In this document: one piece after another, positions 1 through 61,515 of the stretch
Layout: each line of letters starts with the position of its first letter
Position numbering within the stretch: the first letter of the stretch is position 1
Origin: an uncultured Rubrobacteraceae bacterium
GTDB taxonomy: Bacteria > Actinomycetota > Rubrobacteria > Rubrobacterales > Rubrobacteraceae
Direction: 5' to 3'
DNA length: 61,515 bases
NCBI GenBank assembly: GCA_902806085.1
Contig: CADCVH010000117.1
Location: 1 to 61,515, forward strand
Position numbers and translations under genes: made by a program
The notes under the pieces: generated by a model
What the model was told of the DNA's origin: nothing
What the model saw: the letters and a program-made list of their open reading frames with translations, nothing else
The model's database searches: none

Positions 1-2
1 AC

Positions 3-80
3 GGCTCCGTGAAACTCCCCGAGGCTCTCGTGCCGTACGTCGGCAAAGAACGCCTCGAGCCTTCCAGAACAACCAGGTAA
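3..80 (+). CDS. serS: C-terminal end of a probable seryl-tRNA synthetase (partial)
   Basis: The window opens inside an open frame that runs to a TAA at 78-80. Its last 25 residues include GSVKLPEALVPYVG, which resembles the conserved tail of bacterial seryl-tRNA synthetases (GS-V-PEAL-PY-GG). Nothing of the catalytic core lies in the window, so the identification rests on this short tail. The next gene downstream is on the other strand and also carries a synthetase-derived domain (B3/B4), which may be coincidence. The 93 bases that follow are GC-rich and show no clear gene. Confidence 0.5.
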   Translation, partial: GSVKLPEALVPYVGKERLEPSRTTR

Positions 81-173
81 CCGGCCGACCGGCCGCGCGG
101 GCCAGGCCCGGGACCCGGGTGTTACGGACGGGGCTGCTCGGCCGCGACGGGCGGCGTCGATCGGGGCCGTTCT

Positions 174-926
174 TTACCGGCTCGTGTCCCCGGCGCCTTC
201 GTCCGTTTCGGCGCGGGGGGTGGTCGACGACAACTCGTACGAACTGGAGTGGTTGCGGGGCTGATACGAGGCGAGCAGGGAGGTGAGATCGGCGAGCGCC
301 GATTCCACGTCTCGGCCGGCGGTGCCGTGGTGGCCCTCGACGACGAAGAGCGCGTCGTCGGTGGTCGCGCTTGTGGCGCTCTGGGCGCTCTGGCGCCAGC
401 ACCAGCGTCGGGCGCACACGGTGTTGGTGTTATCGACGAAGATGACTTCGCCGGGGTCGGGGTAGACGTGGTCGGTAGATCCGAGGTCGGTGAAGGGCTC
501 GGCGCCGGTGGCGAAACGGACGGTGATGGAACCGGCGATGTTGGCCCGGTCGAACACGGCGACGGGCATGGCGTAGCGGATCGAGACGAGGTTGCCGATG
601 TCGACGAGGGTGTTGATGGTGGGGATGTCGCCCCGCTTGGCGAGCCTTCGGAGCAGGGCTTCGGCGGCGTTGCGGTGCTGGGTCGGTTTGGCGCCGAAGC
701 GGGCGAAGGCGCGGCGCCACGCGGCGATCGAGGGCAGGTCCGCCACCGGGGTCTCGTTCAGCCTCTCTGAGGCGGCCCGTTGTTCGGCCCGGTACTCGTC
801 GAGCAGCCCCGGTGGGCCGGGCCCGTTGGCCAGGTCCGTCGCGTGGATGACCCCGGCGCGGATCGTCGGGTACCGCCCGGCTACCGCCTCGTCGTAGGCG
901 AACACGGCGACGGGTCCGCCGCTCAC
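174..926 (-). CDS. Free-standing B3/B4 (PheT-like) tRNA-binding domain protein
   Basis: A 250-residue protein made almost entirely of the B3/B4 domain found in the beta subunit of phenylalanyl-tRNA synthetase, where it edits mischarged tRNA. Family-like stretches are the segment around FARFGAKPTQHRNAAEALLRR (residues about 73-93) and the segment INTLVDIGNLVSIRYAMP (about 104-121). None of the rest of PheT is present. Free-standing B3/B4 proteins are thought to act on aminoacyl-tRNA or related substrates, but most are untested. The Ser/Thr-rich C-terminal 25 residues look disordered. The start is a GTG that overlaps the stop of the upstream LysE gene by four bases (GTGA), so the two are co-transcribed and probably translationally coupled. 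Confidence 0.75.
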   Translation of the reverse strand: MSGGPVAVFAYDEAVAGRYPTIRAGVIHATDLANGPGPPGLLDEYRAEQRAASERLNETPVADLPSIAAWRRAFARFGAKPTQHRNAAEALLRRLAKRGDIPTINTLVDIGNLVSIRYAMPVAVFDRANIAGSITVRFATGAEPFTDLGSTDHVYPDPGEVIFVDNTNTVCARRWCWRQSAQSATSATTDDALFVVEGHHGTAGRDVESALADLTSLLASYQPRNHSSSYELSSTTPRAETDEGAGDTSR

Positions 927-1537
927 CGGTCCGTGAACGCGAGTTTGGCGGCGAACCCGATCAGGAACGCGCCGAACGCGCGCTCGATCCAGCGGCGGGC
1001 GACGGGTGCCGCGAGCACGAGGTCGCGGAGGGCGGCGCTCGCGAACGCGTAGAGGGCGAACACGGCGAGGGTCATGAGCATGAAGATCCCGCCGAGCCCG
1101 AGCAGCTTCGTGTCGAGCGGGCCCGGCGAAGCGTCGAGGAATTGCGGGAGAAACGCGAAGAAGAACAGGGTCAGCTTCGGGTTCAGGACGTTCAGGAGGA
1201 TCCCGCGCCGCACGACGGGGCCCGCGGTCGCGGTCGGGGCGTCGCCGCCGTCCAGCGGCAGCGCGCCGGCCTCGCGGATCATCGAGAAGCCCATGAAGAC
1301 GAGGTAGGCGACGCCCGCGTACCGGACCACCTCGAACACGACCGACCCGGCCTGCATGATCCCGGAGAGGCCGAGCATGGCCGCCAGCAGGTGGGGGACG
1401 ATGCCCAAAGTGCAGCCGACGGCCGCGACCAACCCGCGCCGCCAGCCGCCGCCGATCGAGCTCGATACCGTGTAGACCACCCCCGTGCCCGGGATAAGGA
1501 CCACCACAAGCGACGTCAGCAGGAACTCGACGGACAT
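923..1537 (-). CDS. LysE/RhtB family amino-acid exporter
   Basis: A 204-residue, multi-helix membrane protein of the LysE/RhtB superfamily, which exports amino acids such as lysine, threonine or homoserine lactone. It shows the family N-terminus (MSVEFLLTSLVVVLIPGTGV, where the PG motif follows the first helix), the GWRRGLVAAVGCTLG segment and the C-terminal half LNPKLTLFFFAFLPQF typical of RhtB proteins. The frame extends 28 codons further upstream, but the ATG at 1535-1537 gives the standard family N-terminus, so I use it. It is the first gene of a two-gene unit with the B3/B4 protein. Substrate cannot be read from sequence; homoserine or threonine export would fit the nearby methionine-pathway genes, but that is speculation. 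Confidence 0.85.
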   Translation of the reverse strand: MSVEFLLTSLVVVLIPGTGVVYTVSSSIGGGWRRGLVAAVGCTLGIVPHLLAAMLGLSGIMQAGSVVFEVVRYAGVAYLVFMGFSMIREAGALPLDGGDAPTATAGPVVRRGILLNVLNPKLTLFFFAFLPQFLDASPGPLDTKLLGLGGIFMLMTLAVFALYAFASAALRDLVLAAPVARRWIERAFGAFLIGFAAKLAFTDR

Positions 1538-1692
1538 GCCCGGGAGGCTAGTCGCTCCGGAAAAGGCTGTCAAGAACGCCGCGGTCCGCCGCGGCTTGCC
1601 GCCAGAGCCTCGTGGGGCCATGAAGGAATAGCCCGGAGTACGGACGCTATACTCTCCCTCGCCCAGGTTTGCATCCAGAGAGGAGCGTCCGT

Positions 1693-3123
1693 ATGGCCGA
1701 GGCGGTCGAGAAGCTTACGAAGAAGAGCGAGGACCCTAGCAAGTGGTACCTGCAGCTCGTCAGGATGGCGAAGCTGGCGGATTACGGGCCGGTGCGGGGG
1801 ACTTTCGCCATACGGCCTTACGGGTTCGAGATCTGGGAGCGCGTCCAGCGCGACCTCGACGACCGTTTCAAGGCCACCGGGCACAAGAACGCGTACTTCC
1901 CGCTGCTCATCCCGGAGAGCTACCTGAAAAAGGAGGCGGAGCACGTCGAGGGCTTCGACCCGGAGCTCGCGTGGGTGACGATAGGGGGCAGGGAAGAACT
2001 CGAGGAGCGGTTGGCGATCCGGCCCACCTCCGAGAGCATCATCTGCGACTTCTACAAGAACTGGATCCAGAGCTACAGGGACCTGCCGATCCTTATCAAC
2101 CAGTGGTGCAACGTCTTGCGCTGGGAGAAGGTGACCCGTCCGTTCTTGCGTACCTCGGAATTCCTCTGGCAGGAGGGCCACACGGTCCACGCCACGGCCG
2201 AGGAGGCCCGGGCCGAGACCCTGCAGATGCTGAACGTCTACCAGGACTGCTTCCACGAGGCGATGGGGATACCCGTGCTGACGGGCGCCAAGAGCCCCTC
2301 CGAGCGCTTCGCCGGGGCGGTCGAGACGTTTACCTGCGAGGCGCTGATGGGGGACGGGCGGGCGCTGCAGGCCGCGACGAGCCACGACCTCGGGCAGAAC
2401 TTCGCGAAGGCTTTCGACATCACCTTTCTCGACGAGCAACAGGAGCGGGTCCATCCTTACCAGACCTCGTGGGGGTTCTCGACGAGGACCATTGGCGGCC
2501 TGATCCTGGTCCATGGCGACGACCGGGGCCTGAAGCTTCCCCCCCGGATAGCACCCACGCAGGCGGTGATCGTCCCGATCTGGCGCGGCAACAACAAGGG
2601 CGAGGTGCGCCGCGAGGCCGAGGCGCTGTACGCGGAGCTCAAGGATGCCGGCCTGCGCACGGAGGTCGACCTCGACGAGGAGCACTCGCCCGGCTGGAAG
2701 TTCAACGAACACGAGCTGCGCGGCGTCCCCGTGCGGGTCGAGCTCGGGCCGAAGGACATCGAGAAGGGGCAGGCCGTCCTGGTGCGCAGGGACACGCGGG
2801 AGAAAGAGTTCGTGGACCGTAAAGAGCTGCCCGGGCGGTTGCGGGAGCTTATGGAGGAGATCCAGGAGAACATGCTCCGGCAGGCCTCCGCCTTCCGCCA
2901 CGAGAACACCAGGCAGGCCGAGAGCTACGACGAGTTCAAGCAGATCATCGCCCAGAAGCGCGGCTTCGTCGTCGCCCCGTGGGACGGCACGGACGAGACG
3001 GAAGGGAAGATAAAGGAAGACACCAAGGCGACCATCCGCCTTCTCCCCTTCGAGCGTCAGGAGGGTAAAGACCTCGTTTCGGGTCGGCCCGGCAAGACCG
3101 CCGTCTTCGCCCGCGCCTACTAA
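1693..3123 (+). CDS. proS: Proline--tRNA ligase, archaeal/eukaryotic-like type
   Basis: A 476-residue class II synthetase charging tRNA-Pro with proline. Its length, the absence of the bacterial INS editing insertion and the C-terminal extension ending in a terminal tyrosine (FARAY) place it in the archaeal/eukaryotic-like ProRS group. Motif 1 region GTFAIRPYGFEIWE, motif 2 region (NQWCNVLRWEKVTRPFLRTSEFLWQEGH, read across positions 2098-2181) and the motif 3 arginine in SWGFSTRTIGG are visible. The anticodon-binding domain begins near IAPTQAVIVPIW. I choose the ATG at 1693 because GAGGAGCG sits at a good distance upstream; a TTG at 1669 would add eight residues. A TATACT at 1648-1653 is a plausible -10 box. 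It is divergent from the LysE gene. Confidence 0.95.
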   Translation: MAEAVEKLTKKSEDPSKWYLQLVRMAKLADYGPVRGTFAIRPYGFEIWERVQRDLDDRFKATGHKNAYFPLLIPESYLKKEAEHVEGFDPELAWVTIGGREELEERLAIRPTSESIICDFYKNWIQSYRDLPILINQWCNVLRWEKVTRPFLRTSEFLWQEGHTVHATAEEARAETLQMLNVYQDCFHEAMGIPVLTGAKSPSERFAGAVETFTCEALMGDGRALQAATSHDLGQNFAKAFDITFLDEQQERVHPYQTSWGFSTRTIGGLILVHGDDRGLKLPPRIAPTQAVIVPIWRGNNKGEVRREAEALYAELKDAGLRTEVDLDEEHSPGWKFNEHELRGVPVRVELGPKDIEKGQAVLVRRDTREKEFVDRKELPGRLRELMEEIQENMLRQASAFRHENTRQAESYDEFKQIIAQKRGFVVAPWDGTDETEGKIKEDTKATIRLLPFERQEGKDLVSGRPGKTAVFARAY

Positions 3124-3199
3124 GACAAGGGACGGCGGAGGCGCGCCGGACTTTGACTCTTCGGCGCCGAGCGGTTAGCATGCGCCGGCATTGCAACAA

Positions 3200-3220
3200 T
3201 GCGCCCGTGCCACGGGCGCC
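3200..3220 (+). other. Hairpin in the leader of the secreted-protein gene
   Basis: GCGCCCGT (3201-3208) and ACGGGCGC (3212-3219) form a perfect eight-base stem with a three-base loop, 19 bases before the GTG of the next gene. There is no T-run, so it is not a standard terminator. It could stop proS transcription weakly or shape the leader of the secreted-protein mRNA. I compared it with the c-di-AMP (ydaO) riboswitch, which often precedes wall-protein genes in actinobacteria, and did not find the conserved core. Confidence 0.4.
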
Positions 3221-3238
3221 GCATCCGGAGGGGGCTCC

Positions 3239-4177
3239 GTGGGTTTATCGTCGGGAAGAACGGCTCGTCTGTACAAGAGGGTGGGCGCTTGCCTGCTTGG
3301 TACCGTTGCCGCGGCCGGGATGCTGGTAGCGGGTCACCATGCCTCCGTGGGCGCGGCCGAGTATTCCGCCTACTCTGACCCCGACAAGACCGCCCTGTCC
3401 GTGATCCTCTCTGAAGGGGAGAACGTCCGCGAGTTCCAGAAGGAGTTCGGACTCCACGATGCCGAGGTGGATAAAGCCCTCGCCGCCGTGCGCGAGGAGA
3501 ACGAGGCGCTCGCCAAGGAGTACGCCGAGAGCGAGAAGATCGTGGCCGCCAAAAAGTTCCTGCCGGCCGAGAAGGTAGCGGACGAGATCTCGGCCTCCGA
3601 CTTCGACGAGACGGTCGAGGACGCCGTCGGGGAGACGAAGGACAGCGTAACGACGATTCTCCCCGAGGGCGACGAGCCGGAGTTGGATACGTGGGTGGAC
3701 GAGCAGTGGCGGCAGGAGGTCGAGACCACCCCCCAGGACAGCGGGGCGCGCACGCTGGAGACGAAGAGCGGTGGCACGCTCGTGTGCAAGGTATTCGCCA
3801 CGCAGTACGTCGGCTACACGCGCTACGAGGTGGCCCTCCCGCACCGCAAGCTGAAGTTCGGGTCCCAGCCCAGTATGCCCATCAGCCGGAACGGTAAGCT
3901 CGTCCGGCCCCGCGTCAAGGAAGTGGGTCCCTGGAATACCTACGATAACTACTGGCAGTACTCCAAGTACCGCACCATGTGGAAGAACCTCCCGCGTTGT
4001 AGGCCCGAAGCCCAGGCGGCCTACTACAGCAACTACAACGGCGGCAAAGACGAGTACGGCAGGACGGTGCTGAACCCCGCCGGGGTCGACCTGACGCCGG
4101 CCGTGGCGCGGAATCTTGGGATGAGGCAGTACCAGAACGCTTGGGTCTACGTGCGCTTCCCCTGGATGCCGGCTTAA
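3239..4177 (+). CDS. Secreted protein with C-terminal barrel-like domain, function unknown
   Basis: A 312-residue protein with an N-terminal signal peptide (basic RTARLYKR followed by the hydrophobic stretch LLGTVAAAGMLVAG, cleavage probably after SVGAA near residue 40). A charged, helical region rich in Glu/Lys follows (about 45-160). The C-terminal half contains VGPWNTYDNYW, a run with NYNGGKDEYGRTVLNPAGVDL and the ending WVYVRFPW. A conserved G-P-W-N / aspartate-leucine pattern of this type occurs in extracellular double-psi beta-barrel (RlpA-like) domains, which I offer only as a possibility. The start is the GTG at 3239 with CGGAGGGGG just before it; an upstream frame exists but would place extra residues before the signal peptide. 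It is probably a single-gene unit. Confidence 0.7.
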   Translation: MGLSSGRTARLYKRVGACLLGTVAAAGMLVAGHHASVGAAEYSAYSDPDKTALSVILSEGENVREFQKEFGLHDAEVDKALAAVREENEALAKEYAESEKIVAAKKFLPAEKVADEISASDFDETVEDAVGETKDSVTTILPEGDEPELDTWVDEQWRQEVETTPQDSGARTLETKSGGTLVCKVFATQYVGYTRYEVALPHRKLKFGSQPSMPISRNGKLVRPRVKEVGPWNTYDNYWQYSKYRTMWKNLPRCRPEAQAAYYSNYNGGKDEYGRTVLNPAGVDLTPAVARNLGMRQYQNAWVYVRFPWMPA

Positions 4178-4197
4178 GAACCGCCGGGGCGCTGCCC

Positions 4198-4226
4198 TTG
4201 ACGGAGGGGCTTCCCTTGATTAGCAT
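4198..4226 (+). promoter_or_regulatory. Promoter of the methionine operon
   Basis: TTGACG (4198-4203) and TAGCAT (4221-4226) are separated by 17 bases, a near-consensus housekeeping promoter. The predicted transcription start near 4233 is a few bases before the first strand of the SAM riboswitch, which is where a riboswitch-controlled transcript should begin. Confidence 0.7.
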
Positions 4227-4240
4227 CGTGCCCTAGCGCG

Positions 4241-4363
4241 AACTCGCATCGAGAGCGGCGGAGGGAACTGGCCCCGAGAAACCGCGGCAACCGGCGGAGG
4301 ACACACTCCGCGAGGTGCCAAGTCCAGCAGGACGGCCATTACCGTTCTGGAAGATGTGGGGAG
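4241..4363 (+). promoter_or_regulatory. SAM-I (S-box) riboswitch aptamer
   Basis: The S-box core is visible in order: ATCGAGAGCGGCGGAGGGA (4249-4267), CTGGCCC (4268-4275 region), GAAACC-CGGCAACC (4277-4292), GGTGCCAAGTCCAGCAG (4314-4330) and the closing GAAGATG-like element TGGAAGATG (4348-4356). P1 is formed by CTCGCATC (4243-4250) and GATGTGGG (4353-4360), all eight positions pairing with two G-U wobbles. The aptamer binds S-adenosylmethionine and normally turns expression off. It lies immediately before metX, the expected context. Confidence 0.93.
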
Positions 4364-4452
4364 AGGCGGGCAGCCTCTTCTACGGGCGGGTTGCGCGGTG
4401 GGCGGGATACGTCCCGCCGGAGGCGTGGCACGCGATTGTAGAGGGAGGCTGC
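4361..4452 (+). promoter_or_regulatory. Predicted riboswitch expression platform: Shine-Dalgarno-sequestering stem
   Basis: GCAGCCTCTTCTAC (4370-4383) is complementary to GTAGAGGGAGGCTGC (4438-4452) except for a single-base bulge. The second strand contains the GAGGGAGG ribosome-binding sequence of metX, so the stem would hide it. A smaller competing hairpin, GAGAGGC (4361-4367) with GCCTCTT (4373-4379), would free it. Within the loop of the long stem is a GC hairpin GGCGGGA/TCCCGCC (4401-4418). No T-run follows any of these hairpins, which argues for control of translation start more than for transcription termination. The pairings are read from sequence; the mechanism is inference. Confidence 0.55.
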
Positions 4453-4465
4453 ATTACTACTGAGC

Positions 4466-5608
4466 ATGACACTAGACCCGGGGGCCGGCGCTAGCCAGGC
4501 CCCGGCCCAGGAAACCTCGGGCAAACTCCACCACAGCATCGGCCGCTTCGAGCCGGAGCTCGGCGGCGCCTTGGAGGACGTGACGCTCGCCTACGAGACC
4601 TGGGGCGAGATGAGCGGGGGCGCGGACAACGTCGTCCTCCTCACGCACGCCCTCACGGGCGACTCGCACGCGGCGGGCGGGCCCTGCCGGGAACACAGGC
4701 GCGGCGGGTGGTGGGACCCGATGGTGGGGCCGGGGCGGCCCGTGGATACGGAGAAGTTCTTCGTCGTGTGCTCGAACGTGCTCGGGGGCTGCTCCGGCAG
4801 CACGGGGCCCGCGTCCGTCGATCCCGAGACCGGGGAGCCCTACGGTATGCGCTTCCCGGTCGTCACGATCCGGGACATGGTCCGGGCGCAGAAGCGCCTG
4901 CTCGATGACCTCGGCGTGGCCCGGCTCGCGCTCGTCATCGGGGGGTCCATCGGCGGGCAGCAGGCGCTCGAATGGGCCGTGGAGTTCCCGGGCTTCGCGG
5001 AGAAGGCCGCGCCCGTGGCGGCGACGGGGGCGTTGGGGCCGCAAGGAATAGGGATGAGCGAGATCGGGCGCCGCGCCATCATGGCCGACCCCGACTGGCG
5101 CAAAGGAGACTACTACGGCACCGGGAAGAGCCCCGAAGAAGGCCTCGCCATCGCCCGCATGGCCGGCATGATGACCTACCAGAGCGCCCCGGGCCAGTGG
5201 GAACGCTTCGGCCGCAGGCCCGCGGGGAGACCCGCGCTCTACGAGGGGCTCGGCGGCCGGTTCGAGATAGAGAGCTACCTCCACTACCAGGGCCACGACC
5301 TCGTCGGGCGCTTCGACGCCAACTCCTACCTATACCTCAGCCGCGCCATGGATCTCTACGACGTCGCGAACGGCTACGACTCTCAGGAGGAGGCCCTCGC
5401 CCGCGTCTGTGCCGACCTCCTCTTTGTCGGCATAACGAGCGACTGGCTCTTCCCCGCAAACGAGGTGCGAGGCACGGCCGAAAAGGCGGGCCGGGCCGGC
5501 GCCAGGGCCCGCTACGCCGAAATAGACACCCTAAGCGGCCACGACGCCTTCCTCAAAGACTGGCCGGAGCTCGAAGAGGCCGTAACACCCTTCATAACCA
5601 GAACCTGA
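4466..5608 (+). CDS. metX: Homoserine O-acetyltransferase
   Basis: A 380-residue alpha/beta-hydrolase-fold acyltransferase that transfers the acetyl group of acetyl-CoA to homoserine, the first committed step of methionine synthesis by direct sulfhydrylation. The nucleophile elbow is GGSIGGQQALEW (Ser near residue 160); the acid is the Asp of GITSDWLFP (near 326) and the base the His of LSGHDAF (near 359). Family stretches NVVLLTHALTGDSHAAGG and LGGCSGSTGPAS are present. The ATG at 4466 lies downstream of the SAM riboswitch; its ribosome-binding sequence (4441-4448) is rather far from the ATG and falls inside the predicted sequestering stem. The next gene, metY, starts 35 bases downstream and supplies the partner enzyme. 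Confidence 0.93.
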   Translation: MTLDPGAGASQAPAQETSGKLHHSIGRFEPELGGALEDVTLAYETWGEMSGGADNVVLLTHALTGDSHAAGGPCREHRRGGWWDPMVGPGRPVDTEKFFVVCSNVLGGCSGSTGPASVDPETGEPYGMRFPVVTIRDMVRAQKRLLDDLGVARLALVIGGSIGGQQALEWAVEFPGFAEKAAPVAATGALGPQGIGMSEIGRRAIMADPDWRKGDYYGTGKSPEEGLAIARMAGMMTYQSAPGQWERFGRRPAGRPALYEGLGGRFEIESYLHYQGHDLVGRFDANSYLYLSRAMDLYDVANGYDSQEEALARVCADLLFVGITSDWLFPANEVRGTAEKAGRAGARARYAEIDTLSGHDAFLKDWPELEEAVTPFITRT

Positions 5609-5619
5609 AAAAAACCTGA

Positions 5620-8188
<2,569 letters not shown>

Positions 8189-8192
<4 letters not shown>

Positions 8193-9262
8193 GGCGGTTG
8201 GAGATCGTCCAGATAGGCCTCGGCCACGTCGGGCGCGCGGTCGCCCAGATCGTCCTCGAAGAGCGCAAGCGCTGGCTCGAACGCCGCGGCGTCGAGGTCA
8301 GATACCGCGCCGTCTCCGATACCTCCGGGGCGCTTGTCGGCGAGGACCTGCTTCCCCGGGCCGTCAGGCTGAAGGAGGCGGGCGGCAGGCTCTCCGAGCT
8401 CGGAACCGAGTCGCTCGAGGACGTCCTGCGCTCGGAGCCCGAGCCGGGCTTCAAGCGGGTGGTCGTGGACGTCGCGGTGCACGGCGGGACGTTCGACCTG
8501 GACCTGCTCGGGATAGAGAACGGGTCGTACCTGGTGCTCTCCAACAAGGGCCCGCTCTCCGGGAGCACGGCGCAGTACGAGCGGCTCGTGCGCGAGATAC
8601 CGGGCAGGCTCTGGCACGAGGCGACCGTAGGCGCCGGGATGCCGATCATCTCGACCATAGGCGGCCTGACCGAGACGGGCGACGAGATCCTCGAAATACA
8701 GGCGAGCCCGAGCGGCACTTTGGGCTTCGTGATGAGCGCGGTCGAGGCCGGAAGGTCCTTCTCCGAAGCCGTGAGGGAGGCCGTCGGGCTTCACTACGCC
8801 GAGCCCGACCCAAGGGACGACCTTTCCGGGCTCGACGTGGCCCGCAAGGCGATCATCCTGGCGCGCATGATGGGGCGCGGGATCGAGCCTGAGGAGATCC
8901 CCTACGAGTCCCTCGTCCCCGGGGGCCTGGAAGACGTCCCCCTCGACGAGTTCATGGCCCGCCTCCCCGACCACGACGACGCCTTCGCCGCCCGCATGGC
9001 TGCCGTGGAGCCCAACCACATGCTCCGCTACCTGACGCGCATCCCGCGGGAGGGCCGGGTAACGGTCGGCCTGGCGAACACCCCGGTCGAGAGCCCGTTC
9101 GGCCCAATAAGCGGCCCCGAGAACGTCTTCGACTTCCGCACGCGCCGCTACTCGGATGTTACCCTCACCGTGCGCGGCCCGGGCGCGGGCCCGGAGCGCA
9201 CCGCGAGCGGGGTGGTCTGGGACCTTCTGGACATCGCCCACAGGGCCCTGCAAGACGATTAA
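8189..9262 (+). CDS. hom: Homoserine dehydrogenase
   Basis: A 357-residue NAD(P)-dependent enzyme that reduces aspartate semialdehyde to homoserine. The Rossmann motif is IVQIGLGHVGRAVAQIVL (residues about 6-23); the catalytic core includes GPLSGSTAQYERL, WHEATVGAGMPIISTIGGL and the region LSGLDVARKAIILARMMG with the conserved Asp/Lys. It lacks the C-terminal ACT domain present in longer homoserine dehydrogenases, so feedback by threonine through that domain is not expected. The start is the TTG at 8189 that overlaps the lysC stop (TTGA); a second in-frame TTG at 8198 is possible. Its product feeds metX directly. Confidence 0.92.
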
Positions 9263-9283
9263 GAGAAGAACTGGGAGGCTGAT

Positions 9284-10249
9284 ATGAGCGAGGGATACAC
9301 GGTGGCGGTCGTGGGAGCGGGCATGGTGGGCGACCGGATCGTCGCCGAGCTCAGGCGCAGGGACTTCCCCTTGAAGGAGCTGCGCGTCCTGGCCCGCACC
9401 GCCCGCCGCGAGACGCTCGCGGGCGAAGAGTTCGACGTCGGTGTTGCGGAGCCCGGGGCGTTCGAGGGCGTGGACATAGCCTTCTTCGCCGGCACGGAGG
9501 GCGAGAAGGGCGCCGCGGTCCAGCTCGCCGACGAGGCCATCTCCCGCGGGGCCGTCGTCATAGACAACGGGAGCGACTTCCGGATGGACCCTGAGGTGCC
9601 GCTCGTCGTGCCCGAGGTCAACGCCGACGCCCTTGAGGGTCACGACGGCCTTATCGCCAACGCCAACTGCTCCACCACCCAGATGGTCGTGACGCTGAAC
9701 CCGCTCGCCCGCGAGTTCGGGCTGGAGAAGGTCGTCGTCTCGACCTACCAGGCGGTCTCCGGCTCGGGCCGCGGCGGGGTGGAGGCGCTGGAGGAGGGGC
9801 GCGAGGGCGTCTACCCCAAGCCCATAGACCGGAACGCCATCCCGCTCATCGGGGGGGTCGGCAACGACGGGTACACCACCGAAGAGACCAAGATGCGCCT
9901 TGAGACCCGCAAGATCATGGGCCTCCCCGACCTCGACGTCTTCGCCACCACGGTCCGCATCCCCGTACACACCGGACACTCCGAGAGCGTCTACGCCGAG
10001 CTCGGCCGGGAGACGACGCTCGAAGAGGTCCTCGAAGTGTTCAGCTCGGCGCCGGGCGTGGTCTTCTCCGGGGATGCCGAAGGCTTCCCGACGCCGCTTG
10101 AGGCCGCGGGGGACCCCGGCACCTTCGTGGGCCGGGTCCGCGTGGAGGGCAACGTTGTGCAGTACTGGTGCGTCTCGGACAACCTCCTCAAGGGGGCGGC
10201 GACGAACGCGGTCCAGATCGCCGAAGAGCTCGTCGGCGTCCGCGTCTAG
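9284..10249 (+). CDS. asd: Aspartate-semialdehyde dehydrogenase
   Basis: A 321-residue NADPH-dependent enzyme converting aspartyl phosphate to aspartate semialdehyde. It has the N-terminal nucleotide-binding motif VAVVGAGMVGDRIVAEL, DNGSDFRMDPEVPLVVPEVN, the active-site cysteine in ANANCSTTQMV (Cys near residue 128), the STYQAVSGSGRGG segment and the catalytic histidine in RIPVHTGHSESVY. It lies 21 bases after hom with a GGGAGG ribosome site, completing the aspartate-to-homoserine route in this operon. Confidence 0.94.
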   Translation: MSEGYTVAVVGAGMVGDRIVAELRRRDFPLKELRVLARTARRETLAGEEFDVGVAEPGAFEGVDIAFFAGTEGEKGAAVQLADEAISRGAVVIDNGSDFRMDPEVPLVVPEVNADALEGHDGLIANANCSTTQMVVTLNPLAREFGLEKVVVSTYQAVSGSGRGGVEALEEGREGVYPKPIDRNAIPLIGGVGNDGYTTEETKMRLETRKIMGLPDLDVFATTVRIPVHTGHSESVYAELGRETTLEEVLEVFSSAPGVVFSGDAEGFPTPLEAAGDPGTFVGRVRVEGNVVQYWCVSDNLLKGAATNAVQIAEELVGVRV

Positions 10250-10255
10250 CCGCGG

Positions 10256-10741
10256 GTGCCCGGGACAAGCGTCCGCGAGGCCTCCGAAGGGGACGTCCCC
10301 CTCATACTCTCGCTCATCCGGGAGCTCGCCGAGTACGAGAAGCTCTCCCACGAGGTCGTCGCCACCGAAGAGAACCTGCGGACAAACCTGTTCGGGGAGC
10401 GGCCTTTCGCCGAGGTCCTTATAGCCGAGCACGACGGGGCCCCGGCGGGCTTCGCGCTCTTTTTCCACAACTTCTCGACCTTTCTCGCCAGGCCCGGCAT
10501 CTACCTTGAGGACCTGTACGTGAAGCCGGAGTTCCGGGGCGCCGGGGTTGGGAAGAGGCTGCTGGTCCAACTCGCGCGCCTGGCGAAAGAGCGCGGGTGC
10601 GGGCGGCTGGAGTGGTGGGTGCTCGACTGGAACGCGCCCTCCATCGGGTTCTACGAGAGGCTCGGGGCGGTCGCGATGGACGACTGGACCGTCTACCGGC
10701 TGGCCGGTCGTGCACTCGACGACCTTGCGGGCGGCGCGTAG
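10256..10741 (+). CDS. GNAT family N-acetyltransferase (diamine-acetyltransferase-like)
   Basis: A 161-residue acetyl-CoA-dependent N-acetyltransferase. It has VREASEGDVPLILSLIRELAEYEK at the N-terminus and the acetyl-CoA motif region LYVKPEFRGAGVGKRLL (about residues 90-106), followed by WWVLDWNAPSIGFYERLGA, a pattern typical of spermidine/spermine (SSAT-like) and thialysine acetyltransferases. The GTG start lies six bases after the asd stop, so it is probably the last gene of the methionine operon. Substrate is unknown; an amino-acid-derived amine would fit the context. Confidence 0.85.
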   Translation: MPGTSVREASEGDVPLILSLIRELAEYEKLSHEVVATEENLRTNLFGERPFAEVLIAEHDGAPAGFALFFHNFSTFLARPGIYLEDLYVKPEFRGAGVGKRLLVQLARLAKERGCGRLEWWVLDWNAPSIGFYERLGAVAMDDWTVYRLAGRALDDLAGGA

Positions 10742-10824
10742 CCCCTCCTGCTGGGTGCCGCGACTCGCTATACTAGAAGAGGTGGCGGTTGCAGTGCCCG
10801 AAGCAGGGCGAAAGGAGTACCGGA

Positions 10825-11103
10825 ATGGCCGAGGGACAAGAAAAACAGTCTTTCTGGCGGCGTTTGTTCAGCACGAACAAACGCTCCGCGCGTGAGGAGA
10901 GGGTAATCGGGTACATCGTGCACAGGATCGGGGAGGGCGCCAGCCTGCGCGAGGTGACGCAGGAGGAGTATGTGCGTCGCAACGCCTCTGCCGCCGAGGT
11001 AGAGGAGATACTGCAGAACCCGAAGCTCCTCGAATCGGCGCACGAGCACCTGCGGGAGGACTTCGACTCCGGCGAGCTCGACCCGCGCCGCCGGCCCCAG
11101 TAG
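10825..11103 (+). CDS. Small conserved protein of unknown function
   Basis: A 92-residue, charged, mostly helical protein without signal peptide or membrane segment. I recognise no family. The segment REERVIGYIVHRIGEGASLREV followed by EEYVRRNASAAEVEEIL suggests two helix-turn-helix-like units, of the kind seen in small DNA- or protein-binding actinobacterial proteins, but this is weak. The ATG at 10825 has AAAGGAG eight bases upstream. A TATACT at 10769-10774 is a likely -10 box, so it has its own promoter after the methionine operon. Confidence 0.7.
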   Translation: MAEGQEKQSFWRRLFSTNKRSAREERVIGYIVHRIGEGASLREVTQEEYVRRNASAAEVEEILQNPKLLESAHEHLREDFDSGELDPRRRPQ

Positions 11104-11167
11104 CGGGAGACCAAACATCCTGCGGGCGGTATAATTCCCGGGTTGCGAGCTGTCAGATGGAGGCCGG

Positions 11168-11473
11168 ATGCCGATCTACGAGTACAAGTGCGAGAACGGT
11201 CACGTCTTCGACGTGATGCAGAAGATGTCAGAAGACCCTCTGACGGAGTGCACCGAGTGCGGAGCCCCGGTCAGGAAGGTCCTCCAGCCAGTCGGCATCT
11301 CCTTTAAGGGCTCGGGCTTCTACTCCACCGATTACAGCAGCAAGAAGGGCCCCAAGGAGCCCGCAGCATCCACCAACGGCGACTCGAAGCCGGAGACGAA
11401 AGAGAAGAAATCCGCGGACAAGCCGGCGGACAAGCCCGCCGCGTCGTCTTCGTCCTCCGGAAGCAAGGACTGA
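11168..11473 (+). CDS. FmdB-like zinc-ribbon protein
   Basis: A 101-residue protein whose first 45 residues match the FmdB/CxxC_CxxC_SSSS regulatory domain: MPIYEYKCENGHVFDVMQKM, then CTECGAPVRKVLQP, giving one cysteine near residue 8 and a CXXC pair near 36-39, and GISFKGSGFYSTDY. The C-terminal half is a low-complexity Lys/Pro/Ser tail ending in polyserine. These proteins are annotated as putative transcription regulators, but molecular function is not settled. A clear TATAAT at 11130-11135 and GATGGAGG before the ATG indicate its own promoter. Confidence 0.88.
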   Translation: MPIYEYKCENGHVFDVMQKMSEDPLTECTECGAPVRKVLQPVGISFKGSGFYSTDYSSKKGPKEPAASTNGDSKPETKEKKSADKPADKPAASSSSSGSKD

Positions 11474-11480
11474 TCCCCTC

Positions 11481-11729
11481 GTGGCCCGCGGCGCGGACCC
11501 GCCGCGCGACGAACCCCGCCGCGACGGCCCCGTACGCCGGGCCCTCCGCGTGGCGATCCTCGGCGTCACCTTCCTCTTCGTCGTCGCGGCCCTGGCCATC
11601 TCCTGCGCCCTCGTCGTCTACACCGCCTACGGCCACGACCTCCAGAACGGCTTCTTCGCGCTCCTCCTCGCCGTCCTGAGCGCCCAGATCGCCATAAACT
11701 GGTTTCTGTGGAAGGACGAGGAAGAGTAA
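11481..11729 (+). CDS. Small two-helix membrane protein, unknown function
   Basis: An 82-residue protein with an arginine-rich N-terminus (about 25 residues) and two hydrophobic segments, VAILGVTFLFVVAALAISCA and GFFALLLAVLSAQIAINWFL, ending in KDEEE. The GTG start is eight bases after the fmdB-like stop, so both are probably on one transcript. No family recognised. The basic N-terminus and acidic C-terminus suggest both ends may be cytoplasmic. Confidence 0.6.
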   Translation: MARGADPPRDEPRRDGPVRRALRVAILGVTFLFVVAALAISCALVVYTAYGHDLQNGFFALLLAVLSAQIAINWFLWKDEEE

Positions 11730-11904
11730 GGTTTTGAGGTTCAAGTTTGTGAGGCATTAGGTCAGCCCCCTCGTCGGGCTGGCGTCGCCCACAGCCGGGC
11801 AACTTTAGTCAGAGAGCGCACCACCCCGACTAAAATTGCCGCCATCGTTGGGCCGTTACATCCCGCTCCCTACCTGAATCCTCATGCCTAAAACCTCAAA
11901 ACCT
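11729..11904 (+). repeat. Intergenic inverted-repeat element, copy 1 (AGGTTTTGAGG family)
   Basis: AGGTTTTGAGGT (11729-11740) is a perfect inverted repeat of ACCTCAAAACCT (11893-11904). The sequence around each arm continues with related words (GAGGCATTAGG on the left; CCTCATGCC and CCTAAAACC on the right). Inside lies a second inverted repeat, GGCAACTTTAGTC / GACTAAAATTGCC (one mismatch), around 11799-11845. The segment is much less GC-rich than its surroundings. A related element sits at 42284-42441. Confidence 0.6.
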
Positions 11905-11953
11905 CCCCTGAAAAGTCCTGCAAAACTAGCCTCACCTTCTACTTCAGGTGGCC

Positions 11954-11983
11954 TGGACAGTTGGTGGGGTCCTCTCGTATAGT
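11954..11983 (+). promoter_or_regulatory. Promoter of dnaE
   Basis: TGGACA (11954-11959) and TATAGT (11978-11983) with an 18-base spacer form a good housekeeping promoter. The predicted transcript start is near 11990, which would put the possible GTG (11989) and ATG (11998) starts at the very 5' end without a ribosome site and favours the TTG at 12076. Confidence 0.7.
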
Positions 11984-12075
11984 AGCCCGTGTCGAGGATG
12001 GATCGACGGGGAGAACAGGCGAACGGCGGCGTCTCTTTCGGGCGTCGCCGGGGACCGCGAGTGAGGGAGGGCTTT

Positions 12076-15000
12076 TTGTCGGGGGGTTCGGGCGCTTTCG
12101 CGCACTTGCACTGTCACTCGGAGTACTCGATGCTCGACGGGGCGAGCCGCATCAAGGACCTCGTCTCTTTCGCCAAGGAGCAGAACATGCCGGGGCTGGC
12201 GCTCACGGACCACGGGGTCATGTACGGGGCCGTGCGGTTCTACAAAGAGGCGAAGGACGCCGGGATCAAGCCGCTCATGGGCTGCGAGGTCTACGTCACG
12301 GCCGACCGGCACGACCGGAGCCGCGCCCCCTATTACCACCTGACCCTCATCGCCCGGACGGCGGAGGGTTACCGGAACCTGATGAAGCTCTCGACGGGCG
12401 GCTTTCTCGAAGGCTTCTACTACAAGCCGCGGGTGGACATGGAGATGCTCAAGAGGTACGGGAAGGGCATCATCTGCCTCTCCGGGTGCCTCTCGGCCGA
12501 GGTTCCGACCCGGATCTTGGAGGGCCGCTTCGACGAGGCGCGGAGGCTCCTGACCGAGTACGGCGAGATCTTCGACGCCGTCTACCTGGAGATGCAGGAC
12601 CACGGCATCCCCGAGCAGCGGCGGGTCAACGAGGGGCTCGTCAGGCTTCACGGGGAGACCGGCCTCGACCTCATCGCCGCCAACGACTCCCACTACACGA
12701 CCAAGCAAGACGCGAAGATGCACGACGCGCTGCTTTGCATCGGGACCGGCAAGTTCTACAACGACCAGAACCGCATGAAGTTCCACGGCGAGGAGTTCTA
12801 CGTCAAGAGCATCGAGGAGATGGCCCGGATCTTCCCGGACCATCCCGAGGCGCTCTCGAACACCCTGAAGGTCGTCGAGAGCGTCGAGGACGTTGGCATA
12901 GAGCTCGGCAAGACCCGGCTGCCCAACTTCCCCAAGCCCGAGGGGTACACGGCCGACCAGTACCTGCGCGAGCAGTGCGAGCGGGGGCTGCTCGCGCGGT
13001 ACGGGGAGCGGGCGAAGGGCCCTGAGGTCCAGCAGCGGCTGGAGTTCGAGCTTGGGACCATCGGGAAGATGGGGTTCGCCGATTACTTCCTTATCGTGTG
13101 GGACTTCGTGAAGTACGCCAAGGACCGCAAGATAGCGGTGGGCCCGGGGCGAGGGTCGGCGGCGGGGTCCATCGTGGCCTACGCTTTGGGGATAACGGAC
13201 CTCGACCCCTTGCACTACTCGCTGCTCTTCGAGCGGTTCCTCAACCCCGACCGCATAAACATGCCGGACGTGGACATAGACTTCTCGGTCTCCGGGCGTT
13301 CGGAGGTGATGAAGTACGTCACGGACAAGTACGGGGGGCACGAGCACGTCGCCCAGATCATCACCTTCGGGACCATCGGCGCCAAGGCCGCCATCAGGGA
13401 CTCTGGGCGCATCTACCAGTACCCGTACTCCGACACGGACAAGCTCGCCAAGTTTATCCCGGACAAGCCCGTAGGCACGACTTTGCGGGACGTGATCACG
13501 CCCGGAGAGAACGGGGACTACGTCGCGGGAGAGAAGCACCCTGGGCAGGCGCGCGAGATCATCCAGTTCGTGGGCGGCAACGAGGCCGCCCGCCAGGTGC
13601 TGGACACGGCCTTCGAGATAGAGGGCTTCGCCCGCCACGCTGGCACCCACGCCGCCGGCGTCGTCATCTCCGAGGAACGCCTCACGGACATCGTCCCGCT
13701 CCAGCGCGTCAAGGACACGGACTCCGTCATGGTCCAGCATCCCATGAGCGACGTCGAGGCCTTAGGCCTCCTCAAGGTGGACTTCCTCGGGTTACGGAAC
13801 CTCGACGTCATAGAGGAGACGCAGGAGACCATCCGCCAGAACTCCGGCGGGGAGGTCGACATCCAGAACATTCCCCTGGACGACGAGAAGACCTTGAAGA
13901 TGTTCGCCAGGGGCGACACGTTCGGGGTCTTCCAGTTCGAGTCGGGGGGGATGCAGCGGATGCTCCAGGAGGTGCGGCCCGACCGGTTCGACGACCTCGT
14001 GGCGCTCAACGCCCTGTACCGTCCGGGCCCGATGGACTACATCCCGACCTTCAAGAAGGGCAAGCACGACCCCGAGAGCGTGGACTACCGCGACGAGCGG
14101 CTCAAGCCCATCCTGGAGCCGACCTACGGGGTGGCGGCGTACCAGGAGCAGCTCATGGAGATCAGCAAGCTCCTCGGCGGCTTTACCCCCGGCCAGGCGG
14201 ACACGCTGCGCAAGGCCATCGGCAAGAAGAACGCGGCGATGCTCGCGACCCTGAAAGACAAGTTCATGGAAGGGTGTGCTGCCAACGACGTCTCCCTGGA
14301 TGTCGCCGACGAGCTGTGGAACTGGATGGAGAAGGCGGGCGGCTACTCGTTCAACAAGAGCCACAGCGCCTGCTACTCGTTTCTCGCGTTCCAGACCGCG
14401 TACCTAAAGGCCCACTACCCGGAGGCGTACATGGCGGCGCTCATGAGCAGCGTCATGAACACCAAGGACCGGGTGCCGCAGTACGTGGCCGAGGCGCGGG
14501 CGATGAAGATAGAGGTGTTGCCGCCCGACGTGAACGAGAGCGGGCGCCGGTTCACGGTCGTGGGGAACACCATCCGGTTCGGGCTCTCGGCGGTAAAGAA
14601 CGTCGGGGAGAACACGGTCGAGGCGATACAGGAGGCCAGGGAAGAGGGCGGGCCCTTCGCCGACATCTTCGATTTCTGCGAGCGGGTGGACTGCTCGACC
14701 TACAACAAGCGCACCCTGGAATCCCTCATAAAGTGCGGGGCCTTCGACAACGTGGGCCCCTCAAGGGCGGCCATGCTCGCCGTCCACGCCAAGGCGGTCG
14801 AGCGCTCGACCAAGGGGCTCAAGGGGGCTTGTGAGGACCAGTTCTCGATGTTCGACGACGCGGAGATAGCGCCCCCCAAGCCCGAGTTGCCCGACCTCGA
14901 AGACGACAGGCGCGAGACCCTCGAGTGGGAGAAGGAGACCCTGGGGCTCTACGTCTCCGATCACCCCCTGCGTCCAGTCCTCCACAAGCTCAAAAAGCAG

Positions 15001-15564
15001 ACCGACACGACCGTCGCGGACCTCGACCACTGCAGGGACGGGGCGATGGTGTGGGTCGGGGGGCTGGCGACGAGCGTCAGGACCAACACGACGCGCAAGG
15101 GCGACATGATGGGGATGATCCAGCTAGACGACACCCGCGGGCTCGCCGAGGTCATGGTCTTCCCGAGGGTCTACGCCAAATGCGCGAACTGCGTGCGCGA
15201 GGACGCCGTGCTCAAGGTGAAGGGCCGCGTGGAGCGCAAGGAGGGCATCCCGCGCATCATCGCCATGGAGATGGAGGAGCTCCACCTGGAGCCCGGCCCC
15301 GACCCCGTCTACCTCGACGCCTCCTGCTTCGTCGGCCTGCCCCGGGCGTCCGCCGAAGAAGCGTTCGGCCTGCTGGCCCGGCACCCCGGCAGCAGCCCGG
15401 TCTTCCTCGTCTCCCCGGCCGATGGGCTGGAGGAACGGGTCTTCGACGTCGAAGACTCCTCCGACCTGCACGCCGAGCTGAAGCAGATACTCGGCCCCAG
15501 GTGCCTCTCGTACGCGCGCCGGCAGGCCGAGCCCGCCGAACCGGAGATGGAGCAGGTGTCTTAG
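12076..15564 (+). CDS. dnaE: DNA polymerase III alpha subunit
   Basis: The replicative C-family polymerase, about 1162 residues from this start. The N-terminal PHP domain begins at once (FAHLHCHSEYSMLDGASR, then LALTDHGVMYGAVRFYKEAK). The polymerase active-site aspartates are in MPDVDIDFS (near residues 397-403), preceded by GPGRGSAAGSIVAYALGITD. Helix-hairpin-helix elements and a C-terminal OB-fold (WVGGLATSVRTNTTRKGDMMG) follow. The domain order identifies the DnaE1 type. The TTG at 12076 has AGGGAGG five bases upstream and gives the usual family N-terminus; GTG 11989, ATG 11998 and GTG 12061 are in-frame alternatives. It is a single-gene unit. Confidence 0.95.
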   Translation: MSGGSGAFAHLHCHSEYSMLDGASRIKDLVSFAKEQNMPGLALTDHGVMYGAVRFYKEAKDAGIKPLMGCEVYVTADRHDRSRAPYYHLTLIARTAEGYRNLMKLSTGGFLEGFYYKPRVDMEMLKRYGKGIICLSGCLSAEVPTRILEGRFDEARRLLTEYGEIFDAVYLEMQDHGIPEQRRVNEGLVRLHGETGLDLIAANDSHYTTKQDAKMHDALLCIGTGKFYNDQNRMKFHGEEFYVKSIEEMARIFPDHPEALSNTLKVVESVEDVGIELGKTRLPNFPKPEGYTADQYLREQCERGLLARYGERAKGPEVQQRLEFELGTIGKMGFADYFLIVWDFVKYAKDRKIAVGPGRGSAAGSIVAYALGITDLDPLHYSLLFERFLNPDRINMPDVDIDFSVSGRSEVMKYVTDKYGGHEHVAQIITFGTIGAKAAIRDSGRIYQYPYSDTDKLAKFIPDKPVGTTLRDVITPGENGDYVAGEKHPGQAREIIQFVGGNEAARQVLDTAFEIEGFARHAGTHAAGVVISEERLTDIVPLQRVKDTDSVMVQHPMSDVEALGLLKVDFLGLRNLDVIEETQETIRQNSGGEVDIQNIPLDDEKTLKMFARGDTFGVFQFESGGMQRMLQEVRPDRFDDLVALNALYRPGPMDYIPTFKKGKHDPESVDYRDERLKPILEPTYGVAAYQEQLMEISKLLGGFTPGQADTLRKAIGKKNAAMLATLKDKFMEGCAANDVSLDVADELWNWMEKAGGYSFNKSHSACYSFLAFQTAYLKAHYPEAYMAALMSSVMNTKDRVPQYVAEARAMKIEVLPPDVNESGRRFTVVGNTIRFGLSAVKNVGENTVEAIQEAREEGGPFADIFDFCERVDCSTYNKRTLESLIKCGAFDNVGPSRAAMLAVHAKAVERSTKGLKGACEDQFSMFDDAEIAPPKPELPDLEDDRRETLEWEKETLGLYVSDHPLRPVLHKLKKQTDTTVADLDHCRDGAMVWVGGLATSVRTNTTRKGDMMGMIQLDDTRGLAEVMVFPRVYAKCANCVREDAVLKVKGRVERKEGIPRIIAMEMEELHLEPGPDPVYLDASCFVGLPRASAEEAFGLLARHPGSSPVFLVSPADGLEERVFDVEDSSDLHAELKQILGPRCLSYARRQAEPAEPEMEQVS

Positions 15565-15597
15565 AGGTTTCGGTTTTTCTAGTGGTCAGGAGCGGCG

Positions 15598-16083
15598 GTG
15601 GGCGAGACGCAAGTGTTGCGGGGTGGGTGCCAGTGTGGGGCCGTGCGGTATTCGGCGCGGGTTGAGGGGAACGAGGCCTACTACTGTCACTGTCGTATGT
15701 GCCAGAGGGCCCTCGGCAACCTGTTCGCGGCGTTCGTCTCGGTCGGCCGGCGGGACGTGCGGTGGGAGAGGGGCGGGCCGGCATACTACAAGTCCTCGGA
15801 GATCGCGCGCCGCGGTTTCTGCCGGGAGTGCGGCACCCCGCTGACCTTCGAATACCTGGACGAGCAGGAGAAGATGGACCTCACCGTCGGGAGCCTGGAC
15901 GAGCCGGGCCGGATGCGCCCCGCGGAGCACTTCGGGCTGGAGAGCATCGTGGAACCCTTCTTTACCGACGACGGGCTCCCCCGCGAGCGCACGGAAGACG
16001 ATGAGGAGTTCGTGGCAAGGTGGCGCGCGGCGCACGGTCCCGGCCCGGCGCCGGGGTCGTCGGCGGGTCCGTCGAGCACGTAA
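15598..16083 (+). CDS. GFA family zinc-binding protein
   Basis: A 161-residue protein of the glutathione-dependent-formaldehyde-activating (GFA) fold, a zinc-binding family whose members are mostly of unknown substrate. Zinc ligands are visible: GGCQCGAVRY (CXC near residues 11-13), YYCHCRMCQRALGN (CXCXXC near 30-35) and GFCRECGTPLTF (CXXC near 73-76). The C-terminal 15 residues are Gly/Ala/Pro/Ser-rich. The start is the GTG at 15598, 33 bases after dnaE. Despite the family name, formaldehyde activation should not be assumed. Confidence 0.88.
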   Translation: MGETQVLRGGCQCGAVRYSARVEGNEAYYCHCRMCQRALGNLFAAFVSVGRRDVRWERGGPAYYKSSEIARRGFCRECGTPLTFEYLDEQEKMDLTVGSLDEPGRMRPAEHFGLESIVEPFFTDDGLPRERTEDDEEFVARWRAAHGPGPAPGSSAGPSST

Positions 16084-16171
16084 GCACGCGCGTCCCTCGG
16101 GCCTGACAACGGTCGGCGCTCGACGGTTGTAGTAGTGTTGGGAGCCGCAGATCGAACGGCGGTAGGGAGGC

Positions 16172-16975
16172 GTGGAGGAACTAGTGGATTTATTGACCAG
16201 CCCCGACATCTGGATAGCTTTCCTGACGTTGCTCGCCCTGGAGATCGTGCTCGGCATAGACAACATCGTCTTCATCTCGATCCTCGTGGACAAGCTGCCG
16301 CAAGAGAGGCAGGCGCTCGCCCGCAGGCTCGGGCTCGGGTTGGCGCTGGTCATGCGCGTCGTCTTGCTCCTGTCATTGAGCTGGGTCATCGGGCTCACCG
16401 CCCCGCTGTTTACGGTGGTTTCGCAGGAGATATCCGGGCGCGACCTGATCCTGGTCCTCGGCGGCCTCTTCCTCCTGGGCAAGGCGACCTACGAGATCCA
16501 CGAGAACCTGGAGGGCGAGGAGGGGCACTCAAGCGCCAGGGTCAAGGCCGGTTTCGCCAGCGTCCTGGTGCAGATAGTCATCCTGGACATAGTCTTCTCG
16601 CTCGACTCCGTGATCACCGCCGTCGGCATGGTGGATCAGGTTTCGGTGATGATCGCTGCCGTCACGGTCGCCATAGTGATAATGCTGTTCTCCGCCGAGG
16701 CCGTCTCCGGTCTCGTTAACCGCCACCCCACCCTGAAGATGCTCGCCCTGAGCTTCCTGCTGCTGATCGGCCTCTCCCTCCTTCTCGAAGGCTTCGACCA
16801 GCACGTCCCCAAGGGTTACATCTACTTCGCCATGGGCTTCTCCGTCCTCGTCGAGCTTCTGAACATCCGTGCCCGGCGCCGCCGGGAGGCCCGCCCCTCC
16901 CCCGTCAGGCTGCACCGACGCTACAGCCAAGAGGAACCGCGGCCCGCACCGAACACCGGCCCCCCGGCCCCGTAG
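16172..16975 (+). CDS. TerC family integral membrane protein
   Basis: A 267-residue membrane protein of the TerC/Alx family, linked to tellurite resistance and to manganese export or metalation of exported proteins. It has the conserved LALEIVLGIDNIVFISIL (residues about 20-37) and its internal counterpart VIVQ-type segment ILDIVFSLDSVITAVGMV, with the acidic residues E and D inside membrane helices that are the presumed metal ligands. About seven hydrophobic segments are visible, then a basic, proline-rich tail from about 225. The start is a GTG preceded by GGTAGGGAGG. The upstream 90 bases were checked for a yybP-ykoY manganese riboswitch and none was recognised. Confidence 0.9.
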   Translation: MEELVDLLTSPDIWIAFLTLLALEIVLGIDNIVFISILVDKLPQERQALARRLGLGLALVMRVVLLLSLSWVIGLTAPLFTVVSQEISGRDLILVLGGLFLLGKATYEIHENLEGEEGHSSARVKAGFASVLVQIVILDIVFSLDSVITAVGMVDQVSVMIAAVTVAIVIMLFSAEAVSGLVNRHPTLKMLALSFLLLIGLSLLLEGFDQHVPKGYIYFAMGFSVLVELLNIRARRRREARPSPVRLHRRYSQEEPRPAPNTGPPAP

Positions 16976-17084
16976 AGCATCCCTGGTGATTGGGTTCTCG
17001 TCGGCGACCGCCGGGCGGGTTGTACCCGGCACCCTATAAGGGCTAGGATTGGTCTTTCGCACGCACACACGAGAGGGTGGACCG

Positions 17085-18185
17085 ATGAGCGAGACCGTGA
17101 CCGAGAAGATCGTCTTTACCCGCGGCGTGCCGCCGCCCGAGGCCTTCCCGACCGGGGAGATCGGGGAGTGCTTCGACGCGGCGGTGCGCGGCGACGCCGC
17201 GACGGTGCTGCAGTACGGGCAGCAGCGGGGGTACGCGCCGCTCAGGCGGGAGCTCGCCGAGGAGTACGGGGTTTCGGAGGCGGAGATCCTGGTCGGCAAC
17301 GGCTCGTTGCAGTTGCAGGACCTCGTTGCCTCGTACCTCGCGGGCCCGGGGACCGTGGTCTACACGGAGCAGCCCAGCTACGACCGCGCCATCAAGACGT
17401 TCCGCAGGCGCGGCGCCCAGGCCATCGGCATCCCGCTTGAGGAGGACGGGATCAGCGTGGACCGGCTGGAGGCCGCCGTCGTCCGCGAGAAGCCCGCCTT
17501 CGTGTACCTCGTGCCGGACTTCCAGAACCCGGCCGGGGCGACGCTCTCCCTGGAGAAGCGGCGCAGGATCGTGGAGCTCGCCGTCGAGCACGACTTCTGG
17601 GTGATAGAGGACATCCCGTACCGCAAGCTCCGCTACGAGGGCGAGGACCTGCCACTCTTGCGCGAGATCGACGCCTCGCGGGTCATCACGATGAGCTCGT
17701 TCTCCAAGCTCCTCTCCCCGGGCCTCCGGGTTGGGTTCATGATCGCCCCCGAGAGCCTCATAGACGCCGTCACGGCCCTCGGCGAGGACACGTACCTCGC
17801 CCCGGTCCTCCCGACCCAGGCCGCCGTCGCCGAGTTCCTGCGCCGCGGCGAGCTGCCGCCCAACATAGACCGCCTCAAGGAACTGTACACGCCCCGCTGG
17901 AGGGCCATGTCCGAGGCCGTCCGCCGCGAGCTGCCCGACGCCCAGGCCTTTATCCCGGGCGGCGGCTTCTTCGTCAGCGTGATGCTCCCAGAAGACGCCA
18001 ACACGGAGAACCTCGTCGGCCGCGGCAAGGACGCCGGGCTCGTGCTCACGCCGGGCGCCGCCTTCTTTGCCGACCCGGACGGCGGCGAGGCCGTCCACGG
18101 CGACCGCTTCGTGCGGCTCCCGTTCTGCGCCGTTACCCCGGGGCAGATCGAGGAGGGCGTCAAGAGGCTCGCAAACCTTTTGTAG
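17085..18185 (+). CDS. PLP-dependent aminotransferase, class I/II (2-aminoadipate-aminotransferase-like)
   Basis: A 366-residue fold-type I aminotransferase. The PLP lysine is Lys208 in SSFSKLLSPGLRVGF, and LQYGQQRGYAPLRRELAEEYG plus VPDFQNPAGATLS are hallmarks of the LysN/MocR-catalytic subgroup that uses 2-aminoadipate, branched-chain or aromatic amino acids. No GntR DNA-binding domain precedes it, so it is an enzyme and not a MocR regulator. The ATG at 17085 has GAGAGGGTGG upstream; TATAAG at 17035-17040 may be its -10 box. Because the his operon lacks hisC, this enzyme could supply imidazole-acetol-phosphate transamination, but sequence alone does not show that. Confidence 0.87.
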   Translation: MSETVTEKIVFTRGVPPPEAFPTGEIGECFDAAVRGDAATVLQYGQQRGYAPLRRELAEEYGVSEAEILVGNGSLQLQDLVASYLAGPGTVVYTEQPSYDRAIKTFRRRGAQAIGIPLEEDGISVDRLEAAVVREKPAFVYLVPDFQNPAGATLSLEKRRRIVELAVEHDFWVIEDIPYRKLRYEGEDLPLLREIDASRVITMSSFSKLLSPGLRVGFMIAPESLIDAVTALGEDTYLAPVLPTQAAVAEFLRRGELPPNIDRLKELYTPRWRAMSEAVRRELPDAQAFIPGGGFFVSVMLPEDANTENLVGRGKDAGLVLTPGAAFFADPDGGEAVHGDRFVRLPFCAVTPGQIEEGVKRLANLL

Positions 18186-18251
18186 CGGCCAGGTATAGGC
18201 CGCCGATTTCCAACGGCGATCGCGACGGCGGTAGCCGCAAAGAGACGCCGA

Positions 18252-18281
18252 GAAGCCCCGGGTGCCGTGCCCCGGGGCTTC
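18252..18281 (+). terminator. Terminator after the aminotransferase gene
   Basis: GAAGCCCCGGG (18252-18262) and CCCGGGGCTTC (18271-18281) form a perfect 11-base stem with an eight-base loop, 67 bases after the aminotransferase stop. GGTCTATCT follows, a weak T-rich tail. Confidence 0.75.
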
Positions 18282-18320
18282 GGTCTATCTAAGCTTCGTA
18301 CCGGGTGCCGGGCCGTCGGC

Positions 18321-18350
18321 GGTCAGTCGGTGGCCGACCGCCGACTGACC
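18321..18350 (-). terminator. Terminator of the M36 protease gene
   Basis: GGTCAGTCGGTGG (18321-18333) pairs with CCGCCGACTGACC (18338-18350), 13 positions with one G-U, around the loop CCGA. It begins 12 bases beyond the protease stop on the minus strand, between two convergent genes. It has no T-run on the minus strand, so it may act as a simple stem. Confidence 0.6.
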
Positions 18351-18362
18351 GGGCAGGTACCC

Positions 18363-21300
18363 CTACTTGTCGAACACCTGCAGTTCCGCGGCGCGCACTA
18401 TCTCGGCCTCGGGGGATTGCGTGGAGCAGTCCGAGTTGTTGGCCGGGTCGGCGTCGGGGTCGCCCTGGTAGCCGGGGGTGCCGGTGCACTGGTTGGCGAT
18501 CACGCGGAGTTGCACGTGGGTCGCGTTGGTGTCCCTGACGTCGAAGTCGGCGAGCTGGAGGTCGGGGGCCGTCGGGCGCGGGGTGCCGGCGGAGGCGGGG
18601 CCGGTCTCGGAGGTCTTCGGGCTCGTGTAGACGCCGGTAAAGCCCTGGCCGGGATCGGAGCAGTACTTGTTGGCCGCGCTCGCGGTGCAGGTCAGCACCT
18701 GGAACTGCCGCAGCGCCGAGAAGCGGCTCTGCGTGTCGGTGTCGCCGAACTTGTCGCCCTCTTCCCGCGGGCGGAGGAGCGCGCTCACCTGCACCCGGTC
18801 CACGAGGTGCGAGCCGCCGACGAGGTTGACCGTGACCTGCTTGCCCCGGACGGGGCCGTCGGCGCGCCAGTTGGTGGCCTCGGTCTCGTCGATGAGGCGG
18901 CTCGCGGAGGCGCCGCCTTCGCCGCCCGTGCCGTCGCTGGTGCCCGTTGGCCTGGCGCCCCGGGCCGAGGAGGCCCAGTTCGTTTGCATCTGGATCGTGC
19001 GGGTCGCCGTCTGGCCGGCCGCGAACGTCGCCTTCGTGCGCAGCAGGCCGTAGCCCGGGGCCCGGACGAAGAACTCGTAGGTGCCCGGGGCGAAGGTCGA
19101 CGTCCGCGTCAGGGAAGTCGAGGAGAGGCCGTCGGCCACGGGGGTGCTGCGGGCCTCGTAGCGCCCCACGAACACCTCGAAGTTGCGGATCTCGGCGCCA
19201 TTAGGGGCGACGGGGCGGAAGGTGATCTCCGCGTTGTTCTCGAGCGGCGAGGCGAAGCTAGGCGTCGGGTCGCGGTCGTCCGTGCCCTCGCTCCTGGCGC
19301 CCTCGCCCATGCCGTTGCGGGCGAAGGCGAGCCACAGCTCCTTCTGGTTCGTCTGGTTCACGCTGCCGAAGCGGAGCTTGTCGGCCGCTAGGTAGGCGTC
19401 GCGGGCGTCGAGGAAGCTGACCGCGGACGGCTGCAGCAGGAAGGCGGAGTGGAAGATCTCGGCCCACCGCTGGTTGCCCGGGCACTGGACCGTGAAGCGC
19501 ACGCCGTCGGCGCACTGCTTCTGCAGGTTGGTGCCCGGGGCTGACGGGTAGCGGCTCTCGTACTTGTTCATCAGCAGTTGCCTGATGTCGAAGTTGGCGG
19601 CGGACCAGATCTCGCCGTCCGCGTGCGGGCTGGTGACGCCGTTGGGGTCGTACTCGATGTTTGAGTAGTTGAGCGGGCTGACGTTCATCCCGTAGTTGCG
19701 GATGCCGGACTGCTTGTCGCCGGTGACGTACGGGCCGACGGCGTAGCGGTTCGCGCCGCCGCCCGGCTCGTAGCCGTACTCGTAGAGGTACTCGATGGCC
19801 GTAAGGTCGGACCAGGACTCGCCCATGGAGCGGGCCTGCAGGCCGGAGAGGCCCTCGTCCGGGCCTGCGACCATGCGGTTCTGGATGGCGTGGCCGTACT
19901 CGTGGGCGATCACGGACATGTCGTAGTCGCCGTCCACGCACGGGGCGTAGAACGCGCCGGCTATGGGCTGCCAGAGGTACATGTTGGTGATAGGCGCTAT
20001 GCCGTCGTTGAACGTGATCTGGTTGGCGTTGTCCCGCCCGAGGTAGCTTGGCGCGCCGCCGTTGACGGCGCCTGCCTGCACGTCGCCGATCTCGGGGTCG
20101 TTCTCCCGGTCGGGCTGGGTGAGGCCGAAGTTGTTGTCCTGCAGGTTGTACGCCCGCTCGGTGAAGCCGAGGTTGTAGGACCAGTCGTGCATCCGGTTGT
20201 GGCTGGCGAACAGCGAGGTCACGGCCGACGAGATGTCGTTCCCCTCGCCCGGGGTGGCGAGCTCGGTCGGCGAACAGCCCTGGCCGGGGTCTTGGGGGTT
20301 GGTGGACTCGTACCAGGCGTTGGTGTACGGGTACTCGTACTCGCGCGTCTCGCTCGTCGGCCGGAAGCCGGTCGGGCCGGGGTTGTAGGGCCCGTACCAG
20401 GACTCCGCCGCCCGCGCGTTGTTGCCGATGGTGGTGAACGTCGGCGCGTTGTTGGCCTTCGTGTTCACGTCCCACGGCGCCTTTGACGCGTCGTTGCCCA
20501 CGTCGAGGTCGCAGCCGGCCGGCGGCGCGTCGCCGTAGGCGGGCGTGTTCCAGCACCCTACGTTGCGGTTGTCGGTCGAGGGGTAGCTCGCCACGTTCTG
20601 GCCGACGGGCGGGTTGGAGAAGAAGTAGTCCCACTCGGGCGGGTAGGGCACGCCGTCAGGCGTGTCGGCCGCGGCGTTGGCGAGGAAGAAGCCGGTGTAG
20701 GTGTTCGGGGGAAGCGGCTCCTGGTTCTGGAAGCTGCAGACCCGCACGAAGTAGTCGCCCGCGGGCACGCCGCCCGGCGGCTCGTAGAGGATGCTCTCGG
20801 GCGTGGTGATGACGTCGCCCTCGGCCACCACGACGCCGTTGTAGACGAGCTGCAAGACGATGTCGTTGGCGGGGTTGGTGGCGTTCGCGGTCACCGCGAC
20901 CTGGCCCGTCCCCTCGGCCACGGCGAACGGACCGTTCTGCGGGTCCTCGCTGCACGACGTGGCCGTGAAGGTGCCCTGGAAGGGCTGGGAGGCCGGCGGC
21001 TCCGGCACGGCCGGCGCCTCGGCCTGCGCGTACTCGAGGCCCGTCTCGTCCGCGAGCTGCTGGACGTTGTTTGCGCGGAAGAGCACCTTGCCGCTGTTGG
21101 CGTCCACGAAGCTGGTGAACGCCTCCGCCTCGTCGCCCTTGTCTGCGAGGAGGATGGCCTCGTAGGCCGGCCGCACGCCGCCCTCGGGGGTTGGCACGGC
21201 CGTCAGCCGCACCTGCTGCTCCTGGGAGAGGCCGTCTACCTGCAACTCCGTAAAGTCGCTGCGGAGCCCCTCCCCGTCCTTCAATCGGTCCGCGCTGGCG

Positions 21301-21995
21301 CCCTCGATGTCCGCCGGGGTCACGCCTTCACCCACCGCGCGGGCCGCGGTCAACCAGGCCTCTTTCGCCGTGAGCGCGGGGCTTCCCGCGTCACCGGCGA
21401 GGCCGGTGTCCTTGGAGAGGGAGGATGACACGTAGGCCACGTCCCAGCCCCCATCGGCGGTGCCGGCGAGGCCGACGACCACAGAGCCGTCCTTGACGGC
21501 GGCGAGCTCGCCGAACTTCTGGCGGAAGAACACGGCGTGGGCGTCCGACTCGTCCTCGGGCCCGCCCATGCGGGTGTCGTTTACGAACGCGAGCCTGTCG
21601 GCGTCGCTGAGGTAGCCCGCGGAGAGGCCGAAGACGGCGGCGTTGTCCGCGAGAAAGGTGCGGGCCGCGTCTTTGGCGTCCGACCCCTGGACGTTACTCG
21701 CGAGAAAGCCGTCGTGGTTGATCAGGGACTGCGGCGTGCCGAAGCGGTTCCAGCGGACGGTCGCGTCCAACCCGGAGGCCGCGTTGCGCTGGGCGGCCGT
21801 CGCGTCCACGCTGCCCGTCCTGAAGTCCCGGTCGGGCTCGTGGTCTTGGAGCTCTTCTATGTTGCCCACCGCGCCCGCGGACCTCGGTCCCAGGACCTCA
21901 AGCGCGAGCAACGCCGCCGCCACGACGACGAACAAAAACACAACCTTGAAAGCACGCTCGGCCCGCAGGCCCCCACCAAGACCACCTCGCGACAT
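18363..21995 (-). CDS. Secreted M36 (fungalysin-type) zinc metalloprotease with C-terminal discoidin-like domain
   Basis: A 1210-residue exported protease. Residues 1-44 form a signal peptide (basic start, then FKVVFLFVVVAAALLALEVL). Residues about 50-330 resemble the FTP/PepSY propeptide of thermolysin-like proteases. Residues about 340-440 are a beta-sandwich-like insert (PPC-like). The peptidase core has the zinc motif HEYGHAIQNR (His698) with the third ligand in MGESWSDLTAIEYL. After the catalytic domain come a carboxypeptidase-regulatory-like segment (APGTYEFFVRAPGYG) and a C-terminal F5/8 type C-like domain with LIDETEATNW. The ATG at 21993-21995 is the first that gives a proper signal peptide. 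A degrader of extracellular protein for nutrition is the likely role. Confidence 0.9.
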   Translation of the reverse strand: MSRGGLGGGLRAERAFKVVFLFVVVAAALLALEVLGPRSAGAVGNIEELQDHEPDRDFRTGSVDATAAQRNAASGLDATVRWNRFGTPQSLINHDGFLASNVQGSDAKDAARTFLADNAAVFGLSAGYLSDADRLAFVNDTRMGGPEDESDAHAVFFRQKFGELAAVKDGSVVVGLAGTADGGWDVAYVSSSLSKDTGLAGDAGSPALTAKEAWLTAARAVGEGVTPADIEGASADRLKDGEGLRSDFTELQVDGLSQEQQVRLTAVPTPEGGVRPAYEAILLADKGDEAEAFTSFVDANSGKVLFRANNVQQLADETGLEYAQAEAPAVPEPPASQPFQGTFTATSCSEDPQNGPFAVAEGTGQVAVTANATNPANDIVLQLVYNGVVVAEGDVITTPESILYEPPGGVPAGDYFVRVCSFQNQEPLPPNTYTGFFLANAAADTPDGVPYPPEWDYFFSNPPVGQNVASYPSTDNRNVGCWNTPAYGDAPPAGCDLDVGNDASKAPWDVNTKANNAPTFTTIGNNARAAESWYGPYNPGPTGFRPTSETREYEYPYTNAWYESTNPQDPGQGCSPTELATPGEGNDISSAVTSLFASHNRMHDWSYNLGFTERAYNLQDNNFGLTQPDRENDPEIGDVQAGAVNGGAPSYLGRDNANQITFNDGIAPITNMYLWQPIAGAFYAPCVDGDYDMSVIAHEYGHAIQNRMVAGPDEGLSGLQARSMGESWSDLTAIEYLYEYGYEPGGGANRYAVGPYVTGDKQSGIRNYGMNVSPLNYSNIEYDPNGVTSPHADGEIWSAANFDIRQLLMNKYESRYPSAPGTNLQKQCADGVRFTVQCPGNQRWAEIFHSAFLLQPSAVSFLDARDAYLAADKLRFGSVNQTNQKELWLAFARNGMGEGARSEGTDDRDPTPSFASPLENNAEITFRPVAPNGAEIRNFEVFVGRYEARSTPVADGLSSTSLTRTSTFAPGTYEFFVRAPGYGLLRTKATFAAGQTATRTIQMQTNWASSARGARPTGTSDGTGGEGGASASRLIDETEATNWRADGPVRGKQVTVNLVGGSHLVDRVQVSALLRPREEGDKFGDTDTQSRFSALRQFQVLTCTASAANKYCSDPGQGFTGVYTSPKTSETGPASAGTPRPTAPDLQLADFDVRDTNATHVQLRVIANQCTGTPGYQGDPDADPANNSDCSTQSPEAEIVRAAELQVFDK

Positions 21996-22036
21996 CTTGC
22001 CCCCGTCCTGCTCGGTTTCTGTTACCAAACCCCTAG

Positions 22037-22109
22037 CCAGGCTTCGAAGCGGACGATACGGACGCCTTTCGGCCCGCGGATTCCCCCTTCTGTTCGCTTC
22101 GAAGCCTGG
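22037..22109. repeat. Perfect 15-base inverted repeat upstream of the M36 protease gene
   Basis: CCAGGCTTCGAAGCG (22037-22051) recurs as CGCTTCGAAGCCTGG (22095-22109), a perfect inverted repeat with a 43-base spacer. Each arm itself contains the palindrome GCTTCGAAGC. The spacing of the two palindromes (about 59 bases centre to centre) and the place, 42-114 bases upstream of the protease start, would suit a pair of operators. It lies in the 258-base region between protease and mutY, in which I see no other gene. Confidence 0.65.
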
Positions 22110-22253
22110 TTCTTGCAGTCCAGGCAGAATACAGAGGGTGTTGCCGCGGCGCCAGTGCTGGCGAAGATCCTTATCCAAAGGGCCAACGGTCGAGGGGTCG
22201 GGCTGCGGCGATTTTGCCCTGGTGACGGGCGACTCCGTGCGTAGACTTGGCCC

Positions 22254-23297
22254 GTGGCGAAAAAACCGGCCTACGCGGCCAGTAGGAAGGACTATAAGAA
22301 GAACGCCGCCGTGCGTACGGGCCTGATCTCCTGGTTTCGGGAGAACGGCCGGGACCTGCCGTGGCGTCGCACGCGGGACCCTTGGCGCATCCTGGTCTCG
22401 GAGGTGATGCTCCAGCAGATCCAGGTGGCGCGCGCGATCCCGTTCTACGAGCGGTTCGTGCGGAGCTTCCCGACGGTGGGGGCCCTCGCGGAGGCCCCGC
22501 TCGCGGAGGCCATCCGGGTCTGGGACGACCTGGGCCGCTACCGGCGGGTGGTCAACCTGCACAGGACGGCCCGCATCGTCGTCGAAGAACACGGCGGCCG
22601 GATACCCGCCGATCCGGAGGTGCTGGTCACGTTGCCGGGAGTCGGGCCCTACACCGCCGGCGCGGTCGCCTGCTTCGCCTTCGAGAGGGACGTGTCGTTC
22701 TTCGACACGAACATGCACCGGGTCCTCCACCGCGTGTACTTCGGCCCCGAGGTGCCCGAACCGGCGGCGAAGCCGAAGGAATTACTGGCGCTCGCCGCGG
22801 GGTTGGTGCCGGCGGGGGAGGGCTGGACCTGGAACCAGGCGGTGATGGAGTTCGGCGCCCTGCAGTGCACGGCGCGCAACCCCCGTTGCGATGGGTGCCC
22901 GGTCGCGGGCCACTGCCGCGCCCATCCCGTGATGCCGGAGGCCCTGGCCGCCATCACGCGCGCAACGAAGGGGGAGCCCGGCCGCAGGTACGAAGACTCC
23001 AACCGCTACCTGCGGGGAAGGGTGCTCGCGCAGCTCCGCGACACCGGGCCCGACGGCGGCCTGGAGCTGCGCGAGATCTGGGACGGGCTCCGCCGGGGCG
23101 GCGTCGACGTCGAGGCCTCCCGTTTGTGGGCCGCGGTCCGGAGCCTGGAAGACGACGGGCTCGCCCGCACCGCGCCCGCAGGGGACCCGGGCGCCGGACC
23201 TCCAGCGCCGCGACCGGCCGAAGCCGCCGCCGAGGAACGGGCCGCCTACGGCGCTGAGGACGGGGACCTCGCCCGGGTTCGAGTCGCGCTTCCGTAG
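22254..23297 (+). CDS. mutY: A/G-specific adenine DNA glycosylase
   Basis: A 347-residue helix-hairpin-helix glycosylase that removes adenine opposite 8-oxoguanine. It has LPWRRTRDPWRILVSEVMLQ-QIQVAR, the HhH-GPD motif LPGVGPYTAGAVACFAF and the catalytic aspartate Asp151 in SFFDTNMHRVLHR. The [4Fe-4S] cluster loop C-X6-C-X2-C-X5-C reads CTARNPRCDGCPVAGHC. The C-terminal about 110 residues do not look like the usual MutT-like 8-oxoG recognition domain; instead they suggest a winged-helix segment and a low-complexity tail. The GTG start lies seven bases after a TAGACT -10 box (22242-22247), so the transcript is probably leaderless. Confidence 0.9.
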   Translation: MAKKPAYAASRKDYKKNAAVRTGLISWFRENGRDLPWRRTRDPWRILVSEVMLQQIQVARAIPFYERFVRSFPTVGALAEAPLAEAIRVWDDLGRYRRVVNLHRTARIVVEEHGGRIPADPEVLVTLPGVGPYTAGAVACFAFERDVSFFDTNMHRVLHRVYFGPEVPEPAAKPKELLALAAGLVPAGEGWTWNQAVMEFGALQCTARNPRCDGCPVAGHCRAHPVMPEALAAITRATKGEPGRRYEDSNRYLRGRVLAQLRDTGPDGGLELREIWDGLRRGGVDVEASRLWAAVRSLEDDGLARTAPAGDPGAGPPAPRPAEAAAEERAAYGAEDGDLARVRVALP

Positions 23298-23472
23298 GGC
23301 ACGTCGTTCAAACGCAGGTTAGGGAGATCTAACTTCGCCACCTCCAAGGTCGGCCCCACGACCTTCCCCGTCGTGATCCCGATGGTCGATGTCGGGAAGC
23401 GGACTTGCGATTCCGGTAACATGGGCGGAGAGGGTGAGAGGTCAGTCTGGCGAGGGTGGGGAGGAGAGGTAC

Positions 23473-24849
23473 ATGGAGGCATCGGAGGCCAGGGCGGGAG
23501 GATCGGGGCACCCGCCTCTAAAGCGCGGGATAGCGCGGGTAATGCTCCTGTTCTTCGTGATCGGGGACATAGTGGGGGCCGGCATCTACGCGCTGGTGGG
23601 CGAGGTGGGCGCCGCCGTGGGCGGGGCCATCTGGACGGCCTTTTTGGCGGCGTTCGTGCTCGCCGTGTTCACGGCTGCCTCCTACGTGGAGCTGGTTACC
23701 AAGTACCCCCGGGCGGGCGGGTCGGCCACCTACGCCCACAACGCCTTTCGGAACCCTTTCGTCAGCTTTATCGTGGCGTTCGCGGTGGCCGCCTCCAGCA
23801 TCACCTCCGCGTGCGTGCTCACGCTCGCGTTCTCGGGCGACTACCTGAGCCAGTTCGTCAACGTGCCGACGCTGCTTGCGGCCGTGGTTTTTCTGGCGCT
23901 TGTGTCCTTTATCAACTTCTACGGCATCGCGGAGTCGGTCAGGATCAACGTGGTGCTTACTTGCGTGGAGCTCTTCGGGCTGCTCCTGATCGTCCTTATC
24001 GGCATAGCCGCGCTCGGCACCGGCACGGGCGACCCGGGCCGGGCCTTCGAGTTCAAGGAGGGCTCGGCGGTGCTGCCCGCCATCCTGGCCGGCACGGTCC
24101 TCTCTTTCTACGCCCTCATCGGCTTCGACGACTCCGTGAACGTGGCCGAGGAGGTGCAGGGGCCGAGCCGGTCGTACCCGTTCGCCATCTTCGGCGGCCT
24201 CTTGGCCGCGGGCATCATCTACCTGCTCGTCACCTTTACCGCCTCGATGGTGGTGCCTACGGGGGCGCTTGCGGGTTCGGATGGGCCGCTGCTTGAGGTC
24301 GTCGAGCGGGGGCCGCTCCCGATACCGACCTCCCTGTTCGCCGCCATCGCGCTGCTCGCCGTCTCGAACGGGGCCCTCATCAACCTGATCATGGCCTCCC
24401 GCGTCGTGTACGGGATGGGGGACCAGGGCGTCCTGCCCAGGATCTTCTCGACGGTCCACTCGAACCGGCGCACGCCCTGGATCTCCATCCTCTTTACCTC
24501 CCTGGTGGCCCTCGGGTTGCTCATCACGGTGGGCCGCAACGACGAGGCCCTGAGCACCCTGAGCTCGACGACCGTCGTGCTCCTCCTCTCGGCCTTCGTC
24601 GTCGTCAACGTCTCGGTGCTCGTGCTGCGCCGCGACCGGGTGGACCACGAGCACTTCACCACCCCGAGCGTGTTCCCCATCCTCGGCATCGTGGTCTCCG
24701 GGGCGCTCCTGATCTACACCGCCATCAGCAACATCGAGGTCTTCGGGCTCGCCGCCTTGCTGATCGGGATAGGCGTGATCCTCTACCTGATAAACGTCTT
24801 CGCCAAGCGCAGCCTGGACAGGGAAGGACCCCGGGACGATAGGGGCTGA
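23473..24849 (+). CDS. APC family amino-acid permease
   Basis: A 458-residue amino acid-polyamine-organocation permease with about 12 membrane helices. The first helix has the family GDIVGAGIYALVGEVG motif (unwound GXG region that binds the substrate backbone), and helix 6 contains FYALIGFDDSVNVAEEVQGP, the conserved F-x-G-F-D/E segment. VVYGMGDQGVLPRIFS is the typical loop before helix 9. The ATG at 23473 follows GAGGAGAGG; an upstream in-frame start at 23389 would put a 28-residue polar extension in front. Single gene; substrate not inferable. Confidence 0.9.
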   Translation: MEASEARAGGSGHPPLKRGIARVMLLFFVIGDIVGAGIYALVGEVGAAVGGAIWTAFLAAFVLAVFTAASYVELVTKYPRAGGSATYAHNAFRNPFVSFIVAFAVAASSITSACVLTLAFSGDYLSQFVNVPTLLAAVVFLALVSFINFYGIAESVRINVVLTCVELFGLLLIVLIGIAALGTGTGDPGRAFEFKEGSAVLPAILAGTVLSFYALIGFDDSVNVAEEVQGPSRSYPFAIFGGLLAAGIIYLLVTFTASMVVPTGALAGSDGPLLEVVERGPLPIPTSLFAAIALLAVSNGALINLIMASRVVYGMGDQGVLPRIFSTVHSNRRTPWISILFTSLVALGLLITVGRNDEALSTLSSTTVVLLLSAFVVVNVSVLVLRRDRVDHEHFTTPSVFPILGIVVSGALLIYTAISNIEVFGLAALLIGIGVILYLINVFAKRSLDREGPRDDRG

Positions 24850-24929
24850 ACCCGGGATAAATCCGGTCCGGTGGACCCTCTGGTGCGTAGCCTCCGGCGG
24901 TCGCATCGGCCTCGGAACGGAGGACGGCC

Positions 24930-25218
24930 TTGTTCAGGATCAAGCTCCTGGTATCGCTCGCGGTGATCACCCCGTCCGCGGCCGGCGCCTCCTCCGCGCG
25001 GGCGGGGGGATACACGAACGTTTGCCATCCCCGGCGAGGAGGTCTACCCCGAGAGCGTGGCCTAGCTACTGCCACGGCCACCGCTAGCTCTTCGGCGGCC
25101 CCTTCCGTGCCCGACACCGGCGGCGGTCTCCCAGGGTGCGCTCCTGTTGCTGGCCGCCTTTCTCACGGGGGCCGGGGCGCTTGCGGTGGGTAGCGCGGCA
25201 GTGGGGCGCCGGCGTTAG
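24930..25218 (+). pseudogene. Remnant of a small cell-wall-anchored (LPXTG-like) secreted protein, frameshifted
   Basis: Pieces of one protein are spread over two frames. From the TTG at 24930 a signal-peptide-like stretch MFRIKLLVSLAVITPSAAGA is read. From 25021 another frame reads FAIPGEEVYPESVA and hits TAG at 25063-25065. The first frame then resumes with ATATATASSSAAPSVPDTGG, a Ser/Thr-rich linker and a sortase-like VPDTGG motif. The second frame then gives the membrane helix LLLLAAFLTGAGALAVGSAA and the tail GRRR before TAG at 25216-25218. That is the order signal peptide, mature start, sorting signal, helix, basic tail. The FAIPGEE-VYPE words resemble the opening of SMP-30/NHL beta-propeller proteins, so the propeller core may have been deleted. 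Confidence 0.6.
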
Positions 25219-25325
25219 CGCTGTCGGAAGTTTGTACCGGCGGCCAATTACAGCGCGCGGCGCGGCGCGTATTCTGGCGCCGTGATCCTTGACCAGAGAA
25301 TTCAACCCACGAACGGAGCCTGTAG

Positions 25326-26813
25326 TTGATCCACGACGAATCGGCCCCGGCCGGGACCGGACCGGAACGGCCCGCGCCGGAGCCCGCCTTTTTGAACGAG
25401 GTCTTTGACGGGGACGGCCCGGCGCGGGCGCACTACACGCCCCTGTTCGACGCTTTGGGGGCCATGGAAGACGGGGAGTTCGCGGGTAGGATCTCGCGCG
25501 CCAACGGGCGGCTGCGGGACATGGGGGCCACCTTCGTCCTGCCCGACGACCCGGACGACGCGGGCAGGATCTTCCCGGTCGATTGGATACCCCGGATCAT
25601 CCCCGCCGACCACTGGCAAACCCTCTCCGCCGGGCTCTCCCAGCGCGGACGCGCCATCAACGCCTGGCTGCGCGAGGTCTACGGCGGCCATCAGGACGTC
25701 GTGCCGGACGAGATCGTCCGGGATAGCGTCTTCTACAAACCGCACGTTTTTCCCGGCGAGGCGCCCGTCCACGTCTACGGCCCGGACGTCGTCCAAGTCG
25801 AACCCGGCGAGTACGTCGTCCTGGAGGACAACGCCCGCGTCCCGAGCGGCATCGCGTACTCCGACGTCATCCGCCGCGTTGGGATGGAGGTCCTGCCCGA
25901 TCTCTTCGAGGTCTACCGGCTAGCGGAGATCTTCTCTTACTATTCCCGGCTGCGGGAGACGCTGCTCGCCTCAGCCCCGCCCGGCGTGGAGGAGCCCCAC
26001 GTGGCGGTCGTCACCCGCGGCGGGCGCGACCCCGCGTTTTTCGAGCACGAGCGGATCGCGCGCTCCTGCGGCCTCCCGCTGCTCACCCTCTCCGACTGCT
26101 TCGTGAAGGGCGGCGAGGTCCGAACCCGCCCGGACGGACGGCGCCTCGACGCCATGTACCGCCGCTTCGACGAGGACTACGTGGACACCGACCTGCCCGA
26201 GATGAAGGAGGTCTACCTGAACGGAAAGATAGGCTTCGTCAACGCCTTCGGGGCCGGGGTGGCAGACGACAAGGCAGTCTTCCCGTTCGTGCCCGCGATG
26301 ATCGAAAACCACCTCGGCGAAAAGCCCATCCTCCAGAACGCCCCGACCTACTCGCTCGTCGAGGAAGAGACCCGCGCGGAGGTCCTCGACCGCCTGTCGG
26401 AGCTGGTGCTAAAACCCCGCGAGGGCTACGGTGCCCAGGGGATGCTCATCGGCCCCGAGGCCACCCGCGAAGACCTCGACGACGCCATCAGACAGATAAA
26501 GCAGAACCCGGCCAACTTCGTGGCCCAGGAATGCCTGGACTTCTCGACCCACATCACCCACGACGGCCGGGATGGGCCGAGGGAGGCCTTCGTGGACCTG
26601 CGGGCTTTCGTGCTCCCCGCGCTCGACCACGTCATGCCAGGCGGCCTAACCCGCGTAGCCCGCCCCGGCACCCGCGTCGTCAACTCCAGCGCCGGCGGAA
26701 GCTCCAAGGACACGTGGGTCCTGGAGTATCCTGACCGTCAACGCCGGGACGCCGGTGTCCGCGTTCGCGATGGGGTGGTCGGCCTACCCAAAACGCGGTC
26801 CCGTCGTTCTTGA
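25326..26813 (+). CDS. Circularly permuted ATP-grasp protein
   Basis: A 495-residue member of the circularly permuted ATP-grasp family (formerly DUF404/DUF407), proposed to form peptide-like bonds with an unknown carboxylate. Family segments are visible: WIPRIIPADHWQTLSAGLSQR, the region AINAWLREVYGG, YVVLEDNARVPSGIAYSD, LKPREGYGAQGMLIGP (ATP-binding loop) and NSSAGGSSKDTWVLE. Such genes normally sit beside an alpha-E domain gene and often a transglutaminase-like gene. Here neither neighbour is present: the next gene is convergent. The last 35 residues after WVLE are unlike the family end. The start codon is a TTG; the upstream spacing is weak, so the exact start is uncertain. Confidence 0.85.
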   Translation: MIHDESAPAGTGPERPAPEPAFLNEVFDGDGPARAHYTPLFDALGAMEDGEFAGRISRANGRLRDMGATFVLPDDPDDAGRIFPVDWIPRIIPADHWQTLSAGLSQRGRAINAWLREVYGGHQDVVPDEIVRDSVFYKPHVFPGEAPVHVYGPDVVQVEPGEYVVLEDNARVPSGIAYSDVIRRVGMEVLPDLFEVYRLAEIFSYYSRLRETLLASAPPGVEEPHVAVVTRGGRDPAFFEHERIARSCGLPLLTLSDCFVKGGEVRTRPDGRRLDAMYRRFDEDYVDTDLPEMKEVYLNGKIGFVNAFGAGVADDKAVFPFVPAMIENHLGEKPILQNAPTYSLVEEETRAEVLDRLSELVLKPREGYGAQGMLIGPEATREDLDDAIRQIKQNPANFVAQECLDFSTHITHDGRDGPREAFVDLRAFVLPALDHVMPGGLTRVARPGTRVVNSSAGGSSKDTWVLEYPDRQRRDAGVRVRDGVVGLPKTRSRRS

Positions 26814-26989
26814 CGCGGGGACAGAGGGGGCAGAGAAGAGGGTATGCGCGCACGCGGTTTTGGAAGCCTCATCCGTTTTCAACTGCCTGCTAGGGCCGGG
26901 TCTGCGGCGCGGCCGGAATCGACGGGTCGGGTGGGCAGCCCCCGTCCGAAGGCGGCAGGTGATCCTCGCCGCCACCCACGCGGCCCTGG

Positions 26990-28489
26990 CTAGAACCCGT
27001 AGAGCTCGCCGAATTTCTCTCTCAGGTAACGCAGGTATGGTGTCGTGTCCGGGGGGCGGCCGGTCGCGTTTTGGACGAGGGTATCTGGGTCGTGCTTCTT
27101 GCCGTGGCGGTGGACGTTCTCGCGCAGCCAGGCGAGGAGGGTGGCGAATTCGCCGCGTTCCATCTCGGACGGGATCCCGGGGTGCTCTTTCAGGGCCGCC
27201 TCGAAGAGCTGCACGGAGAGGACGTTGCCCAGGGTGTAGGTCGGGAAGTAGCCGAAAAAGCCGATGGCCCAGTGGTCGTCCTGGAGTACGCCGCGGGCGT
27301 CGTCTTTCGGCGTGATACCGAGGTGTTCCTGCATCTTCGCGTTCCAGGCGCCGGGGAGGTCTGGGACGGCGAGGCTGCCTTCTATGAGGGCGACCTCTAG
27401 CTCGAAGCGCAGGACGACGTGCAGGTTGTAGGTCAACTCGTCGGCCTCCACCCGGATCTCCGACGGCGACGCTGCGTTGATCGCCCTGTAGAAGTCTTCC
27501 GCGGAGGTCCCGCCGAAAGCATCGGGGAACGCGTCTTGCAGCCGCGGGTAGAAGTGGGCCCAGAAGGGCCGAGACCTGCCGACCACGTTCTCCCACAGGC
27601 GAGACTGCGACTCGTGGATGCCCAAAGAGACGCCGCCGGAGAGCGGGGTGCGGCTGTAGGCGGGGTCCACGCCCTGCTCGTAGAGGGCGTGGCCTGCCTC
27701 GTGCAGGGTGGCAAAGAGGGCGGGGGAGAGGCGGTCGGGGTCGAAGCGGGTCGTGATGCGCACGTCCCCCGGGCCGCCGAAGTTTATGCAGAACGGGTGC
27801 GGCGCCCGGTCCTGCCGGCCGCGGCCCCAGTCGTAGCCGAAGGCCGAGGCTATGGATTTTCCGAAGGCTTCCTGCCTCGCTTCGTCGAACGCGCCGCGCA
27901 GCGGGGCCGTGCGGTCCTCCGCGGCGGCGGAGACGGCGCGCACCATCTCCGTCGTGCCGCGCTTGAGTTCCTCGAACATGGGTTCGAGCCGGGACTTCGT
28001 GGCGCCGGGTTCGTAGCGGTCGAGGAGGGCGTCGTAAGGGTGGTCTTTGTAGCCCAGGTGCTCTGCCGTTTCCCGCTGGAGGTCCAGGATCTTCTGCAGG
28101 TGGGGGACGAGGGAGCCGAAGTCGTGGTCGGCGCGCGCCCGCCTCCAGGCCGGCTCCGCGAGGGTGGTGGCGCGCGAGATTTCGGAGACGAGCCGGGAGG
28201 GGAGCTTCGTGGCGCGCTCGTGCTCGCGGCGGGCTACGCGTACCACTGCCTCAGAGTCGGAGCCGGGTTCCGGGGCCCCGGCGGCGTCGAGCAGGCGGGC
28301 GGTCTCGTCCGAGGCGGTGATGCCGTGGGAGAGGCGGCTCAGGGTGGCGAGGGCCTCTGCCCGGGCGGCGACGCCTTCGGGGGGCATGTACGTCTGCTGG
28401 TCCCAGTGGAGGACCGAGGCCGCCGAGTCGAGGTCGGAGGCGGCGGCGAGGTGGTCCACCAGCGCGCGGGTTTGCTTATCCAGGTTCAT
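26990..28489 (-). CDS. M32 family metallocarboxypeptidase (carboxypeptidase Taq)
   Basis: A 499-residue zinc carboxypeptidase, the full length of the family. The zinc motif is HEAGHALYEQG (His263-His267), followed by the M32-specific HESQSRLWENVVGRS that carries the third ligand. The N-terminal LDSAASVLHWDQQTYMPPEG is the standard opening. M32 enzymes are cytoplasmic dimers that trim C-terminal residues from peptides, with broad specificity excluding proline. No signal peptide is present. The start ATG is 78 bases from the divergent flavoprotein region and the gene is alone. Confidence 0.94.
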   Translation of the reverse strand: MNLDKQTRALVDHLAAASDLDSAASVLHWDQQTYMPPEGVAARAEALATLSRLSHGITASDETARLLDAAGAPEPGSDSEAVVRVARREHERATKLPSRLVSEISRATTLAEPAWRRARADHDFGSLVPHLQKILDLQRETAEHLGYKDHPYDALLDRYEPGATKSRLEPMFEELKRGTTEMVRAVSAAAEDRTAPLRGAFDEARQEAFGKSIASAFGYDWGRGRQDRAPHPFCINFGGPGDVRITTRFDPDRLSPALFATLHEAGHALYEQGVDPAYSRTPLSGGVSLGIHESQSRLWENVVGRSRPFWAHFYPRLQDAFPDAFGGTSAEDFYRAINAASPSEIRVEADELTYNLHVVLRFELEVALIEGSLAVPDLPGAWNAKMQEHLGITPKDDARGVLQDDHWAIGFFGYFPTYTLGNVLSVQLFEAALKEHPGIPSEMERGEFATLLAWLRENVHRHGKKHDPDTLVQNATGRPPDTTPYLRYLREKFGELYGF

Positions 28490-28609
28490 GGGAAGGGAAC
28501 GTAGATCAGGGACGGCGTCCCGTCAAGGCCGGCGGCGCGTTTCCATTCGGGCGGGTGGCGCATTAGTATGTCGGGGATTGGTCCGTGGCCGTTACGAGGG
28601 AGGCGCGAG

Positions 28610-29986
28610 TTGAACCGGTTGGCAAGGGGAGCGCTCACGGCGGTCGGCGGGGCGGTCGCGGCCGAGGCGCTGCGGCGCCTGATCTTCTCCGGAAACGGCC
28701 AGCGCTACGAGCCGTGGGAACGGGCGCCCTACCGGGACTTCCCGAACCGCGTCCTCGTTTTGGGCGGCGGCTTCGCGGGCTACACGGCGGCGAAGAACCT
28801 GTGCAAGATGACCCGGGGCCGCGACGACGTCGGGGTCATGGTCATCTCCAGGGAGAACTTCTTTACCTTCTGGCCCATGCTAGCCGGCTGCATCAGCAGC
28901 GACATAGACTCCAACAACGTGGCGCAGCCCTTGAGGCGCGCCCTGATCCGGGACGGCGCCAGCTTCCGCCGCGCGGACGTCGAGGGACTAAACCTGGAGA
29001 AGCGATGCGTGACCGCCGCCGGTAAAGAGTTCCCCTACGAGCACCTCGTCCTGGCGCTCGGCGCGGAGCCGGCGTACTTCGGCATCCCCGGCGTCGGGGA
29101 GCACGCCATCAGCATCAAGGGCATCAGCGCCGCCGAGGCCATAAGGAACAGGGTCATCGAGCGCTACGAGGAGACCACGCTCGCCCTCGGTGACGTGCCG
29201 GACTCGCGCCTGACGTTCGTCATCATAGGCGGCGGGGCCACCGGGGTAGAGGTCGCCGCGGAACTCCACGCCCTCGTGCACGACATCCTGGCGCCGGACT
29301 ACCCGAACATAAACCCGCACCGGGCCAGGATCGTGCTCGTGGACAGCAACGAGCAGATCCTAAAAGAACTGGACCCCGCCCTCAGGCGCGCCGCCCGCAT
29401 GAAGCTCGCCGCCCTCCAGATAGAGGTCTTGAACAGGGTCAAAGCCAAGGAGATAAGGGCGGACCGCGTTGTCCTCTCGGACGGGAACGAGATCCCGACG
29501 GAGAACGCCATCTGGACCGCCGGCGCCCGCGCCAGCGAGAAGCTGGACGACCTCCCGCTTCCGGCCGACGAGCGCAAAGGCCTTAAGACGGACGTCTTTA
29601 TGCGCGTCGAGGGCCACGAGAACGTGTGGGGCATCGGCGACTGCGCGGCGACCGTCGAGGAGGACGGGACCCCGGTGCCGCCAAACGCCCAGGCCGCCGT
29701 GCAGGAGGGCAAGGTCGTGGCGAGGAACATCCTGGCCGCCATAGACGGCAAGGAGATGAGGCCCTTCGACTACAAGCCCGTCGGCCAGCTCGTGGAGATA
29801 GGGGACAACTTCGCCGTCAACGAGGTAATGAGCGTCAAGTTCAGCGGCCTTTTGGCCTCGCTCTTCTGGCGGGCGACCTACCTGTACAAGCTGGAGAGCC
29901 CGCAGAGCCGGGCCAGGATAGCGGCGGACTGGATCCTCGACCTCTTCTTCGACCCGGCCGTCACCCAGATACGGGACCGCTCCTAA
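28610..29986 (+). CDS. NDH-2-like FAD/NAD-dependent oxidoreductase
   Basis: A 458-residue flavoprotein of the pyridine nucleotide-disulfide family, similar to type II NADH:quinone dehydrogenases. The FAD-binding GXGXXG-type motif is VLVLGGGFAGYTAAKN (about residue 45) and the NAD-binding motif FVIIGGGATGVEVAAEL (about 205-221); the C-terminal FAD contact is NVWGIGDCAA. The N-terminal RGALTAVGGAVAAEALRRL and the C-terminal LASLFWRATYLYKL are amphipathic, suiting peripheral membrane binding. I take the TTG at 28610 because GAGGGAGG is six bases upstream; an ATG at 28568 adds 14 residues. Electron flow from NADH to quinone without proton pumping is likely. PurU follows seven bases later. Confidence 0.85.
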   Translation: MNRLARGALTAVGGAVAAEALRRLIFSGNGQRYEPWERAPYRDFPNRVLVLGGGFAGYTAAKNLCKMTRGRDDVGVMVISRENFFTFWPMLAGCISSDIDSNNVAQPLRRALIRDGASFRRADVEGLNLEKRCVTAAGKEFPYEHLVLALGAEPAYFGIPGVGEHAISIKGISAAEAIRNRVIERYEETTLALGDVPDSRLTFVIIGGGATGVEVAAELHALVHDILAPDYPNINPHRARIVLVDSNEQILKELDPALRRAARMKLAALQIEVLNRVKAKEIRADRVVLSDGNEIPTENAIWTAGARASEKLDDLPLPADERKGLKTDVFMRVEGHENVWGIGDCAATVEEDGTPVPPNAQAAVQEGKVVARNILAAIDGKEMRPFDYKPVGQLVEIGDNFAVNEVMSVKFSGLLASLFWRATYLYKLESPQSRARIAADWILDLFFDPAVTQIRDRS

Positions 29987-29992
29987 GCCCCC

Positions 29993-30844
29993 GTGGCCTC
30001 CAACCTGCGCCTCACCGTCTCCTGCCCGGACAGGAAGGGCCTGATCTCCGCCCTCTCCTCCTTCATCTCCATGCACGACGGCAACATCCTCTCCGCCGAC
30101 CAGTACGTGAGCGGCGAGGCCACCTTCTTCATGCGCCTTGAGATAGAGGGCGAAGGCTTCGGACTCGCCCGCGACGAGTTCGCCGGCGCCTTCCGCCCCC
30201 TCGCCCGCCGCCACGGCATGGACTGGCACGTCAGCCACACCGACACCCCAAAGAGGATGGCGATACTCGTCTCCCGCTACGACCACTGCCTGACGGACCT
30301 CCTCTGGCGCTGGGACGCCGGAGAGCTCGACGCCGAGGTACCGCTCGTCGTCTCCAACCACCCGGACCTCGCCCCGCGCGTGGAGGCCCACGGCGTCCCC
30401 TTCCATCACCTGCCGGTGACGAAGGGGACCAAGGCGGAGCAGGAATCGCGGGTTCTGGGCCTGCTCTTTGATAACGGGATCGACGTGGTCGTGCTGGCCC
30501 GGTACATGCAGATCCTCACCCCGAAGTTCGTGGACGCCTACAGGGACAGGCTCGTAAACATCCACCACTCGTTCCTGCCGGCCTTCGCCGGGGCCGACCC
30601 CTACCGCCGGGCGCACGAGCGGGGCGTCAAGACCATCGGCGCGACCGCCCACTACGTCAGCGAGGAGCTCGACGCGGGCCCCATAATCCACCAGGACGTG
30701 GCCCACGTCTCCCACCGCGACACGGTAGAAGACCTCGTCCGCCTCGGCCGCGAGGTCGAACGCCGCGTCCTCGCCCGCGCCGTCCGGCTGCACCTAGAAG
30801 ATCGGGTCCTCGTGGACGGCAACCGGACGGTCGTCTTCGAGTAG
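29993..30844 (+). CDS. purU: Formyltetrahydrofolate deformylase
   Basis: A 283-residue protein with an N-terminal ACT domain (about residues 5-85, LRLTVSCPDRKGLISALSSF) and a C-terminal formyltransferase fold. It hydrolyses 10-formyltetrahydrofolate to formate and tetrahydrofolate, balancing the one-carbon pool. The deformylase core is DVVVLARYMQILTPKFVDAY, NIHHSFLPAFAGADPYRRA and TAHYVSEELDAGPIIHQD, which holds the catalytic Asn/His/Asp. The GTG start is seven bases after the flavoprotein stop, so they share a transcript. It ends three bases from the convergent GST gene. Confidence 0.94.
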   Translation: MASNLRLTVSCPDRKGLISALSSFISMHDGNILSADQYVSGEATFFMRLEIEGEGFGLARDEFAGAFRPLARRHGMDWHVSHTDTPKRMAILVSRYDHCLTDLLWRWDAGELDAEVPLVVSNHPDLAPRVEAHGVPFHHLPVTKGTKAEQESRVLGLLFDNGIDVVVLARYMQILTPKFVDAYRDRLVNIHHSFLPAFAGADPYRRAHERGVKTIGATAHYVSEELDAGPIIHQDVAHVSHRDTVEDLVRLGREVERRVLARAVRLHLEDRVLVDGNRTVVFE

Positions 30845-30847
30845 CCG

Positions 30848-31483
30848 CTACGCGGGGGCTTCCATGTCGTACGGAACCGTGACGTGCTCGCGGTAGGGGG
30901 GACGCTGCCGAAGGCGGTCGTGCCACGCTTGCAGGTTTGGCAGGGCCGGTCGGTCTATATCGAGGGTAAGCCAGCGGTAGATCGTGGGCCCTAGGACCAC
31001 GTCGCCGACGGTCAAGGTGTCCCCGGCGACGTACTCGCGGTCTTCCAGGTGGGTGTCGAGCACGGCCAGGGTGTCGCCCGTCGCCCTGACGGAGGCGGCT
31101 ATCTTGTCGGGGTCCCGATTCTCGGGGGCTGTCCGGATCAGGCCGAGCACGGCATCCCTGAAGGCCGGAAAGACTGTCCCAAGCTGGTAGTCCATCCATA
31201 TCTCCGAGATGGCGCGGGCGCCGGGGTCTTCGGGCCACAGGGATCCGGCACCGTGCCGCGCTGCCAGGTAGCGGACGATGGTGTTCGATTCCCACAGGTC
31301 GAAGCCGTCGTCGGAGAGGAGCGGCACGAGACCGGTGGGGTTCCGAGAAAGGAAATCCGGCTCCTTGTTTACGCCGTAGAGGCCGCCGGCGTCGTACCGC
31401 TCGAACGGCACTTCGAGCTCGCCCAGGCACCACAGCACCTTCTGCACGTTCACCGAGTTCGCCCTGCCCCAGACCTCAATCAA
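30848..31483 (-). CDS. Glutathione S-transferase family protein
   Basis: A 211-residue GST with an N-terminal thioredoxin-like domain (SVNVQKVLWCLGELEVPFER) carrying the ES glutathione-binding signature DLWESNTIVRYLA (about residues 62-74), and an all-helical C-terminal domain with GDTLTVGDVVLGPTIYRWLTL. The sequence resembles bacterial YfcG/theta-like members. Glutathione itself is unusual in actinobacteria, so the natural thiol and reaction are uncertain. The start codon is a TTG preceded by GAAGGGG on the minus strand. It converges with purU with almost no gap and no visible terminator. Confidence 0.88.
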   Translation of the reverse strand: MIEVWGRANSVNVQKVLWCLGELEVPFERYDAGGLYGVNKEPDFLSRNPTGLVPLLSDDGFDLWESNTIVRYLAARHGAGSLWPEDPGARAISEIWMDYQLGTVFPAFRDAVLGLIRTAPENRDPDKIAASVRATGDTLAVLDTHLEDREYVAGDTLTVGDVVLGPTIYRWLTLDIDRPALPNLQAWHDRLRQRPPYREHVTVPYDMEAPA

Positions 31484-31557
31484 GATCGCCCCTTCCCTAC
31501 GCTTCCAACCCTCGCAGTCTACCGGCAGTCAGCCGGGATGTTATCGGAGGACCGCCG

Positions 31558-32073
31558 TCATGGGCGCGGCGAGCCCGAGCGAGACGACGCCGAACCGACG
31601 CCAACCGGTGGAGTTTCGGGGCGGGAAGACCGGGCGAGGACCGCCGCGGGCGTGCGGGGCCTCTGGTACGGAAGGAACAGGCAGACGGCGTAGAGCGCGA
31701 CCGGCGACCACACGAAGACGTTGTAGGCGCGCCTGGGGTAGCGACCTAGCACGGGCTCTTCGGAGCCGGGTGCGGCGTCCGAGGGGGCGCGAAGACAAGC
31801 GAAAAGGCGGACGAAGAGGAGCATCAAGAGCGCCCGGATGACGCCCCCCGCATCAACGGGGAGCGCGGGCGTCCACAGCGTCGGGTAGGTTATTCCCCCG
31901 AGCACCGCGGGCGCGAAAACCGCGTCCGACGCCGCGTCGAGCGTCCCCTCGCCGGGCGAGCGTGCCGGCCCGTTGGGGGCGGCCCACTCCTCGGCAAACC
32001 GCCCGACGTCCGGCCCGACTACGCCATACACGTCCTTCCCGTCGGCTAGCGCCCCGTCCAGATGGTCGCGCAA
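31558..32073 (-). CDS. Possible membrane protein, unknown (may be decayed)
   Basis: A 171-residue frame with an N-terminal acidic helical segment, RDHLDGALADGKDVYGVVGPD-VGRFAEEWA, resembling the short cytoplasmic sensor-like domain of some small actinobacterial membrane proteins (DUF1048/HAAS type). It is followed by one or two hydrophobic stretches (VIRALLMLLFVRLFACL and VALYAVCLFLPY). The N-terminus is not defined: the frame stays open upstream without a convincing ribosome site and starts at a TTG. The C-terminus is low-complexity. It occupies a 709-base stretch between the GST gene and hisZ (31484-32192) that holds nothing else I can support. It could be a pseudogene with a lost start. 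Confidence 0.4.
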   Translation of the reverse strand: MRDHLDGALADGKDVYGVVGPDVGRFAEEWAAPNGPARSPGEGTLDAASDAVFAPAVLGGITYPTLWTPALPVDAGGVIRALLMLLFVRLFACLRAPSDAAPGSEEPVLGRYPRRAYNVFVWSPVALYAVCLFLPYQRPRTPAAVLARSSRPETPPVGVGSASSRSGSPRP

Positions 32074-32192
32074 CTCCGACTCCGTCTCCGCGACCCTCCC
32101 GGCCGGGAACCTTGTCGTGCAAGATAGTGAAAAGGAACCTCGGGAAAGGCCGACCGTGAACGCGGGCTTGTATCGGTTAAGATAGCCCCCGG

Positions 32193-33440
32193 ATGAGAGA
32201 GAAGACCCCCAGAAAGTTCTCGACCACCCCCGGCACGCGCGACGTTTTGCCGCCCGAGTCCACCCGCCTTTTGGACGCCCAGGCGAAGGTGCTGGATCGG
32301 TTCCGCCTGCACGGTTTCAGGGAGGTCGTGACGCCGGCGCTCGAGTACTCGGAGGTCATCGAGGAGCCGAAGCTCCGCGACTCGGCCTTCAAGCTCTTCG
32401 ACCCGGACAACCAGATGCTCCTGCTGCGCCCGGAGGTAACGACGCCCGTCGCCCGCCTCGTCGCCCAGCGCCTCCGAAACACACCGCCGCCCTACAAGCT
32501 CTCCTACAGCCTCCCCGTCTACCGCCGCGCGGGCGTGGGACGGGGGCAGAGCGCGGAGTTCCGCCAAGCCGGGGTCGAGGCGGTCGGATCCGGCAGCCCG
32601 GGGGAGGACGCGGGGGCCATCGCCCTGCTCGTGGACGTGCTCCGCGCCCTGGGCCTCCGCCCCGGAACGGACTTCGCCTTGGTGCTCGGGCAGGCGGCGT
32701 TCTACAGGGGGTACTTGAAAAGTGCGACGCCCGGGGTCGCGGCCGGGGTGCTCGCGGCGCTCGCGAACAAGGACTTGGTGAGGGTGGACGAGATCTCGCG
32801 CGCTCTTCGGCCGGAGGTCGCCGCCTCCGTCCGGGAGATACCGCGCCTCGTCGGGCCGGCCGCGGAGGGGTCCGTGCTGGAGCGGGCGGCGCGGTATGCC
32901 GGGGAAAGCGGGGAGGCCGCGGCGGCGCTGGAGAACCTGCGCCTCATCCTGGGGCACCTCCGGGCCGTCGGGTGCCTGGACGGTGTTATGTTGGACTTCG
33001 GCCTGATCGGCCGCCACGACTACTACACAGGCGCCGTCTACGAGGTCTACGCCTCGGGCCTCGGCTTCACGGTCGCCAACGGAGGCCGCTACGACAACCT
33101 GCTGCGCCGTTTCGGGGAGCCGCTCCCCGCGACCGGCTTCGCCATCTCCCTCGAACGCCTCGTCTCCGTGCTCCCCGAACAGGACCCGGCCCCGCTGGTC
33201 GTCCTCGTCGGCGCCTCCGTCGAGGCCACCCGGGCCGCCGCGGAGCTGAGAGGCTCCGGCGTGCCGGTCCTGCACCTCGCGGAAGACCTGCCACCGGCGG
33301 AGGCCGCGGACTACGCCCGCTCGGTCGAGGCGGGCTGGGTCTGTTACCCGGCGCTTGGCGGCGTCAAGGTCGCCCCCGCGCAAGGGGGAGAACCGGAGAT
33401 CGTCCCCGTCGATGCCGTTGCCGGGAGGGTGCTCTCGTGA
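32193..33440 (+). CDS. hisZ: ATP phosphoribosyltransferase regulatory subunit HisZ
   Basis: A 415-residue HisRS paralogue without tRNA-charging function. It has class II synthetase segments (TPGTRDVLPPES, LFDPDNQMLLLRPEVTTPVARL and the motif-3-like GFAISLERL) and FGLIGRHDYYTGAVYEVYASG. It lacks a convincing C-terminal anticodon-binding domain of catalytic HisRS. It pairs with the short HisG just downstream to form the HisZG complex, where HisZ binds histidine for feedback control. The ATG follows TAAGAT (32178-32183) by nine bases with no ribosome site, so the operon mRNA is probably leaderless. Its stop overlaps the hisG GTG (GTGA). Confidence 0.9.
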   Translation: MREKTPRKFSTTPGTRDVLPPESTRLLDAQAKVLDRFRLHGFREVVTPALEYSEVIEEPKLRDSAFKLFDPDNQMLLLRPEVTTPVARLVAQRLRNTPPPYKLSYSLPVYRRAGVGRGQSAEFRQAGVEAVGSGSPGEDAGAIALLVDVLRALGLRPGTDFALVLGQAAFYRGYLKSATPGVAAGVLAALANKDLVRVDEISRALRPEVAASVREIPRLVGPAAEGSVLERAARYAGESGEAAAALENLRLILGHLRAVGCLDGVMLDFGLIGRHDYYTGAVYEVYASGLGFTVANGGRYDNLLRRFGEPLPATGFAISLERLVSVLPEQDPAPLVVLVGASVEATRAAAELRGSGVPVLHLAEDLPPAEAADYARSVEAGWVCYPALGGVKVAPAQGGEPEIVPVDAVAGRVLS

Positions 33441-34084
33441 GGGGCTTGCGGGTCGCGGTGCCGAAGGGGGCCATCTTCGACGATGCCCTGGCGGCGCTGG
33501 AGGCGGCCGGGATGCCGGTCGGGGTCTTGCGGGAGGACGGGAGGAGGCTGCTCTACCGGGCCGAGGGGGCGGAGTTTATCGTGAGCCGGCCGTCTGACGT
33601 GCCCGTGTTCGTCGAGCACGGGGCGGCGGACGTCGGCATCGTCGGGAAGGACGTGCTCGACGAGCAGCGGCCGAACGTCATGGAGCTCGGGGACCTCGGG
33701 ACGGGGGCGTGCGAGATGGTCCTCGCCGCGCCGCGAGAAGAGGTCGAGAACGTGCGGCGGGCCATCTCGCACGCCGAGGTTGTGCGGGTGGGGACGAAGT
33801 TCCCGAACGTCGCCCGCCGCTACTTCGAGGGGATGGGGCGGCAGGTCGAGGTCATAGAGTTGCACGGTTCCGTCGAGCTCGCCCCGCTCGTGGGTCTTGC
33901 CGAGTGCATCGTGGACCTGACCGCCACCGGCACCACGCTGCGGGAGAACGACCTGGTGGTGCTTGACGAGATCTCCTCCTCCACCGCCCGCCTCATCGCC
34001 AACCGCGGCGCCTACCGCCTGCGGCACCGGGAGGTATCAGCCCTGATGGAGGCCGTACACAGAAACGGGGAGCGCGTTGGTTAA
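33437..34084 (+). CDS. hisG: ATP phosphoribosyltransferase, short form
   Basis: A 215-residue HisG_S enzyme that joins ATP and PRPP in the first step of histidine synthesis. The length and lack of a C-terminal ACT-like domain mark it as the HisZ-dependent type. Visible features are VAVPKGAIFDDALAALEAAG at the N-terminus, VPVFVEHGAADVGIVGKDVL, KFPNVARRYFEG and the PRPP loop CIVDLTATGTTLRENDL. The GTG start overlaps hisZ and its end overlaps hisD by eight bases. Confidence 0.94.
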   Translation: MRGLRVAVPKGAIFDDALAALEAAGMPVGVLREDGRRLLYRAEGAEFIVSRPSDVPVFVEHGAADVGIVGKDVLDEQRPNVMELGDLGTGACEMVLAAPREEVENVRRAISHAEVVRVGTKFPNVARRYFEGMGRQVEVIELHGSVELAPLVGLAECIVDLTATGTTLRENDLVVLDEISSSTARLIANRGAYRLRHREVSALMEAVHRNGERVG

Positions 34085-35321
34085 GAAGCTGGATGCCCGC
34101 GGCCTGGACGCGGGGGAGGTCGTCGGCGGGCTGCGCCGGGAGGACGGCTTTCTCTCCGCCTCGGTCCGCGAGGCCGCCCGGTCCATCGTGGAGGGCGTGC
34201 GAGAGGGGGGCGACGGGGCGCTGCTCGACTACACCGAGCGCTTCGACGGCGTGCGCCCCGAGAACGTCCGGGTGCCTGTCGAGGAGATCGAACGCGCCCG
34301 CGATGCCCTCTCGGCCGAGCTGGCGGAGAGCTTCGCCTTCGCGATAGAGAACGTGCGGTCGTTCCACCGGCGGGAGATGGGACGGTCGTGGGAGCAGAGC
34401 CGGGGCGGGGCCACCGTGGGCCAGAGGGTGCGCCCGATCCGGCGCGCCGGCCTCTACGTCCCCGGCGGGCACGGGGCCTACCCGAGCACGCTCGTCATGT
34501 CCGCCGTGCCGGCGCAGGTGGCGGGGGTGGGGGAGATCCGGGTCTGCACCCCGCCCGGTCCGGATGGCCGGGCCGACGAGAGCGTGCTCGCCGTGGCCGG
34601 CCTTCTCGGCCTGGAGGAGGTCTACGCTTTGGGCGGGGCGCAGGCCATAGGCGCCCTGGCCTTCGGCACGGAGACGGTCGGTCGGGTGGACAAGATCGTC
34701 GGCCCCGGCAACGACTTCGTGACCGCGGCGAAGCTCGAGGTCTTCGGCGTGGTCGGCGTCGACGCGCCGCAGGGCCCGAGCGAGGTGATGGTCATCGCCG
34801 ACGCCGGCGCCTTCCCCGAGCGCGTGGCCCGCGACCTGATGGCCCAGGCCGAGCACCTCTCAGGCGCCTCCGCGGTGCTCCTAACCCCGAGCGAAGAGCT
34901 CATACGGGGCGTCGAGCCGCTCCTCTCGGGGGAACCCTCGGATCTCATCACGCTCGTCCGGGTGCAGAGCAGCGCCCAGGCGGTGGAGATCTCCAACGAG
35001 TACGCCCCCGAGCACGCGCACGTGATCTCCGAGGACCACGAGGCCATCCTCCAGGACCTCGACGCCGTCGGCATGGTCGCCATCGGCGACTTCAGCCCCG
35101 TGGCCCTCGGCGACTACGCCGCGGGCCCCTCCCACGCGCTCCCCTCCGGCGGCGCCGCGGTCTGGGCCTCGGCCCTCGGCACCCGCGACTTTCTCGCCCG
35201 CACCAACTACATCCACTACACGAGGGACGCGCTAGACGAGATCGGGCCCCACGTAGAACGCCTCGCCCGCCTGGAAGGCTTCGAGAACCACGCCCGCAGC
35301 GTCGGGATCCGCCTCGAGTAG
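34077..35321 (+). CDS. hisD: Histidinol dehydrogenase
   Basis: A 414-residue NAD-dependent, zinc enzyme catalysing the last two oxidations from histidinol to histidine. It has the family signatures LYVPGGHGAYPSTLVMSAVPA, KIVGPGNDFVTAAKLEVFG, DAPQGPSEVMVIAD, DLMAQAEHLSGA and ISNEYAPEHAHVI (catalytic Glu/His pair) and GPSHALPSGG (zinc ligands). The TTG start lies within hisG, eight bases before its end, so translational coupling is likely. The loop DAPQGPSEV has Gln where many homologues have Ala. Confidence 0.94.
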   Translation: MVKKLDARGLDAGEVVGGLRREDGFLSASVREAARSIVEGVREGGDGALLDYTERFDGVRPENVRVPVEEIERARDALSAELAESFAFAIENVRSFHRREMGRSWEQSRGGATVGQRVRPIRRAGLYVPGGHGAYPSTLVMSAVPAQVAGVGEIRVCTPPGPDGRADESVLAVAGLLGLEEVYALGGAQAIGALAFGTETVGRVDKIVGPGNDFVTAAKLEVFGVVGVDAPQGPSEVMVIADAGAFPERVARDLMAQAEHLSGASAVLLTPSEELIRGVEPLLSGEPSDLITLVRVQSSAQAVEISNEYAPEHAHVISEDHEAILQDLDAVGMVAIGDFSPVALGDYAAGPSHALPSGGAAVWASALGTRDFLARTNYIHYTRDALDEIGPHVERLARLEGFENHARSVGIRLE

Positions 35322-35411
35322 GCGGCACCGAGGACCGGGGCCCGGAGCGCCGGTCCGCTAGAATGCTCAAAACGCAAAGATCCGAGACGCCGAAAGACCA
35401 GAAGGAGCAGG

Positions 35412-35996
35412 ATGTCGCGAACGGGCAACGCGGAGCGCCGAACGGGGGAAACCTTCGTCCGGGTCCGCCTGGAACTGGAAGGGAGCGGGCGGGCCGAGGT
35501 CTCGACCGGCGTCGGCTTTCTGGACCACCTCCTGCACCTGCTCGCCCACCACTCCGGGATGGACCTGGAAGTCGAGGCGAAGGGCGACACCTGGGTGGAC
35601 GACCACCACACCGTCGAAGACACGGGCCTGGTTTTGGGGCGCGCCTTCGACGGGGCGCTCGGTGACAGGACGGACCTCGTCCGTTTCGCCGACGCGAGCG
35701 CCCCGCTCATCGAGGCGCTCTCGACGGTCGTCGTCGACCTCGGGGCGCGGAGCCACCTCACCTGCAACCTGGGGGCCATGCCCGAGAAGATCGGCACCTT
35801 CGACACCGAGCTCTTCGGGGAGTTCCTGCGCGCCTTCACCCAGTACGGCCGCTTTACCCTCCACCTCAACTGCCACTACGGCGAGAACGCCCACCACAAG
35901 GTCGAGTCCGGCGTCAAGGCCCTCGCCGTCGCGCTCCGGGCCGGCACCGCCGCGAGAACGGGCGGCAGCGCCTCGACGAAGGGGGTTGTCGATTAA
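35412..35996 (+). CDS. hisB: Imidazoleglycerol-phosphate dehydratase
   Basis: A 194-residue monofunctional IGPD. The duplicated metal-binding motifs are FLDHLLHLLAHHSGMDLEV with DDHHTVEDTGLVLG (manganese ligands), and the second-half counterpart HYGENAHHKVESGVKALAVAL. There is no phosphatase domain, so histidinol-phosphatase must be supplied separately, probably by the IMPase-like gene at 57478. A good AAGGAGCAGG precedes the ATG. hisD to hisB leaves 90 bases in which hisC is usually found in other actinobacteria; it is absent here. Confidence 0.95.
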   Translation: MSRTGNAERRTGETFVRVRLELEGSGRAEVSTGVGFLDHLLHLLAHHSGMDLEVEAKGDTWVDDHHTVEDTGLVLGRAFDGALGDRTDLVRFADASAPLIEALSTVVVDLGARSHLTCNLGAMPEKIGTFDTELFGEFLRAFTQYGRFTLHLNCHYGENAHHKVESGVKALAVALRAGTAARTGGSASTKGVVD

Positions 35997-36125
35997 GCAT
36001 CCGGTTTCATGCCGCAGGCGTCAGGGGCTGGGTACTCGCACCGGTTTCCGGGGCCGTGCTCCGGCGCCCGGTGGACGGACAAACGCGACGCCCGACGGGC
36101 GACCCTACCCGAAAGCCGAAGCCTG

Positions 36126-36752
36126 ATGCCCGGGGCCATACGAATCGCGGTGATCGATTACGACGCCGGCAACACCCTCTCGGTGACGCGGGCTCTCGAG
36201 AAGGTCGGCGCCCGCGTCGACCTCACCTCCGACCCGGATCGGGTGAGGAGCGCGGACGCGGTGGTGCTGCCCGGGGTCGGGGCCTTCGGGGACTGCATGA
36301 AGAAGCTCAGGGAACGGGGGATGGATTTGGCCTGCCGGGAGGTGTTCCGCTCCGGTAAGCCGTTTCTCGGGGTCTGCGTTGCCTTGCAGGTGATCTTCGA
36401 GGGCTCCGAGGAGTCGCCCGGGGCCGAAGGCCTCGGCCTGCTGCCGGGGGGCGTCCGGCGTTTCAAGGGTGGGGACCTGAAGGTGCCTCACATGGGCTGG
36501 AACGAGCTGCGGCTCGTACGCGACCACCCGGTGCTCGACGGGCTCGACGGGGAGGCCTTCTACTTTGTCCACTCCTTCTATCCGGAGCCGGCCGAGGCCG
36601 GGGACCTCGTAGGCGAGACCGAGTACGGGGTGCGTTTCTGCGCCGCGGCGGGGCGGGAAAACCTTATCGCCGTGCAGTTCCACCCGGAGAAGAGCAGCGG
36701 GGCGGGCCTGAGGCTCTACGAGAACTTTCTGGCGTGGTCGAGGATGCTCTGA
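36126..36752 (+). CDS. hisH: Imidazole glycerol phosphate synthase, glutaminase subunit HisH
   Basis: A 208-residue class I glutamine amidotransferase that feeds ammonia to HisF. The nucleophile is the cysteine in PFLGVCVALQVIFEGSEES (about residue 80), with the His-Glu pair in AVQFHPEKSSGAG. The usual GxCLGxQ elbow reads GVCVALQ, an uncommon variant, but the cysteine is intact. Start: the ATG at 36126 gives IRIAVIDYDAGNTLSVTRAL; the frame is open for 39 codons upstream but these look noncoding. HisF is not next to it, which is unusual because the two subunits act as a pair. Its TGA overlaps the hisA ATG. Confidence 0.93.
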   Translation: MPGAIRIAVIDYDAGNTLSVTRALEKVGARVDLTSDPDRVRSADAVVLPGVGAFGDCMKKLRERGMDLACREVFRSGKPFLGVCVALQVIFEGSEESPGAEGLGLLPGGVRRFKGGDLKVPHMGWNELRLVRDHPVLDGLDGEAFYFVHSFYPEPAEAGDLVGETEYGVRFCAAAGRENLIAVQFHPEKSSGAGLRLYENFLAWSRML

Positions 36753-37474
36753 TGGACTTCACGGTTTTTCCGGCCATAGACCTTAGGGGCGGCAAGTGCG
36801 TGCGGCTCGTGCAGGGGGATTTCGGCCGGTCCAAGGAGTACGACGCCGATCCCGTCGAGCGCGCCCGCGGGTGGGAGCGGCGGGGGGCGGCCGCGATCCA
36901 CGTCGTCGACCTCGACGGCGCGAAGGAGGGCCGTCCCGTCCAGACGGAACTAGTCGCCAGGATCGCCCGCGCCGTCGACGTCCCGCTCCAGGTCGGCGGC
37001 GGTATCAGGAGCACCGAGGACCTGGCCGACCTCAGGCGGGCGGGCGCCTCGCGCGTCGTCGTGGGCACGGCGGCCGTGGAGGACAGGGACCTGCGCCTGC
37101 GGGCCGTGGCCGAGGCCGGGCCCTCGCTCGTCGTCGCGGTGGATGCCCGCGAGGGGGTGGTCGCCACCCACGGCTGGCAGCGCTCCAGCGGGATCCCCGT
37201 GCTGGAGCTGGCCGACGAGCTCGCCGCCGACGGCGTCGCCTCCGTCCTCTACACGGACGTGGCCCGCGACGGCGTCGGCTCCGGCGCCGCCCTCGAAGAC
37301 ACGGCCGCCGTAGCCCGTTTTCTCCCCACCATCGCCAGCGGCGGCGTCAGGGACTCCTGGGACGTGGCCGCCCTCGCAAGGCTCGACGGGGTGGTAGGCG
37401 TGGTCGTCGGCACGGCCCTCTACGAAGAGCGGGTAACCCTCGAAGAACTCCTGCGGGCCGCAGACCAGGGGTGA
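36752..37474 (+). CDS. hisA: Phosphoribosylformimino-5-aminoimidazole carboxamide ribotide isomerase
   Basis: A 240-residue half-barrel-duplicated TIM barrel. N-terminal FPAIDLRGGKCVRLVQGDF has the catalytic Asp; the second half carries YTDVARDGVGSG with the partner Asp, and the phosphate loops VQVGGGIRS-like (LQVGGGIRSTEDL) and ASGGVRDSWDV. HisA sequences differ from HisF by DLRGGKCVRL, so the call is firm. In actinobacteria the single enzyme PriA can also do the tryptophan (TrpF) isomerisation; this protein could be bifunctional but nothing in the sequence proves it. It ends the his operon; a minus-strand gene follows. Confidence 0.94.
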   Translation: MDFTVFPAIDLRGGKCVRLVQGDFGRSKEYDADPVERARGWERRGAAAIHVVDLDGAKEGRPVQTELVARIARAVDVPLQVGGGIRSTEDLADLRRAGASRVVVGTAAVEDRDLRLRAVAEAGPSLVVAVDAREGVVATHGWQRSSGIPVLELADELAADGVASVLYTDVARDGVGSGAALEDTAAVARFLPTIASGGVRDSWDVAALARLDGVVGVVVGTALYEERVTLEELLRAADQG

Positions 37475-37501
37475 TCCAGCCTCAGGCCGATCGTCGCGGC
37501 C

Positions 37502-37816
37502 CTAGAGCTCCAGCGTGGACACCTTCGTCCCGCCGCCCTCGTACTTCGCCGACTGGAGGGTGCGCCAGGAGAGCTGGGCGAGGGCCTCGTCGGTGGGCTG
37601 GGGCAGGTCCGGGTGGTCCTCCGAGATCGTGGCCCGCGCGGACCCGGTCGCGGCGTCCAGGGCGGCGTTGATCTCGTAGGCCCGGGCGGCCTGGTACTTT
37701 ACCTGGAGGATGCGCGGGGGCGCCTCCCCGGCGGAGAAGCGCAGCTCGTACTCTTCGGTGCGGCTCTCCTGGTCTCCGATGCGCCTGGCGGCGCAGATCA
37801 AGGTCGGCATGGCCAC
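37502..37816 (-). CDS. Small hypothetical protein
   Basis: A 104-residue protein with no recognised family. It has an N-terminal beta-rich half (PTLICAARR and RILQVKYQAARAYEINAAL) and a short C-terminal tail with LSWRTLQSAKYEGGGTKVSTLEL. The start is a GTG with an in-frame ATG two codons later. It is convergent with hisA and divergent from the PBP gene. Reading-frame quality and codon use look coding, but no function can be given. Confidence 0.55.
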   Translation of the reverse strand: MAMPTLICAARRIGDQESRTEEYELRFSAGEAPPRILQVKYQAARAYEINAALDAATGSARATISEDHPDLPQPTDEALAQLSWRTLQSAKYEGGGTKVSTLEL

Positions 37817-37874
37817 ACTCTAACACCGCCCTCGGCCGCCCGTCCGTTGGGTTAGACTAGTCGCCGGAGGGCAG

Positions 37875-39830
37875 GTGAACGACCGGTTCGAGACAAAGAA
37901 GAAGGCCAGGAGCAAACCGCGCCCCGGCCTCTTCGTGCGCGGGATGCGCACGGTGTTCAACGCCGCCCTCATCCTGGGCGCCTCGGCCGCCATCGGGATC
38001 GTGGGCCTCTACCTCTTCGTCGTGGAGCAGTACGGGGAAGGCCTCGCGAGGCCGCGGCCTGAGCTCGTGCAGGACTCTTACGTCTACGACGCGCGCGGTG
38101 AGAGGATCGGCGCGTTCCGGGCCGAGGAGAGCCGCGAGACCGTCGGGCCGGAGGGCCTCGGGGACCACCTTCCGGCGGCCGTCGTGGCGGTGGAGGACCG
38201 CAGGTTCTACGAGCACTTCGGCGTGGACTTCGAGGGGCTCGGGCGGGCCGCGTGGACGGACCTGCGGGCCTGGGAGGTGCAGGAGGGGGGCTCCACCATA
38301 AGCGAGCAGCTCATGAAGAACCTCTTCGTCGCGGAGGACGAGCGGCTGGACGTCTCGTTCGGGCGGCGCTTCGTGCGGTCCTCGCTCGCCTTCTCCTACG
38401 AGCGCCGCCACACCAAGGAGGAGATCCTCACGGCCTACCTGAATACCGTGTACTTCGGCGACGGGGCCTACGGCGCCGAGAGGGCCGCCGAGCGTTACTT
38501 CGGCAAGGACGCCGACGAGGCCACGCTCTCGGAGGCGGCCGCCCTCGTCGGCTTCCTGCACGCGCCCTCCACCTACACCACCTGGGAGGGCGAGCCGCTC
38601 GTCGAGGAGGCCACCGCCCGCCGCGACAGGGTGCTCGGGCTCATGCTCGAGCAGGGCATGATCTCCGCCTCAGAGCACCGCGAGGCGGTCGCCACAAAGC
38701 TAGAGTTCGCCCCCGACCCGCCCCCAGACGACCCTGCCTACGCGCCCTTCCTAGAGAAGGTGCGCGAGGAGGTCGAGGAGAGGGTGGGAGCCGAGGCCGT
38801 GCGCCTGGGCGGGCTCCGCATCCACACGACCCTCGACCCGGGCCTGCAGCGCGCCGCCGTCGAGGAGGCCGAGGAGGCGCTGCCGGGGGCCGAAGACCCC
38901 GCGGCTGCGGTGGTGACCGTGGAACCCCAGAGCGGCGCGATACGGGCCCTGGCCGGACGGGAAGGGGACTTCAACCTCGCGCTTCACGCCCGCCGCCAGC
39001 CCGGCAGCTCTTTCAAGCCCTTCGTGCTCGCCGCGGCGCTCAAAGAAGGCGTCTCGCCCGAGAGCACGTATGTTTCCCAGGACCTCAACTTCAGCTTTCA
39101 GGACGAGTACTACGCGATCGAGAACTACGACTCCGTGGAGCGGGGGGAGATCTCGATCCGGGAGGCGATGGCCGAGTCGGACAACACCGTCTTCGTCCAA
39201 CTCGCCGCCGAGGTGGGCCTGGAGCGGGTCGCCCGCACCGCGAGGGACCTCGGCATCACCACGCCCGTCGAGGCCTACCCTTCCACGGCCATAGGCGGCC
39301 TCGGCGAGGGCGTCAGCCCGCTCGACATGGCCTCCGCGTACTCGACCTTCGCGGGGGGCGGCATCCACCGCGAGCCGTACTCGGTGGGCCTCGTGGAGCG
39401 GGTGGATTTCGGGGAGAGCGATACCTCCTACGAACACCGGATCGGCGGGAGGCGCGTGCTGACGACCGACCAGGCCGCCCTCGCGACCGACGTCCTGCGC
39501 GGCGTGGTCGAGGGCGGAACGGCGAGCATGTACCACGACCTCGACGAGGAGATAGGCCGCCCCTCCGCCGGCAAGACGGGCACGACCGACGACTTCGTGG
39601 ACGCCTGGTACGTCGGCTACACGCCCCGCCTGTGCACCTCCGTCTGGGTCGGCTACCCCGAGGGCCGGCGCTCGATGGTCGGCGTCCACGGCCTCGAAGA
39701 ACCCAACGGGGAGCGGTTGCCCATGGACATCTGGTCCTCCTACATGGCCAGGGCGACAGAGGGCGACCTCTCCCTCTCGTTCCCGGAAGCCGACGCTTCG
39801 GGGCTGGAGATCTCCTCAAGCGGCGGATAG
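37875..39830 (+). CDS. Class A penicillin-binding protein (peptidoglycan glycosyltransferase/transpeptidase)
   Basis: A 651-residue bifunctional wall-synthesis enzyme. After a cytoplasmic basic stretch and one membrane helix (about residues 30-53), the GT51 domain shows VEDRRFYEHFGVD (catalytic Glu near 109), GGSTISEQLMKNL and KEEILTAYLNTVYFG. The transpeptidase domain has all three motifs: SSFK (Ser near 378 in QPGSSFKPFVLAA), SDN in MAESDNTVF and KTG in SAGKTGTTDDFVDAWYVGY (near 566). It lies after a TAGACT (37853-37858) and a GGAGGG site. The C-terminus ends soon after the transpeptidase without PASTA domains. Confidence 0.94.
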   Translation: MNDRFETKKKARSKPRPGLFVRGMRTVFNAALILGASAAIGIVGLYLFVVEQYGEGLARPRPELVQDSYVYDARGERIGAFRAEESRETVGPEGLGDHLPAAVVAVEDRRFYEHFGVDFEGLGRAAWTDLRAWEVQEGGSTISEQLMKNLFVAEDERLDVSFGRRFVRSSLAFSYERRHTKEEILTAYLNTVYFGDGAYGAERAAERYFGKDADEATLSEAAALVGFLHAPSTYTTWEGEPLVEEATARRDRVLGLMLEQGMISASEHREAVATKLEFAPDPPPDDPAYAPFLEKVREEVEERVGAEAVRLGGLRIHTTLDPGLQRAAVEEAEEALPGAEDPAAAVVTVEPQSGAIRALAGREGDFNLALHARRQPGSSFKPFVLAAALKEGVSPESTYVSQDLNFSFQDEYYAIENYDSVERGEISIREAMAESDNTVFVQLAAEVGLERVARTARDLGITTPVEAYPSTAIGGLGEGVSPLDMASAYSTFAGGGIHREPYSVGLVERVDFGESDTSYEHRIGGRRVLTTDQAALATDVLRGVVEGGTASMYHDLDEEIGRPSAGKTGTTDDFVDAWYVGYTPRLCTSVWVGYPEGRRSMVGVHGLEEPNGERLPMDIWSSYMARATEGDLSLSFPEADASGLEISSSGG

Positions 39831-39878
39831 GGACTACCCGTACACTTCCGAACCACCAACGGCTTCGAGAGGAGAACC

Positions 39879-40127
39879 ATGACCAGCGGCAACATACAGA
39901 TGGGGCCGGACCCGGACCAGGTGCGCGACGCGCTCGCGGCGGCCGTGCGCGACGACCCCACGCTGCGCGAACGCAAGAGCGAGCAGGTAGCCGCCGAACT
40001 CGCCCGCGGCGGCTACCTGCAAGAAGAGCCGGACCCCGTCCTCGTCGCGGAGATGCTCGGCGTCCTGGACCAGGACGAGCCGGGCAACGAGCCCGGCGAA
40101 GAGACAGAAGAGGCGAGCCCGACCTAG
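39879..40127 (+). CDS. Small acidic protein of unknown function
   Basis: An 82-residue, strongly acidic protein (many Asp/Glu, ending in EETEEASPT) with DQVRDALAAAVRDDPTLRER in its middle, which could be amphipathic helix. GAGAGGAGAACC precedes the ATG. No family recognised and no membrane segment or signal peptide. It lies between the PBP gene and a likely leaderless ORF on the same strand. Confidence 0.6.
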   Translation: MTSGNIQMGPDPDQVRDALAAAVRDDPTLRERKSEQVAAELARGGYLQEEPDPVLVAEMLGVLDQDEPGNEPGEETEEASPT

Positions 40128-40161
40128 AGAGCCGGTCCCCGTGCATTACAATGATCCCGTC

Positions 40162-40614
40162 ATGGACCTGGACAGGCTCTACGGGGGATCTTTCATAGAC
40201 TGGGGGGCGGTCTCCGCCTCCTGGAACAAGCGGACCGTACCCTCGCGCCTCCTCCTCTTCGCCGCCCGCCGCTACCTGGGCGAGCATCCCGCCACGGCCG
40301 ACGGGTCGAGGGCCGAAACCCTCGACCCCGTCTCCCTCCCGGAAGAGATAAAGCGCGCCTACGCCGTACCACCGGCGACGGAGGGAGAGGCGGCCCGCCT
40401 GTGGGGAGAGTTCGTCGACGCCGCCGTCGCCGCCGAGCTTGAGATGGTCACCTACGGCGAGCGCCCGCCACTCCTGCACGAGCTCAGAAACGGCCTCTCC
40501 CAGGCCGCCGAAGAGGCCGGAGAACGCACCGAGCGAGGCAGGTGGTTCATGAGGCGCCACGACGCGCTTCCCGGAACCGACCTCCCGGACTCTCCGGAAT
40601 ATTTGCCGGTTTAG
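40162..40614 (+). CDS. Small hypothetical protein, probable leaderless gene
   Basis: A 150-residue protein without recognised family. It contains DRLYGGSFIDWGAVSASWNK and a C-terminal helical half with RTERGRWFMRRHDALPGTDLPD. No membrane helix or signal peptide is seen. The ATG at 40162 follows TACAAT (40147-40152) by nine bases with no Shine-Dalgarno sequence. A GTG at 40141 would add seven residues. It ends inside the first base of a 14-base inverted repeat (40610-40623). Confidence 0.6.
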   Translation: MDLDRLYGGSFIDWGAVSASWNKRTVPSRLLLFAARRYLGEHPATADGSRAETLDPVSLPEEIKRAYAVPPATEGEAARLWGEFVDAAVAAELEMVTYGERPPLLHELRNGLSQAAEEAGERTERGRWFMRRHDALPGTDLPDSPEYLPV

Positions 40615-40757
40615 CACGCCGCCTTCGGCAAATTTCAGCACGGCGCTTCGCGCCTCTCGGCACGCTCCGGCTTCGCCTCCGCTCTCGGCATTTCGGCTTC
40701 CTGCCGCCTGGGCCCGGCCGCGCGGCGTGCTGACAGGCCGCGCGGCGGCGTGCTAAA
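40610..40757. repeat. Repeat-rich intergenic region bounded by a perfect 14-base inverted repeat
   Basis: TTTAGCACGCCGCC (40610-40623) recurs inverted as GGCGGCGTGCTAAA (40744-40757). Between lie CGGCACGCTCCGGC with flanking sequence (about 40650-40690), related to a copy at 46771-46815 on the other strand, and a direct repeat GGCCGCGCGGC (once followed by GTGCTGACAG and once by GGCGTGCT). The region separates the hypothetical gene at 40162 from the malic-enzyme gene and contains the malic-enzyme promoter. Confidence 0.65.
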
Positions 40758-40759
40758 TT
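40730..40759 (+). promoter_or_regulatory. Promoter of the malic-enzyme gene
   Basis: CTGACA (40730-40735) and TAAATT (40754-40759) are separated by 18 bases. The -10 box overlaps the right arm of the 14-base inverted repeat, so a protein binding that arm could affect it. Transcript start would be near 40766, about 43 bases before the ATG. Confidence 0.5.
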
Positions 40760-40808
40760 CGGCGGACTGAGCTTGCGTGGGGCGGGCTCACGAGGGAGAG
40801 GAAACCTT

Positions 40809-42254
40809 ATGGAGTCCATACCCAGCGCGAGCTACAGTTTTACCCTGCGGGTCGAGTTTCCGCACCGGGCGGGATCGCTCGGCAAGATCCTGACCGTCAT
40901 CGGGGAGGCGGACGGGATGGTAGGGGCGGTGGACATCGTCAGGATGCGCGAGGACAGGACCGTCCGCGACATCACCGTGAACGCCCGCGACTCCGAGCAC
41001 GGGCAGAGCGTGGTCGAGGCCGTCGGGGAGCTGCCCGAGGTCGAGGTCGTCAACGTCTCGGACAGGACGTTCCTGATGCACCTCGGGGGCAAGATCGAGG
41101 TGCGCTCCAAGCTGAAGATCCGCACCCGCGACGACCTCTCGATGGTCTACACGCCGGGTGTGGCCCGGGTGTGCCGCGCGATCCACGACGACCCCGAACG
41201 CGCCTTCAACCTCACCATCAAGCGCAACACCGTGGCCGTCGTCTCCGATGGGACCGCCGTCCTCGGCCTCGGGGACATAGGCCCCAGGGCGGCGATGCCC
41301 GTGATGGAGGGCAAGGCCGCCCTCTTCAAGCAGTTCGCGAACGTGGACGCCTTCCCGATCTGCCTCGATACCAAGGACACCGAGGAGATCATCGCCACCG
41401 TCAAGCACCTCGCCCCGGCCTTCGGCGGCATAAACCTCGAAGACATCTCCGCCCCCCGCTGCTTCGAGATCGAAGAGCGCCTGAAGAAGGACCTGGACAT
41501 CCCCGTCTTCCACGACGACCAGCACGGCACCGCCGTGGTGGTCCTCGCGGCCCTCATAAACTCCCTCAAGATCGTCGGCAAGAAGGTCGAAGACCTGCGC
41601 CTGGTCGTGAACGGGGTGGGGGCTTCGGGCGTGGCGTGCGCCAAGATCATAATGGCCGCCGGCGCCACGAACGTCGTCGGTTGCGACTCGAAGGGCATCG
41701 TCCACGAGGGCCGCGAGGACTTGAACCCCGCCAAGCGCTGGTTCGCCGAGAACACCAACCCCGAGGGCCGCACCGGGGACCTGGCCGAGGCCGTCCGCGG
41801 CGCCGACCTGTTCCTTGGGCTCTCCGCCCCGAACGTGTTGAGCGTCGACCATCTCAAGACGATGAACGAGGACCCCATAGTCTTCGCCATGGCCAACCCC
41901 GACCCCGAGATACGCCCCGAGATCGCGATGGGCCACGCCAGGATCATCGCCACCGGCCGCAGCGATTACCCGAACCAGATCAACAACGTCCTCTGCTTCC
42001 CCGGTATCTTCCGCGGCGCCCTCGACGTCCGCGCCCGCGAGATCGACGAAGGCATGAAGCTCGCCGCCGCCAACGCCATGGCCGACGTGATCCCCGAGGA
42101 AGAGCTCTCCGACGACTACATAATCCCCTCGGTCTTCGACGAACGGGTCGCCCCCGCGGTCGCCGAAGCCGTCTCGGAGAAAGCGAGGGAGACCGGCATG
42201 GCCCGCCGCGTCCAGGACCGCGCCGAAACGGGCCTCTCGGCGACGACGTTCTAG
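40809..42254 (+). CDS. Malic enzyme with N-terminal ACT domain
   Basis: A 481-residue NAD(P)-dependent malic enzyme that decarboxylates malate to pyruvate. Residues about 8-80 form an ACT domain (YSFTLRVEFPHRAGSLGKIL), a possible site for effector control. The catalytic core includes VYTPGVARVCRAIHDDPERA, DGTAVLGLGDIGPRAAMPVMEGK, NLEDISAPRCFEIEERL and DIPVFHDDQHGTAVV, with the dinucleotide-binding VVNGVGASGVACAKII. The start ATG at 40809 follows GAGGGAGAGG. A short palindromic stem follows the stop. The enzyme type without ACT is well known; the fusion occurs in some bacteria. Confidence 0.92.
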   Translation: MESIPSASYSFTLRVEFPHRAGSLGKILTVIGEADGMVGAVDIVRMREDRTVRDITVNARDSEHGQSVVEAVGELPEVEVVNVSDRTFLMHLGGKIEVRSKLKIRTRDDLSMVYTPGVARVCRAIHDDPERAFNLTIKRNTVAVVSDGTAVLGLGDIGPRAAMPVMEGKAALFKQFANVDAFPICLDTKDTEEIIATVKHLAPAFGGINLEDISAPRCFEIEERLKKDLDIPVFHDDQHGTAVVVLAALINSLKIVGKKVEDLRLVVNGVGASGVACAKIIMAAGATNVVGCDSKGIVHEGREDLNPAKRWFAENTNPEGRTGDLAEAVRGADLFLGLSAPNVLSVDHLKTMNEDPIVFAMANPDPEIRPEIAMGHARIIATGRSDYPNQINNVLCFPGIFRGALDVRAREIDEGMKLAAANAMADVIPEEELSDDYIIPSVFDERVAPAVAEAVSEKARETGMARRVQDRAETGLSATTF

Positions 42255-42256
42255 TC

Positions 42257-42273
42257 GTCGGCCTTCGGCCGGC
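42257..42273 (+). terminator. Hairpin after the malic-enzyme gene
   Basis: GTCGGCC (42257-42263) pairs with GGCCGGC (42267-42273, one T-G) around the three-base loop TTC, two bases after the TAG. No T-run follows, so it may be a weak terminator or an mRNA 3'-end stem. Confidence 0.5.
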
Positions 42274-42283
42274 GAGAGGCTCT

Positions 42284-42441
42284 AGGTTTTGAGGCACAAG
42301 GTTTTAGGCTAGGGGGCGTGACCTCGCCGCGCGGGCGATACCCGCCGCAGGCTGACGCGATGATGGAAGCGAATTGCGTGATCTTCACCGCGCTGGTACC
42401 CCGAAGATTCAAAGCCTAGAACCTCGAAGCCTAGAACCTCT
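42284..42441 (+). repeat. Intergenic inverted-repeat element, copy 2 (AGGTTTTGAGG family)
   Basis: AGGTTTTGAGGC (42284-42295) and the nearby AAGGTTTTAGGCTAG (about 42298-42312) face CAAAGCCTAGAACCTCGAAG and CCTAGAACCTC (42410-42440) on the right. Both arms are tandem pairs of the same word in inverted orientation. The first 11 bases of the left arm (AGGTTTTGAGG) match the left arm at 11729. The element again sits between a terminator-like stem and a gene with its own promoter. The right arm ends about 25 bases before the leaderless -10 box of the next gene. Confidence 0.6.
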
Positions 42442-42477
42442 ACTGGACTTCTCCCCGGCGCGGAATAGAATTTCCTT

Positions 42478-42753
42478 ATGCCGGCCTTCCGCCAGATCTT
42501 TGTTTGCGCCACGCCCGGGGAGGGGCGCTGCGGGGAGAAGGGCGGGGGCGAGCTTCTGGAGGCTTTTAAGGACGAAGTGGAACGGCGCGGGATGTCCTCG
42601 TCCACCGTCCTGCGCAACGCCTGCACCCGGCGCCACGAGGAGGGGCCGGTCGTCTTTATCTTCCCCGACGACGTCTGGTACGCCCGCGTGACGCCCGACG
42701 ACGTCCCGCGCATCGTCGAAAGCCACCTGCTGCCCGCCCGGGCAGGGTCTTAG
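42478..42753 (+). CDS. Thioredoxin-like (2Fe-2S) ferredoxin homologue with a Cys-to-His change
   Basis: A 91-residue protein resembling single-domain thioredoxin-like [2Fe-2S] ferredoxins (NuoE family): FVCATPGEGRCGEKGGGELL, then VLRNACTRRHEEGPVVFIFP and the ending DDVPRIVESHLLP. The expected cluster ligands are four cysteines in the pattern C-X~8-C-X~30-C-X3-C. Here C10, C18 and C49 are in place, but the fourth position is His53 (CTRRH instead of CxxxC). A three-Cys one-His cluster or a lost cluster are both possible. TAGAAT (42466-42471) ends six bases before the ATG, with no Shine-Dalgarno site, so the mRNA is probably leaderless. Confidence 0.75.
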   Translation: MPAFRQIFVCATPGEGRCGEKGGGELLEAFKDEVERRGMSSSTVLRNACTRRHEEGPVVFIFPDDVWYARVTPDDVPRIVESHLLPARAGS

Positions 42754-42762
42754 CGGCCTGGG

Positions 42763-44097
42763 TTAGGGTACTCGCCCGGGGGGGCCATCCCGGCTCCGCC
42801 AACCCTCGTCGTGCTTCTCCTGCTGGCCGCCGACGGGCGAGGTCCCATCGCTTCCGAATCCCAGTCGTCCGATGGTCCGTTCCATGGCCCAGTCGGCGCC
42901 GGTCAGGAGCCTGTCGCGGCGGCTCTTGATGTAGTAGAGGAAGACGCTCCGGTAGAGGGCCTGGGCCGCGGGGCCGCGCAGCTTGAGGCCCACGGCGTCG
43001 GCAACGCCGCCCTCGGGGCCGAGGCTCACCACGTAGCCCCGGTCGAAGAAGCGGAAGGGCGGGCGGCCCCGGCGGCTCTCCGCGCCCCTCAGGCGTCGTT
43101 TGAGGTCGCGGGCGGCCCAGGGACCCTGCTGCACGGCGACGGAGGCTGTGGGGGGCAGGGGGCCGAGCTTCGGGTGCGTGTAGCGGCCGGCGTCCCCGAG
43201 CACGTAGACCTCGGGGTGATCCGGCAAAGTCAGGTGCTCGTCTATGGCTATGCGGCCGGACGGGTCGTGTTCCCCGGGTAGCTCGCGGACGAGCGGCGCG
43301 GCCCCGACCCCCGCCGCCCACACGCGCGTGGCGGCGGGCAAAAACTCGCCCCCGAACCGCACGCCCGACCCGCTCGCCTCGTCGACCACGGTGTTCAGCA
43401 GCACCTCTACGCCGAGGTTGGCGAGGGTCTGCCGGGCAACGCGGTCGAAGTACGGGTCGAGCCAGCCCATTAGCCGGTCCGTGGCCTCGAAGAGCACGAC
43501 CCTCGGCGCTTCGCGCGGGCGCCGGTGCGAGCGCCTCCTGAGGTAGTCGAAGAGCGACGCGACCTCCGCGGCGAGCTCCACCCCGGTCGCCCCGCCGCCC
43601 ACGATGGCCACCGTGAGGGCGCCGGGCGGCGCCGGGGCCGTGCCGGTGGCCAGCTTCCAGGCGCCGGCTAGCGCGCCGCGCAGGGCCAGGGCGTCGTCCA
43701 CGCTCCAGAACTTCTGCAGGTGGTCCCGCAAGGGGGCGGGGGGTGGCGTCGCGACGCTGCCGGGGTTTAGCACGAGGTACTCGTAGCCCACGACCCCCCC
43801 AGAGGTGTGGAGCACCTTCTCGTCGAGGTCCACGCCCGTAACCTCGGCCTTTAGGAGGGCGCACGCGTCGCGGCAGAGGGGGGCCACGGGGGAGCGGACG
43901 CTGCCCGGGTGGACGCGACCGACGGCGACCTCGTGGGCCAGGGGGATGAACTCCCACTCGTCCCGGCGGTCGACGAGCAGGGTCTCGCCCGGCTTTCTCA
44001 GGGGCGGCGGGAGGTGCCTCAGCAGGGAGGCGCCGGCGAACCCGGCCCCGACCACCACCACCCGCGCCCCCCGGTCCACGCGCACGGAGCGGGCCAT
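42763..44097 (-). CDS. NDH-2-like FAD-dependent oxidoreductase (second copy)
   Basis: A 444-residue flavoprotein of the NADH dehydrogenase type II family. VVVVGAGFAGASLLRHL is the FAD motif, VAIVGGGATGVELAAEVASL the NAD motif, and EVYVLGDAGRYTHPKLGPLPPTASVAVQQG the C-terminal FAD contact with the quinone-site glutamine. Its sequence is clearly different from the protein at 28610, so it is not a recent duplicate. The C-terminal segment YRSVFLYYIKSRRDRLL is amphipathic. The ATG at 44095-44097 gives the family N-terminus; the open frame continues 54 codons upstream and looks noncoding. It ends nine bases from the convergent ferredoxin-like gene. Confidence 0.88.
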   Translation of the reverse strand: MARSVRVDRGARVVVVGAGFAGASLLRHLPPPLRKPGETLLVDRRDEWEFIPLAHEVAVGRVHPGSVRSPVAPLCRDACALLKAEVTGVDLDEKVLHTSGGVVGYEYLVLNPGSVATPPPAPLRDHLQKFWSVDDALALRGALAGAWKLATGTAPAPPGALTVAIVGGGATGVELAAEVASLFDYLRRRSHRRPREAPRVVLFEATDRLMGWLDPYFDRVARQTLANLGVEVLLNTVVDEASGSGVRFGGEFLPAATRVWAAGVGAAPLVRELPGEHDPSGRIAIDEHLTLPDHPEVYVLGDAGRYTHPKLGPLPPTASVAVQQGPWAARDLKRRLRGAESRRGRPPFRFFDRGYVVSLGPEGGVADAVGLKLRGPAAQALYRSVFLYYIKSRRDRLLTGADWAMERTIGRLGFGSDGTSPVGGQQEKHDEGWRSRDGPPGRVP

Positions 44098-44300
44098 ACC
44101 CCTAGCCAGCCTTCCCGGGCACGACGGGCCGGCAGGGCGTATTCCTAAGGGCTTCTGGCAACATGCTGTCCTCCGTTCGGGGCCTGCTCGCGGCGACACG
44201 GGGAGTATACAGCGGCGGGCGGGTGCCCCGGCCGCCGCGGCCGTCCCGGCGGGGAACACGGGGCGTTCATCCGGCCCGGGACCATCCCCAGGCGGGCGGC

Positions 44301-44329
44301 TTTACAAAACCGGCGGCCGAACGTAGACT
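44301..44329 (+). promoter_or_regulatory. Promoter for the double-CXXC protein
   Basis: TTTACA (44301-44306) and TAGACT (44324-44329) with a 17-base spacer form one of the best promoters in the window. The 327-base gap 44098-44424 between the divergent genes otherwise holds only GC-rich sequence and a small stem (GGAACGGGG with CCCCATTCC, about 44383-44406) directly before the gene, which may lie in the leader. Confidence 0.65.
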
Positions 44330-44424
44330 GCACGGACCGTCGTCGGAATAGGGGCGTCGGCGGTACGAGGGGTTTTTGCAAAGGAACGGGGAAATGCCCC
44401 ATTCCGGGGCTAGAAAGGGAAAGC

Positions 44425-44748
44425 GTGATAAAGGAGGAAGCGGGGGCCGGGGACATCATCCCCGGGCTTATAGTCAGGCATACCAACCGGCGTCTGGGCA
44501 AGCTCGACGCCTGCGAGGCTTGCGAGCGTTTGATCTCGGGCAAGATCTCTTTCTCCGAGTTCGTGGACCAGGTGGGGGATCGCTACACGGAGATCCTGGA
44601 CTTTATGACGGAACACGACCTCCACCCGGGCCGCCCGGAGGAGGTCCTTTTTTGCATAGACTGCCACGCAGGTCTCTCCGCACGCAACGTCTTGCGGGCG
44701 CAACTTACCTACCTCTACGGCTACGACGAGAAGGCCGCCCTGGGATAG
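44425..44748 (+). CDS. Small protein with two CXXC pairs, unknown function
   Basis: A 107-residue soluble protein with cysteines at 30, 33, 77 and 80 (LDACEACERL and LFCIDCHAGL), arranged as two CXXC pairs about 44 residues apart, suitable for one zinc or a redox centre. Between them is a charged helical region ending in GRPEEV. I do not recognise the family. The GTG start has GAAAGGGA a few bases before it and its own strong promoter. It is followed after 91 bases by a small membrane protein gene on the same strand, perhaps one unit. Confidence 0.65.
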   Translation: MIKEEAGAGDIIPGLIVRHTNRRLGKLDACEACERLISGKISFSEFVDQVGDRYTEILDFMTEHDLHPGRPEEVLFCIDCHAGLSARNVLRAQLTYLYGYDEKAALG

Positions 44749-44839
44749 AGCCCTGGGGTAGAAGCCGGCATTTATGGGTAGAACCGTCCCTACGCCCACC
44801 GGGGCGTCTTGCAGGCAAGAGACGGGGAGGCCCGAAGCC

Positions 44840-45061
44840 GTGAACGACGACACCCAGAAGCGTATGATATCCATCCTCTCGACGGGCATCGCGTTCGTCC
44901 TCGCGAGCCGGCTGGCCGAGAGGTTCATCAAAGAACCAGAGGTGCGCGGCGTGCGCGACGACGCCAAGGAGGCGCTGCTCCAGGCGTCGTTCTCGCTCGT
45001 CTCCACGATAGTGGCCTCGTTCGTCATCCGCCGGGTCATCGGCAGCCGCTGGGGGGCCTAG
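44840..45061 (+). CDS. Small two-helix membrane protein
   Basis: A 73-residue protein with ISILSTGIAFVLASRL and LLQASFSLVSTIVASFVIRR as hydrophobic segments and a charged loop (ERFIKEPEVRGVRDDAKEAL) between them. GGGGAGG precedes the GTG start, ten bases upstream. No family recognised. The 200 bases downstream (45062-45261) hold no gene; they carry a GC-rich inverted motif (GCGCGC near 45210-45230) and the -10 box of the hydrolase gene. Confidence 0.6.
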   Translation: MNDDTQKRMISILSTGIAFVLASRLAERFIKEPEVRGVRDDAKEALLQASFSLVSTIVASFVIRRVIGSRWGA

Positions 45062-45261
45062 AGCCGTTCGCGGCGGGGCCGAACTTCGTTCCGGACCGTC
45101 GCCAGCCGTCGGAGATCTGCGGGACGAAAAGGGCCCGTAGCGCGAGCCGACGGCCGTAGCCAACGGCGCGATTTTCGGGGGCCCGGCGCTTCCGGAGACC
45201 GTCGTGGGCGCGCGTTTGGCGCGCGTGCCGGGCGGTGGGCATTTGGGTTATTATTGCCCGC

Positions 45262-46638
45262 ATGGGTACCATTCTGATAGTTCTGTTTCTGGTGATCCTG
45301 GCGGTCGTGGCCGCGTCGCAAGCGCTGGGACGGGCCACCTACGAGGTGGACAGCGCCCGCGACACCGAGTTTATCGAGCTCGACGGGGCGTGGGTCCGCT
45401 ACAACGTCATCGGCGGCGGGCCGCCGGTGGTCCTGGTTCACGGTTGGCTCTCCTCCTCGCGCATCTGGGAGCAACTGGCGACGAGGCTGGCCCAGCGCTT
45501 CACCGTTTACAGCCTCGACCTCGTCGGCTTCGGGGAGTCGGACAAGCCGTCCTCGGGCTACGGGGTGCGCAACGGCAGCAGGCTACTCTACGCGTTCTGC
45601 GCGCACTTCGGGCTTAACCGGGCGAGCGTCATAGGCCACGACCTCGGCGGCAACATGGTCGTCAAGCTCGCGGCGGATCACCCCGACCTCATCGGGCGGG
45701 TGGTGCTCGTCTCGGTACCGGCCGACGACGACCAGATCGACCTTCCCACCCCGCTGTGGCTCGCGACGCTGCCCGTCGTGGGGCCGCTCTTCTACGCCCT
45801 CGGGCGGGCGGCGCGGCCGGTCCGCAGGATGTGGATGCGGCCCTTCGTCGCCGACGCGAACGACCTCACGGACGAGATCGTGGACGACGCCGTAAAATCC
45901 ACGCCCGCGGCGGCGGCCGGGACCTTGAGCATCTCGCGGCGGGAGATCTCGCGCGGCCGGCTCGTGCGGCAGGCGGCGATCATCAAGATACCGATGCTCG
46001 TCGTCTCGGGCGAGGAGGACCAGATCGTGGACCCCCACTCCGTGGGCGTCTGGGCCGGGAGCGTGCAGCGGGCGGAGATCTGCCTGATAAACGAGTGCGG
46101 CCACGCGCCCATGGTCGAACGCCCGGCGGAGTTCAACGCCCAGGTGCTCGCCTTCCTGACCGGCGACGCCCGTTACCTCGACCAGGCCGAGTCCCCGCGG
46201 CCAACCGTCGCCGAAGAAGAGGAAGAACTCGAACCAGCGGAGGGCCCCGAGACGGACCTCCCGCCCCGAAACCGGACCACGACCGACCCCCCGAACGGCG
46301 CCCCCGCCACCGACGACACCGCCGACCTCACCCGGGAATACCCGGTCTCGGATGCCGCCCCCGCCGACGACGCCCCGCCGAAGGTCCACCGCAAGCGCGG
46401 GGGCGGCTACAGGGCCGACGGTCGGGAGGAACCACGGGCCGATCCGCAAGCGCCGCCAGAGGCGGGCCCCAGAGACCGCTTCGAGAACAGACGGCGACGG
46501 TCCACCTCCGCAGACGGCCCCATCCCGGAGCTGCCGGCCGACCTCTTCGACTGGCCCGAACCCCGCCGCGGGCCCCGTCCCAATCGCCGGGAAGACGACG
46601 ACCCCCCGCACAGCCCCAACGGGCCGTCGCACTCCTAA
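45262..46638 (+). CDS. Membrane-anchored alpha/beta hydrolase with disordered C-terminal tail
   Basis: A 458-residue protein. An N-terminal membrane helix (ILIVLFLVILAVVAASQAL) is followed by an alpha/beta-hydrolase domain (about residues 35-305) and about 150 residues of acidic, proline- and arginine-rich low-complexity tail. The nucleophile elbow is GHDLGGN with aspartate (Asp127), as in epoxide hydrolases and haloalkane dehalogenases, not serine; the acid is in GEEDQIV (Asp253) and the histidine in ECGHAPMVERP (His281). The cap-domain residues that would separate these activities are not resolvable here. TATTAT (45249-45254) lies seven bases before the ATG, so the start is probably leaderless. 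Confidence 0.85.
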   Translation: MGTILIVLFLVILAVVAASQALGRATYEVDSARDTEFIELDGAWVRYNVIGGGPPVVLVHGWLSSSRIWEQLATRLAQRFTVYSLDLVGFGESDKPSSGYGVRNGSRLLYAFCAHFGLNRASVIGHDLGGNMVVKLAADHPDLIGRVVLVSVPADDDQIDLPTPLWLATLPVVGPLFYALGRAARPVRRMWMRPFVADANDLTDEIVDDAVKSTPAAAAGTLSISRREISRGRLVRQAAIIKIPMLVVSGEEDQIVDPHSVGVWAGSVQRAEICLINECGHAPMVERPAEFNAQVLAFLTGDARYLDQAESPRPTVAEEEEELEPAEGPETDLPPRNRTTTDPPNGAPATDDTADLTREYPVSDAAPADDAPPKVHRKRGGGYRADGREEPRADPQAPPEAGPRDRFENRRRRSTSADGPIPELPADLFDWPEPRRGPRPNRREDDDPPHSPNGPSHS

Positions 46639-46770
46639 AGCCCTCAGGCACCAGCAAGACGCCGGAGGGGGGCAACCCCACCAGGAGGCGTTTGCAGGGT
46701 GCCCGCCGCCGAAAGTCATCGTTCGACCTCACTCTCTTGCCGACAAGCTGGGAGCGGGCGCGAGGGCAAC

Positions 46771-46815
46771 GTGCCGAAAGCGTAAGCCGAAGGCCGGAGC
46801 GTGCCGAAAGGCGCC
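46771..46815 (-). repeat. Intergenic repeat related to that at 40650-40690 (CGGCACGCTCCGGC family)
   Basis: Read on the minus strand this 45-base segment begins with GGCGCC and contains TCGGCACGCTCCGGC, followed by a CTTCGGCTT-like and a CTTTCGGCA stretch. The 15-base core is identical to 40657-40671 and flanking words match with small changes. It sits in the 190-base gap between the convergent hydrolase and GNAT genes. Confidence 0.6.
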
Positions 46816-46829
46816 GGGCTGACGGTCCT

Positions 46830-47453
46830 CTACAGGGTCTTCTGCAGGTACAGCCACTCCCTGATGTCCAGGAAGAAGCCGGTGAGAAAAGACCTCTGGC
46901 GGCCGGCCTCACGGTAGCCTTCGGCCTCGTAGAGGCGCAGGGCCGAGAGGTTGTTGCCGCTGACGTGCAGGCCTACCGTCTCCTTGCCGGCGTCCCGGGC
47001 GAGGTTCTCGGCCGCCGAGAGCAGGTCGCGCGCGATGCCCCGCCGCTGGAAGGAGGGGGAGACCACGAGCCGCTCGACGTAGGCCTCCGAGGCTGTGTAC
47101 GAGTAGCGGGGGAAGGAGAGAAGGGTCGTCGCCCACATGGCGCGGGGGAACCCGAGGTTGCGGGTCAACGAGCGCCAGAGGCCGCGGGCCAGGATGTCCT
47201 CCCTCGACGGGGCCGTCCGGACGCCGACGCTGCCGGCGAGCTCGGCCGAGGAGTAGCCCTCGGTGACCAGCGAGGTGACGCCGCCCGAGGCGTGTTCGAG
47301 GGTCACCCACTTCTCCATCACTCGCAGGGAGCGGTCCATCCGGCCGCCGAAGATGGGCCTGAACTTCTCCAGAAAGCCCTCCACCACGAGGGCCGCTATG
47401 GCTGGGTCGTCCTCTGCGTTCGCGAAGCGCACGGTGAACTGCTCGGCCTCCAT
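46830..47453 (-). CDS. GNAT family N-acetyltransferase
   Basis: A 207-residue acetyltransferase with the acetyl-CoA motif YVERLVVSPSFQRRGIARDLL (about residues 131-150) and LHVSGNNLSALRLYEAEGYREAG. The start ATG at 47451-47453 gives VRFANAEDDPAIAAL, a normal GNAT opening. TACGAT lies six bases upstream on the minus strand, so a leaderless start is possible. It also follows the ABC permease by 26 bases on the same strand, so it could be part of that unit. Confidence 0.85.
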   Translation of the reverse strand: MEAEQFTVRFANAEDDPAIAALVVEGFLEKFRPIFGGRMDRSLRVMEKWVTLEHASGGVTSLVTEGYSSAELAGSVGVRTAPSREDILARGLWRSLTRNLGFPRAMWATTLLSFPRYSYTASEAYVERLVVSPSFQRRGIARDLLSAAENLARDAGKETVGLHVSGNNLSALRLYEAEGYREAGRQRSFLTGFFLDIREWLYLQKTL

Positions 47454-47479
47454 CCGATTATCGTACCAGAAGGCGGCGT

Positions 47480-48262
47480 TTAGCTGACCAGGCGCCTGCG
47501 CATTATCTGGATCGGCACGAGGGCCAGAACGGCGGTGAAGACCAGGATCCAGGCAACGTCCACGAGGACGACCGGCGACGGCCCGGAGGCGAGCGCGCGG
47601 CAGACGTTGACCGCGTGGTAGAGCGGCGTGAACCACGCCACCTGCGGCACCGGAGCCGGAAAGTCGTCCACCGGGAAGAAGATCCCGGACACCAGAAACA
47701 GCGGCGTGATGACGAGCGTGAAGTAGTACGAGAAGTAGTCTATCTGGTGGATGAGGCTCGTAAAGAGCGTCCCCATGACGCTGAACATGATCCCGATAAG
47801 GAGCAACGCCGGCGGTACGAGCACGGCCCACGGCGAGCTCACCAGCCCGAGCGCGACCAGCACGACCAAGAACGCCGTCCCGTACAGAGCGCTCCTGGTT
47901 CCGGCCCACAGGTACTCGCCGGCGACCACGTCCTCGGCGTTGACGGGGGTGGTGATGATCGCGTCGTAGACCTTGTCGAATCGGAGCTTCACGAAGGTGT
48001 CGAAGGTGCTCTCGAAGGACGCGGCGAACATGGCGTTGCTCGCCAGCAGCCCCGGCGCGATGAACGCCACGTAGTCCTGCCCGTTGATGCCGCCCTGCCG
48101 GATAAACGTCCCGAGCCCAAGGCCCAATGCCCCGAGGTACAGCAGCGGCTCCACGAAGTTCGGGAACATGATGCTCTTCCAGTACTTCTTGAAGATGGTC
48201 AGGTTGCGCTGCCAGACGCGGAAAGCCCCGCGCGGCGAGGGAATTTTGATCCCGCCTTGCAT
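47480..48262 (-). CDS. ABC-2 type transporter permease
   Basis: A 260-residue permease of the ABC-2/NodJ type with about six membrane helices and the conserved motif VNVCRALASGPSPV near the end. The loop containing YDAIITTPVNAEDVVAGEYLW matches DAIL-type linkers in this family. It works with the ATPase whose stop codon overlaps its ATG by four bases (48262-48264), so the two are translationally coupled. Export substrate cannot be told (drug, polysaccharide or lipid are all family options). Confidence 0.92.
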   Translation of the reverse strand: MQGGIKIPSPRGAFRVWQRNLTIFKKYWKSIMFPNFVEPLLYLGALGLGLGTFIRQGGINGQDYVAFIAPGLLASNAMFAASFESTFDTFVKLRFDKVYDAIITTPVNAEDVVAGEYLWAGTRSALYGTAFLVVLVALGLVSSPWAVLVPPALLLIGIMFSVMGTLFTSLIHQIDYFSYYFTLVITPLFLVSGIFFPVDDFPAPVPQVAWFTPLYHAVNVCRALASGPSPVVLVDVAWILVFTAVLALVPIQIMRRRLVS

Positions 48263-49263
48263 CAGTCGGCCAGCCTCCTTCCGGTGAGCCGCATGAAGAC
48301 GTCCTCGAGCCCCGATCCCCGGTGCACGATGTTCTCCACCTTTATCCCGGACTCGCGTACCCGCTCCATGATCGCGTCCGCGTCCCTGGTAAACGCGAGC
48401 AGCGCCTCGACGCTCCCGCCCTCCTCGACGCTGTCGGCCGCCTCCTCCAGGATCGGCCGCAGCGCCGTAAGCGAAGCCGGGTCGGACCGGAACTCCAGGA
48501 CCTGCGGGCTTACGTGCTCCCTTACGAGCTCCCCAGGCGACCCGCGGGCGATGATGTCCCCGCCTTCCATGATGACGAGCCTGTCGCAGAGCCTGGCGGC
48601 CTCCTCCATGTAGTGGGTGGTGAGGATGAGGGTCTTGCCCTCCCTGGCGAGCTCGCGCAGCTTGTCCCAGACCAGGTGACGCGCCTGCGGGTCGAGCCCG
48701 GTCGTGGGCTCGTCGAGCACGACGAGGTCGGGGTCGTTGACGAGGGCGCGCGCGATGAGCAGGCGGCGCTTCATCCCGCCTGAGAGCGACTCGACCTTCG
48801 CCTCCGCCTTCTCGGTGAGCTGCACGAAATCCAGCAGCTCGTCCGCCCGCTGCAGCACGAGCTTGCGGGGCAAATCGAAGTAGCGGCCGTAGACGAGCAG
48901 GTTCTCCCTCACCTTGAGGCCCTCGTCCAGGTTGTTCTCCTGCGGTACTACCCCGATCCTGCGCTTGACCTCCCTGTCGTGGCGGATCACGTCGAGGCCG
49001 ACGACCGAGAGCTCTCCGCCCGTCGGCACCGCCGCCGCGTAGATCATCTTCATCGTCGAGGTCTTACCAGCCCCGTTGGGCCCCAAAAAACCGAAGCATT
49101 CCCCAGCATAGACCTCGAAGTCCACGCCCTTGACGGCCTCGAAGTCCCCGTAGCTCTTCCTGAGCCCCCGGCCCGACAGCGTGGACCCGCCCGTCCTCCC
49201 CCTGCTCTTTCGCCGCGTCTCCGCGCCCAACCGCAAACCCCTATGTGTAACACGAACGATCAC
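48262..49263 (-). CDS. ABC transporter ATP-binding protein (NodI/DrrA-like)
   Basis: A 333-residue ATPase. Walker A GPNGAGKTSTMKMI (about residue 62), Q-loop VVPQENNLDEGLKVREN, signature LSGGMKRRLLIARAL and Walker B LVVLDEPTTGLDPQ are all present, with the H-loop in LILTTHYMEEA. The C-terminal about 90 residues resemble the DUF4162-type extension of DrrA-like ATPases. The GTG at 49261-49263 is the chosen start; it gives a 25-residue basic extension before the family start TLSGRGLRKSYG. TAGTAT on the minus strand near 49303-49308 is a plausible -10. Confidence 0.93.
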   Translation of the reverse strand: MIVRVTHRGLRLGAETRRKSRGRTGGSTLSGRGLRKSYGDFEAVKGVDFEVYAGECFGFLGPNGAGKTSTMKMIYAAAVPTGGELSVVGLDVIRHDREVKRRIGVVPQENNLDEGLKVRENLLVYGRYFDLPRKLVLQRADELLDFVQLTEKAEAKVESLSGGMKRRLLIARALVNDPDLVVLDEPTTGLDPQARHLVWDKLRELAREGKTLILTTHYMEEAARLCDRLVIMEGGDIIARGSPGELVREHVSPQVLEFRSDPASLTALRPILEEAADSVEEGGSVEALLAFTRDADAIMERVRESGIKVENIVHRGSGLEDVFMRLTGRRLAD

Positions 49264-49510
49264 AGCCCCCAGGGCCGGCCAATGGCCCCGGGTAAGAGGC
49301 TTATACTAACTTATCGACCCGCCCCGACCACCCCGAAAGCCCCCGCGCCGGGACGCCGGGCCCGTGTTACCGTGGCGTGTTACAAAATGTACAAGTGTTA
49401 AGGAATGTTGTGGTCGTGCCTACCACTTTACGAACGTGGCTGATAAGATGTCGGGCGGATAGAAGTCTGGACGAACGCCTGCGGTTGGTTCGATAGACGG
49501 AGAGGGCATA

Positions 49511-50347
49511 TTGGGCAAGAGGTCGGACAAGCGGATATTCCGGAGGCGGCGTCAGCGGGCGGGCTTCGTCCTGCTCACGTCGATGGCGGTCGTGGTTGTC
49601 GGCGCGCTAATGCTCTCCTTTATGAGTTCGTTCGGCCCGAGCCTGACGGCTTCCGTCGGCGGGGGAGATTCCCCCGTCAAGAGGGTGGCCGCTCCTGAGG
49701 TGGGCAGCGCTCCTGAGCCTGTGGCCGAAGGCGCGGGGGCATCGCAGGAGGTCGCCGCGGAGCCGGCGGTCGAGGAGAAGCCTGCCGGGGAAGAGAAGGC
49801 CGAGGCTTCCGGCGGCGGGGAGGACCAGGGCAAGCCGGAGCAGGCGCAGAAAGAGCCGGAGCAGGCCGCGGGCCCGCCGCCGATTCCGCAGCCCGCCACG
49901 AACGATCTGTGGATGGACATACCCTCGCTCGGCCTCGACGACAACTACGTGGCCGACACCAGCTCGCACGCCGCCATGGACGCGGGGGCCATCAAGCTCC
50001 CATCGACGGGGTTCCCCTGGCAGGAAGGCGCCAACACGTACATCGCGGCGCACAGGCTCGGTTACCCGGGCACGGAGAGCGACTACCAGTTCTACGACCT
50101 GGTGAACATGCAGCTTGGGGACAAGATCTACCTCTACGACGCCAACGGCACGGTCTACACCTACGAGGTCTCCGGGTTCGCCGAGGTCTTGCCGTCGGAG
50201 ACGTGGGTGACGTCGCCGCAGGCCGGCCGCGACATGATCTCGCTGCAGACCTGCATCGAGGACTACGGCGACTACTGGACGATGGGCCCGAACTGGTACG
50301 TCCGCTACGTCGTTCAGGCGGACCGCGTCTCCGTCGACCCGGCATAG
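49511..50347 (+). CDS. Sortase (class E/F-like)
   Basis: A 278-residue transpeptidase that attaches sorting-signal proteins to the cell wall. One N-terminal helix ([19 protein letters not shown]) acts as signal anchor, then an Ala/Glu/Pro linker of about 90 residues and the sortase domain. Catalytic residues are His181 in [12 protein letters not shown], Cys248 in [10 protein letters not shown] and Arg265 in WYVRYVVQ. The start is a TTG with GGAGAGGG before it. No LPXTG substrate gene is adjacent; the frameshifted remnant at 24930 is the only candidate substrate in the window. A terminator follows. Confidence 0.9.
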
Positions 50348-50373
50348 GTCCCGCACAAGAACGCGTAGCGCCG

Positions 50374-50401
50374 GGCGCCCTTTCGGGGGCGCCTCTTCTT
50401 T
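50374..50401 (+). terminator. Terminator after the sortase gene
   Basis: GGCGCCC (50374-50380) pairs with GGGCGCC (50387-50393) around a six-base loop, followed by TCTTCTTTG, a T-rich tail. Confidence 0.8.
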
Positions 50402-50510
50402 GCCCGGGGGGTGGACGAGCCGCTATACTGGACGTTCGCGCAAGAGGGGTTCGCCCGGCAGGGGCGCGCACCCGCGGAGTTTGTCAACACGCGAGAGGAG
50501 AAGGACCCGC

Positions 50511-51539
50511 ATGGCACTGGTAACGATGCGTCAGCTTCTGGACGAGGCCGCGAAGGGCGACTACGGCGTCGGGGCTTTCAACGTCAACAATTTGGAGCAG
50601 GTACAGGCGATCATGGAGGCCGCCCGGGAGACCGAGTCGCCCGTGATCATCCAGGCCTCCCGCGGGGCCAGGAAGTACGCCAACGACCGCTTCCTGTACC
50701 ACCTCATGGAGGCGGCGGCCGAGGTGTACCCGGAGATCTCCGTGGCGCTCCACCAGGACCACGGCAACGGCCCCGACACCTGCCGCAGCGCCATCGAGCT
50801 CGGCTTCACGAGCGTCATGATGGACGGCTCGCTGCAGGAGGACGGCAAGACGCCCGCGGACTTCGAGTACAACGTGCGCGTGACGCGCGAGGTCGTCGAG
50901 ATGGCCCACGAGGTCGGCGTCACGGTCGAGGGCGAGCTCGGGACCCTTGGCGGCATCGAGGACGGCGTCGGGTCGGGCGAGGTGCACCTGACCGACCCGG
51001 ACCAGGCCGTCGAGTTCGTCGAGCGGACGGGGGTGGACGCCCTGGCGGTCGCCATCGGGACGAGCCACGGGGCCTACAAGTTCACCAGCGAGCCGGACCG
51101 GGACGTGCTGGCGATGAACATCATCGAGGAGATCAACGAGCGGCTCCCCACCACGCACCTCGTCATGCACGGCTCCTCCAGCGTGCCGAAGGAGCTCGTG
51201 GACACCATCAACAAGTACGGCGGGGAGATCCGGCCGACCTTCGGGGTTCCGGTGCGCGAGATCCAGGAGGGCATCAAGCACGGCGTCCGCAAGGTCAACG
51301 TCGACACCGACCTTCGACTCGCCGCCACCGGCGCCATCCGCAAGGCCTTCGCCGAGGACCCGTCGGAGTTCGACCCCCGCTACTACCTCAAGCCCGCCCG
51401 CGAGGCGATGAAGGGGGTGGTCAAGGCCCGCATGGAGGCGTTCGGCCAGGCCGGCCACGCGAAGGACTACGACCCGATCTCCCTCCCCGACATGGCCGCC
51501 CGCTACAAGGAGCAGGGCCACAAGCTCACCGTTACCTAG
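50511..51539 (+). CDS. fba: Fructose-bisphosphate aldolase, class II
   Basis: A 342-residue zinc-dependent aldolase that splits fructose 1,6-bisphosphate in glycolysis and reverses it in gluconeogenesis. Class II signatures: [27 protein letters not shown] (catalytic Asp, zinc His), [22 protein letters not shown] (zinc His) and [10 protein letters not shown] with NVDTDLRLA for phosphate binding. GAGAGGAGAAGG precedes the ATG and TATACT (50424-50429) may be the -10 box. A perfect terminator follows. Confidence 0.96.
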
Positions 51540-51553
51540 GGGGAACAGCCTCC

Positions 51554-51594
51554 AGCGGCCGGCCACCAGGAAACTGGTGGCCGGCCGCTTTTTC
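51554..51594 (+). terminator. Strong terminator after fba
   Basis: AGCGGCCGGCCACCAG (51554-51569) and CTGGTGGCCGGCCGCT (51574-51589) form a perfect 16-base stem closed by a GAAA tetraloop, followed by TTTTC. This is the clearest intrinsic terminator in the window. Confidence 0.93.
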
Positions 51595-51682
51595 GTGCAT
51601 TACGGGTTCGGTGTGCGGTCTGCGCGCAGGTGCAGGAGATACCGGCTCCGTCGCGAGCGGCCCAGGGTGCGTCCGGGGGACA

Positions 51683-52048
51683 TCAGGAAGCCCCGTGGGC
51701 CGCGTGCGAAGCCGCCACCGCCGGCACCGCCCAGGTCTCCTCTGCCCACCCTCCCTCGGAGAGCAGGTCCCGGTACGCGTTGCGCGCCCGCGAGGCCGAA
51801 AGGGTAGTGTCCAGCACGACCTCGACCACACGCCGATCTCCCCGCGAAGCGTACCGCGCGCTTCCCAAGAGGACGAACCCTTCGGGTATGGGGATCCGGA
51901 ACGGCACCTCTTCCGGCAAGCTTCCCGGGAAGATGAGCGGTTTCTGGTCGGTCACGGTGTACGGGAAGTGCGACTCCATCAGCCTTGCGGCCAGCTCGCG
52001 CGGCACGTAGCCGCCGTTCGAAGGAGACGCCGGGCCCGGGCGTTGCAT
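51683..52048 (-). CDS. Small hypothetical protein, possibly truncated at the C-terminus
   Basis: A 121-residue protein without recognised family. The middle (PIPEGFVLLGSARYASRGDRR and VVEVVLDTTLSASRARNAY) reads as an alpha/beta unit with a strand pair, and it ends soon after GGWAEETWAV in a low-complexity alanine-rich tail. The domain looks as if it should continue, so the end may be a frameshift. The ATG has GAGGA upstream. It is the last gene of the minus-strand cluster that begins at pepA. Confidence 0.5.
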   Translation of the reverse strand: MQRPGPASPSNGGYVPRELAARLMESHFPYTVTDQKPLIFPGSLPEEVPFRIPIPEGFVLLGSARYASRGDRRVVEVVLDTTLSASRARNAYRDLLSEGGWAEETWAVPAVAASHAAHGAS

Positions 52049-52121
52049 CTGATCCTCGCTTTCTCTCTTTCGGCGAGTAGGTGGCCTGCCACCATTACGG
52101 ATCCGAAGGCCAACGGTTGCC

Positions 52122-52703
52122 CTAAGTCTCCGGGGCGTCGATCCACTTGATGGTTCTCGGCGGTTCGTAGCCTTCGAACCTGTCGAGCAGAGCTGGCGGA
52201 TCTTCTTCGACGAGCACGAGCCGCCGGTGCTCCTCCTTCAGGAAAGCCCGGTCCACCATCCGGTCGAAGACAGCGAGCAGCGGGTCGTAGTAGCCGGCGA
52301 CGTTTAGGAGGCCGCAGGGTTTGTCGTGTTCGCCGAGTTGGGCCCAGGTGAGGGCTTCGAAGAACTCTTCGAGGGTGCCGTTGCCGCCGGGGAGGGCGAT
52401 GAAGCCGTCGGAGAGCTCGGACATCAGGGCCTTGCGCTCGTGCATGGAGTGGACGACGTGGAGTTTCGTGAGGCCGGTGTGCCCGATCTCGCGTTCGACG
52501 AGCGCCTTTGGCATCACCCCGATCGCCTCCCCGCCGGCACCGAGCGCGGCGTCCGCGACGACGCCCATGAGGCCGACGTGCCCGCCCCCGTAGACGAGCG
52601 TGATGTTCCTCTCCACCAGCGTTCGGCCGAGCAGGCGGGCGGCCTCGGCGTAGGCCGGGTCGCTGCCGGGGCTGGAGCCGCAGAAGACGCAGATGCTGTT
52701 CAA
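52122..52703 (-). CDS. LOG family protein (cytokinin riboside 5'-monophosphate phosphoribohydrolase-like)
   Basis: A 193-residue lysine-decarboxylase-like/LOG-family protein. It has [42 protein letters not shown] and [18 protein letters not shown] (the PGGXGTXXE motif). Characterised members split nucleoside monophosphates to a base and ribose phosphate, including cytokinin precursors; older annotations as lysine decarboxylase are wrong. It follows the transporter gene by four bases on the same strand. Cellular role in this organism is unknown. Confidence 0.92.
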
Positions 52704-52707
52704 GCGG

Positions 52708-53163
52708 CTAGAACCTCTGAACCAGGAAGACGCCGGCGACGATCAGGAGCGCGCCGAGCAGGCGGGGCGGGGTCGCCTCCTGGACGGCGACGCGGAAGAG
52801 GCCGAAGTGGTCGATGATTATCGACGCGATGACCTGCCCCGTGAGAAACAGCCCGATCGTGGTCGCCGCACCCAGGCGCGGCGTGAGGATCACCGACGCC
52901 AGCACGAAGCCGGCGCCGAGCAGGCCGCCCATGTACATCCACCACGGCGCGTTCAGGGCGGGCCCGAGGTCCGGCACCGCGCGGCTCATGACGATGGTCG
53001 CCACGAAAAGCGCCACGGTGCCCACGAGAAACGAGATGCCGGCGGCGAGCACCGGGCCGCCCACCACGTTGCGCAGTTGCGTGTTGATGGCGAACTGCGT
53101 GGGCAGCGCCATCCCGGCCGCGAGCGCCATCGGCAGCAGGAGGAGCCAGGTCACCCTGGTCAC
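52708..53163 (-). CDS. DMT superfamily (YdcZ/DUF606) small transporter
   Basis: A 151-residue membrane protein with about five helices, typical of the DUF606/YdcZ group of the drug/metabolite transporter superfamily. Recognisable stretches are [29 protein letters not shown] and [20 protein letters not shown]. The GTG at 53161-53163, just after the previous stop, is the natural start; the frame stays open upstream in the neighbouring gene. Such proteins often work as homodimers or in tandem pairs, but only one copy is here. Substrate unknown. Confidence 0.85.
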
Positions 53164-53164
53164 G

Positions 53165-53422
53165 CTACCGCGGCTCGTAGACGTCGTAGAGGACGGGTTC
53201 GAGGCCGTCTTCGCCGACGCCGGTGCGGTACTGGACGTAGCGGGCACGCTGGAGGTAGGCCAGCGCCGTCTTGACGCGGCCCCCCAGGCTCGGTATCTCG
53301 TCCTCGAGGTCCGAGAGCTTTGAAGAGTCCAGGATCACGTCGTCCTCGTCGTTGTCCTGCCAGATCTCCCACAGCCTGCGCCAGAGCGCGTCTGCTTCGG
53401 GCGAGAGCGGTTCGCGTTCCAC
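53165..53422 (-). CDS. Small hypothetical protein, possible winged-helix fold
   Basis: An 85-residue acidic protein (ALWRRLWEIWQDNDEDDVILD, then KLSDLEDEIPSLGGRVKTALAYLQ and RYVQYRTGVGEDG) whose predicted helix-turn-helix plus strand pair would fit a winged-helix domain. No certain family. The GTG start is four bases from the moaB gene and the next gene starts two bases after its stop, so it belongs to the pepA-to-LOG unit. It may be a partner of the neighbouring transporter or MoaB protein. Confidence 0.55.
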   Translation of the reverse strand: MEREPLSPEADALWRRLWEIWQDNDEDDVILDSSKLSDLEDEIPSLGGRVKTALAYLQRARYVQYRTGVGEDGLEPVLYDVYEPR

Positions 53423-53426
53423 GGCC

Positions 53427-53951
53427 TTACCCCTTTTCCTGGTGTTTGCGTAGCTCGAAGACGACGTGTGCTATCTCCGGGACGAGCAGCTTCTCCACGC
53501 CGAGACTGACGGCGTTGCGCGAGCCAGGCAGGGATGCCACGAGCTTCGTCCCGACCGACCCGGCGACGGCGCGGCTCAGGACGGCGGCGGCCCCGATCTC
53601 CTCGTAGGAGAGCATCCTGAAGAGCTCCCCGAACCCGTCGAGCTTTTTCTCGATCATGCGGTCGACGACCTCGTAGGTCGTGTCCCGCGCCGAGATGCCC
53701 GTCCCGCCCGTCGTCACCACCGCGTCCACGTCCGAACGGGCGAGCAGATCGATGAGGCTGGTCCGGATGCCCGCGGCCTCGTCGCGCACGATCTCGCGGA
53801 CGACGACCTCGTGGCCCGCCCCGCGCATGAGCTCCTCCACCACGTCGCCCCCGGTGTCCGTCTCGGGCGTGCGCGTGTCGCTTATGGTAAGCACCGCGAC
53901 CCGGATGATCTCCGGCGCGGACCCCCGATGCTGGTGCACGCTCTCGCTCAA
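53427..53951 (-). CDS. moaB: Molybdopterin adenylyltransferase-like protein (MoaB/MogA)
   Basis: A 174-residue MoaB/MogA protein that adenylates molybdopterin before metal insertion. The MPT-binding signature VAVLTISDTRTPETDTGG (about residues 18-35) and the loop VVTTGGTGISARDTTYE are present, as is FRMLSYEEIGAAAVLSRAVAG. The start is a TTG that overlaps the MBL hydrolase stop (TTGA). No other molybdenum cofactor genes are in the window. Confidence 0.93.
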   Translation of the reverse strand: MSESVHQHRGSAPEIIRVAVLTISDTRTPETDTGGDVVEELMRGAGHEVVVREIVRDEAAGIRTSLIDLLARSDVDAVVTTGGTGISARDTTYEVVDRMIEKKLDGFGELFRMLSYEEIGAAAVLSRAVAGSVGTKLVASLPGSRNAVSLGVEKLLVPEIAHVVFELRKHQEKG

Positions 53952-54586
53952 CGCAATCCCCCCGCCAAGAACGGGTTGTGCGCGCGCTCTTCCCCGATTG
54001 TCGTCTCGGGCCCGTGCCCGGAGTGGACGGCCGTCTCGTCCGGCAGGGTGAGCAGGCGCTCGTTTATGCTGCGCATCAACAGCTCCATGCTGCCGCCGGG
54101 CAGGTCGACCCGTCCCACGCTCCCCGCGAACAGGGCGTCGCCGGAGAGCACCAGCCCCTCGTCCGCCGCGTAGAAGGCCAGGTGGCCCGGGGCGTGGCCC
54201 GGCGTGTAGAGCGCCTCGAACCGCAGGCCCCCGACCTCGAGGATATCCCTGTCCTCGATGTACCCGTCCACGGTGGGGACCTTGCCGAAGCGGAGGCCCA
54301 TCATCAGGGCCTGGTTCGGGAGCTGCTTTAGCATGGGTTCGGCCTCGGCGTGCGTCAGGACCGGGCAGGAGTACTCGTCCACGAGTGCGGCGACGGCGCC
54401 TACGTGGTCGATGTGGGCGTGGGTTATTACTATCCTGGATATCTCAAGGTTCGTCTGCTCCACGGCGAGGGAGATGCGCATCGCCTCGTCGCCGGGGTCG
54501 AAGAGGACACCGATCCCGGACGCCTCGTCCCCGACGATGTAGCAGTTCTCCTGAAACGGTCCCACGGTAAGCTTTTCGAGGATCAT
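53948..54586 (-). CDS. MBL-fold hydrolase (glyoxalase II-like)
   Basis: A 212-residue metallo-beta-lactamase-fold hydrolase. The zinc motif is THAHIDHVGAVAAL (HXHXDH near residue 58), with GHAPGHLAFYA and SGDALFAGSVGRVDLPGGS supplying further ligands. The group includes hydroxyacylglutathione hydrolase-like enzymes and is often annotated simply as MBL hydrolase. The ATG overlaps the pepA stop (ATGA at 54583-54586) and its own stop overlaps moaB. Substrate is open. Confidence 0.9.
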   Translation of the reverse strand: MILEKLTVGPFQENCYIVGDEASGIGVLFDPGDEAMRISLAVEQTNLEISRIVITHAHIDHVGAVAALVDEYSCPVLTHAEAEPMLKQLPNQALMMGLRFGKVPTVDGYIEDRDILEVGGLRFEALYTPGHAPGHLAFYAADEGLVLSGDALFAGSVGRVDLPGGSMELLMRSINERLLTLPDETAVHSGHGPETTIGEERAHNPFLAGGLR

Positions 54587-56052
54587 CCGGACCTCCCGAT
54601 CAGGAACTCGACCAGCAGCCGCGCCGGCGTGCCGGTGGCCCCCTTGGTGGTGTACGCGTTGCCCTTCTTGCCGTAGGCGGTCCCCGCTATGTCCAGGTGC
54701 GCCCACGGGAAATCCGCGAACTCCTTGAGGAAGGCGCCCGCGGTGAGGGCGCCGCCCCCGCGACCGCCTGAGTTCTTCAAGTCGGCGGTGTCGCCCTTTA
54801 TCTGCTCGGTGTACTCGTCGAAGAGGGGGAGGGGCCAGGCGCGCTCGCCGGTCGCTTCGCCGGCGGTCCGGACCTCGGCTATGAGATCCTCGTCGTTGCC
54901 CATGAGGCCGGAGGCGTGGCCGCCCAGGGCCACTACGCAGGCGCCGGTGAGGGTGGCGCAGTCCACGACGGCGGCGGGTTCGTAGCGGCGGGCGTAGGAG
55001 AGGGCGTCGGCCAGGAGCAGGCGCCCCTCCGCGTCCGTGGTCAGGATCTCGACGGTCTTCCCGCCGTGCATCGTGAGCACGTCCCCCGGCTTGAAGGCGT
55101 CGCCCCCCGGCAAATTCTCCGTCGCCGGGACGATGGCGACGACGTCGAGCGGAAGGTCCAGGGCGCCGACGGCCTCCATCGCGCCCAGGACGGCGGCGCC
55201 CCCGCCCATGTCGAACTTCATGTCCTCCATGCCGGTCGTGGGCTTTATGGAGATGCCGCCGGAGTCGAAGGTGACGGCCTTGCCCACGAGCACGACCGGC
55301 CTCTCCCCGCCGCCCTTGCGGTGCTCCAGCACGATGAACCGCGGCTCGTTGGATGCCGATCTCGCGACGGTAGCCAGCCCCGTGAGGCCCTCTTCCTCGA
55401 TGCCGGCGCGGTCGAGGACGCCCACCGTCATGCCGTAACGGGCGCCGATCTCCCCGGCCCGCTCCGCCAGATACTCGGGCGTCGCCGTGTTCGACGGCTC
55501 GTTGGCGAGGTCCCTGGCAAGGGCGGTCCCGCCCGCCACTTTCTCCCCGATCCCGGCACCCCTGGAAGCCGCCTCCTCGTCCCCGGAACCGCTGACGAGA
55601 AGGTCGAAGTCCTCCGGACCGCCGTCGTCGTTGTTCTCGCCCGTCTTGTACCGGCCGAAGCGGTAGAGCCCGAGGGCCGCGCCCTCCGCCGCGGCCCTCG
55701 CGGTCGTCGCGACATCCGCATCTTCCAACGTCGGCAGCGAGAAGGCGACGGATCGCGCCTTGAGCGCGCGGGCCCTGCGGGAGACGGTGGCGGCGGTGCG
55801 GCGCAGCTTCTCGGGGGTGAAAGACGATCGACCTCCGAGGCCGACGAGCAAGAGGCGAGGGGAGGGTAACGCGTCGCCGCCGTACAGAAGGGCCGTCTGC
55901 CCGGGTTTCCCGGTGAAGTCGCCGCTAGAGAGGGCCGGTTCGGCCGTCGCCGTGAGGCCCTCTGGTGGTTGCTCGTCGGCGTAGAGGCCCAACGCGAGCA
56001 GGTCCGCCCGCGCCTCCTCCGGCGCGACCTTCTTTACACCGATCCGGACCAA
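54583..56052 (-). CDS. pepA: Leucyl aminopeptidase (M17)
   Basis: A 489-residue M17 aminopeptidase. The N-terminal macro-domain-like half is followed by the catalytic half with DLANEPSNTATPEYLAE, GKAVTFDSGGISIKPTTGMEDMKFDMGGGA and ILTTDAEGRLLLADALSY (NTDAEGRL signature with Thr for Asn). The two-metal ligands Lys, Asp and Glu are in these motifs. Cytosolic, releases N-terminal residues from peptides. The start is taken as the TTG at 56050-56052 behind GGGAGGTGG; the frame is open for another 68 codons upstream but these look noncoding and would reach back into the divergent GT gene. Confidence 0.92.
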   Translation of the reverse strand: MVRIGVKKVAPEEARADLLALGLYADEQPPEGLTATAEPALSSGDFTGKPGQTALLYGGDALPSPRLLLVGLGGRSSFTPEKLRRTAATVSRRARALKARSVAFSLPTLEDADVATTARAAAEGAALGLYRFGRYKTGENNDDGGPEDFDLLVSGSGDEEAASRGAGIGEKVAGGTALARDLANEPSNTATPEYLAERAGEIGARYGMTVGVLDRAGIEEEGLTGLATVARSASNEPRFIVLEHRKGGGERPVVLVGKAVTFDSGGISIKPTTGMEDMKFDMGGGAAVLGAMEAVGALDLPLDVVAIVPATENLPGGDAFKPGDVLTMHGGKTVEILTTDAEGRLLLADALSYARRYEPAAVVDCATLTGACVVALGGHASGLMGNDEDLIAEVRTAGEATGERAWPLPLFDEYTEQIKGDTADLKNSGGRGGGALTAGAFLKEFADFPWAHLDIAGTAYGKKGNAYTTKGATGTPARLLVEFLIGRSG

Positions 56053-56125
56053 ACCGATCCACCTCCCGCTCGACGACGCCTCGAAACTTGCCCTGCGACG
56101 GCCCGGATTATACGGTAAAGGTGCC

Positions 56126-56797
56126 TTGAAGCTGTCGGTCGTCATCCCCACCCTGAACGAGAGAGCCTCCATCGGGCGCCTCCTGGAGCGTCTACTCGCC
56201 GCCCCGGGCGTCCACGAGATCCTCGTCTCCGACGGGGGTTCGACGGACGGCACCACGGGCCTCGTCGTGGCGCCTGCGCGGGTCGTCCCGAGCGAGCCGG
56301 GGCGCGGCCCCCAACTCAGGGCGGGTGCGGAGGCCGCGACGGGGGACGTGCTGCTGTTTCTGCACGCCGACGTGCTGCCGCCGCGGGACGTGGCGGACCA
56401 GATCTCGCACGCCCTGCGGGCGGGCTCGGTCGGGGGAAACTTCCGGCTGCGCTACCCGGAGGGCGGGCTCCTCGGCCGCTGGCTGGAGCTCCTCGCGCCG
56501 CTCTACCGCCGGCTTCCGCGCTACTACGGGGACTCCGGGATCTTCGCGCGGAGGGACGTCTACGAGGCGTGCGGGGGGTTCCCCCACGTGCCGATCATGG
56601 AGGATGTGGTCTTTGTCCGCCGGCTGGAGGCCGCGGGACGGACGGCCTACCTGCCCGGGCCCATGGTCAGCGCCTCCCGGCGCTGGAAGGGGGGGCAGAT
56701 CAGAACCCTCCTGCTCTGGGGCCTCATGCAAACCGCCTTCGCGCTCGGCGCAACCCCCTGGCGCCTGGCCCGCTTCTACAGGACGAGGACGGGTTGA
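56126..56797 (+). CDS. rSAM/selenodomain-associated transferase 2 (GT2 family)
   Basis: A 223-residue GT2 glycosyltransferase of the group named after its genomic association with a radical-SAM/selenodomain protein. Features are SVVIPTLNERASIGRLLERL, EILVSDGGSTDGT (DXD-like SDGG), FLHADVLPP (second DXD) and YGDSGIFARRDVYEACGGFP. The TTG start has AAAGGTG upstream and TATACG near 56110-56115 as a possible -10. It overlaps the next gene by four bases (TTGA), and the two form the standard transferase 1/transferase 2 pair. The radical-SAM partner is not in the window. Confidence 0.88.
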   Translation: MKLSVVIPTLNERASIGRLLERLLAAPGVHEILVSDGGSTDGTTGLVVAPARVVPSEPGRGPQLRAGAEAATGDVLLFLHADVLPPRDVADQISHALRAGSVGGNFRLRYPEGGLLGRWLELLAPLYRRLPRYYGDSGIFARRDVYEACGGFPHVPIMEDVVFVRRLEAAGRTAYLPGPMVSASRRWKGGQIRTLLLWGLMQTAFALGATPWRLARFYRTRTG

Positions 56798-57435
56798 GCT
56801 TCCGCATCCTGGTCATGGCGAAGGCCCCGATACCCGGGACCGTCAAGACGCGCCTCGGCCTCCCGCCCGAAGACGCGGCCCGGCTGCAGGCGGCCCTGAT
56901 CGGGGACACCGTCGGCAAGGCCCGCGCCCTCGCCCCGACGACCGTCGCCGGCGCGCCCCCGGGCCAGCTGCACCGGATCCGCCCCTTCCTGCCCGGCGAC
57001 GTCACCCTGATCCCCCAGCCCCGGGGCGACCTCGGCGAGAGGATGCTCGAAGGAACCCGCTCCCTCTTCGCCGCCGCCCCCGACCCCGTCCTCATCCTCG
57101 GCACCGACTCCCCGACCCTGCCGCCACGGGCAATAACGACGGCCGCCCGAGCCCTCGACACGCGCGATCTATCGATAATACCGAGCGAAGACGGCGGCTA
57201 CGTCCTGCTGGGGCTGCGCGGGCCCTACGAGGCCGTTTTCTCCGGGATCGGGTGGTCCACGCCGGCGGTACACGAGCAGACCTTGCGGAGGGCGGAGGAG
57301 GCCGGTCTGTCGGTGCACGAGGGCGACCCGTGGCGCGACGTGGACGAGCCGGCGGACCTCGCGCGCCTGCGGGCGGAACTCGGCGCGCACCCCGGCCGCG
57401 CGCCCGGGACTGCCGGGGTCCTCCGGCTGCTGTAG
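56794..57435 (+). CDS. rSAM/selenodomain-associated transferase 1 (DUF2064)
   Basis: A 213-residue nucleotidyl/glycosyltransferase-like protein of the CofC/GT-A type. FRILVMAKAPIPGTVKTRLG is the family opening; DLGERMLEGTRSLF, LILGTDSPTLPPRAI and IIPSEDGGYVLLGL follow. The start TTG overlaps the transferase 2 stop. The pair is usually near a radical-SAM protein linked to arsenosugar or related biosynthesis in other genomes. Here the next gene, 43 bases on, has its own promoter. Confidence 0.9.
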   Translation: MSFRILVMAKAPIPGTVKTRLGLPPEDAARLQAALIGDTVGKARALAPTTVAGAPPGQLHRIRPFLPGDVTLIPQPRGDLGERMLEGTRSLFAAAPDPVLILGTDSPTLPPRAITTAARALDTRDLSIIPSEDGGYVLLGLRGPYEAVFSGIGWSTPAVHEQTLRRAEEAGLSVHEGDPWRDVDEPADLARLRAELGAHPGRAPGTAGVLRLL

Positions 57436-57477
57436 GTCGGGCGGGCCGAGGGGCCGGTCGGATGCTATCTTGGCGGG

Positions 57478-58254
57478 GTGGATCTGCGTCCTTACCTGGA
57501 TCTCGCCGTGCAGACCGCCTACGAGGCGGGGCGCCTCACGCTGGGCTACTTCGGGACCGCCGCCGCGAGGCCCGAGTTCAAGAGCGACGACACGCCCGTC
57601 ACGGCGGCCGACCGTGAGGCCGAGAAGCTTATACGCGCAAGGATCTCCGGCCGCTACCCCGCGCACGCCATCGTGGGGGAAGAGTACGGGGCAGACGAAG
57701 GCGATGGGGGGGACCACCGTTGGATCGTGGACCCCATAGACGGCACGAAGGCGTTCGTGCGGGGCGTCCCACTGTACGGCGTCCTGATCGGGCTGGAGAT
57801 AGGCGGCGTCTGCGAGGTCGGCGCCGCCTACTTCCCGGCCCTCGACGAGATGCTCTGCGCCGCCACCGGCGAGGGCTGCTTCGCCAACGGCCGCCGCGCT
57901 CACGTCTCCGCCACGCCCAGGCTCGACGCCGCCATCGCGTGCTTTACCGACGCCAAGGGCTTCGAGAAGTACGGCCGGGGCGAGGAATGGAAGCGCATCC
58001 TATCCGCCGCGGGCGAGGCGAGGGGCTGGTCCGACGCCTACGGGCACGCCCTCGTCGCCACGGGCCGGGCGGACCTCATGCTCGAACCCGCGATGAACCC
58101 CTGGGACGCCGGACCCTTTCCTCCCATACTGCGCGAGGCCGGCGGCTTCTTCGGCGACTGGTCCGGCAAAGAGGGAGAGATCTACGCCGAAGAAGGCCTC
58201 AGCACCACCCCGACGCTGCTCCCCGAGGTCTTGCGCATCCTCCAGAACAAATAG
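57478..58254 (+). CDS. hisN: Inositol monophosphatase-family protein, probable histidinol-phosphatase
   Basis: A 258-residue Mg-dependent phosphatase of the IMPase/FBPase superfamily. Metal ligands are in KSDDTPVTAADREAEK, VGEEYGADEG (Glu/Glu), WIVDPIDGTKAFVRGVPLYG (DPIDGT) and NPWDAGPFPPILREAGG. The FVRG-PLYG variant of the DPIDGTKxF loop is found in HisN-type histidinol-phosphatases, and the his operon here lacks a HisB phosphatase domain, so histidinol phosphate is the best guess. TATCTT (57466-57471) lies six bases before the GTG, so a leaderless start is likely. A bidirectional terminator follows. Confidence 0.82.
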   Translation: MDLRPYLDLAVQTAYEAGRLTLGYFGTAAARPEFKSDDTPVTAADREAEKLIRARISGRYPAHAIVGEEYGADEGDGGDHRWIVDPIDGTKAFVRGVPLYGVLIGLEIGGVCEVGAAYFPALDEMLCAATGEGCFANGRRAHVSATPRLDAAIACFTDAKGFEKYGRGEEWKRILSAAGEARGWSDAYGHALVATGRADLMLEPAMNPWDAGPFPPILREAGGFFGDWSGKEGEIYAEEGLSTTPTLLPEVLRILQNK

Positions 58255-58265
58255 TCCACACAGCA

Positions 58266-58295
58266 AAGGGGGCGCGGTTTTCGCCGCGCCCCCTT
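58266..58295. terminator. Bidirectional terminator between hisN and glnA
   Basis: AAGGGGGCGCGG (58266-58277) pairs perfectly with CCGCGCCCCCTT (58284-58295) around the loop TTTTCG. The flanks (AGCA before and CCTGAAACC after) give short A/T tracts in both directions. It serves the two convergent genes. The bases just after it, CCTGAAACCTGTTGCCTGAAGCCT (58296-58319 region), repeat words of the intergenic element family at 11729 and 42284. Confidence 0.85.
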
Positions 58296-58317
58296 CCTGA
58301 AACCTGTTGCCTGAAGC

Positions 58318-59649
58318 CTACAAAACCGGCAGGTACTTCTCGATCTCGTACGGCGTCACCTGGATACGGTAGTCCTCGAACTCCTCGCGCTTGAGCTGCA
58401 GGAGGCGGCTGAAGGTGTGCTCGCCGAGCGCCTTGTGCAGGAGCTCGGAGTTCTCGGCCTCCTTGATGGCTTCTCCGAGGTCGGCCGGGAGGGACTGGAT
58501 GCCCATCTTGTCGCGCTCCTCGACGGAGAGGTTGTAGAGGTTCCGCTCCATCGGCTCGGGCAGCTCGTAGCCCTTCTCGATGCCTTCGAGGCCGGCGTGC
58601 AGGAGGGCGGCGAAGCAGAGGTAGATGTTCGCCGACGGGTCCGGGCAGCGCAGCTCCATGCGCGTCGCCTTCTCCTGGCCCGGGTGGAAGCCCGGCACCC
58701 GCACCAGCGCCGAGCGGTTGCGGCGGCTCCAGGCGATGTAGACCGGGGCCTCGTAGCCGGGGACCAGGCGCTTGTAGGAGTTCACGTGCTGGGCGAAGAT
58801 GATCGAGAGCTCGCGGGCGTGGCGGAGCTGGCCCGCGATAAACGCTTTCGCCTCGTCCGAGAGGTAGTGCTCGCTGTCGGCGTCGAAAAACGCGTTCTTG
58901 CCGTTCGAGAAGAGGCTCTGGTGGGTGTGCATACCCGAGCCGTTCTGGTCGATGAGCGGTTTCGGCATGAAGGTCGCGTAGACGCCGTGGCGCGTGGCGA
59001 TCTCCTTGACGACCGTCTTGTAGGTCATCACCTTGTCCGCCATCGTCATCGCGTCGTCGAAGCGAAGGTCGATCTCGTGCTGGCTTATGCCGACCTCGTG
59101 GTGGCTGTACTCCACCCTGATGTCGAGCTGCTGCAGGGCCTGCACCGTCTCACGCCGCAGCGCCGTCGCCGCGTCGAGCGTCGTCAGGTCGAAGTAGCCG
59201 CCATAGTCGAGGGGCTCTGTGCCTTTTGAGTCCTTGAAGTAGAAGAACTCGAGCTCGGGCCCGACGTTGAACGTGTCGAAGCCCATCTCGTTGGCACGCT
59301 CGAGCGCGCGGCGCAGGATGTGGCGCGGGTCGCCGACGTAGGGGTCGCCGTCCGTCGTCTGGACGTCGCAGATCATGCGGGCCGTCGGCTCCTCCTGGGG
59401 GCTCCAGGGGATCACCTTGAACGTGGAGGGATCGGGCATGGCGATCATGTCCGACTCCTCGATGTCCTGGTAACCCGTGATCGAGGACCCGTCGAAGCCC
59501 ATCCCCCCGTCGAGCGCGTCCTCGAGCTCCTCGACCGTTATCGCGAAACTCTTTAGCGTCCCCAACACGTCCGTGAACCACATCCGGATAAACTGGACGT
59601 TGGCGGCCTTCGCCTGCTGCAACACGTCTTGCTTGCCCATCGTCTCCAC
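58318..59649 (-). CDS. glnA: Glutamine synthetase, type I
   Basis: A 443-residue GS-I subunit that joins ammonia to glutamate, forming dodecamers. Signatures: GMGFDGSSITGYQDIEESD, NVGPELEFFYF, EYSHHEVGISQHEIDLRF, FMPKPLIDQNGSGMHTHQSL and PGYEAPVYIAWSRRNRSALVRVPG. Length and the region NLYNLSVEERDKMG, which lacks the NLYDLP-type adenylylation tyrosine site, place it in the GSI-alpha group, which is regulated by feedback or by a repressor and not by adenylylation. The GTG start has GAGGAGG five bases before it. The 280 bases upstream carry a direct repeat (see separate entry). Confidence 0.95.
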   Translation of the reverse strand: METMGKQDVLQQAKAANVQFIRMWFTDVLGTLKSFAITVEELEDALDGGMGFDGSSITGYQDIEESDMIAMPDPSTFKVIPWSPQEEPTARMICDVQTTDGDPYVGDPRHILRRALERANEMGFDTFNVGPELEFFYFKDSKGTEPLDYGGYFDLTTLDAATALRRETVQALQQLDIRVEYSHHEVGISQHEIDLRFDDAMTMADKVMTYKTVVKEIATRHGVYATFMPKPLIDQNGSGMHTHQSLFSNGKNAFFDADSEHYLSDEAKAFIAGQLRHARELSIIFAQHVNSYKRLVPGYEAPVYIAWSRRNRSALVRVPGFHPGQEKATRMELRCPDPSANIYLCFAALLHAGLEGIEKGYELPEPMERNLYNLSVEERDKMGIQSLPADLGEAIKEAENSELLHKALGEHTFSRLLQLKREEFEDYRIQVTPYEIEKYLPVL

Positions 59650-59748
59650 GCTTACCTCCTCGCGCCTAGCGCTCTATACTGTGCCCCGGGGGCGGAACGC
59701 TCCCGGCCATGTGACCCATGATATGAACCGCCCGCGCCGGTTGCATAT

Positions 59749-59808
59749 GGCCCGGCGTACAAGCCAGGATCGCGCCAGAGCCCGAATCCCTGGCCGGGCG
59801 TACAAACC
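59749..59808. repeat. Direct repeat in the glnA upstream region
   Basis: GGCCCGGCGTACAAGCC (59749-59765) and GGCCGGGCGTACAAACC (59792-59808) match at 15 of 17 positions and lie 43 bases apart. Both are 100-160 bases upstream of glnA and about 120-180 before the divergent gene at 59930, so they could serve either promoter. A TAGAAT at 59863-59868 is a candidate -10 for the plus-strand gene; TATAGA on the minus strand near 59673-59678 is a candidate for glnA. Confidence 0.5.
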
Positions 59809-59929
59809 TGCGGCGGAAACGGCGGCGGGTGTCCCTTCCGCGCGGCGCGGGGGCGCCCGGGTTAGAATCCTTCGGGCGCGGCGCGGCCCGTTTAGGCTGG
59901 ACTCTTATGACGGTTACGAAGGGGGAGAG

Positions 59930-60754
59930 ATGACGGAGAGACCGGAAGATCGCCCGGAGGAACGCCGCAGGACGGGGCCGCTCGGGGACGACGCGGACGC
60001 CCAGGAGACCCGCAGGGTCCCCATCGGGGAGAACCGTCCCGGGAGAGGGGAGCCCGCGGGCCGAACGGGGGACGACGCGGCGGAGACCCGCCAGGTGCCC
60101 CAGGGCTCCCCCGAGGGCAACGGGGAGAAGGAGACGCGCGTGATCCGCACGCCGGGTTACCCGGACACGACCGCCGACGCGACGCCCTACCCGCGGGGCT
60201 ACTTCGAGGCGGCGGAGGACCGGGAGGACCGGCTGCGCGACATGTACGGCGGCGTGGACTGGCTCGCGAGCTTTCTCGGCTTCGTCTTCGCGGCACTGGC
60301 CGGGGCGATCCTCGCGGCCGTCGCCGGCATCGTGCTTGGCCCCCTCGGCTTCTCGCTGAACCTCTCGGGCGCGCTCGGGACCGCCGCCATCACGGGGCTC
60401 GTGCTGCTCGGCGTCCTGATCTTCCTGACCTACTTTTTCGGGGGCTACGTCTCCGGGCGGCTGGCGCGCTTCGACGGCGGGCGCAACGGCGCGATGCTGC
60501 TGTTGTGGACGGTCCTTGCCGGCGTGCTGCTCCTGCTGGCGGCCGGGATCTTCAGCGGCTTCCTGCCCGACGGCGCGGCCGAGGCCATCGGCGGCTTCAT
60601 GGACAGCGCCGCGTCCGCGTTGGGCGACCTCTCGCAGGCGGGGCTCGTCGGGATCGCGGTCGCCGCGGGCGCCATCTTGCTCGCCCTGCTCGGCGGCTTT
60701 CTCGGGGGACGCCTGGGCAGCCGCTACCACGCGGAGATAGACCGCACGACCTAG
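59930..60754 (+). CDS. Four-helix membrane protein with N-terminal ETR repeats
   Basis: A 274-residue protein. Residues 1-95 are charged and disordered and contain three repeats of an ETR motif (QETRRVP, AETRQVP, KETRVIRTPG), each followed by a proline-containing linker. The remainder has four hydrophobic helices (starting WLASFLGFVFAALAGAILAA; then ALGTAAITGLVLLGVLIFLT; LLLWTVLAGVLLLLAAGIF; LVGIAVAAGAILLALLGGFL) with GXXXG-rich loops. Threonine in E-T-R-x-V/I is a sequence seen in actinobacterial kinase substrates and FHA-binding partners, so phosphorylation is conceivable. GGGGGAGAG precedes the ATG. Confidence 0.7.
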   Translation: MTERPEDRPEERRRTGPLGDDADAQETRRVPIGENRPGRGEPAGRTGDDAAETRQVPQGSPEGNGEKETRVIRTPGYPDTTADATPYPRGYFEAAEDREDRLRDMYGGVDWLASFLGFVFAALAGAILAAVAGIVLGPLGFSLNLSGALGTAAITGLVLLGVLIFLTYFFGGYVSGRLARFDGGRNGAMLLLWTVLAGVLLLLAAGIFSGFLPDGAAEAIGGFMDSAASALGDLSQAGLVGIAVAAGAILLALLGGFLGGRLGSRYHAEIDRTT

Positions 60755-60838
60755 AGCTTCCTGGCGCCCTGCCCTGGGCGGTAGGTTTCGTGAAAGGCGT
60801 CTCAACCGGACGCCCGGCTTCACCGAATAATCCCCCGC

Positions 60839-61261
60839 GTGGGCAGGCACGCTTTGTTCGAGACGGGCATCCGGCGTTTGGGGTCGAAGGAGGACGGGTT
60901 CTCCTACCGCTACCCGGGCACCGGGGAGCCCGTGCGCGAGGAGCGGGTGCTTCGGAGGATAGACGAGCTGAAGGTGCCGCCGGCCTGGGAGGAGGTCCGG
61001 GTGGCGAGGAACCCGTCGGCCAAGGTGCAGGCGGTGGGCTACGACTCGGCGGGAAGGGTCCAGTACCGTTACCACGAGAAGTACCGGGAGCGCAAGGAGC
61101 GGGAGAAGTTCGAGCGCATCCTGCTCTTCGCCGCCAGCCTCCCCGGCATGCGGCGCGTGACGAGCGAGCACCTCCGTCGCGAGAGGCTCGACCGGGAGAA
61201 GGTGCTCGCGTGCATGACGCGCATGATGAACGCGTACTGCGCGACTATCCTCACAGACTAG
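60839..61261 (+). pseudogene. Truncated DNA topoisomerase IB
   Basis: A 140-residue frame matching the N-terminal part of bacterial type IB topoisomerases: LGSKEDGFSYRYPGTGEPV, KVPPAWEEVRVARNPSAKVQ and the segment AVGYDSAGRVQYRYHEKYRE, then EKFERILLFAASLPGMRRV. The rest of the enzyme, including the later catalytic arginine, histidine and the nucleophilic tyrosine, is missing: after LACMTRMMNAYC it reads ATILTD and stops at TAG (61259-61261). The full-length enzyme is about 340 residues. The GTG is eight bases after AATAAT (60826-60831), so the original start seems leaderless. The truncation point adjoins AT-rich sequence. Confidence 0.75.
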
Positions 61262-61310
61262 CGAGGTTGCATAAGTATTTCAATTTAATTATTATAGCCA
61301 ACTGAGGGTT
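61262..61310. other. AT-rich junction segment
   Basis: Between the topoisomerase stop and the next gene lies GCATAAGTATTTCAATTTAA and TTATTATAGCC (61269-61298), strongly AT-rich in an otherwise GC-rich window. It could be the scar of an insertion or deletion that removed the rest of the topoisomerase gene, a strong imported promoter region, or the edge of an assembly join. No IS inverted repeat is visible in the part seen. Confidence 0.55.
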
Positions 61311-61358
61311 ACGGGCTCAGGGGTGGGCCGTATGCAAGCGGGTTAAGGGGCATGTCTC

Positions 61359-61515
61359 GTGCGAGGGGCAAACGGGCTCACGAGGAGAGAGTTTCTGCGG
61401 CTCTCGGCGGGTGCTGCGGGTGGCACGGCGCTTGCCTCCTCGGCCGCCGGCTGCGGGGTGGGCGCCCGGGACCGGGGCACGAACGGCATAACCTACTGGG
61501 CCAGCAACCAGGGCG
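61359..61515 (+). CDS. Extracellular solute-binding lipoprotein, N-terminus (partial, runs off the window)
   Basis: The first 52 codons of a frame starting at GTG 61359 behind AAGGGG. It opens with the twin-arginine signal TRREFLRLSAGAAGGTAL and continues with ASSAAGCGVG, a lipobox with Cys near residue 35. The mature start GITYWASNQG resembles ABC sugar-binding proteins (family 1). It would be an exported, lipid-anchored solute-binding protein, with its permease genes expected downstream. The overlapping ATG at 61352 is in another frame. Confidence 0.75.
   Translation, partial: MRGANGLTRREFLRLSAGAAGGTALASSAAGCGVGARDRGTNGITYWASNQG

Follow-up and report, generated by a model that had tools for sequence, protein, structure and literature searches.

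A thioredoxin-like ferredoxin of Rubrobacteraceae with an invariant histidine at the fourth ligand position

The window, i.e. the whole 61,515-nucleotide stretch of DNA analysed here, comes from a Rubrobacteraceae genome of 133 contigs whose named relatives belong to the same family. It carries a gene for a thioredoxin-like ferredoxin (TLF) in which a histidine, retained in every aligned orthologue, takes the place of the fourth ligand cysteine of Cys4 TLFs. The product is fairly probably a soluble carrier with a 3Cys:1His [2Fe–2S] cluster of raised, pH-dependent potential, with a ligand set of single origin in the family and a convergently encoded flavoprotein as possible partner.

The ferredoxin gene and its predicted fold

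The gene and the codons of its putative ligands are located as follows.

42478..42753, + strand: TLF gene with Cys3His ligand set (91 aa; coordinates include the stop)
42505..42507, + strand: codon of Cys10, ligand 1 (30/30 rows covering the site)
42529..42531, + strand: codon of Cys18, ligand 2 (31/31 rows)
42622..42624, + strand: codon of Cys49, ligand 3 (31/31 rows; TGC 25, TGT 6)
42628..42633, + strand: Arg51-Arg52, invariant pair of the CTRRH loop (31/31 rows, several synonymous codons)
42634..42636, + strand: codon of His53, ligand position 4, Cys in Cys4 TLFs (31/31 rows; CAC 30, CAT 1)

The open reading frame translates as MPAFRQIFVCATPGEGRCGEKGG...NACTRRHEEGPVVFIFPDDVWY..., and the residues singled out by the first-pass annotation, C10, C18 and C49 plus His53 at the fourth ligand position, can be read in it directly. 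That the gene is real is indicated by GC contents of 0.70/0.51/0.88 at codon positions 1/2/3, a real-gene pattern, together with the orthologues in the family and the conserved box upstream of them (see below). The ligand spacing is Cys-X7-Cys-X30-Cys-X3-His. Known TLFs are described by Cys-X10-12-Cys-X29-34-Cys-X3-Cys (PMC11138216), and the original observation has to be corrected in that the first loop, C-x7-C in most members, is shorter than the C-x10-12-C of that pattern. It is longer in two orthologues (L029 and L031), where its length comes closer to that in the Cys4 sister group.

An AlphaFold2 model (protein only, no cluster placed) was obtained from the orthologue alignment, denoted A1, with a mean pLDDT of 87.8 and a pTM of 0.80. 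The top Foldseek matches were 1m2d, 1m2a, 1m2b and 1f37 from A. aeolicus and 5abr from A. vinelandii, all at E <1e-5 and with 1m2d at E 5.8e-7. VIA-align gave Z 12.2 and rmsd 2.2 over 86 aligned residues for 1m2a_A, and Z 12.0 and rmsd 2.1 over 84 for 5abr_A. By this model the product has the TLF fold and resembles the Aquifex [2Fe–2S] ferredoxin; the confident prediction and the matches to the two ferredoxins bear out the thioredoxin-like [2Fe–2S] fold proposed at first pass. In the phmmer alignment H53 corresponds to residue 59 of the A. aeolicus ferredoxin, a Cys that the C59S variant 1m2d replaces by Ser. As this variant was crystallised, a residue other than Cys at the site does not block folding or crystallisation. 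The C49-x3-H53-x2-G56-P57 spacing equals that of C56/C60/G63/A64 in A. vinelandii FeSI, for which Cys11, Cys24, Cys56 and Cys60, followed by Gly63-Ala64, are described (PMC8561814). Overall, the fold, size, order and positions of the ligands and the Gly-Pro after the fourth ligand are shared with the Cys4 TLFs (A. aeolicus 1m2a, A. vinelandii Shethna protein I 5abr, C. pasteurianum Fd), whereas the histidine and the prevalent C-x7-C loop set the Rubrobacteraceae protein apart. The NCBIfam ferredoxin models NF041612 and NF041613 scored 51.4 and 38.8 bits, below their cut-offs of 150 and 195. No CDGSH domain was matched in Pfam at E up to 1, and VIA-align returned no NEET fold, an absence that carries no weight.

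Conservation, ligand sets and origin of the histidine

The Cys3His TLF is a core gene of Rubrobacteraceae. A search with the protein query P0001 identified an orthologue in 30 of 36 family genomes (own genome counted; E ≤1.1e-31), among them all 17 that are at least 95% complete; the family genomes lacking it are 75–92% complete. A search with A1 covered 396 genomes of the phylum and detected the orthologue in 31 of the 39 from Rubrobacteraceae; the best match outside the family (E 1.6e-18, 67 bits) was well separated from the weakest orthologue (1.4e-39). No Cys3His orthologue was seen outside Rubrobacteraceae in these 396 genomes, with other phyla covered in part. A contig scan by exact peptide patterns, which reaches close relatives only, returned 17 loci, all labelled as Rubrobacteraceae, Rubrobacter or unresolved Actinobacteria/Actinomycetota. 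A tblastn search of plasmids gave 37 matches, all of them weak.

Alignment A1 comprises 31 orthologue rows, 30 of them different. Its invariant columns are C18, C49, R51, R52, H53, G56 and P57, and C10 is found in the 30 of 30 rows that cover it. The codons at these columns vary (TGC/TGT, CGC/CGG/CGT/CGA, CAC/CAT), which indicates that the protein rather than the DNA is conserved. The check suggested at first pass, an alignment of orthologues, was hereby performed: His53 is present in 31/31 rows. The possibility raised alongside it, that orthologues carry Cys and the histidine is a sequencing error, is ruled out by the same count. The partial row in A1 is the R. marinus copy (L030/L048), in which the frame breaks between C10 and C18. 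Positions 4980-6530 of this locus (L048), which span both this break and an NDH-2-like gene divided between frames, contain either sequence errors of that assembly or decayed genes.

For comparison, 55 non-orthologous TLF loci were considered, namely the own-genome paralogue L002 and 54 loci chosen as a subset of the matches listed. By alignment, the fourth-ligand position reads Cys in 53 of these loci from the phylum and HxxxH in two (L077 and L078, family f7); CxxxH occurs in 0/55. L077 and L078, from the families of genomes G055 and G041, are short two-domain Apd1-like proteins with open frames of 274 and 277 aa, in which HxxxH lies in the C-terminal TLF half and the N-terminal half is without a ligand set. 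Another TLF, L113, has Ser at the third and Cys at the fourth ligand position (CCSC).

Natural His ligands at homologous positions of the TLF fold are described for Apd1/Aim32 (PMC11138216, PMC11126956). The ligand pattern of these proteins is C-X8-C-Xn-HxGGH, with both histidines on the reducible iron and, in the yeast proteins, electron transfer coupled to protons (PMC11138216; also PMC11126956, PMC8482512). The Rubrobacteraceae protein shares with them and with bacterial Suc_Fer-like proteins (PF06999) the TLF fold and a His at the homologous fourth position, whereas Apd1/Suc_Fer proteins have a His also at the third position, are longer and form a separate clade. Among 30 Suc_Fer-like loci, 27 matched the ligand regular expression, with HxGGH in 17, HxGGD in nine (L148, L150, L152, L154, L155, L156, L159, L160, L162) and HxGGC in one (L153), the last His of HxGGH being thus exchanged for Asp or Cys. 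Two of the three loci outside the expression read HVGQH (L134) and HIGGD (L151). Judging from these motifs in actinobacterial Suc_Fer-like proteins, the Apd1 family may include natural CCHD and CCHC ligand sets.

A tree was calculated with the four ligand columns masked, from 77 columns and 104 of 115 rows (the 11 rows dropped were partial, duplicate or N-terminal-half rows); given the few columns and unsettled bootstraps, its fine branching is unsure. The Cys3His rows form one clade (support 100/99, bootstraps unsettled), in line with the distinct ferredoxin subclass envisaged by the first-pass annotation. This clade is nested in a 52-row clade that includes 24 Cys4 rows (97/88, with the same reservation), and the Suc_Fer/HxxxH rows make up a separate group (one change). 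The position of the Cys3His group inside the Cys4 TLF clade and apart from Suc_Fer suggests that the histidine arose independently. The fourth Cys of a Cys4 TLF was probably replaced by His once, in the ancestor of Rubrobacteraceae and independently of the Apd1/Suc_Fer line.

Two alternatives can be weighed against this background. The protein might be a drifted member of the Cys2His2 Apd1/Suc_Fer family, since PF06999 is its best Pfam match (E 9e-5) and its first loop is short, like C-x8-C in Apd1. The 23 bits of this match (20.7 bits by genome search) lie under the gathering score of 34.9, the third ligand is Cys rather than His, and the tree places the Cys3His group with the Cys4 TLFs; family membership is rejected by score and tree, and we regard it as extremely unlikely. 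Three Cys and one His are also a common zinc site, and the residues could bind zinc after loss of the iron–sulphur cluster. In this protein they sit where the [2Fe–2S] ligands do in the TLF fold, to which the model is matched with confidence, and the ancestors of the group were Cys4 TLFs; a zinc protein is for these reasons very unlikely.

Gene neighbourhood and expression

The elements flanking the ferredoxin gene are the following.

40773..42254, + strand: malic enzyme gene, upstream and in the same orientation
42444..42471, + strand: promoter-like site TGGACT-16-TAGAAT (0.1 expected in shuffles)
42763..44259, − strand: NDH-2-like FAD/NAD(P)H oxidoreductase, convergent neighbour (Pyr_redox_2, PDB match)

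The −10-like box of the promoter-like site ends 6 nt 5′ of the ferredoxin ATG, which suggests a leaderless mRNA. Of the 31 orthologues, 28 have a TANAAT box at a similar position, compared to 2.6% of shuffled upstream stretches; the box is absent in L011 and L018, and L030 was not scored. The ferredoxin mRNA is, on these sequence features, probably leaderless and made from its own promoter. A 15-nt stretch occurs twice in tandem at 42409-42438, upstream of the promoter-like site. In 26 of 30 loci the malic enzyme gene precedes the ferredoxin gene in the same orientation; two of the other four loci are too short to tell. An operon of the two genes is unlikely in view of the conserved promoter-like box of the ferredoxin gene itself and a gap of ~1.5 kb between the end of the malic enzyme gene and the ferredoxin gene in R. 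taiwanensis (L040).

The convergent NDH-2-like flavoprotein gene mentioned at first pass was confirmed by domain and PDB matches: Pyr_redox_2 at E 9.6e-32, NDH2_C below threshold, and NADH:ubiquinone reductase 9mqy as best PDB match (E 5.6e-41). Homology sets in some 45-60 codons into the frame, and the true start may lie there. The ferredoxin and flavoprotein genes stand tail to tail in 30/30 whole-genome loci and in 17/17 contig-scan loci, many of the latter from the same genomes. Longer loci keep the same order from a penicillin-binding protein (PBP) to an abhydrolase gene. Adjacency is given little weight here because the PBP-to-abhydrolase block is conserved and the genomes without an orthologue are incomplete assemblies; as proof of a partnership it was discounted as general synteny of the whole block. 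A conserved 107-aa protein with the CxxC pairs CEAC and CIDC is encoded at 44425-44748 (+) and kept beside the flavoprotein in most long loci; it had no Pfam or NCBIfam match.

In NDH-2 the first Gln (Q317) of the AQxAxQ motif is described as clamping the quinone (PMC6167311). The corresponding position of the flavoprotein, residue 373 of the translation of 42763-44259 (−), is a Ser, and it is Ser in 28 of 29 orthologues and Ala in the remaining one (L030 was not scorable). Among 20 further NDH-2-like proteins, taken from these and related genomes, the Gln is retained in 17 by alignment, and the window's own NDH-2-like paralogue at 28568-29986 has PPNAQAAVQ. The replacement weakly suggests that electrons go to another acceptor, and the ferredoxin is a candidate for this role. 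As a unique marker the loss of the Gln is weakened by three of the 20 controls (L165, L167 and L179) that are likewise without it. The flavoprotein as possible redox partner of the ferredoxin is only suggestive, as the genes converge, which precludes a shared operon, and belong to a longer stretch of conserved gene order.

Expected cluster properties and implications

We infer from the homology outlined above that each chain would bind one [2Fe–2S] cluster through C10, C18, C49 and H53, and that C49 and H53 would hold the reducible iron, as the second ligand pair does in Apd1. With histidine ligation, a potential far higher than in Cys4 TLFs would be expected, as would coupling of cluster reduction to protonation of His53. 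MitoNEET provides the analogy. Its last ligand pair is C83-x3-H87, the wild-type protein has an Em of ~+30 mV and mutants have values below −300 mV, and the cluster owes its pH lability to the His (PMC6006223). With the same C-x3-H spacing, a raised and pH-dependent potential may be anticipated for the ferredoxin. The likeness to NEET/CDGSH proteins (mitoNEET, NAF-1, MiNT) concerns the 3Cys:1His set with its final Cys-x3-His pair, present here as residues only, while the fold is unrelated and a CDGSH match is absent. The mitoNEET comparison made at first pass holds for the ligand set, whereas by fold the protein is closest to Cys4 TLFs and to the Apd1 type with Cys2His2 ligands.

It is conceivable that three Cys hold the cluster with another or no fourth ligand and that His53 is a second-sphere residue, as the crystallised Aquifex Cys59Ser variant (1m2d) implies that the fold may tolerate a change at this site. 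Given that no other usual ligand residue near the position is invariant and that the CxxxH spacing equals mitoNEET's, we attach very little credence to this arrangement. A cluster could also be bound at a labile, His-ligated site that serves cluster transfer or redox/pH sensing instead of electron transport. Lability and a sensor function are described for the CCCH clusters of NEET proteins and IscR (PMC6006223, PMC11138216), a docking surface would be well served by the invariant Arg pair of the ligand loop, and the gene is without an operon partner. As no DNA-binding or transfer partner is seen beside the gene and the Cys3His clade sits among stand-alone ferredoxins, such a role appears unlikely, and the electron carrier with a 3Cys:1His cluster is preferred. 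In its most specific form, this carrier would be an Apd1-independent 3Cys:1His TLF that passes single electrons, coupled to protons, from an NDH-2-like flavoprotein that has ceased to reduce quinone. The two proteins would form a NAD(P)H:ferredoxin system of two components, with a ferredoxin of raised potential, found in Rubrobacteraceae alone. This scenario is doubtful as a whole, and we put it forward tentatively.

For CCCH [2Fe–2S] clusters, a 2023 review of ligand sets names NEET proteins, IscR and Grx-BolA with its partner (PMC12499515). IscR and Grx-BolA likewise have one His ligand on a [2Fe–2S] cluster (PMC12499515), but are a transcription factor and a hetero-complex, respectively, with other folds. 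Searches of one open-access library found no Cys3His TLF. If the TLF scaffold carries a CCCH site, one fold would accommodate three ligand sets (CCCC, CCHH and CCCH), and the exchange of Cys for His should alter the ease of electron uptake and give pH sensitivity. Some Rubrobacteraceae genomes (e.g. G018 and G024) encode the orthologue as well as a Cys4 paralogue and a Suc_Fer protein. With all three ligand sets in single genomes, the family would allow one to ask whether ferredoxins acquired histidine ligands more than once, and it would provide a natural series on one fold, in which the effect of one versus two histidines on potential and proton coupling is measurable.
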